From: a virus
Strand: one strand, 5' to 3'
Length of the DNA: 25,840 bases
Virus record (IMG/VR): IMGVR_UViG_3300043435_000812
Span: 1-25,840 of that record
Position 1 is the first letter of the stretch; each line of letters opens with the position of its first letter. The translations under genes and the position numbers were made by a program. The notes under the pieces were generated by a model that did not search any database, was not told where the DNA came from, and saw only the letters and a list, made by a program, of their open reading frames with translations. Below are positions 1 through 25,840 of the stretch, in pieces.

Positions 1-77
1 TTTATCCAAATGATTGGTTCAGCACATTGTAGGAGAACACCTACACAGGACCAAAATACTATCATCATTACCATCAT
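1..77 (-). CDS. Partial small membrane or exported protein (start only)
   Basis: An open frame begins with ATG at 77 and runs off the left edge of the window after 25 codons. The product starts MMVMMIVFWSCVGVLLQC, a very hydrophobic stretch that could be a signal peptide, lipoprotein leader or first membrane span. The start overlaps the stop of the upstream sigma-like gene as ATGA, which is typical of translational coupling and is the main reason to believe the frame. The frame may also begin one codon later. Function cannot be assigned; a lysis protein or small membrane protein next to the terminase is possible. Seen directly: frame, overlap and hydrophobicity. Inference: membrane location. 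Confidence 0.5.
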   Translation of the reverse strand, partial: MMVMMIVFWSCVGVLLQCAEPIIWI

Positions 78-664
78 AACTTTTTCCATATTTCACTTTT
101 TAGACCTAACATTAGGTTATAGATTGACTTTTTTGATTTGTAATAGACTTTCTTACCACCCTTTGTTCTGAAAAATGTGTATTTCTCTCTTATCTTGTCA
201 TAACTCAAATCCTCAATAAAATAAGCATCAAACAATAACCTATTCACATTGTCAAGTGTGGGGTATATGTCATGTATTTTCATTATCTTTCCAATCTGTT
301 CATCTGTATAGTGTGTTCTCAAATCTCTGATATACTCCTCCTCTGTTATATCAACACCTTCTGCTTCTGTATCAGGTATGTCAATACTCTCATTGTTGTT
401 GGTCTTATATTTTCTGTTGAAGGGTGTTGTCTTGTGCTGTGCTTGCAGTTTCATCCAACTCACTGAGAATCCTTCTAACATTTTCAAATCAAGATAAGGT
501 TCAATCTTGTCTTGATTCTCATAAAGGAATATGACCATTTCACTCAATAAATCTCCACTATCAATCTTTTTGCTTTTGGTGATGTTTGTTGAACACTCAT
601 TTAGAAAATCCCATCTCATTGTGATGAATGTGTCTATCACCTCTTTATACTCTTTCTTACTCAT
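74..664 (-). CDS. Putative sigma-70-like / helix-turn-helix protein
   Basis: 196 residues, charged and helical. Residues about 35-75 (DLLSEMVIFLY followed by a helix containing SVSWMK) resemble sigma region 2. Residues about 140-192 (LLFDAYFIEDLSYDKIREKY, then SKKSIYNLM) have the acidic residue, LSY.KI and recognition-helix pattern of sigma region 4. The middle (80-120) is a polar acidic linker. The gene starts 12 nt after the TerL stop and ends in an ATGA overlap with the next frame, so it belongs to the terminase operon. Small sigma-like proteins are known in Bacteroidetes phages and could direct late transcription. The similarity is by pattern only; a plain helix-turn-helix regulator is the alternative. 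Confidence 0.42.
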   Translation of the reverse strand: MSKKEYKEVIDTFITMRWDFLNECSTNITKSKKIDSGDLLSEMVIFLYENQDKIEPYLDLKMLEGFSVSWMKLQAQHKTTPFNRKYKTNNNESIDIPDTEAEGVDITEEEYIRDLRTHYTDEQIGKIMKIHDIYPTLDNVNRLLFDAYFIEDLSYDKIREKYTFFRTKGGKKVYYKSKKSIYNLMLGLKSEIWKKL

Positions 665-675
665 TCTACTCTTTG

Positions 676-1860
676 TCAGAAGGTCACAAAGTCATACCCT
701 CCTGTGCTTCTCTTATTTTTTTTGTGATAAAGTATTGCATATCTCATAGCATCCATTGCATCATCAAACATTTTGATAGGTTCATCTAACAATCTATCTC
801 CTTGACTTTTCCATTTGTAGTTTTTGAACTCTTTTGCTATATTGAGATTGTCTTGTTTGTAGTATAGTTTGTATGTCTTTACAGCATCTATACCTTCACT
901 CACATTCTTTATTGCATTCTGGACATTGAATCCATTTCTATTCAACTCCTCAATCATTTCAGGTCTGGCATAATCTGCTACAACCAACTGACTCTTTCTA
1001 AGGCTATTCTCTGTGAATACCTTATTCATCTTATCAACAAGGTCCTCACTTGTAAGGTGTGTCTCATAAATCAGTTCTTTCACATAACACACATCCTCTC
1101 TGAACTGACACATAATGAGCGCTGTTGAGTGTTTGAAACCAAAGTCAAGTCCAAGTATGACATCATCATATCTTGGTAGTTCCTCTAAATAAGGTTTCTG
1201 GTGGTTGTAAATAGTATGTGTTGATTTAGAAGGTAGTCCAAGAGCATAAATGTTGTAGTAGTCTTGATCCACTTGAATAAGATCCTCAATCTCTTTTACC
1301 AGTGATTCTGGCAAGAATGTATTGTCTTTGTATGTTGAGTGTATAAACAGACAATCTGGTTTGTCTATGATAGGATATAGCCAGTGTTCATCATCAGAAG
1401 GGTTGAAGTCAAAGAATAACTTTTCTGTTGTTCTCATATTCAACTGAGTGTAGTCCTCAAATGTAAGTTCATTTGCTTCATTAGCCCAAAGAACATCTCT
1501 CTTTCTACCTCTCACTTTTTGTGCATCATCCAATGAAAAGAACTCTACACTTGAACCATTATCAAAGGTGTATATGTGTTCAACCTTCTTATGGTTTCTT
1601 TCAGAGTAGAGTCCTAAGTCATTCATTATCTCAAAAAAGTCTTTCATTACAGAACCTCTCAATGAAGGAAATGACTTTCTTACAACAGATACAACCTTGT
1701 TCCCATTTTGTAGACAATAAAATATAATCAACTGACAAAGAGAGTAGGTCTTACTTGACCTGGTCCCTCCTTGATTGACTATAAACCTGGTGTTTGGATC
1801 TCCAAGACCTTTTAGGTTTTTTGTGAATACCTTAGTGTGTTTCAGTGTAAGTTGTCTCAC
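676..1860 (-). CDS. terL: Terminase large subunit (ATPase and nuclease)
   Basis: 394 residues, normal length for the Terminase_3 type. It powers DNA packaging at the portal and cuts concatemers. The ATPase domain has Walker A GGTRSSKT at 31-38 and a Walker B/catalytic region DVLWANEAN at 122-130 (acidic E128). The C-terminal RNase H-like nuclease carries its acidic residues in LGLDFG (D239), VADYA (D296) and FDDAMDAMRYA (D366, D367, D370). Its start overlaps the end of the methyltransferase gene by 29 nt, and the small subunit lies two genes further upstream, so packaging and methylation genes are co-transcribed. One of the window's six GCGC sites lies in this gene (1119-1122). Assignment is firm. 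Confidence 0.96.
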   Translation of the reverse strand: MRQLTLKHTKVFTKNLKGLGDPNTRFIVNQGGTRSSKTYSLCQLIIFYCLQNGNKVVSVVRKSFPSLRGSVMKDFFEIMNDLGLYSERNHKKVEHIYTFDNGSSVEFFSLDDAQKVRGRKRDVLWANEANELTFEDYTQLNMRTTEKLFFDFNPSDDEHWLYPIIDKPDCLFIHSTYKDNTFLPESLVKEIEDLIQVDQDYYNIYALGLPSKSTHTIYNHQKPYLEELPRYDDVILGLDFGFKHSTALIMCQFREDVCYVKELIYETHLTSEDLVDKMNKVFTENSLRKSQLVVADYARPEMIEELNRNGFNVQNAIKNVSEGIDAVKTYKLYYKQDNLNIAKEFKNYKWKSQGDRLLDEPIKMFDDAMDAMRYAILYHKKNKRSTGGYDFVTF

Positions 1861-3106
1861 CCCATTGTATTCTTTTTTCTGCTATCTCAAAATAGTTTTT
1901 GTCTTGTTCCATTCCACAGAATCTAAACCCTTCTCTCAATGCTGCTATTCCTGTTGAACCTGAACCCATAAAAGGATCAAGAACAATACCATTAGGTGGT
2001 GTAATCAATCTACATAGATATGCCATTAGGTCAATAGGTTTTACTGTTGGATGATTGTTCTTTGCTTTATTGACACCTCTATTTCTTGGGTTGTCACCAC
2101 CAGGATTTCCTTCTTTTCTACTCTCATCCATTTGAACTTCTTCCAAATCATCACAACCAGCATTTCTTTCCTTCTTACTTACTTTTGGACAATAAAAGAA
2201 TCTTGATGCACCACCTTTATCTTTATTCTTATCTTTTGGACCAACACCTTCATATGTTGTCTTTCCACCACCAAACTCACCAAATCCTGTTGTCTTTCCT
2301 TTTGACCAATGTCCTTGTGAAGTTGGACCACTCTGTTCATCTAACACTCTACCTGCTTCCTCATCTAATATAATGTTTGCTGGAAATCTACCTTCTGTTG
2401 TTTCCTCTCTTTTGTGGTGTATAGTTGAGTTCAATCCAAATAGTGTTTCATCATCTCTCTCATCATTTGAACCAACTGGTGTTGTTCTTACTTCACTACC
2501 AATCTTACAACCATCTATGTTGATTCCACCAGTTCCCCATTTTATGACATTCTCAGCAATAGTCTTTTCACTCAATGGCTTTCTTGCTACACAGATTGGT
2601 TCATTTGCTGGTTTTAGCGCAGTTCCCCAACCCTTCCATTTATTAGCATTCTCAGTGTCCTCACCTGATTGTATCATTTGGTTCATAGTAACATTATACC
2701 CACCTTCACCTTCTGCATTCATAAACCCAACACCTTCTGCTGGTTTTGTATAGAACTCAACACCTTCACTTTTGTTTATTGCTTTTGATATATTGTGTGA
2801 CTTAGGAAAACCTGAACCATACAACCATTGTATCTGGTCTCTTATCTCAAACCCAGCATCCTCTATATTCACAGTCATTCTATGGTATGTTCTGGTCCCA
2901 CCAAATGAAAGAACATGACCACCTGGTTTTAGGACTCTATACACTTCTTTCCAGAAATCAACAGAAGGAACATCATAGTCCCATTTCTTTCCCATAAATG
3001 ACAATCCATATGGTGGATCAGTCACAATAGAATCAATACTATTTTCTGGCAATGTTTTCAATAACTCAATGTTATCACCATTCAACAACTTTACTTTCTT
3101 ACTCAT
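1832..3106 (-). CDS. Site-specific DNA methyltransferase, N6-adenine/N4-cytosine type
   Basis: 424 residues, N6_N4_Mtase family. Catalytic motif IV DPPYG sits at 30-34 and the AdoMet-binding motif I DPFMGSGSTG at 377-386. Catalytic motif before binding motif, with the recognition region between, is the beta-class order. The central region has the segments usual in phage copies: KPANEPICVARKPLSEKT, a WGTGGINIDG box, GRFPANIILD, ASRFFYCPK and NNHPTVKP. All key motifs are intact, so it should be active. It lies between the two terminase genes with no restriction endonuclease beside it, so it is probably a solitary protective methyltransferase acting around packaging. The target sequence cannot be read from the protein. 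DPPY fits adenine-N6 or cytosine-N4. Confidence 0.95.
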   Translation of the reverse strand: MSKKVKLLNGDNIELLKTLPENSIDSIVTDPPYGLSFMGKKWDYDVPSVDFWKEVYRVLKPGGHVLSFGGTRTYHRMTVNIEDAGFEIRDQIQWLYGSGFPKSHNISKAINKSEGVEFYTKPAEGVGFMNAEGEGGYNVTMNQMIQSGEDTENANKWKGWGTALKPANEPICVARKPLSEKTIAENVIKWGTGGINIDGCKIGSEVRTTPVGSNDERDDETLFGLNSTIHHKREETTEGRFPANIILDEEAGRVLDEQSGPTSQGHWSKGKTTGFGEFGGGKTTYEGVGPKDKNKDKGGASRFFYCPKVSKKERNAGCDDLEEVQMDESRKEGNPGGDNPRNRGVNKAKNNHPTVKPIDLMAYLCRLITPPNGIVLDPFMGSGSTGIAALREGFRFCGMEQDKNYFEIAEKRIQWGETTYTETH

Positions 3107-3112
3107 ATACTC

Positions 3113-3379
3113 TTACTTCTTTTTTCTTGGTCTCTTTGCTACTTCTTTGACCATTGTATCAAACTGCTCAGGTGTCAGGACAACCTCAGGTGTAACTTCA
3201 ACAAACTCCTCTTGTTCAACAAACAGGTGTCTTAGGTTTTTGTTGTTGTTATAGATTCTTTCTAACTTCTCAGGTGTTATGTTTCTGAAATCATACTCTA
3301 CTCCATTTTCATAGAACCTTTTGTTCTTATACTTCTCCTTCAATGTTCTCATCTTTATCATTTTCATTTTTGATCTCAA
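3113..3379 (-). CDS. Small hypothetical protein between terminase genes
   Basis: Up to 88 residues, very basic at both ends (KMKMIKMRTLKEKYKNK near the start, RPRKKK at the end), with an acidic middle (EQEEFVEVTPE). Several in-frame ATGs lie at the start; the one giving MRTLKEKYKNK (about 3352) is as likely as the first. Its 5' end overlaps the TerS-like gene in another frame and it ends 6 nt before the methyltransferase start, so it is tightly packed in the terminase operon. The conserved-looking part is ENGVEYDFRNITPEKLERIY. No family recognised. Basic ends suggest nucleic acid or portal contact, but that is a guess. Confidence 0.7.
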   Translation of the reverse strand: MRSKMKMIKMRTLKEKYKNKRFYENGVEYDFRNITPEKLERIYNNNKNLRHLFVEQEEFVEVTPEVVLTPEQFDTMVKEVAKRPRKKK

Positions 3380-3758
3380 TCAATCTAATGACTGAGATTT
3401 GGTTTATTTTGTCACCACCAGTAGTGATGTCCACTTTCTGTGTTCCCATACCAGTAATCTTGTTTATCTCTTTGTAGATTTCAAGCGCAAGTTTCTTATC
3501 ACCTGCTTTCTTTGCTTCCCACATCATTTGTTCAAGGTCTGCTATTGTCTTTTCAAGTCTGTCCTTAGACAGGTCTTTGAGTGTGTCTTGTATGATAGGT
3601 TTAGACTCTCTCAATAAGTCATAACAATAAGAAATCTTACATTCACCTTCTGTCATCAACCAGTTTATTATCTCTGGTTGTAGAACACCCTTACAACTCT
3701 TTTCAACAATAATGTTGATTAGGTCTTGTTTTTTGTATTTTGGGTCTTTTTTTCTCAT
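3327..3758 (-). CDS. terS: Putative terminase small subunit
   Basis: 143 residues. The N-terminal part (about 10-50, QDLINIIVEKSCKGVLQPEI to YCYDLLRES) is a helix-turn-helix-like region of the sort that binds packaging sites. A coiled-coil central segment (about 55-103, ending ALEIYKEINKITGM) would make the oligomer ring. The tail KVDITTGGDKINQ matches the beta-rich C-terminal end common in phage TerS proteins. It is the first gene of the unit that contains TerL. Its leader is A-rich and holds an 18-bp element (3777-3794) repeated exactly before the gene at 14014, with a TATAC-N5-GTATA dyad further upstream. Assigned by layout and pattern, since TerS proteins diverge quickly. Confidence 0.75.
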   Translation of the reverse strand: MRKKDPKYKKQDLINIIVEKSCKGVLQPEIINWLMTEGECKISYCYDLLRESKPIIQDTLKDLSKDRLEKTIADLEQMMWEAKKAGDKKLALEIYKEINKITGMGTQKVDITTGGDKINQISVIRLIEIKNENDKDENIEGEV

Positions 3759-3776
3759 TTTTTTTATTTTAGTATA

Positions 3777-3794
3777 TTTTTATCTATAATAACT
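3777..3794 (-). repeat. 18-bp leader element, exact copy of 13984-14001
   Basis: On the minus strand this reads AGTTATTATAGATAAAAA, identical to the plus-strand copy at 13984-14001. Both copies lie in the same sense as, and just before, a gene start (18 nt before TerS, 12 nt before the gene at 14014). It contains one and a half units of a TATAGTTAT-like 9-mer also found at 5823-5840 and 7840-7857. It could be a transcription start region, leader element or protein-binding site. Confidence 0.6.
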
Positions 3795-3810
3795 CACTCA
3801 TTTTACATTG

Positions 3811-3826
3811 TTATACATAAAGTATA
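3811..3826 (-). promoter_or_regulatory. TATAC-N5-GTATA dyad before terS
   Basis: The plus strand reads TTATACATAAAGTATA. The same element with two base changes (TTATACATATTGTATA) occurs at 6931-6946 and a third (TTATACACAAAGTATA) at 17089-17104, each in an intergenic stretch upstream of a minus-strand unit. The first two also share the flank TATATTAT. The inverted arms TATAC and GTATA with a 5-nt spacer suggest a dimer-binding operator or a phage-specific promoter. No TAnnTTTG box was found on the minus strand here. Confidence 0.55.
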
Positions 3827-3850
3827 TATTATTATCTATAATGTCTCTTG

Positions 3851-4132
3851 CTAAAAACTTGCTCTTTTTTCATCAGGAACTTCCAGTATATCATACCACT
3901 CTTTCATATGAAGGTGAGTCCTCTTATTGAGTTGCTCAACTACTGAATGGTGGTCCAATGTTGTGAGTTTGTTATCTTGTAGTAACTTGGCAAGATCACT
4001 GACTTTCTTGTCAATCTCATCTTTCATAATCTGTGAGAACTCATAGTCCTCATTCTCTACACTTGACACAAGGAGTAATGTTCTATCCATTATGTATTCC
4101 TCCCACTGCTCCATTATGGTTTCTATTTTCAT
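3851..4132 (-). CDS. Small acidic helical hypothetical protein
   Basis: 93 residues, no recognised family. It is predicted mostly helical: MEQWEEYIMD, then SQIMKDEIDKKVSDLAKLLQ and HHSVVEQLNKRTH, then LHMKEWYDILEVPDEKRASF. No signal peptide or membrane span is visible. It lies alone between a terminator (4152-4180) upstream and the TerS promoter region downstream. The hairpin in front of it should stop transcription from the preceding genes, so this gene probably has its own promoter in the 50 nt just past the hairpin or depends on read-through. Real by length, start context (TTATG after an A-rich leader) and fit between neighbours. Confidence 0.65.
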   Translation of the reverse strand: MKIETIMEQWEEYIMDRTLLLVSSVENEDYEFSQIMKDEIDKKVSDLAKLLQDNKLTTLDHHSVVEQLNKRTHLHMKEWYDILEVPDEKRASF

Positions 4133-4151
4133 AATGTTTTTTTCAAAATAT

Positions 4152-4180
4152 AAAAAAACCTCTTGAAGTTTATCAAGAGG
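4152..4180 (-). terminator. Rho-independent terminator after the 4234-4542 gene
   Basis: Arms CCTCTTGA (4159-4166) and TCAAGAGG (4173-4180) form a perfect 8-bp stem with a 6-nt loop. Read on the minus strand the stem is followed by seven T (4158-4152). It lies just past the end of the minus-strand unit that includes the genes at 5231-4234. Confidence 0.85.
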
Positions 4181-4233
4181 TTTTAGAATGAATAAAGTGA
4201 GTATTAGTAGATGTTCTCACATTATTTATATTG

Positions 4234-4542
4234 TCATATTCCAAGAAGTTTGAGTTTTTGATCTCTGATTTTTTGTGTTTTTTCCTTTTTCCAAGTATGA
4301 AAGTCTGTGTATTTTATCAAACCCATTGATTGTTGATAATCTACAAACTTTGTTCCTGTTTCAATCTTGTATAGGAACTCCCACTTTCCCTTATCATCCT
4401 TTGATTGTTTTACATTCTCAATGTCAATCTGTGAGATTAGAACATATGTGTCAGTTAGAGTATTTAGTTTTTGTATTCTCTTTTTTACTGTTTTTAGGTA
4501 GGTATCATAATCAACCAGTTCCTTTTCTGTGTAGTCTAACAT
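4234..4542 (-). CDS. Hypothetical lysine-rich protein
   Basis: 102 residues. The N-terminal half is helical and charged (YTEKELVDYDTYLKTVKKRI), the middle has a short beta-like stretch (DTYVLISQIDIENV, then KWEFLYKIETGTKFVDY), and the end is basic (WKKEKTQKIRDQKLKLLGI). No family recognised. It starts 5 nt after the stop of the 227-residue gene, so the two are one unit, and it is followed after the stop by a clear terminator, making it the last gene of that unit. It could be a partner of the upstream protein; nothing in the sequence shows what it does. Confidence 0.65.
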   Translation of the reverse strand: MLDYTEKELVDYDTYLKTVKKRIQKLNTLTDTYVLISQIDIENVKQSKDDKGKWEFLYKIETGTKFVDYQQSMGLIKYTDFHTWKKEKTQKIRDQKLKLLGI

Positions 4543-4547
4543 TCATA

Positions 4548-5231
4548 TTATTTCATTTTTGGATCAGTAAGTGATTGTAAGTATTCTTGTTTTTTGGTGA
4601 AAGAAGGGCAATCCTCATTTCTCCAAGATTTCAGTTGTCTTGTAGGTTCTTTCCATTCATATCTGTTAGCAAGTTCTGGTTTCAAACCATAGAACTGTTG
4701 TAAGACTGGTGTCCAATCCTCTTGTGTTTTAGGATTCCAAGCACCTACAAAGTGTTTTGATTTGAATCCTACATTCACAGGATCCCAGGAGATTGGTAGT
4801 TCATCAATCATCCATTCTAATGCAACACCATCAGAGAATAAGTATAACATACTTGGTCTGTAATAGTTTGTGAATGTATCCTCAAAACTATTGCTGTCAT
4901 CTATTTTGATAGTCTGTGAGTCCTGGAATGTTTCTGTCATTGATATGGTCATAAGTCTTTCCAGAACAGTTCTCTTTACTGGGTGTCCTTCAATAGGATT
5001 TGTTTTCCAGGAACTATTCCATTTCATAAAGTCATATGGTTTGTCTGAGGTGTGTTGAAACACCTTTACATTACATGCAAACCAATCACCATCTCTTTTG
5101 TATTTCAGGTCCCAAGGTGAGAATGAACCTATCTCTGAGAATATAACTTCTGTTATACCCAAGTTTTGTAAGTTGAAAGAAACTACATCTCTTTCTCTTA
5201 TCTCTGCTTTTTTGATAATGTCTTTTTTCAT
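4548..5231 (-). CDS. Hypothetical protein, possible PD-(D/E)XK-like nuclease fold
   Basis: 227 residues, rich in W, Y and F, with no signal peptide. Residues about 25-60 read VIFSEIGSFSPWDLKYKRDG then WFACNVKVFQ: an early glutamate, a PWDLKY strand and a following strand ending NVKV. This recalls the E...D...(E/Q)xK order of PD-(D/E)XK nucleases, with N in the usual E position. The rest (MTISMTETF, NYYRPSMLYLFSDGVALEWM, WDPVNVGFKSKHF) has no motif I know. It sits upstream of the 102-residue gene and downstream of the GIY-YIG gene. Treat the nuclease idea as weak; the gene itself is secure by length and start context. Confidence 0.65.
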   Translation of the reverse strand: MKKDIIKKAEIRERDVVSFNLQNLGITEVIFSEIGSFSPWDLKYKRDGDWFACNVKVFQHTSDKPYDFMKWNSSWKTNPIEGHPVKRTVLERLMTISMTETFQDSQTIKIDDSNSFEDTFTNYYRPSMLYLFSDGVALEWMIDELPISWDPVNVGFKSKHFVGAWNPKTQEDWTPVLQQFYGLKPELANRYEWKEPTRQLKSWRNEDCPSFTKKQEYLQSLTDPKMK

Positions 5232-5301
5232 TGTGTGTTTGTTTTTTCTTTTATATATTTCCTTCTAAATGTGTAAAAAGGAAAGTGTGGATTGTTTATG
5301 G

Positions 5302-5808
5302 TTAGAAGTCAAATGTCTCTGGTCCATCATCAATCATATCTCCATCCATCATTCTCTGGACAAAGTCATCCTCCTCATTTGCTTCATTGTAGAAATCAAT
5401 AAGGTATTGTAGAATCTCATTGTAAGTCATTTTCTTTCCTGTTTCAATCATAACCTTATCAAGTTCTGATTTGATCTCTGTATCAATGCAAATGGTTGTG
5501 TATTTGTTTTTTGTCTTACCTCTTTCCTTTCCAGTTCCATCAATGTTCCAAATAGTTCCTTTATATTGGTCAATGTAGAATCTTTCTCTATTCAATGCAA
5601 CATTTCTGTCATCAGAATCCAATGTTTCAAGGATAATGAGTTCTGGTTTTAGGTTCTTTGATTTGAGGTCAGCAATCCAAAGGTTGTTGTCTCTTACATC
5701 TTTTGAGTAATAGTGTTGTTTGTATCTAATGTCAACATTCTTAGATACTCCAACATACTTTATCAGGTTGTCTGTTGGATCTTTCAGTGCATAAATCTTG
5801 TATTCCAT
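5302..5808 (-). CDS. GIY-YIG nuclease with C-terminal ribbon-helix-helix-like domain
   Basis: 168 residues. The GIY-YIG core lies at about 3-90: KIYAL (4-8), IKYVGVS (17-22), conserved arginine in DIRYKQH (R28), catalytic glutamate in LNRERFYID (E75) and the closing asparagine in WNID (N88). A short basic linker (GKERGKTKNK) leads to residues 103-140, YTTICIDTEIKSELDKVM and MTYNEILQYLIDFY, a strand-helix-helix pattern like ribbon-helix-helix DNA-binding proteins. The tail is strongly acidic. Free-standing GIY-YIG proteins in phages are often homing-type nucleases, and a DNA-binding tail would fit. The gene stands between unrelated genes, as mobile nuclease genes do. Domain 1 is confident; domain 2 is by pattern. 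Confidence 0.8.
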   Translation of the reverse strand: MEYKIYALKDPTDNLIKYVGVSKNVDIRYKQHYYSKDVRDNNLWIADLKSKNLKPELIILETLDSDDRNVALNRERFYIDQYKGTIWNIDGTGKERGKTKNKYTTICIDTEIKSELDKVMIETGKKMTYNEILQYLIDFYNEANEEDDFVQRMMDGDMIDDGPETFDF

Positions 5809-5822
5809 ATTCTTTTTTTATT

Positions 5823-5840
5823 TTATAGTTATTATAGTTA
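5823..5840. repeat. Tandem 9-bp repeat TATAGTTAT before the GIY-YIG gene
   Basis: The plus strand has two TATAGTTA(T) units in direct repeat in the leader of the GIY-YIG gene. A copy with one mismatch lies at 7840-7857, and related copies at 13981-14001 and (minus strand) 3777-3794. All four are intergenic. Together with the surrounding AT-rich sequence this may be a binding site. Confidence 0.5.
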
Positions 5841-5855
5841 TATATTATATTTTGT

Positions 5856-6887
5856 TTAGTCCCTTGCTATTTCTTTGGCTATGAATACCATTTCAGGGTA
5901 TTTTTCTTTACAGAAGTTTAGGGCATATTCTACATCCTCTTTCTTTACTATGAGAGAATCATGGACTGTAAGACAGAACTCCAAGTCAATGTTGTTGAGT
6001 AGGTCATCTATGAATATGGTTGCTTCTTTGTATTGTAACAACCTACAAACATTCTTATAGTTGTCTGTTTTATATTTTTTTATGAACTCATTTGCTGTTG
6101 AGAATATGTCTCTTATGGTTGCTTTTTCAGAATCAATATACCCATTTCCATTTATCCAGGATGTAAATACTTCCTTTGCATCATCTCTATCACCTATTGA
6201 TGGTGTTCTTTTCATTACATATTCATAAAAGTCAATGTTATTCTCAAATACCTCATTCAGTTTATCATCTTGTAGTCCTATCTCTTTTAGGTGTAACCAA
6301 AGTAATCTTGGTTGACAAGTCTTTGCATCAATAGACCAGTATTCACCACCAGATAGTAGGTCTTTGTAAGATCCACCATCACCAATGTTACCAGTTATGC
6401 TTGTGTGTAGTCTCCTACTGAATGAATCTCTCTTTATCAGGAGACCATCTGATGGAAAGTTTAGTTGTAGCAATGAGTATCTTGTTTTCCAATACCATTT
6501 CTCACCTTCATATAGTTTTGAGAAGTCTGTTGTTATTTCATAGTCATAACCATTCTCTATGTCAATAAGAAACTTGTAACTCATACACACTCCTTGTTCT
6601 GTGTGGTAGAACTTTTTTCTTTTGATGTCAAATAAATCTTTATCATCATAGTTATATGATAAGTAATCTATAATCTTGTGTTTTTTCAGTAGATCAATAA
6701 CTTTGAAGTATTTAGGTGAGACATTATATAAGTATAGTGATGGACATTGAAAGTATCCTTTCTTATCTGACTTTGTATTTTTATACAGGAGGGCATCATA
6801 TACCTTTATGATTCTATGTTTGGCATCTTTCCTCTTTTGTAGAGAGAGGATATAATCTAACTCTTTTCCAATCTTGATTGTTTTCAT
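5856..6887 (-). CDS. Minimal family-A polymerase-like protein (palm motifs only)
   Basis: 343 residues. The C-terminal half carries the three motifs of the family-A/T7-type polymerase palm and fingers in order. Motif A is SIDAKTCQPRLL (185-196, D187), with QPR where DNA polymerase I has QIELR. Motif B is RDDAKEVFTSWINGNGY (234-250, K238 and terminal NGY). Motif C is LTVHDSLIV (306-314, H309-D310), like HDS in T7-type enzymes. RRLHTSIT (158-165) precedes motif A. There is no exonuclease domain and it is about half the length of a replicative polymerase. Related proteins of unknown role are common in Bacteroidetes phages and mobile elements. It probably acts in replication or priming. It is preceded by a long regulatory region and ends 47 nt before the GIY-YIG start. 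Confidence 0.68.
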   Translation of the reverse strand: MKTIKIGKELDYILSLQKRKDAKHRIIKVYDALLYKNTKSDKKGYFQCPSLYLYNVSPKYFKVIDLLKKHKIIDYLSYNYDDKDLFDIKRKKFYHTEQGVCMSYKFLIDIENGYDYEITTDFSKLYEGEKWYWKTRYSLLQLNFPSDGLLIKRDSFSRRLHTSITGNIGDGGSYKDLLSGGEYWSIDAKTCQPRLLWLHLKEIGLQDDKLNEVFENNIDFYEYVMKRTPSIGDRDDAKEVFTSWINGNGYIDSEKATIRDIFSTANEFIKKYKTDNYKNVCRLLQYKEATIFIDDLLNNIDLEFCLTVHDSLIVKKEDVEYALNFCKEKYPEMVFIAKEIARD

Positions 6888-6930
6888 AATGTGTGTATTG
6901 TTTTTTGTGTGTTACTCACTTCCAAGTAAG

Positions 6931-6946
6931 TTATACATATTGTATA
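6931..6946 (-). promoter_or_regulatory. TATAC-N5-GTATA dyad before the polymerase-like gene
   Basis: The plus strand reads TTATACATATTGTATA, followed by TATTATAT, matching the element before TerS (3811-3826) over more than 20 bases apart from two central changes. Next to it (minus-strand downstream) lies an imperfect inverted repeat, ACTCACTT (6914-6921) and AAGTAAGT (6924-6931). Confidence 0.5.
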
Positions 6947-7005
6947 TATTATATTATACACTTCCCCTTTTGTTTTTTTTCAAAGTGTATAAGAGTATCA
7001 TGATA

Positions 7006-7031
7006 TAATAATAATAATAATAATAATAATA
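7006..7031. repeat. TAA microsatellite, 8 perfect units
   Basis: Eight uninterrupted TAA triplets (7006-7029) followed by TA. It is non-coding on both strands and flanked by more AT-only sequence, so it would melt easily. Its length could vary between isolates by slippage. Confidence 0.9.
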
Positions 7032-7069
7032 TATTTTGTTACCCACCACATACCAGACTCTGAGTGGAA

Positions 7070-7090
7070 AGACACTCACCAAGAGTGTCT
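7070..7090 (-). terminator. Hairpin after the zinc-ribbon gene (weak terminator)
   Basis: AGACACTC (7070-7077) and GAGTGTCT (7083-7090) form a perfect 8-bp stem with a 5-nt loop, 4 nt past the end of the minus-strand gene at 7095. On the minus strand it is followed only by TTTCC, so as a terminator it is weak. It may instead protect the transcript end or be a binding site. Confidence 0.5.
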
Positions 7091-7094
7091 GTTC

Positions 7095-7814
7095 TTAGAC
7101 ATCATACTCCTCTTTGAATATGAATCCATAACCAATCAATGTTAGGTATTCCTGTGTTCTCTCATCAGTCCTTAGATCTATATGGAACTCTCTACCACCA
7201 TCAACAATCTTTGTATGACAAAAGTAATCCTTTACATTGAACTTGTTTGTGTCTATACCTCTTGTTGTGTTTGATGCAATAACTTTCTGGCAGGTATAGC
7301 ATATCAACCTGCTATTGCTCTTTGGTTTTGTTTCAAGACACCTACCACATAGAATGTTTCCATCATTTAGATTCATTCCTTTATACATTTTCTTTGTTCT
7401 CTCTACTTTCTCTACTGGTGTAGGTTCTGGTGTTTCCTTTACAGGTTTCATTTTCCTTTCTCTAACCACTTTTGGTTCTTTTGCTGCTTCTACACCAGCA
7501 ATGTTGCCACACCTGGTCCTTTTCTTTGGAAAGTATTTGTTGAGTTTCCTTCTTTTTGAGACAGTATATTTGTTGTAACTATCATTTCTCATTTCACCAA
7601 TAGTATCAAATGATTCAATCCACTCAATCAGTTCCTCATCTGTGTATTTCAACTGTGAAGTCATTTTTTCTGGAAAGTATCCTTTCAACCCTCTTTTGAT
7701 ACACTGTTGATAGTGAGCATAGTTATCCATTCTCAACTCTTTTATTGTCTTTTTTGACTTGATCCATTCAATCAGTTCCTCATCTGTTTTAGGATCTCTC
7801 TGTGTTCTTGCCAT
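7095..7814 (-). CDS. Tandem-repeat DNA-binding-type protein with a zinc ribbon
   Basis: 239 residues in three parts. Residues 10-49 and 58-97 are two copies of one roughly 40-residue helical unit: both begin TDEELIEWI, continue with TI.E.R.D.Y.. and end K.YFP. Similar repeats occur in phage homing-type endonucleases, where they are thought to contact DNA. Residues 110-147 are a basic, proline-rich linker. Residues 154-176 hold a zinc knuckle, CGRC (C156, C159) and CYTC (C172, C175). The C-terminal part (185-239) is unassigned; no nuclease motif was recognised. The gene is divergent from the plus-strand gene at 7893 and probably shares its control region. Possibly a regulator or a degenerate homing-type protein. 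Confidence 0.72.
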   Translation of the reverse strand: MARTQRDPKTDEELIEWIKSKKTIKELRMDNYAHYQQCIKRGLKGYFPEKMTSQLKYTDEELIEWIESFDTIGEMRNDSYNKYTVSKRRKLNKYFPKKRTRCGNIAGVEAAKEPKVVRERKMKPVKETPEPTPVEKVERTKKMYKGMNLNDGNILCGRCLETKPKSNSRLICYTCQKVIASNTTRGIDTNKFNVKDYFCHTKIVDGGREFHIDLRTDERTQEYLTLIGYGFIFKEEYDV

Positions 7815-7839
7815 ATTTTTTTTATTTTTTTAGTGTATA

Positions 7840-7857
7840 TTATAGTTTTTATAGTTA
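7840..7857. repeat. Tandem 9-bp repeat in the divergent control region
   Basis: The plus strand is TTATAGTTTTTATAGTTA, 17 of 18 bases identical to 5823-5840. It lies between the divergent starts at 7814 and 7893, just upstream of the TATATTTG box. Confidence 0.5.
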
Positions 7858-7864
7858 TTTTTTG

Positions 7865-7872
7865 TATATTTG
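7865..7872 (+). promoter_or_regulatory. TATATTTG -7 box before the 7893 gene
   Basis: A match to the Bacteroidetes -7 consensus TAnnTTTG, ending 20 nt before the ATG. Unlike the later promoters of this island it has no TTTG box 19-20 nt upstream, so it may be weaker or depend on a factor binding the TATAGTTAT repeats just upstream. Confidence 0.5.
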
Positions 7873-7892
7873 TTGTATAAATAATAAATGAT

Positions 7893-8333
7893 ATGGAAAA
7901 CAAGTTAGAAAAGGTTATTGGTGTTTTTGCTGACATCATACCAGTAAGGGCATTGGAAACAATGAAAGAAAGAGTATTCTTAGATACTGAGGAGTTTGAA
8001 CTTGGTATTGGAATAGATGAAATGATTTCTAAGTTCAGTGATGGTTCAAATACACACTGGATTGATGAGGTTGTCTGTATGACAATAGATGATGAGGATA
8101 CAAACTCACAGTATATCAATGGTGGTTTCAGTAAAGATTTCTGGCATAACTTCAATGACAACCAACACATAATGAAACCACTTCTTTATGATAAGGTTAT
8201 TACCAGTTTATCAGTTGAGATAATCCAGTGGTTGATAAGTGAAAACAGAGAAAAAAAGATTGATGAGGTTTTCAGAGACTCTAAAAAAGATAAAGAGGAG
8301 TTTGACAAATGGGTTGATGAAAACTTACAATAA
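7893..8333 (+). CDS. Acidic hypothetical protein
   Basis: 146 residues, strongly acidic (DTEEFELGIGIDEMISKFSD, TIDDEDTNSQ, then a charged C-terminal helix with DSKKDKEEFDKWVDENL). No signal peptide, membrane span or known motif. It is the first of five plus-strand genes that run against the main direction of transcription. The ATG follows an A/T-only leader and a TATATTTG box. Small acidic proteins made early by phages often bind host enzymes, and this would suit its place, but the sequence itself does not show a function. Confidence 0.72.
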   Translation: MENKLEKVIGVFADIIPVRALETMKERVFLDTEEFELGIGIDEMISKFSDGSNTHWIDEVVCMTIDDEDTNSQYINGGFSKDFWHNFNDNQHIMKPLLYDKVITSLSVEIIQWLISENREKKIDEVFRDSKKDKEEFDKWVDENLQ

Positions 8334-8334
8334 G

Positions 8335-8366
8335 TTTGGTAGAATCAGAAAAGTTCCTTATATTTG
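8335..8366 (+). promoter_or_regulatory. Bacteroidetes-type promoter (TTTG-N20-TATATTTG)
   Basis: TTTG at 8335-8338, a 20-nt spacer, TATATTTG at 8359-8366, then GAATATACAAAAACAC-like sequence up to the ATG at 8396. The -33 box starts two bases after the previous stop codon. Box sequence and spacing fit the known Flavobacteria/Bacteroides consensus. Confidence 0.85.
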
Positions 8367-8395
8367 AATATACAAAAACACAAAAACTCTCCATT

Positions 8396-8659
8396 ATGAA
8401 AATGTATAAAACAACAAGAGAATACTTTGAATGTGTATATTACACTGTATCCTATAACTTCCCTGTTAGTGTTGAATGGACTTCTGATAAAGAAAAAGTT
8501 ACTGAGATAGTTGATGAGTTGATTTCACTTCTTGATAAGAAAGAAGTGAAATCCTTTATCAAAGATATGGATAGACTCTACAAATCATACTCAAATACTT
8601 TTGAATATGAGGAAGGTCTACACTCTATCTGGAATAACCATATTGAAAATAAGTTGTAA
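8396..8659 (+). CDS. Small hypothetical protein
   Basis: 87 residues, starting MKMYKTTREYF. The frame is open back to 8336, but an upstream start would lie inside the promoter (8335-8366), so ATG 8396 is chosen; it also lies at the same distance from the -7 box as in the neighbouring genes. The protein has a beta-like N-terminal part (CVYYTVSYNFPVSVEW) and a charged helical C-terminal part (VTEIVDELISLLDKKEVKSF). No family recognised. It is one of four genes with near-identical private promoters. Confidence 0.7.
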   Translation: MKMYKTTREYFECVYYTVSYNFPVSVEWTSDKEKVTEIVDELISLLDKKEVKSFIKDMDRLYKSYSNTFEYEEGLHSIWNNHIENKL

Positions 8660-8662
8660 TCA

Positions 8663-8694
8663 TTTGGTCCATTAGAAAAGAATCCTTATATTTG
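8663..8694 (+). promoter_or_regulatory. Bacteroidetes-type promoter (TTTG-N20-TATATTTG)
   Basis: TTTG at 8663-8666, 20-nt spacer, TATATTTG at 8687-8694, again followed by AATATACAAAAAC. The -33 box begins 4 nt after the preceding stop. Drives the gene starting at 8725. Confidence 0.85.
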
Positions 8695-8724
8695 AATATA
8701 CAAAAACCCTAAAAACTTTATATT

Positions 8725-9174
8725 ATGAGCAAGACAGAGAAAATGAGACAGGTTTATTTATTAGACACACATATTGACTACTTATGTGATTTCTATTGTT
8801 GTGAGTTACAACCAGTAGATGTTGAGTTACAGAAACAAATAGCAAAGTATAAAAATACAGAAGTTGATTTGATACCAAAACCAGGTCTATACTCTGAACA
8901 CTTCTCAAATAGATTGACCAAACAAATGATAGTTGATGGTATCAACAAGTTGTTTGATGAACATGGTTTATTCTGTGTAAGACAGGGTGAGATAAGCAGA
9001 GAAAACTTCAAAGCATGGTTTGCTATGATCCACCCAGAGATTTATCCATATGATGATATGGAATATGCTATTGGTTGGAATAACAAAAAACTCAAAGCAA
9101 AAAGAGTTGAAGTTGAAAAAGTGTGGAAAGAAAATGCAACAGAAAAAGTTGCAGATTATTGGAATAATCTTTGA
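8725..9174 (+). CDS. Hypothetical protein
   Basis: 149 residues, starting MSKTEKMRQVYLLDTHIDYL. A Cys pair (FYCCEL) lies near residue 25 and there is a helical stretch with LTKQMIVDGINKLFDEHG, followed by FCVRQGEISRENFKAWFAMI and a basic helical tail (KKLKAKRVEVEKVWKENATE). The LTKQMIVDGINKLF...ISRENFKAW pattern could be a helix-turn-helix or EF-like helical pair, but no clear motif is present. The stop codon TGA overlaps the TTTG box of the next promoter. No function assigned. Confidence 0.72.
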   Translation: MSKTEKMRQVYLLDTHIDYLCDFYCCELQPVDVELQKQIAKYKNTEVDLIPKPGLYSEHFSNRLTKQMIVDGINKLFDEHGLFCVRQGEISRENFKAWFAMIHPEIYPYDDMEYAIGWNNKKLKAKRVEVEKVWKENATEKVADYWNNL

Positions 9175-9201
9175 TAGAATCAAAAAAGTTCCTTATATTT
9201 G
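9170..9201 (+). promoter_or_regulatory. Bacteroidetes-type promoter overlapping a stop codon
   Basis: TTTG at 9170-9173 shares bases with the TGA stop (9172-9174) of the previous gene. A 20-nt spacer, nearly identical to that at 8339-8358, leads to TATATTTG at 9194-9201. The gene start is ATG 9226. Confidence 0.85.
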
Positions 9202-9225
9202 AATATAACAAAAACACACAATAAA

Positions 9226-9675
9226 ATGGAAACATATAGCGCAAAAGTGAAAGGTAACAATGGTGTTATCAACATCCCTGAACAGACAAAAGCATTCAAG
9301 GACTTTCTATCAAATGATAGAGCAGATGGAGTAAGGACTGCATTCTATGAAGTCCATATTGAGAGAGGTCTTATCCAGGCACTTGATACATTGGATCAGT
9401 TCCAGTCACAGGCTACACTTTATCATTCACAAGGATATACAGAATACAAAACTGTGGTAGCAAAGAGTTACAAAGGAATAAAGTCAGCAAAACTACACAT
9501 ATTCACTCACTCTGATAAGTCAGAGGATAATGTCAACAACAGTATGGGAAGCCATATCAATGAATATGGTGAGAGAGTATTTGATAGTGTATCCTGGTTC
9601 TTTGGGTATATGCCTGGTGCATTTGACAGGGTCATAGCACAAGTTACATTTGAACCAAAGAAAAAGAGAAAATAG
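9226..9675 (+). CDS. Hypothetical protein
   Basis: 149 residues, starting METYSAKVKGNNGVINIPEQ. An in-frame TTG at 9199 lies inside the -7 box and is rejected. The sequence suggests an alpha/beta fold: a beta-rich start, AFKDFLSND helix, FYEVHIERGLIQALDTLDQF, KTVVAKSYKGIKSAKLHIFT, and a C-terminal strand region VFDSVSWFFGYMPGAFDRVI ending in a basic tail (EPKKKRK). No family recognised. A GCGC site (9239-9242), the only one on a plus-strand gene, encodes Ser-Ala here. Private promoter, like its neighbours. Confidence 0.72.
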   Translation: METYSAKVKGNNGVINIPEQTKAFKDFLSNDRADGVRTAFYEVHIERGLIQALDTLDQFQSQATLYHSQGYTEYKTVVAKSYKGIKSAKLHIFTHSDKSEDNVNNSMGSHINEYGERVFDSVSWFFGYMPGAFDRVIAQVTFEPKKKRK

Positions 9676-9707
9676 TTTGGAGTATTGTGAAATACTCCTT
9701 ATATTTG
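9676..9707 (+). promoter_or_regulatory. Promoter with an inverted repeat in its spacer
   Basis: TTTG at 9676-9679 follows the previous stop directly. The 20-nt spacer and last G of the -33 box contain the perfect 8-bp inverted repeat GGAGTATT/AATACTCC (9679-9686, 9691-9698). TATATTTG follows at 9700-9707. A dyad exactly between the boxes is a likely operator that would block RNA polymerase; it differs from the spacers of the sister promoters. Confidence 0.8.
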
Positions 9708-9728
9708 AATATACAAAAACACAGAGAT

Positions 9729-9959
9729 ATGAAAAAGAAAGTAGGAGTAAAAAAAGTATTGACAGCAATCTTTTGTATAAGACCATTTGGTGAAGGTATT
9801 GACAAGTTATACTACAATGATATATTTTCAGGTAAGTATGATAATATATTTAGATTACACACAGGTCTATGGACTGGTGAGGTTCTTTCACAACTTACAG
9901 TTGCTGACAAAAAGAAAATCAATGATTTTATTGATGAATCTAACTTTATAGATTCATAG
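9729..9959 (+). CDS. Small hypothetical protein
   Basis: 76 residues, starting MKKKVGVKKVLTAIFCIRPF. The frame extends upstream through a GTG at 9687, but that lies in the promoter, so ATG 9729 is chosen. A basic start, a short hydrophobic segment (VLTAIFCI), a middle with DKLYYNDIFSGKYDNIF and an acidic helical end (VADKKKINDFIDESNF). The hydrophobic segment is too short for a sure membrane span. Last gene of the first plus-strand island, closed by a strong terminator. No function assigned. Confidence 0.68.
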   Translation: MKKKVGVKKVLTAIFCIRPFGEGIDKLYYNDIFSGKYDNIFRLHTGLWTGEVLSQLTVADKKKINDFIDESNFIDS

Positions 9960-9963
9960 AAAT

Positions 9964-9999
9964 AAAAAAGACCAGGAATATGTCAACCTGGTCTTTTTT
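9964..9999. terminator. Bidirectional terminator between convergent genes
   Basis: AAAAAAGACCAGG (9964-9976) pairs perfectly with CCTGGTCTTTTTT (9987-9999) around a 10-nt loop. T-runs follow the stem on both strands, so it ends the plus-strand island and also the long minus-strand unit finishing at 10049. Confidence 0.92.
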
Positions 10000-10048
10000 A
10001 TTATTACACACATTAGTCAGACAATCATCCAACTCTATATTATATTTA

Positions 10049-10540
10049 TTATGGATTGAAAAGTTTTCCTATTCCTGGTAGCAACTTTATCACATCACTA
10101 TTATCATCATAGAATGTGGTTATACCTAAATCTTTTACTTTCTGTATCTTTCTTTGATTTGATCCTGCTGCTATTATATTCTCTCTTGGTATGTTTAGTT
10201 TGTCTGTTACAACCCACACCTCATTCAATCTAAAAAGACTTCTTGCTGTGATTACATAGTCACCACCCAGTTGTCTCCATAGTTGCTGACCTCTCTTTGT
10301 TGACAAAGTTCCATCAAAGTCCATTCCTATTTTCTCAACAGCAAACTTGTATGTTCCTCTAACAACATCTATCTGAGCACCAAGTGCTTCAAGATCACCT
10401 ATTGCAACTCCTTGTCCAATAGCCTTTTTCTTTGCTTCATTTTTACTTTCCTCATCACCAGGTGTATAAGCATAACATTTACCTGACTGACCCCATTTGA
10501 AACCTGGTTCATTGTTTATCTGACATTGTCTTATTGGCAT
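10049..10540 (-). CDS. HAD-like protein fused to a phage virion-type N-terminal motif
   Basis: 163 residues. The N-terminal 48 residues (PIRQCQINNEPGFKWGQSGKCYAY, then a charged helix to GQGVAIG) are the Cys-containing 'G.KWG.SGKCY' motif seen in several phage head proteins. From about 68 a HAD phosphatase-like core follows: motif I MDFDGTLS (D74, D76, T78), motif II VITAR (T98), lysines in NQRKIQKV (K131 or K134) and motif IV YDDNSD (D145-D146). All four positions are present, so catalysis is possible; there is no cap domain. It may be a small phosphatase or polynucleotide phosphatase. Last gene of the head unit, 1 nt after the holin. The motif assignments are by eye. Confidence 0.75.
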   Translation of the reverse strand: MPIRQCQINNEPGFKWGQSGKCYAYTPGDEESKNEAKKKAIGQGVAIGDLEALGAQIDVVRGTYKFAVEKIGMDFDGTLSTKRGQQLWRQLGGDYVITARSLFRLNEVWVVTDKLNIPRENIIAAGSNQRKIQKVKDLGITTFYDDNSDVIKLLPGIGKLFNP

Positions 10541-10541
10541 C

Positions 10542-10970
10542 TTATTCTGTTATTTTTTTTATGTCCTTCTTTACACTCATAACCTTTTTGACCAACTCTT
10601 TTACAAGTTCCCAAAATGACCTGTTTCCAAGTCTCTGTGAGTGTTCATCAAGTGATTTGACCTCTATATATGTCCAAAAGATAGACATACCCTTAGATAA
10701 GAGATATGATATACCAAACACCTTTCCACCAAACACAAACTTGTCTATCATAAGAACAAGAACAACACTTATCACATAAAAGAATGACTTTACAACTATG
10801 TTGAATAGTTTGTTAGAACTGAATGATTTCCATCCATTCATTTTTACAGACACATAGATTCCTACAAATGTATCAAGTAGAATAAAACTTATCAACATAA
10901 GTATAAGTGATTGTATTGGAGCAATGAATGTTCCAATGATTGTCAACATTGTAAGTAAAAAGTTTTTCAT
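10542..10970 (-). CDS. Phage holin
   Basis: 142 residues with about four hydrophobic segments (roughly 4-20, 22-42, 57-76 and 84-102) and a charged, lysine-rich C-terminal tail. The pattern LILMLISFILLDTFVGIYVS, then Y.EVKSLDEHSQRLG with an acidic E after the last span, matches the Phage_holin_4-type proteins common in Bacteroidetes and Firmicutes phages. Holins form inner-membrane lesions that release or activate the endolysin. No endolysin gene was recognised beside it, so that gene may lie outside the window or be one of the unknowns. It starts 1 nt after the minor head protein's stop, within the head unit. Confidence 0.78.
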   Translation of the reverse strand: MKNFLLTMLTIIGTFIAPIQSLILMLISFILLDTFVGIYVSVKMNGWKSFSSNKLFNIVVKSFFYVISVVLVLMIDKFVFGGKVFGISYLLSKGMSIFWTYIEVKSLDEHSQRLGNRSFWELVKELVKKVMSVKKDIKKITE

Positions 10971-10971
10971 A

Positions 10972-11484
10972 TTATACTCTCTCTACAAACACCATATACC
11001 AGTTGTGTCTGCAATAAGGTGTTGTTTGTCCTGTTTCTGGGTTATGATAGTATCCACCAGCATACTCAAAAACAGGTAACCCAAAACCATTAGACAAAGT
11101 GTTTATGTCATTTCTGGTGTAGAATCTATTAGCATCCAATATAATCTCACAGAAGTCCCTTGTTCTACCATCAGGTAGTATCTTTGGTCCATTTATTCCT
11201 TCTCTGAGGTCATATCTGAATCTAATCTCATACTTATCACCTAATGTTGGTCTGGTTATCACCTTCTTTTTTTTTGGGGGTCTACCTGGCACCCCTGTCT
11301 TTATAGCAAGTTCAAACTCCTGAATGAGTTCCCAAGTCATAGGAAGTTGATCTATGATCCTGAACTTTTCAGCAGGTTCACCCAACTCATTGACAAGTTT
11401 GATTTGTCTTTGTAGTTGTATTTCCTTCAACTCCTTTTTTTGAGAACTCTTTATAGAGTCTATATTTTTACTGAACTCACACAT
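10972..11484 (-). CDS. Putative minor head protein (Mu F-like C-terminal motif)
   Basis: 170 residues. The first 60 are helical and charged. A proline/lysine-rich hinge GVPGRPPKKKK (about 69-79) follows. The C-terminal part, beta-rich, contains GRTRDFCEIILDANRFYTR, then GFGLPVFEYAGG and PYCRHNWYMVF. The R.FC....CRH.W layout with a glycine pair between is the C-terminal signature of phage head morphogenesis (Mu F-like) proteins, though the usual N-terminal part is missing. It lies right after the connector gene, as minor head proteins do. The hinge is coded by five C then nine A on the coding strand, including an in-frame A_AAA_AAG slippery heptamer. Confidence 0.6.
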   Translation of the reverse strand: MCEFSKNIDSIKSSQKKELKEIQLQRQIKLVNELGEPAEKFRIIDQLPMTWELIQEFELAIKTGVPGRPPKKKKVITRPTLGDKYEIRFRYDLREGINGPKILPDGRTRDFCEIILDANRFYTRNDINTLSNGFGLPVFEYAGGYYHNPETGQTTPYCRHNWYMVFVERV

Positions 11485-11487
11485 ATC

Positions 11488-12063
11488 TTAGTATCCTCTA
11501 TTTGGAAATGAACCATTTGGTCCATAGAAGTATCTGTTTCTCTTTATTTCCCAATCCTCTCTATCAATATAGATTTCATCATTGAAAGCATTGTTGTAGT
11601 TAGGAAGTATTTGATTGTCATTGTATTGAGTATAGAGTGGAAAATCTACTCTAAACTGACAGATATAGTCTTTTGCTCTATCCTCAAAATATGCTGCTCT
11701 TTGATTGAGTTCTGACCTAAGATACTTCATTTCATCAAGTGATGCTGGATCAGCAAACTCATCTCTCATTTTGACAGCACCTTTGTTTCTCAACTTGATT
11801 GATAAGAAAGGTATTGAGATTTCTGCTGCTCTGTAAGCAAGTGCTTGTTTGATTATATCAACAAGTTCAGTCTCCTTTACATTCAATGTTCCTGCTTGAA
11901 TCTTTGAAGCAAGGTCATTGTATAGGTTCATACCAAGTATCTCTCTGGTATGGATGAGTTGAGCAGTCTCAATGTGAGGTGCTATCTCATTAGTGTCTAT
12001 GTTAGCATTCAAGGGTGTGAATGTCTTTATGTATTGTTGGTTTATCCAGATAAAAGTTGCCAT
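11488..12063 (-). CDS. Head-tail connector-like protein (DUF6712-type)
   Basis: 191 residues. The N-terminal half is helical: FTPLNANIDTNEIAPHIETA, then REILGMNLYNDLASKI and a helix with IIKQALAYRAAEISIPFLS, followed by KLRNKGAVK. This arrangement (Asn-Ile-Asp start, 'ILG..LY..L', conserved RNKG) is that of the DUF6712 connector family of Bacteroidetes phages, which sits below the portal. The C-terminal tail is rich in N, Y and F. It is 9 nt after the portal stop and 3 nt before the minor head gene, which supports the role. Family name from memory; not checked by a search. Confidence 0.7.
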   Translation of the reverse strand: MATFIWINQQYIKTFTPLNANIDTNEIAPHIETAQLIHTREILGMNLYNDLASKIQAGTLNVKETELVDIIKQALAYRAAEISIPFLSIKLRNKGAVKMRDEFADPASLDEMKYLRSELNQRAAYFEDRAKDYICQFRVDFPLYTQYNDNQILPNYNNAFNDEIYIDREDWEIKRNRYFYGPNGSFPNRGY

Positions 12064-12072
12064 ATTCTTTGA

Positions 12073-13227
12073 TTATATTGTGAATGGTTTCAACTTGTAA
12101 TGTATGTTGAATCCATTTAGTTTTAGAATGTCATTTACTGCATTTTCAAATACTCTTTGGTCTGGTTGAACTACAAACTTTGTGAAACATTTTACCTTTG
12201 TCTCAAAGTCTCCATTTCCTAACTGACCTGGAACCATTATTGAAAAGAGTTCAGGAGTAGTTGCTCTCTCACCAGTAAGTATTTTCTGTGTAATCTGGTC
12301 AGATATGATTGTGAACTGCTTATCTACATTTGAAACCTCTATTGGTGTGACATCTGGTGATAGTTCTTTACCATCAGAGAACATAACTATTGCTTTACCT
12401 GCTCTTTTTACACCACCAAATGACCTTTTCAATCCAGAAACAACATCATCTCTTTCCTCTTGTGATGCTGGTTTTCTATAAAACTTTACAACCATTGAAG
12501 GGTTGAATCCATTTTCAATCAAACTTCTGTAATAAAGACCAACTTGACTTTCAAGTGTGATCCAGTCCATTGCTGCTAAATATGTAGGTTCTCCATAGTA
12601 TTCATTTGATACCTTTGGACCTGACACATAAAAGATTTGTCTGTGATTCTCTTTATCACCTCTATCAAGGACCTCAATACACACTTCCTCCTCTCTCCTG
12701 TCTGACCAATCTCTTTTGTAGAACCATTCCTCTACATCACCATCATCAAACTTACCACTTCTCAACTTTGAAACATCAATCCTATTCACCTCAACAACTC
12801 TTGAAAAGTCAAGAGACCAGATTACCTCAAATGCCATAGCACCATATAACTGAAAGTCAAGTGATAGATCATACTTGTCTCTCTCAATGTCATCAATGAT
12901 TTTCAGAGCATCTATCTTTTGTTTCTCATCAAGGAAAGTTTCATCTATTGTATAACCTTCACCAACCACCATTTGTGCCTTTGTCTTTACAATAGCATTG
13001 TGTGTTGGACTTGTATTATACATATCCTTCAAGTATTCTGGGTATAGGTTATCCTCTCCATAGTCAACCCACTCATATACTCTGTTCTCTTTGATTATTG
13101 GTAAGTCAGTAACTGCTGACAATGAGAAAGTATCTATATAACTACCTTTATCAACAACCTTCTTTGGTTGTGAATCAATCACAGTAGTCACTTTTTGCTT
13201 TCCAAACTCCAAACCTAAAATCTTCAT
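12073..13227 (-). CDS. Portal protein
   Basis: 384 residues, somewhat short for the family. The N-terminal part reads VYEWVDYGEDNLYPEYLKDM then YNTSPTHNAIVKTKAQMVVG, the clip of the HK97/SPP1-type portal wing with the SP.H..I helix. The central stem region contains DFQLYGAMAFEVIWSLDFS and the wing/stem continues to ITLESQVGLYYRSLIENGF. The part KSFGG-like (KRSFGGVKRAGKAIVMFSDG) and FTIISDQITQKILTGERATT are typical of the crown-proximal helices. It forms the dodecameric DNA gate to which TerL docks. The order virion protein, portal, connector, minor head protein is intact. Unusual is that the terminase genes are 8 kb away rather than adjacent. Confidence 0.9.
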   Translation of the reverse strand: MKILGLEFGKQKVTTVIDSQPKKVVDKGSYIDTFSLSAVTDLPIIKENRVYEWVDYGEDNLYPEYLKDMYNTSPTHNAIVKTKAQMVVGEGYTIDETFLDEKQKIDALKIIDDIERDKYDLSLDFQLYGAMAFEVIWSLDFSRVVEVNRIDVSKLRSGKFDDGDVEEWFYKRDWSDRREEEVCIEVLDRGDKENHRQIFYVSGPKVSNEYYGEPTYLAAMDWITLESQVGLYYRSLIENGFNPSMVVKFYRKPASQEERDDVVSGLKRSFGGVKRAGKAIVMFSDGKELSPDVTPIEVSNVDKQFTIISDQITQKILTGERATTPELFSIMVPGQLGNGDFETKVKCFTKFVVQPDQRVFENAVNDILKLNGFNIHYKLKPFTI

Positions 13228-13235
13228 ATATCTTT

Positions 13236-13646
13236 TTATTTTTTGAATAACATTCTACCCTCCTCTAAGAGCGCAGGTGTATATGTTCCACCTATTGGAA
13301 GTGAAACTGTTCCAGATAAAGGCATTGGACCAGGACAACCCCAGACCTCATAACTCCATTGTGATAGGTAGTCCTCATTGGACCCTGTAAGTCCTATCTC
13401 ACCAATGTGTGGATCAAAGGTGTTTGAAGTTGTTACTGAAATGATGAACTCATTGTATCTCTGTGGTGAAAGACTTATGTCTTGATTGCCATTCTTTGTG
13501 AAACACAACTCATCCTGTGTAAGTTGATTCTTTATTTTGAAAAAGAAATAGAGGTCTGGGTAAGCAGACACAGAAGGAGTATAGAAGTCATACTTCTCAG
13601 TCAGTGTGAATACACTATTGTTCAGTCCTGGTTTTAGTATTATCAT
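13236..13646 (-). CDS. Small beta-rich virion-associated protein
   Basis: 136 residues. Starts MIILKPGLNNSVFTLTEKYD and is rich in strands and aromatic residues (YPDLYFFFKIKN, YNEFIISVTTS), with conserved-looking GEIGLTGSNEDYLSQWSYEV and a C-terminal glycine/proline-rich turn region PMPLSGTVSLPIGGTYTP. The opening resembles that of the 51-residue protein at 22790-22945 (YILKPEYEGT). Small beta-sandwich proteins of this kind are found before portal or tail genes in Bacteroidetes phages and may be capsid decoration or tail components. Starts the portal unit, with the plus-strand island divergent from it. Specific role unknown. A GCGC site lies at 13271-13274. Confidence 0.65.
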   Translation of the reverse strand: MIILKPGLNNSVFTLTEKYDFYTPSVSAYPDLYFFFKIKNQLTQDELCFTKNGNQDISLSPQRYNEFIISVTTSNTFDPHIGEIGLTGSNEDYLSQWSYEVWGCPGPMPLSGTVSLPIGGTYTPALLEEGRMLFKK

Positions 13647-13670
13647 ACTGAAAATATATTTTTGATATGT

Positions 13671-13701
13671 TTTGTTTATTTAGAAAAAATCCTTATATTT
13701 G
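13671..13701 (+). promoter_or_regulatory. Bacteroidetes-type promoter (TTTG-N19-TATATTTG)
   Basis: TTTG at 13671-13674, 19-nt spacer, TATATTTG at 13694-13701; the spacer ends AAAAAATCCT like that at 8667-8686. It drives the gene at 13722. It lies in the divergent gap with the minus-strand portal unit, which shows no TAnnTTTG box of its own. Confidence 0.82.
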
Positions 13702-13721
13702 TAAGACAAACAAACAGAGAT

Positions 13722-13952
13722 ATGAAAAGAGATTACACAGAACAAGCATTGGAGTTATCAAAGGATATCCAGATTACAAAAGATGAGTTATACCTTATTG
13801 AGATGAAAGGTGAAACACTACCACAGATGGTTGAGAGTTTTATCTGGTTGTATAATATGGAGGATGAAACTTGTGACCTACTTGGTTATGTCAATAGACA
13901 CATACAAAAAGAGGTTCAGTGGTTGAAAAAGATTGTAGAAAAACCTTTGTAG
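13722..13952 (+). CDS. Small hypothetical protein
   Basis: 76 residues, starting MKRDYTEQALELSKDIQITK. The frame is open further upstream to 13662, but that would lie across the promoter, so ATG 13722 is used. Mostly helical with an acidic bias: DELYLIEMKGETLPQMVESF and IWLYNMEDETCDLLG, ending in a short basic helix. No family recognised. Its leader (ACAGAGATATG) matches that of the gene at 9729, so it belongs to the same class of singly promoted genes, moved here between the tail-tube and portal genes. Confidence 0.68.
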   Translation: MKRDYTEQALELSKDIQITKDELYLIEMKGETLPQMVESFIWLYNMEDETCDLLGYVNRHIQKEVQWLKKIVEKPL

Positions 13953-13976
13953 ATTAGAAAACTTTTACTACCTTTG
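13946..13976 (+). promoter_or_regulatory. Bacteroidetes-type promoter (TTTG-N19-TACCTTTG)
   Basis: TTTG at 13946-13949, inside the last codons of the previous gene, a 19-nt spacer and TACCTTTG at 13969-13976, which fits TAnnTTTG with a different middle. It is followed by the 18-bp leader element at 13984-14001 and ATG 14014. Confidence 0.75.
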
Positions 13977-13983
13977 ATAATAT

Positions 13984-14001
13984 AGTTATTATAGATAAAA
14001 A
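13984..14001 (+). repeat. 18-bp leader element, exact copy of 3777-3794
   Basis: AGTTATTATAGATAAAAA, identical to the minus-strand leader of TerS. It sits 12 nt before the ATG of the GNAT-like gene, between the promoter and the start, so it would be in the transcript. Confidence 0.6.
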
Positions 14002-14013
14002 AGATAAACAGAT

Positions 14014-14565
14014 ATGAAAACATTAGAAGCAAAAATAGCAAAGTTTATTGAGAAAAGCAACATCAAGGTTTATGAGAACAATGATGTATATAACCATATG
14101 AAACAATCTCTTTTTACATCAGATTTTTCAGTATGTGCTGAAACAGATGACATCACAACATTGGTTGATTGTGGTAATGGTAAGATGACAGCATATAGAA
14201 GTGAGAAATGTTCTATCACACTATCAGATGGTTCTCATATTCACTTTACATCACACAACAACAACATAGACATTTCAAGGGTTATATCAAACCAAAAAGG
14301 TAATGGTAAAATCTTATTGGCTCTTGTTGTTGCATTTTTCACCAATGCAGTGATTGAGACAGGTATGAAATCAGATTTAGTTCTTGAATGTATTGGTAGT
14401 GTTGGTATGGGTGATAATATGAGAAAAATGGACATCAAAGACCAGACATCATTTTTCAGATCATTTGGTTTTAGAAAGTATGGAAAATACAACCCAAATC
14501 ATATCCATATGAAACTTGATTCTAACACAAATGAATATAATGAGAGAATGAAAATGTTTGCATAA
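14014..14565 (+). CDS. Hypothetical protein, possibly GNAT acetyltransferase-like
   Basis: 183 residues, starting MKTLEAKIAKFIEKSN. The second half has the layout of a GNAT fold: a beta strand (IDISRVIS), then NQKGNGKILLALVVAF in the position of the acetyl-CoA loop (usual Q/RxxGxG/A; here QKGNGK), a helix, a strand (DLVLECIGSVG), and DQTSFFRSFGFRKYG like the 'FY.k.GF' end of GNAT enzymes. The N-terminal third is more variable (FSVCAETDDITTLVDCGNG). If right, it would transfer an acetyl group to a host or phage target. The motif is approximate, so the call is cautious. Last gene of the second plus-strand island; terminator follows at once. Confidence 0.6.
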   Translation: MKTLEAKIAKFIEKSNIKVYENNDVYNHMKQSLFTSDFSVCAETDDITTLVDCGNGKMTAYRSEKCSITLSDGSHIHFTSHNNNIDISRVISNQKGNGKILLALVVAFFTNAVIETGMKSDLVLECIGSVGMGDNMRKMDIKDQTSFFRSFGFRKYGKYNPNHIHMKLDSNTNEYNERMKMFA

Positions 14566-14567
14566 AG

Positions 14568-14596
14568 AAAAAACCACCTCTAAGGGTGGTTTTTTT
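14568..14596. terminator. Bidirectional terminator between convergent genes
   Basis: AAAAAACCACC (14568-14578) pairs with GGTGGTTTTTT (14585-14595) around a 6-nt loop, with T-runs on both strands. It separates the plus-strand gene ending at 14565 from the minus-strand gene ending at 14611. Confidence 0.92.
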
Positions 14597-14610
14597 ATTT
14601 ACATATACAT

Positions 14611-15441
14611 TTACATCCATAAGTAAGGTGCTATTGCATTTGCTGTGATTTCATATGCTTGTTCTGGTTCCATTGATGTGAAAGTTACAGAATAACCTGC
14701 TTGATCTGCTTTTGCTGTTCCTGATCCACCCTCAATAGCAGTTATATAAGAACCTTCATAAAGACCAAATAACCAGTATTTACCATTTGAGTCAAGAACT
14801 ACAATAAGTAGTTGTTTTTGACCATCAACAAGTTTCTCAATAAACTGTCTCTTTGTATTTTCTCTCCTTGAAAGAACAAGATTCACAACCTGATTGAAAA
14901 AAGTAGTTCCATTATTCATATCAACCTGAACTGCTTCTGTAAAGTTACACACATTCTTATTAGTTTGTATTTCAAAGAACAACCAAGTTGTTATAGATTG
15001 GTTTGCTGTGTTGTTTGGTGCTGGTGAAGCAGCAGGTCCTACACCTGGTGTAAATCCTGCAAAGTCTGGTGTTATAGTAGTTACATTTGTGCCTGAGTTG
15101 TAGGTAGAACTCAAAACAGGTCCTGTCCACCCACCACCACCAGTAGTAGTATTGTAAGTGAATCTAAACTGCTTACCAGGAGTGAGTATAGAAGTGAAGT
15201 TTCCAAGTAGGGTAACATTGTCTATTACTCTAAGTGGTCCTGCTATTGTTGTATTTACAGTTGCTGTTGTGGATATAACATAGATTCCCTGATTTAGGTC
15301 AGGAGAAAGTGCTGTAATCTCTCCACCACTTATAGTTGGTGACACTGATACATAATCAGCAATGTATATCTTATTGACACCACCTGCATTTGTATCACAA
15401 GACTTAGAAAGTCCAGTTGTGAGTGCATTACATATTGCCAT
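14611..15441 (-). CDS. Tail-tube-like structural protein, long paralog
   Basis: 276 residues. Residues 1-28 (MAICNALTTGLSKSCDTNAG onward) and about 155-270 (FFEIQTNKNVCNFTEAVQVD through LVDGQKQLLIVVLDSNGKYW to the MEPEQAYE end) are closely similar to the neighbouring 181-residue protein. Between them, where the shorter copy has about 33 residues, this one has roughly 93 more, rich in T, G, N and S (TYNTTTGGGGWTGPVL, TPGVGPAASPAPNN), which looks like an added surface domain. The position just after the capsid gene and the beta-rich conserved core suggest a tail-tube or major tail protein; a capsid decoration protein is the alternative. It has its own A-rich leader after a terminator. Confidence 0.7.
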   Translation of the reverse strand: MAICNALTTGLSKSCDTNAGGVNKIYIADYVSVSPTISGGEITALSPDLNQGIYVISTTATVNTTIAGPLRVIDNVTLLGNFTSILTPGKQFRFTYNTTTGGGGWTGPVLSSTYNSGTNVTTITPDFAGFTPGVGPAASPAPNNTANQSITTWLFFEIQTNKNVCNFTEAVQVDMNNGTTFFNQVVNLVLSRRENTKRQFIEKLVDGQKQLLIVVLDSNGKYWLFGLYEGSYITAIEGGSGTAKADQAGYSVTFTSMEPEQAYEITANAIAPYLWM

Positions 15442-15462
15442 ATTTCATATTTTATTTTTTAG

Positions 15463-15503
15463 AAAAAAACCCACTCACCTAAGATGGTGGTGGGTCTTTT
15501 TTT
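15463..15503. terminator. Terminator between the two tail-tube-like paralogs
   Basis: CCCAC-T-CACC (15470-15479) pairs with GGTGGTGGG (15486-15494) with one bulged T and a 6-nt loop. Seven A lie before it and TCTTTTTTT after it, so it can act on both strands. On the minus strand it follows the short paralog and would set the ratio of the two paralogs. Confidence 0.8.
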
Positions 15504-15525
15504 GTATATTTGAGTAGAAAGATTA

Positions 15526-16071
15526 CTATGCTATAATAGCAGAAATAATAGTTGGGTCTACACCCCATGCTTGATCTGGTTCCATTGCTGTGAAAGTAAT
15601 AGTATAACCATTAGCATCTGCTTTTGCTGTTCCAGAACCACCTTCAATAGCAGTTACATATGAACCTTCTTGTTTTCCAAATAACCAGTAGTTACCATTA
15701 GAATCAAGAACAATAATCAAAAGTTGTTTTTGACCATCTACCAACTTCTCAATAGCAGTTCTTTTTGTTGTTTCTCTCCTTGATAAAACAAGACTTACAA
15801 CTTGATTGAAAAAAGTAGTTCCATTGTTCAAATCAATAGCAACAGATTCAGTGAAGTTACAAACATTTTTGTTAGTTTGGAACTCATAGAACTTTGTTGA
15901 ACCATTCAATGTTAGAGCATCTATCCAGTCTCCTGTTTGAGGAGCAGTAGCAGCACCAATAGTATATGAAGTCACATTTTCAAAATCAGTAATATAGATC
16001 TTGTTTATACCTCCTGCATTAGTTTCACAACTCTTTGATAAACCAGCAGATAATGCATTACATATTGCCAT
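15526..16071 (-). CDS. Tail-tube-like structural protein, short paralog
   Basis: 181 residues. N-terminal MAICNALSAGLSKSCETNAG and the core from about 62 (YEFQTNKNVCNFTESVAIDL, then SRRETTKR, LVDGQKQLLIIVLDSNGNYW, EGSYVTAIEGGSGTAKAD, FTAMEPDQAW) match the long paralog next door. Cysteines C4, C15 and C71 are shared. This compact form is probably the ancestral one. It starts 64 nt after the capsid stop with a hairpin (16100-16118) between, and ends before a strong terminator, so it is likely produced in high amount, as expected for a tail tube. No known domain was recognised; role inferred from position and duplication. Confidence 0.7.
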   Translation of the reverse strand: MAICNALSAGLSKSCETNAGGINKIYITDFENVTSYTIGAATAPQTGDWIDALTLNGSTKFYEFQTNKNVCNFTESVAIDLNNGTTFFNQVVSLVLSRRETTKRTAIEKLVDGQKQLLIIVLDSNGNYWLFGKQEGSYVTAIEGGSGTAKADANGYTITFTAMEPDQAWGVDPTIISAIIA

Positions 16072-16099
16072 ATTTTGTATTTTTTATTTTTATGATAAA

Positions 16100-16118
16100 G
16101 GGGTTCATTGAGAACCCC
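16100..16118 (-). terminator. Hairpin after the capsid gene
   Basis: GGGGTTC (16100-16106) and GAACCCC (16112-16118) form a perfect 7-bp stem with a 5-nt loop, 17 nt past the capsid stop. On the minus strand it is followed by TTTATCAT only, so it is a partial terminator or an RNA-stabilising end. Confidence 0.6.
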
Positions 16119-16134
16119 ATATCTGTTTTAGTTT

Positions 16135-17064
16135 TTAGTTCCAGTAGAAAACTACTTCTGAACCATAGATGTATCCAACACCAAACTTGAACTCACCAAT
16201 CATTCTTACAACTGGAACACCAGTTACATTTTTCTGTGGTAAGATTTGAACATCCTCAAAGTCAGACATCAAGTCAGTCAATAAAAGTAAGTTAGATTTT
16301 CTTGCTGCTACCATATAGTTTGCTGTCAAACCTGGTGCTACTGAAAGTTTCACATCTAAGAAGTGTAACTCTCCATAGTTTTGCATGTAATATGCCTCAG
16401 ATGAAGCAGATGCCAATGCTTGTCTGTATGCTCTGTGAGCAGTTGGAGATAAGAAGATTCTCATATCATCCTCAGCAATGATTTGCTCTGGAATAGCATT
16501 ATATACTTTTGTCAACTCAGCAATAACATTTGCAGTAGTGATAGAAGCAGTTGCTGTAATGTCAATAACATTACCATCTGCTTTGAACTGTTTTTGTAAA
16601 CCATCACATAAAGAAAGTGGATAAGAAGCAGTTGCTGAATCACCTTTCCATACTATTTGTTCTGTGTCAGCAGATACTTTCAATGCTGCTTGTTCTAAAA
16701 GAAATGACTCAACAGATGCTGGCATTACTTCTACATTGTTTGATCCTGGTCTCAATAACTGAGATAAGTAATCAACTTCAAAAGTTCTTTGGCAATACTC
16801 TAAGTTGATTTTGATTGGACAAACCTCAAAAGATTTTTGATCCAATGTTCCTTCACCAGTAGATGAGAATGAACAATCAGCATCTTGTAAGATGTTTCCA
16901 ATGTTCAACTGCCCTAACTTGATTTTTGATTTCACATTTGGTATCAACTTGAACTCCTCTTTTGACTTACCAGTCAATAATGCTTTTGCATAGAATCCCT
17001 CAGCATCCTTACCATAGAACACAGTGTTGTCAGTGAAACTTAGTTTGAAACTATTTGTATTCAT
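16135..17064 (-). CDS. Major capsid protein (HK97 fold)
   Basis: 309 residues. The layout suits the compact capsid proteins of Bacteroidetes phages: N-terminal arm region (SFSSTGEGTLDQKSF), then an E-loop/P-domain with INLEYCQRTFEVDYLSQLLR, a spine helix region VESFLLEQAALKVSADTEQI (Trp next in VWKGD), and an A-domain with YNAIPEQIIAEDDMRIFLSP, AHRAYRQALA, VKLSVAPGLTANYMVAARKS, a NLLLLTDLMSDFEDV segment and the final YIYGSEVVFYW. It directly follows the protease-scaffold gene, as expected. Its own upstream region has the third TATAC-N5-GTATA dyad and a long A/T leader, which would give extra transcription for this abundant protein. Confidence 0.9.
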   Translation of the reverse strand: MNTNSFKLSFTDNTVFYGKDAEGFYAKALLTGKSKEEFKLIPNVKSKIKLGQLNIGNILQDADCSFSSTGEGTLDQKSFEVCPIKINLEYCQRTFEVDYLSQLLRPGSNNVEVMPASVESFLLEQAALKVSADTEQIVWKGDSATASYPLSLCDGLQKQFKADGNVIDITATASITTANVIAELTKVYNAIPEQIIAEDDMRIFLSPTAHRAYRQALASASSEAYYMQNYGELHFLDVKLSVAPGLTANYMVAARKSNLLLLTDLMSDFEDVQILPQKNVTGVPVVRMIGEFKFGVGYIYGSEVVFYWN

Positions 17065-17088
17065 ATTTTATTTTTATTTTTTTTATTT

Positions 17089-17104
17089 TTATACACAAAG
17101 TATA
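17089..17104 (-). promoter_or_regulatory. TATAC-N5-GTATA dyad before the capsid gene
   Basis: The plus strand reads TTATACACAAAGTATA, one base different from the TerS copy (ATAAA to ACAAA). It lies in the 47-nt gap between the protease-scaffold stop and the capsid start. A degenerate relative, ATATCACAAAGTATA, lies at 18211-18225 before the protease-scaffold gene. Confidence 0.55.
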
Positions 17105-17111
17105 AAATCAT

Positions 17112-18212
17112 CTATTTTTGTAGATTTTTCAAGAACTCAACTCTTGCAAGAATGTGTTTCTCAGAGTTTTCTCTTTTGATTTCACTATCAGTTTTAGTTT
17201 TAGTGATAGAAGGTGCTCCTGCCATTTTAGAAAGAACTTCAACTTTATCCTCTAACTCTCTAACTTTTGATAATGTGGATTCCTCCTCAGTTGTTGGTTC
17301 AACATTTTCAAGTTTGTCTATTCTTGAACTCAACTCTGCTATGATAGTTCTCATTTCCTCAAAAATAGGCTTTACAATCTCCATAACATCAACAGTTGGT
17401 TGAGAAGGTGTTTCAGTAGCAACAGGTTCTGCCATTTCCTCATCATTTCCTGCTTCAACTTCAACTGGTTTGATTTCTGCAACCTTACCTTCACTTACAA
17501 CCAGTTTTGTTCCATCTTCTAACTCATATTCTCCATTATCAGCAGAAACCTTAGTTCCATCCTCTAATACCAAGAATACTTCTTTTCCAACAGCAGCATC
17601 ACCTTCCCAAGTCAATGTAAGACCATCTCTTGTCTTATATTCCATAAGTTGTTCATTTTTATTTTTATCTGCCTCAGCAGTCATTTCTATAAGTTCAGTT
17701 CCTGCCATGATTTCAACAGAGAATCCTTTTACTTTCTCTGTCTTTACTTCACTCATCCAGAACTCCTCATCCTTTACTTTTACACCACCAAACCAAGTTC
17801 CTTTTGGTAGTTCAAATCCATACTCCTTTGACTTATCAACTTCACCTGTAATCCAGTTTTGAAGTAAGACTGCTTGGACTTTTCTATCAGAATGTTGAAA
17901 GTTGAAAACATCACCAAGTTTGTTCTCATTGTATTTATCAGCAATGATTTGAATAGTGTCCTCATCAAACACTATGTTGTATTCATTACCTTTTTCATCT
18001 CTCCTGAAAATAAGTTTGTTAGGAATAAGCAAAGGTCCAAACAACATTTGTTTGTCCTTATTCACAGAGAACTCAAAGTCCTGTATCTCTTTTGACAACT
18101 TGATCCAGTCAACTTCAATAGCAGGTTCATCAACCAATGACACTGCATAGACTCCTGTCTTTTCATCATCAGGATTTACTACAATCCTGTAAGTAGGTAT
18201 TCTTTTCTCCAT
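17112..18212 (-). CDS. Prohead protease (XkdF/S78-type) fused to a scaffold domain
   Basis: 366 residues. Residues 1-175 are a Peptidase_S78_2-like protease: YAVSLVDEPAIEVDW (22-36), FGPLLIPNKLIFRRDEKG (58-75), FNFQHSDRKVQAVLLQNW (103-120, putative catalytic H107), GTWFGGVKVKDEEFW (138-152) and VKGFSVEIM (putative nucleophile S165). Residues about 197-252 contain a duplicated strand motif (VLEDGTKVSAD, ELEDGTKLVVS). From about 255 the chain is acidic and then coiled coil (EIVKPIFEEMRTIIAELSSR, SKVRELEDKVEVLSKM) with a basic end, as in scaffolds that are cut away during head maturation. It lies just before the capsid gene. Function follows established knowledge of such fusions; the catalytic residues are assigned by pattern. 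Confidence 0.88.
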   Translation of the reverse strand: MEKRIPTYRIVVNPDDEKTGVYAVSLVDEPAIEVDWIKLSKEIQDFEFSVNKDKQMLFGPLLIPNKLIFRRDEKGNEYNIVFDEDTIQIIADKYNENKLGDVFNFQHSDRKVQAVLLQNWITGEVDKSKEYGFELPKGTWFGGVKVKDEEFWMSEVKTEKVKGFSVEIMAGTELIEMTAEADKNKNEQLMEYKTRDGLTLTWEGDAAVGKEVFLVLEDGTKVSADNGEYELEDGTKLVVSEGKVAEIKPVEVEAGNDEEMAEPVATETPSQPTVDVMEIVKPIFEEMRTIIAELSSRIDKLENVEPTTEEESTLSKVRELEDKVEVLSKMAGAPSITKTKTDSEIKRENSEKHILARVEFLKNLQK

Positions 18213-18247
18213 ATCACAAAGTATATTTTTTTATTTTTTTGTAGATT

Positions 18248-21200
18248 TTAGAAACTTGTTCTCTTTTTCTCTTTCTGAGATTGAGATTGTGCTGCTGTGA
18301 TTCTACTTTCTTTTACATAAGTCTCAACAGGTCTTTCATTCAACCTATTGATTGCTTGTTCAAGTCTTGATGTATCTACAACCATTGCTTTCTCACCAAT
18401 AGTCATTGTAGTAGATGTGTTTGTAACAAGACCACCTTTGGCAAATGGTATTGCTTTACCACCACCTGCTTGATTTATAGCAGATAAAACAGGAGCATAC
18501 ATTTTTGTTGATTTGGCATTGATTACACTTTCACCATTTGATAGTCTGGCAGAGATTTTGTCATCCTTTGGACCACCTGGACCTGTAACAAGACCACCAT
18601 CAGCAAATGCTGGTTGTTGTGCTGCTATGAATCCAATCTGTGCTGCTACTTGTGTTGCTATAAGACCCTGAATGGCAAGAGCATATGGACCTGTAAGAGC
18701 AAGTGCTTTTGTAAAAGCAAGAGCACCATTTATACCTGCTTGGATTATATCTGCTGCTTTTTGTTTATTGAACTGCTCCATTCTCAGTTGTCTCTCTTTG
18801 TTCTGTCTTTCAATGTCCAACTGATTCATTTCATCCTTGAATGCTTGTTTTTTCTGTTCTACTTGTATTTCAGCAGCAGTTCTATCTTGTAGTGATAGTT
18901 CATATGCCCTTGCTTCTGCTGCAACAGCACCTATTCTTATATCATACTCTCTTTGTAGATTTTCAATCCTTCTTTCATAATCAGCATTCACAAGATCCAT
19001 AATACCAGCAGATAGTTGTGATTCAAGATTCAACATTTCTTGTATAAAATCCTGTTTACTTGCTTTTACTTTATCCTGTTCTGCTTTTATTATTTCACCT
19101 TTTTTCTTTTCATTTGCTGCCAAAGCATCCTGACCTTTCTTACCATAAGAAACATCAATAGAAAGTAGATTCTCTTGGTGGTTTATTTCAAGTGTCTCAG
19201 AATCTTTATCATATTTCTCTTTTGTAATGTTTCCTTTTTGTAAAGACATAAATAGTTCATACTTCTGTTCCTCATAAAAGTCATTCTCAATCTTAGTCAT
19301 TGCTTTGTATCTGTCCTCCAACAACTTTACAATCTTATCATTCAACTCTGGATAGTCCTTGATAAGTTGTTCAAGTCCAATCTGGTCTGGACCAGTTGGT
19401 TTTATAGCAAATGATTTTTGAGTCTTTTGTTTTTCAATAAACTTAGTTTGGTTCTCCTCAAACTTTTTTAGATCCCCTTGTGCCTTTTCAAGTTCTACTT
19501 TGTATTTTTCAGAATCAATAGGACTTAGGCTTTTATCTTTTAGTGTTTCCTCATATGCTGTTATTAGTCTCTTTTGACTATCAATAAACTTTTGATTTTG
19601 GTCAAGGTTCTTTTGGTTAGAAGTTACTATTTCAGCAGATATGTTCTTTTCAGCATCTTTCAGTATGTTTAGTTTGTCCAAATAGATAGCAGATAGAAAC
19701 TTGTTCTGACCTGTTTCACCACTATTTATTGCTCTACCAAGATCAAGAACTTGATAAATCAACTCACCTACATTCTTACTGACCTGGTCTGTCACTTTTA
19801 CTGATGATCCCCAAGCAGTATTTGTCACATCAACACTATCTTTTACTTTATCCAATGCTTTTCCAAAGTTCAAAATACTTTGATTCTCCTTACCTGTAAT
19901 CATACCAACTCTCTCTAATGTTCCAAGATAGTCAAGTAATGTAAGGTCTGCACCTGTTACTTGTCTACCCTGATTTATGAAAGTCTCTGTAAGTTGATTC
20001 ACATCATCTTTTCTGGATGCCATTATAGTCCAGATAGAAAGAACCTTATTTGTTGATGTAGAAACAGCATTCAATGTTGATCCAATACTCAGTAACTGAC
20101 TATTTTGAAGTCCAAGTGTTTGTATAAACTCTTTACTATCAGTAATGTTTTGGTCATATAGATAGGTTTGTTCAACACTCAACTTTGCTATATCCTGAGA
20201 CCTCAACTCATAGTATCCCTTTTCAGATTCATATGCTTCTGAACCAACACTTTTTGCCAGTTCTTTTGTTAGTTTTTGATACTTCTCAAAGTTGTCAAAG
20301 TTCTTTGAATACTCTTTTTCAATCTTATCATAAGTCTCTTTGTTAGCAGCAAGAACATTTGCTTTCAACTGCTTTGTTCTAATCTCAACATAGTTGATAT
20401 ACCTTCCATATTCTGATGTGGAGAGAACAATGTTTGTAGATTCTAAAATGATTTCCTTTATTCTTTCAGATTGTTCTTTGAATAGTCTTTCCTGATCTTG
20501 AAGGTATGTTCTGTTTATCTGGTCAAGTCTTGCAGTCTTTTGTGCTTCAAGTATTTGTAGTTTTTGGCTCAAACCAACTTGTGTTGCTACAAACCTGTCA
20601 TATTGTTCTTTTATTTGATTTGTATCAAGATTTACAAGATTTATCTTATTTGATTCAGCATAACTTTGAAAGTTGTTATCCACAACATCTAATGCAGAGT
20701 TGTATTCATCAATGATAGTCTGTTTTTGAGACTCCATTGAACTTTTTAGTTCAAGTAGTTGTTTCTCATATGTGTTGGTCCAACCCTCAACAATCTGTGC
20801 TTGTATATCCTCAGTATTATTTACTATTGTTTCATCAAGTTTTGAGTAGTCAGCAACAAAGTCTTTGTGTTCTTTTATGACTTTATCATTTGTCTTTTTC
20901 TCATTCTCAACTCTCTCAGTAGATGTCCTCAATCCAGATGCTTTTATCTGTTGTGATAGTTTTACAGAGTTTTGTATAGCACTACTTACAACACCTTCCT
21001 CTGCTTTGATTTGATTTTTTTTCTCATCAATAAGTTTTTGTGTTGCTTGAACTTGTTTCCACTCAGGTGTTTGTTCAATGTTGATGTCTCTATAAACACC
21101 AAGTTTTTTGGCATTCAACTGAGTTTGAGCAACACCTCTTTGTATTTCTAAGTCCAGAATCTGTTTTTCAAGAGTTGCTTGTTTTCCAAGAGCAGTTTCT

Positions 21201-22141
21201 ATTGCTTTTTGTTGAGATTGAAGGGCATACTTTTGTTTCAAGAATGAAATGTATTCTGATATAGATGCTGTTATTTGTTTTTGAAACTCATTTTCATCTG
21301 ACATATTTTTCAATGTAGTTCCATAAGTATCATTGATCTGTTTTATCAGGTCAAGTCTTTCTTGTGATTTAGGATTTGTTGCTGAAAGTTGTGCTGCAAG
21401 TGTTTGATAACCTGCTGCTTCCTTACCAATAAAACTCTCATAAGCAGCAGACTCTGCTTCAAGTGCTTTTGTTCTTTCCTCTGATGCTTTCTTTGCTTCC
21501 TCCTCTGCTTTTGTTGCCTTTTCAGTATCTTTTGAAAATAAAAATAAAGCAGTAGCAGCAGTTGCTAAGAGTCCAACCAAAGCAAGTATTGGGTTAGCAT
21601 TCATAGCAGCATTTAGTGCTCTCTGAGCCAAAGTTGCTGTTCCTGTTGAAACTGCTACTGCTGCATTGGCAACTGCTTGTTCCCCAGCCAAAGCAATAGC
21701 AGCCTTTCTCAAACCATTCTGTATGAATAAAGTAGCAGCACTTTCTTTTTGTAGAACCTCACCAACTGCTTGAACACCTTGCAATAAAGACATAGCAGTT
21801 TGAAGTTTCATTATACTTTCCTCAACCTTACCATTCTCAACTCCAAATAGTTGTGCTGCTCCCTGAGCAATAGCAAAACCACCTGCTATACCCTGTGCTA
21901 TTGATGTGAATCCTTTTAGGTTTTTCAAATCATCACCAAGGTATTTTGTAGTTGCTGCTAAGTCACCAATCTTGTCTTGTAACTGACCTGCTGCTGTTGT
22001 TATGTCATTGAATGCTTGTGATCCCTCCTCAACTTGTAATGCTGCTGATCTTAGATCTCTAAGTGCTTTCTTTGTCTCCTGAATGGTTTTAGCACTCTCA
22101 GCAGCATCTATGAGAACCTTTATGTTTATGTTTTCTGCCAT
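18248..22141 (-). CDS. Tail tape measure protein
   Basis: 1297 residues, by far the largest gene. A helical start (IDAAESAKTIQETKKALRDL), an Ala/Gly-rich helix region, a membrane-like segment NPILALVGLLATAATALFLF (184-203), then long coiled coils rich in K, E and Q (about 204-450 and 860-1125), a second hydrophobic stretch (about 1128-1178, LALTGPYALAIQGLIATQVA) and the typical tape-measure end FADGGLVTGPGGPKDDKISA with LSNGESVINAKST. It sets tail length and is ejected at infection. At about 1.5 angstrom per residue the tail would be near 190 nm. Unusually, it precedes the protease and capsid genes. An 18-bp palindrome lies before its start. No lysozyme or peptidase domain was recognised. Confidence 0.92.
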   Translation of the reverse strand: MAENINIKVLIDAAESAKTIQETKKALRDLRSAALQVEEGSQAFNDITTAAGQLQDKIGDLAATTKYLGDDLKNLKGFTSIAQGIAGGFAIAQGAAQLFGVENGKVEESIMKLQTAMSLLQGVQAVGEVLQKESAATLFIQNGLRKAAIALAGEQAVANAAVAVSTGTATLAQRALNAAMNANPILALVGLLATAATALFLFSKDTEKATKAEEEAKKASEERTKALEAESAAYESFIGKEAAGYQTLAAQLSATNPKSQERLDLIKQINDTYGTTLKNMSDENEFQKQITASISEYISFLKQKYALQSQQKAIETALGKQATLEKQILDLEIQRGVAQTQLNAKKLGVYRDINIEQTPEWKQVQATQKLIDEKKNQIKAEEGVVSSAIQNSVKLSQQIKASGLRTSTERVENEKKTNDKVIKEHKDFVADYSKLDETIVNNTEDIQAQIVEGWTNTYEKQLLELKSSMESQKQTIIDEYNSALDVVDNNFQSYAESNKINLVNLDTNQIKEQYDRFVATQVGLSQKLQILEAQKTARLDQINRTYLQDQERLFKEQSERIKEIILESTNIVLSTSEYGRYINYVEIRTKQLKANVLAANKETYDKIEKEYSKNFDNFEKYQKLTKELAKSVGSEAYESEKGYYELRSQDIAKLSVEQTYLYDQNITDSKEFIQTLGLQNSQLLSIGSTLNAVSTSTNKVLSIWTIMASRKDDVNQLTETFINQGRQVTGADLTLLDYLGTLERVGMITGKENQSILNFGKALDKVKDSVDVTNTAWGSSVKVTDQVSKNVGELIYQVLDLGRAINSGETGQNKFLSAIYLDKLNILKDAEKNISAEIVTSNQKNLDQNQKFIDSQKRLITAYEETLKDKSLSPIDSEKYKVELEKAQGDLKKFEENQTKFIEKQKTQKSFAIKPTGPDQIGLEQLIKDYPELNDKIVKLLEDRYKAMTKIENDFYEEQKYELFMSLQKGNITKEKYDKDSETLEINHQENLLSIDVSYGKKGQDALAANEKKKGEIIKAEQDKVKASKQDFIQEMLNLESQLSAGIMDLVNADYERRIENLQREYDIRIGAVAAEARAYELSLQDRTAAEIQVEQKKQAFKDEMNQLDIERQNKERQLRMEQFNKQKAADIIQAGINGALAFTKALALTGPYALAIQGLIATQVAAQIGFIAAQQPAFADGGLVTGPGGPKDDKISARLSNGESVINAKSTKMYAPVLSAINQAGGGKAIPFAKGGLVTNTSTTMTIGEKAMVVDTSRLEQAINRLNERPVETYVKESRITAAQSQSQKEKKRTSF

Positions 22142-22156
22142 TCTCTATATTCTTTT

Positions 22157-22174
22157 CATAAAATATATTTTATG
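22157..22174. promoter_or_regulatory. 18-bp perfect palindrome before the tape measure gene
   Basis: CATAAAATATATTTTATG reads the same on both strands and lies in the 45-nt gap between the stop at 22187 and the tape-measure start at 22141. It could be an operator or part of an AT-rich promoter; as RNA its pairing would be weak. Confidence 0.5.
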
Positions 22175-22186
22175 GGTGGATTGTTT

Positions 22187-22780
22187 TTATAGTTTCCACA
22201 TTGTTATGATAACAGAAGGTATGCCTGGAATAGAGTTTGGAGCAACTGCTTTCAAATAAACATTTGTATTAGTTACAGAATACATTATGTTTATATAATC
22301 ACCAGGTTCCATATCAACAATAAAGTTCCAAGAAGGAATACTTTCTGCTAATGTTCCTTGTATAGCAACCTCTGATGCAGAATAAGGTATATCAACACCA
22401 TTCTTTCTAAACCATATAAAGATATGATGACCAGCACCTGATGTTTGGTCTAACTGAACTGAGAACTGAATGTTGTAAGTTCCTGCATAATCAACCTCAA
22501 AGTTAGAGTCATATACTTTTGTTATTCCATTACCAGAACCACTATTACAATACATTGGTGTTGGTGTATTAGCAGTTGTTGTTTGGTTTGTAGTATCATA
22601 CCAAGATCCATATATTGGTGAACCAGATATACCCATTCCAACAGAATAGGTAGCAGAGAGTTGTAGAACAGACTTATTACCAACATGAACATAGTCCCAC
22701 TCTGTAAGTTGGAGTTCATTTGTTACTTTGTTCCAATCAAGGAAGTATTTATGGTCATCATTTCTTAGGACTACACTCAT
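22187..22780 (-). CDS. Beta-sandwich tail/fibre protein (C1q/TNF-like pattern)
   Basis: 197 residues. The first 35 residues (DDHKYFLDWNKVTNELQLTE) could form a short stem or trimerising segment. The rest alternates beta strands: VLQLSATYSVGMGISGSP, then VDYAGTYNIQFSVQLDQTSG, HHIFIWFRKNGVDIPYSAS and SWNFIVDMEPGDYINIMYSV, ending PSVIITMWKL. The 'aGtY.i.f..q........i.....kNG' and 'l..GD.i.l....t' pattern is that of C1q/TNF-like or similar jelly-roll heads at the tip of phage fibres, which bind receptors or chaperone trimer formation. It lies downstream of other adhesion genes. The fold call is by pattern; the exact role is inferred from its neighbours. Confidence 0.68.
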   Translation of the reverse strand: MSVVLRNDDHKYFLDWNKVTNELQLTEWDYVHVGNKSVLQLSATYSVGMGISGSPIYGSWYDTTNQTTTANTPTPMYCNSGSGNGITKVYDSNFEVDYAGTYNIQFSVQLDQTSGAGHHIFIWFRKNGVDIPYSASEVAIQGTLAESIPSWNFIVDMEPGDYINIMYSVTNTNVYLKAVAPNSIPGIPSVIITMWKL

Positions 22781-22789
22781 TTCATTTCA

Positions 22790-22945
22790 TTATATTTTGT
22801 CAAAACACCAAGTGAAACCCATATCATAGAAATGTGGGTATGTTGAACTTGGTTCTAATGTTGTATCAAAAACTATTTTCATTTCATCTCTGATGATTTC
22901 CATAATAGTTCCTTCATATTCTGGTTTCAGTATATACATATTCAT
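22790..22945 (-). CDS. 51-residue protein in the fibre cluster
   Basis: A short frame starting ATG 22945 and ending TAA at 22790-22792 fills the 174-nt gap between two fibre genes. The product begins MNMYILKPEYEGTIMEIIRD, continues EMKIVFDTTLEPSSTYPHFY and ends GFTWCFDKI. A purine-rich AAAAAAAGAA run precedes the start and it ends 9 nt before the next start, as expected for a packed unit. The opening resembles MIILKPGLNNSVFTL of the protein at 13236-13646. Likely a small virion or assembly protein; too short for a fold call. Confidence 0.65.
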   Translation of the reverse strand: MNMYILKPEYEGTIMEIIRDEMKIVFDTTLEPSSTYPHFYDMGFTWCFDKI

Positions 22946-22954
22946 TTTCTTTTT

Positions 22955-23977
22955 TTAGAATGGTAATGAGTAATACCATCTGAAATAGTTTTCTAATCTT
23001 TGTTGGTATGCTTTGCTTATGTAAGCAGGTATCATAAGTGCTGATGCTATTTGTGTTCCACCTGTTGCAAATACAGAACCTTTATTTCCAATCCAAATGT
23101 CTCTATCTAACATTCTATAAGAAAGGTCATTATACCAATCTGCTTGTAGAAATGTTCCTGAGATTGTCTTTGGTTGTTCTACACCATCAACAAATATATC
23201 AATAGCAGATGATATATTACCAGTTCTATTATCAATAGGTTTCAAAAATCTTGTTGTTTTTGGACTACCAAGTGGTGTATCTGTATCACTTGGTATACCA
23301 CCACCATCTGTTCTCAACTGACATTTTATAGTAAGTATTGACCAATCATTTAGTAGATTCACACCAGCAGTTCCTGTCATAGTTGAAACTGTTCCAGAGT
23401 TTCCACCACAATATGTGAATACTATTCTACCTGAGGCATCTACTTCCAGTAACAAATCACCAGTTGTTGGTAATGTTGAACTATCTCTACCATCAAGTAT
23501 TGTATATGTTCCACCTTGTTTTCTTTTTATCACAAACATATAAGTCATTCCAGTTGCACTCACTGCTGGTGTTGTTGAAGCATACATATATGTTCCTATT
23601 GTAGTTGATGATGATAAGTATCTGTTTGATGTATCAGCAAAGTTGATAAAGTTTTTACCATTCAAACCATTTACAACCAATGGTGGTCTGTATGTTCCAC
23701 CTGCTGTTTGGTCAAATATATTCTCTATCTTAGGAAAGTATTGACCAGGTGTATCATTGATTAGATTATATGCAATCTGAACAGATCCACCAGTAAGCGC
23801 CACATTATCACCATTGATATAGAAAACAGGTTTTAGTTTTGGTTCTGTAATAGATGAAGGATTCAATGAGTTCAATCTATTGGTCATCACATTAGATGAT
23901 TGTAACCCACTACCAAGCCCACTCATCACACCTGATAAGGCACCATTAGCATATCCCTGTTCTAATCCCCTTCTCAT
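22955..23977 (-). CDS. LamG/concanavalin-like adhesion protein
   Basis: 340 residues. An N-terminal Gly/Ser-rich segment (ANGALSGVMSGLGSGLQSSN) is followed from about 50 by a lectin-like beta-sandwich: VNGLNGKNFINFADTSNRYL (a typical first strand pair), MTYMFVIKRKQGGTYTILDG, LLLEVDASGRIVFTYCGG, LNDWSILTIKCQL, IDIFVDGVEQPKTISGTF, RDIWIGNKG and the closing SALMIPAYISKAYQQRLENY, as in LamG_3/concanavalin A-like domains. Such domains bind glycans on the cell surface, so this is probably a tail fibre or tail-tip protein. Its ATG overlaps the stop of the upstream gene by one base (TAATG), so the two are translationally coupled. A GCGC site is at 23796-23799. Confidence 0.75.
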   Translation of the reverse strand: MRRGLEQGYANGALSGVMSGLGSGLQSSNVMTNRLNSLNPSSITEPKLKPVFYINGDNVALTGGSVQIAYNLINDTPGQYFPKIENIFDQTAGGTYRPPLVVNGLNGKNFINFADTSNRYLSSSTTIGTYMYASTTPAVSATGMTYMFVIKRKQGGTYTILDGRDSSTLPTTGDLLLEVDASGRIVFTYCGGNSGTVSTMTGTAGVNLLNDWSILTIKCQLRTDGGGIPSDTDTPLGSPKTTRFLKPIDNRTGNISSAIDIFVDGVEQPKTISGTFLQADWYNDLSYRMLDRDIWIGNKGSVFATGGTQIASALMIPAYISKAYQQRLENYFRWYYSLPF

Positions 23978-24399
23978 TAGTAAATCTCTCCTATTATTAC
24001 AAAGTTTGCTGTTTTAGCAGCAGTCATTGTTGCATTGTAAGCAAGTTTCAAAGACCAAGTTGCTGGTATGTGTAAGTATGGTGCCCCAGAAGCATCTCTG
24101 TTTTTGATGAATGGTGATACCTGTGTTGAAGCAAACATATCTACTGGAACAATAGCATTTGTGTTACCAGCATTCAAAGGAATAGAAACAGTTGTTAGTT
24201 CCCAAGTAGTTGTTCCATCTGAAATGTGAAGTGCAACATCTTTTGCAGCAGACTCATCAGTCCATACTGTGATACCATAAACCCTTCTGTCTTTTGTAGC
24301 ATTTGCTGGTAATATATCTTTTGCAACAGTTGTATCTGCTGGTGAGAACTGAGTCACTCTTGTAAAAGGAGCACTTGTAAAGTTCAAAGTTGTAGCCAT
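23977..24399 (-). CDS. Beta-rich virion accessory protein
   Basis: 140 residues, starting MATTLNFTSAPFTRVTQFSP. Alternating strands (RRVYGITVWTDESAAKDVAL, TWELTTVSIPLNAG, NAIVPVDMFA, HIPATWSLKLAYNATMTAAK, NFVIIGEIY) with small residues suggest a compact beta sandwich. Proteins of this size and look sit among tail-fibre genes in many phages and may be collar, fibre-base or decoration components. No domain name can be given with confidence. It has its own 20-nt leader made almost only of A and T after the fibre gene, with start context AAATATGGC as before the tape-measure and tube genes, and is coupled to the LamG gene downstream. Confidence 0.65.
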   Translation of the reverse strand: MATTLNFTSAPFTRVTQFSPADTTVAKDILPANATKDRRVYGITVWTDESAAKDVALHISDGTTTWELTTVSIPLNAGNTNAIVPVDMFASTQVSPFIKNRDASGAPYLHIPATWSLKLAYNATMTAAKTANFVIIGEIY

Positions 24400-24419
24400 A
24401 TTTTATTTTATTTTATTTT

Positions 24420-25840
24420 TTATGTATTATACATTAGTGCCAAGTTGGTCATATTCAAAATGTTTGTGAAGTCAACACTTGTTCCATTCTCATCAATAAC
24501 ATTTGCTTGGAATGTTACATTTGATTGGAATGTGGTAGCATTTGAGACTGTTCCACCAGAGAAAGTTCCTCCACCTCCACCACCAGTTGGTGTTTGCCAA
24601 GTTGCAATACCATCAGCAGTTATACAAGTAAGAACCTTACCAACACCCTCTGATCCATCTCTCAACTGAGCAATATAGTTGTTGTCACCAACTCTACCAT
24701 AAACACCTATTCTTATACCAGAGTTTGTCACACCATTTGGTGATACACTATTTTGACTATCCACATATATGTCAACACCTAAGTTATCATAACCTGTGTA
24801 ACCTGGGTAAAGTGTTCCACCTTCTGCCACAAAATATGCAGCCATATTATTTGATTGTGTCCCATCTGCTCTACCATACAAGGCTAGATTTCCACTGATA
24901 GTAGATTTCTGTGCATATGCCTGTAATCCAATGTTTTGACCAGTATTAGAACCTCTTGCAATGAATGTTCCACCAAACTGACTACTTTCTGCTGTGATAG
25001 CAGGACCTGCTGAGGATGGGTCATAAACACCAAACTTTGAATAACTATCATAGTCCCAACCAATACCATGTCCTATTGTATATCTACCATCATAGTATAT
25101 GTCATTAGATGCAAGACTATTAGCACCATCAAAATAACTTAGATAACCAGTAGCACCAGACCAAGTAAGACCTCCACCACCACCACCAGCAACAGCATTA
25201 TCAACATATTCTTTATCAACAAGTGATCTATTTGTGAAGTTTGCTGAATGGTCAAAGTTATATTGAATACCAGCAAAGTTTGAGTTTGCTGTGGATGTGT
25301 TGTAGGAACTATTGACCAAAATACTATCTTTGTAAGTAAATAAAGAAGTTTGATAAGTATTATTAGTTGATAAGACAGTCTCTTGATAGAACATTTTTGA
25401 ATATGTGTTAGTTGCCTCAACAGAACCTGCTCTATATAAGTCACTTGTTACATTCCAATCATCACCTGTTATAGCAGCAACACCATTATGACCACTACCT
25501 AAAAACAAACCTCTTTTCCAATCTGTTGCTGTTGTATATTTTCTGTGTATAGCATCTATTTGAAAAGCATCCATTTTGATGTCTGCTTCACCAGTTGAGT
25601 TTTCTAAACCATATGAGTTGTTGAATATAATGTTGCTATTACCTGCTGTATTACCAATAGCAAGTGTCTGTGATAATGATTGTGAAGCAACACCTGATGA
25701 TCCAACATCACCAGCAATGCCAACATACCAAACACCAAAAGAACCTGAACCAACAACATAGTCTATATTCACATTTATGCCAGTAGTCTGTGGGTTAGAA
25801 ATAACAGAAGTTATTTGACCTTCCATATAATGAGTTGCAT
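24420..25840 (-). CDS. Tail fibre protein, 5' end outside the window
   Basis: The frame has its first visible ATG at 25826 (468 residues) but stays open to the window edge, and its first residues (TSVISNPQTTGINVNIDYVV) look like the middle of a repeat-rich fibre, so the gene is probably longer. It is rich in N, S, T, G and Y, low in K, with polyglycine linkers (about 217-223 and 415-420) that separate segments. Parts such as SQSLSQTLAIGNTAGN, LVDKEYVDNAV and AAYFVAEGG are common in phage fibres of Bacteroidetes phages. The last segment (FQSNVTFQANVIDENG) is beta-helix-like. It would contact the host surface. No enzymatic motif or intramolecular chaperone was recognised. It contains the only CTAG in the window (24884-24887). 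Confidence 0.75.
   Translation of the reverse strand, partial: ATHYMEGQITSVISNPQTTGINVNIDYVVGSGSFGVWYVGIAGDVGSSGVASQSLSQTLAIGNTAGNSNIIFNNSYGLENSTGEADIKMDAFQIDAIHRKYTTATDWKRGLFLGSGHNGVAAITGDDWNVTSDLYRAGSVEATNTYSKMFYQETVLSTNNTYQTSLFTYKDSILVNSSYNTSTANSNFAGIQYNFDHSANFTNRSLVDKEYVDNAVAGGGGGGLTWSGATGYLSYFDGANSLASNDIYYDGRYTIGHGIGWDYDSYSKFGVYDPSSAGPAITAESSQFGGTFIARGSNTGQNIGLQAYAQKSTISGNLALYGRADGTQSNNMAAYFVAEGGTLYPGYTGYDNLGVDIYVDSQNSVSPNGVTNSGIRIGVYGRVGDNNYIAQLRDGSEGVGKVLTCITADGIATWQTPTGGGGGGTFSGGTVSNATTFQSNVTFQANVIDENGTSVDFTNILNMTNLALMYNT

Follow-up and report, generated by a model that had tools for sequence, protein, structure and literature searches.

The gene and its surroundings

We analysed a 25,840-nucleotide stretch of viral DNA, referred to in its entirety as the window, with a focus on a minus-strand gene that encodes a 163-residue protein composed of an N-terminal 'KWG' module, a linker and a capless domain of the HAD type (Table 1). 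The gene is the last of a run which comprises, in this order, the portal gene, a DUF6712 gene, a gene of unknown kind, a holin gene and the KWG-HAD gene itself.

Table 1. Coordinates of the KWG-HAD gene, its parts and its neighbours in the window.
Feature	Position	Strand	Basis or remark
KWG-HAD gene, whole	10049..10540	-	ORF, 163 aa, ATG start; KWG module, linker, HAD domain
KWG module, residues 1-48	10397..10540	-	alignment A3 and AlphaFold2
Linker, residues 49-65, predicted disordered	10346..10396	-	pLDDT < 50 at residues 48-65
Capless HAD domain, residues 66-163	10052..10345	-	alignment A6, AlphaFold2, structural alignment to T4 Pnkp
Holin, directly upstream of the KWG-HAD gene	10542..10970	-	PF05105 Phage_holin_4_1, E=2.5e-8
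Gene of unknown kind	10972-11484		between DUF6712 gene and holin
DUF6712 gene	11488-12063		within portal run
Portal protein	12073..13227	-	phrog_33693, E=7.6e-38
XkdF-type (Peptidase_S78_2) prohead protease, without HAD insert	17112..18212	-	PF14550, E=7.2e-12
Very long tape-measure-like protein	18248..22141	-	seed of TMP-like HMM; name inferred from length and position

The gene is genuine. It is under purifying selection (dN 0.14, dS 0.73) when compared with an 82%-identical homologue, L055, located on the same record as L004, and relatives are present on viral contigs in the form of three identical loci, one 82%-identical and one 40%-identical locus, with L007 carrying a near-identical copy of the module and HAD gene. 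Neither Pfam nor NCBIfam holds a model that scores above cut-off on the 163-residue protein, and the family PHROG_8630, annotated as 'nucleotidase', matches it (E=2.7e-4) over residues 95-161 only, with the KWG module outside the match. AlphaFold2, used with a 48-row alignment, predicts two parts with high confidence (block means of 90-96 for residues 1-40 and of 96-98 for residues 71-160), which are joined by the low-confidence stretch that starts at residue 48.

Between the KWG-HAD gene and the converging plus-strand gene, an inverted repeat, AAAAAAGACCAGG...CCTGGTCTTTTTT, was spotted by eye at 9964-9999, which is likely a two-way terminator; the scan did not list it, since its loop of 10 exceeds the loop length allowed there. 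Two plus-strand genes (13662-13952 and 14014-14565) lie inside the minus-strand structural run, between the gene at 13236-13646 and the tube-like genes, and a relative of the second holds the same place in L004 (1220-1819). The tube-like genes (14611-15441 and 15526-16071) are adjacent paralogues that both begin with MAICNAL, and are called 'tail-tube-like' by position only. Elsewhere in the window, the minus-strand gene at 5856-6887 encodes a 343-residue protein with a VHDSLIV motif, which we take to resemble that of family A DNA polymerases; a sequence search of the PDB gave no match to it at E<=0.1, and the protein is possibly a minimal polymerase. The product of the minus-strand gene at 5302-5808 resembles a GIY-YIG endonuclease.

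A 22-base leader, TATATTTGAATATACAAAAACA, is present in three plus-strand copies in the window (8359-8380, 8687-8708 and 9700-9721; one with a single mismatch; zero copies expected) as well as in the close relatives L007 (4261-4282, 5602-5623) and L004 (6185-6206, 6553-6574), and is positioned just ahead of small plus-strand genes. With TAnnTTTG being what we take to be a promoter motif of the Bacteroidota type, the repeated leader, TATATTTG, looks like a promoter or leader from that group. Since, moreover, the nearest isolates of the portal are the Nonlabens phages P12024S/L (28%, E=2e-34) and a HAD relative is found in Flavobacterium phages, the host likely belongs to the Bacteroidota.

The HAD domain and the KWG module

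In a first-pass annotation of the window, the protein had been read as a HAD phosphatase with a full set of catalytic residues, fused to an N-terminal motif known from phage head proteins. The catalytic set is indeed complete: motif I reads D74-F-D76-G-T78, and motifs II, III and IV are provided by T98, K131 and D145, respectively. All motifs of the HAD superfamily (DxD, S/T, K and an acidic residue) are found in the 48-row alignment A6, in which D74, T/S98, K131 and D145 are each conserved in 48/48 sequences and D76 in 46/48, the other two having His. The same replacement of the second Asp of motif I is seen in 4 of 52 non-redundant HADs, all of one clade (L005, L013, L142 and L150), in which catalysis may be dispensable.

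The predicted fold of residues 71-160 is the HAD Rossmannoid fold, and many HAD chains align with the model at Z-scores of 8-10.3. By structural alignment, the closest enzymes are (i) the 3'-phosphatase domain of T4 Pnkp (5uj0; Z-score 10.3, rmsd 2.7, 98 aligned residues, 12-13% identity) and (ii) the deoxyribonucleotidase-like (dNT-like) protein 3bwv (Z-score 9.1, rmsd 2.3, 89 aligned residues). Universal stress proteins reach a Z-score of 10.7, and this identity was rejected in spite of the score, the HAD motifs being intact. With such a tie, membership of the HAD superfamily does not follow from the fold by itself. Since universal stress proteins thus score like Pnkp, and since Foldseek found no match for the HAD model in the PDB at E<=1e-3, the fold leaves the substrate unfixed, too. 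HADs devoid of a cap often have large substrates. A viral fold library yielded 18 matches at E<=1e-3, including four 'HAD-like domain containing' and five 'PBSX protein XkdF' entries. Sequence profiles of the HAD domain gave E-values of 0.033-2 (A2) and 0.0048-0.96 (A6) against the PDB, which were not used.

The KWG module comprises about 48 residues, which in the AlphaFold2 model form two strands (3-8 and 11-16) and a helix (30-48), and M1, P2, C6, G13, G17, G20, C22, Y23, Y25, A36, A40, Q43 and A46 are invariant in the 20-row alignment A3. A scan with a three-row alignment led to at least 48 viral loci, whereafter scans of one viral collection with the 20-row module alignment and with the HAD domain alone yielded 244 and 212 confirmed relatives, respectively. 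The locus set was assembled from the best 80 of the 244, the best 80 of the 212 and the 48 earlier loci, and counts derived from it lean towards relatives of the window. Merging of loci on the same contig reduced the set from 198 to 160 loci (1946 ORFs), with near-copies on different contigs being kept. In this de-duplicated set of 160 viral loci, the module was located in 90 ORFs, a member of the HAD family in 76 and both parts in 17; the two parts of the protein hence recur separately as well as together, in agreement with the two-part architecture initially proposed. The module begins within the first three residues in 86 of the 90 ORFs, as located with the module HMM, and stands nearly alone in 17 of them (at most 70 residues), so that a search beyond the window confirms a motif that is N-terminal in other phage proteins, too.

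Pfam was applied to 89 of the 90 module ORFs, with L095 (53 residues, weak 31-residue module match) being omitted and near-copies (L154/L155, L018/L177) being counted. The partners identified are DUF5872 (20 ORFs), DUF5824 (16 ORFs) and a number of weaker matches. Head families are represented by Peptidase_S78 (4), Peptidase_S78_2 (3), DUF2213 (2; which we take to be a family of head proteases) and Phage_Mu_F (1). The asserted occurrence of the motif on phage head proteins is therefore real, with at most 10 of 89 module ORFs matching these four families (fewer if one ORF matches two) and at least 79 matching none of them; PHROGs, too, assigns 'head maturation protease' families among the module ORFs. 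One module ORF, L051 (6001-7521), has a domain of ATP-dependent DNA ligases as the fusion partner (PF01068, E=8.9e-15).

The neighbourhood of the 72 module ORFs devoid of HAD was compared at two distances, considering the best 25 of 86 and of 93 families in the two lists. Among directly adjacent genes (±1; 125 proteins of at least 70 residues), the leading families are those of portal, major head, scaffold, tape measure and HNH proteins, with member counts of 2-4, while those at ±5 (103 proteins) comprise glycosyltransferase, thymidylate synthase and others along with scaffold and single portal or head matches, which amounts to no more than a trend. In cultured phages, the module consensus matches only Vibrio phage 11895-B1 (two records of one genome) at E<=1, in which the module stands alone with 57 residues; the window's own 52 residues, when used as a query, gave further matches (E 3-6; four additional phages), which were not used. 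A pattern scan of a genome collection matched three stretches with one partial relative, in a Lachnospiraceae MAG, and at the sensitivity of this pattern the module is rare in that collection. A sequence search of the PDB with the module profile returned no match at E<=5.

Head proteins as carriers and a slot with changing payload

Relatives of the HAD domain lend weight to its suspected tie to the phage head: 36 of the 76 HAD ORFs also match Peptidase_S78_2 (XkdF-type) and 4 of the 76 match Phage_portal. Likewise, a home-made protease HMM detects 37/73 HAD ORFs of at least 130 residues versus 14/507 other ORFs from these loci (Fisher p=1e-26, without correction for relatedness). When these cis forms are aligned, the HAD domain follows the N-terminal strands and precedes the core of the protease, mostly behind a small Cys-containing module ('RC'); the model of a protease-HAD protein is of moderate confidence (mean pLDDT 76.9). 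The junction at which relatives have the cassette, mostly RC plus HAD, lies after residue ~40 (about nt 18070-18095 in the window), and the protease of the window is continuous exactly at this junction (A7).

Small cassettes other than KWG are found in XkdF proteases and in stand-alone HAD genes, that is, RC (F..RC....QA.AIC) in 50 ORFs and YNDYP/GWG.CG in 34 ORFs (examples for RC and YNDYP: L058-L128, e.g. L064 at 5752-6768; L021, L019). The Pfam matches of the HAD ORFs include no family covering either cassette, and both may be tags like KWG.

Exactly one HAD is present per record in all 56 records that were searched whole, that is, in 29/29 trans and in 27/27 cis records, the latter being 27 out of 41 loci with a protease or portal fusion. 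The S78_2 protease (PF14550) is encoded by a separate ORF in 21 of 26 trans records (26 of the 29, with G005, G015 and G017 omitted); the remaining 5/26, possibly fragments, show none. The window has a single S78_2 place and a single HAD place, which reside in different ORFs. A second, HAD-free protease was found in 0/37 cis loci within the fetched stretch.

The stand-alone forms vary in their surroundings. In L088, L089 and L092, a bare HAD gene of 97 residues shares 11 nt with the end of the protease gene. Of 18 stand-alone HADs without KWG, eight are followed by terL at a distance of two or three genes and these three are located beside the protease, while in seven cases nothing within three genes is recognised as belonging to head or packaging. 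Distant stand-alone relatives exist in Flavobacterium elemo phages (33%, E=7e-5), between tail fibre and chaperonins, and in Lactococcus phages, near the endolysin and outside the recognised head module. Separate genes with unrelated neighbours had been named as a finding that would count against the first idea of a phosphatase brought into the head or injected. The parts do occur apart; yet, since the separate HAD often lies within or beside head and packaging genes, these exceptions aside, this widens the idea rather than refuting it.

The module itself occupies a recurrent position. In 21 loci, two of which (L025 and L029) are near-copies, the module gene is located directly before an ORF of at least 550 residues; all 21 such ORFs match the TMP-like family, and PHROG tape-measure matches were obtained for three neighbour ORFs. 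The gene that follows encodes an S78_2 protease in 19/21 loci, with the contigs of L017 and L197 ending first or soon after. Behind the module, these 21 loci encode nothing (6), DUF5824 (6), HAD (6), DUF5824 followed by HAD (2) or HAD followed by DUF5824 (1). On a maximum-likelihood tree of the 21 TMP-like proteins, the HAD label requires five changes, at least four of which are forced by well-supported branches, and the three payload labels together require eight. Since at least four switches of HAD are needed, the payload has been exchanged repeatedly while the module and its position remained constant. The labels are partially clustered (as low in shuffles for HAD in 42/500, for 'none' in 11/500 and for DUF5824 in 280/500), as expected from inheritance.

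Of the 17 genes with both module and HAD, nine lie directly before the TMP-like gene, five follow the holin of the portal run, one lies directly before terL, one is separated from terL by a single gene, and one is found between tail and protease genes. The position by the holin, at the end of the portal unit, on which the first-pass annotation had remarked, is thus correct for the window and does not extend to the family, where it applies to 5/17. Judged from these gene arrangements, KWG acts like an invariable N-terminal adaptor behind which the cargo can be swapped (nothing, DUF5824, HAD or both). The earlier idea finds partial support in a broader version, namely that of an exchangeable cargo slot.

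Proposed function and comparison with known systems

On balance, we lean towards the view that KWG-HAD is a head-associated phosphatase which acts on polynucleotide ends or nucleotides, either at packaging or after ejection. The KWG module would bring the capless HAD phosphatase to the procapsid, and related phages would achieve the same in cis, with the HAD being part of the XkdF prohead protease or of the portal protein. The domain would then serve as a phosphomonoesterase for polynucleotide ends or nucleotides, similar to the T4 Pnkp 3'-phosphatase or a nucleotidase, and would be active either at the packaging stage or, following ejection, in the host. The procapsid is suggested as the workplace because the HAD is fused to prohead protease or portal in relatives, and because KWG itself heads prohead proteases and MuF; the window's own HAD is devoid of such a fusion and has the KWG tag instead. 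We infer the location in the capsid, the substrate, the time of action and a possible injection of the protein. The DNA ligase-module protein, a single case, fits the theme of nucleic-acid end repair.

A late nucleotidase or accessory enzyme of salvage, located among head genes for operon convenience and equipped with KWG as a small stability or oligomerisation domain, appears unlikely to us. While the 'nucleotidase' match of PHROG_8630, the relatives in Lactococcus and Flavobacterium phages that stand alone outside the head module, and the seven stand-alone HADs without a recognised head neighbour are in line with such an enzyme, its covalent fusion to prohead protease (36/76) and portal (4/76) is hard to square with operon convenience, and so is the single copy, in cis or in trans, in 56/56 records. 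We likewise give little credit to the HAD being an assembly factor, that is, a domain that serves the prohead protease as scaffold or regulator (e.g., one dephosphorylating or binding coat, portal or terminase) that is removed at maturation and for which catalysis is optional. The catalytic residues are kept in nearly all aligned members, and 12 of the 21 phages with the same slot have no HAD behind the module, which both speak against this role, although it would account for the HAD being placed behind the N-terminal strands and ahead of the protease core, the 11-nt overlaps of bare HAD genes with the protease gene, the proximity of terL in 8/18 stand-alone cases and the His at position 76 in one clade. 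Finally, it is highly improbable that KWG is unrelated to the head and its fusion a product of neutral shuffling in fast-evolving environmental phages: a link to the scaffolding family PHROG_3503 (consensus E=0.019) had to be dropped, as it amounted to two weak places among 37 records searched, with matches turning up in 4 of 14 control genomes as well, which is to the credit of such shuffling, but the N-terminal position of the module with its invariant residues, and the one genomic slot that is kept while the payload changes, argue against it.

Our favoured reading of a head-associated phosphatase can be extended, tentatively and with less confidence than the reading itself, to the possibility that KWG is the founder of a new class of folded N-terminal tags for prohead loading. 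In many uncultured phages, one slot by the tape measure or the portal run, consisting of tag and payload, would serve to load heads with enzymes like the 3'-phosphatase-like HAD or a DNA ligase, which are possibly ejected to heal nucleic-acid ends in the new host, with the prohead protease being the alternative carrier. If correct, this would provide (i) a sequence handle for virion-loaded enzymes in uncultured phages (244 module and 212 HAD relatives), (ii) a short tag of potential use for loading phage heads with proteins, and (iii) a concrete prediction of what prohead proteases carry besides the protease domain.

Fusions of enzymes to head proteins are already known. Parts of PMC5512222 describe MuF- and portal-fused enzymes, RNase and end-processing domains included, as packaged effectors or polyvalent proteins. 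As in the relatives identified here, enzymatic domains are fused to head proteins in these systems and are thought to be delivered with the DNA. The carriers differ, being MuF and portal in the described parts of that work and the XkdF prohead protease and the 48-residue tag here, with HAD as payload. In the main text of PMC5512222 the terms 'phosphatase', 'haloacid' and 'XkdF' are absent, and 'prohead protease' occurs in the reference list only. A search of journal literature that covered a minority of the subscription papers and no preprints brought up neither the KWG module nor the protease-HAD fusion nor an exchangeable cargo slot of this kind.

Parts of PMC7824862 deal with HAD phosphatases involved in phage RNA repair, and XkdF is suggested there to be the head-protein peptidase of some jumbo phages. 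T4 Pnkp and the PNK-HAD or 'Swiss-army-knife' RNA repair phosphatases share the DxDxT HAD motif with the protein of the window, and Pnkp is its closest enzyme fold in the PDB. However, T4 Pnkp possesses a 5'-kinase domain, whereas the 163-residue protein consists of KWG, linker and HAD only, without kinase or ligase. The nucleotidases of PHROG_8630 from Lactococcus phages (949, WRP3 and others) share the C-terminal half (residues 95-161), but the gene in WRP3 is located near the endolysin and not in the head module.

The capsid targeting sequence of phage T4 is a short N-terminal peptide which is present on several proteins and is removed by the prohead protease. Like this element of the T4 internal proteins, which places them in the prohead, KWG is N-terminal and heads several unrelated proteins. 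In contrast to the short T4 peptide, KWG is predicted to be a folded domain with two invariant Cys residues.
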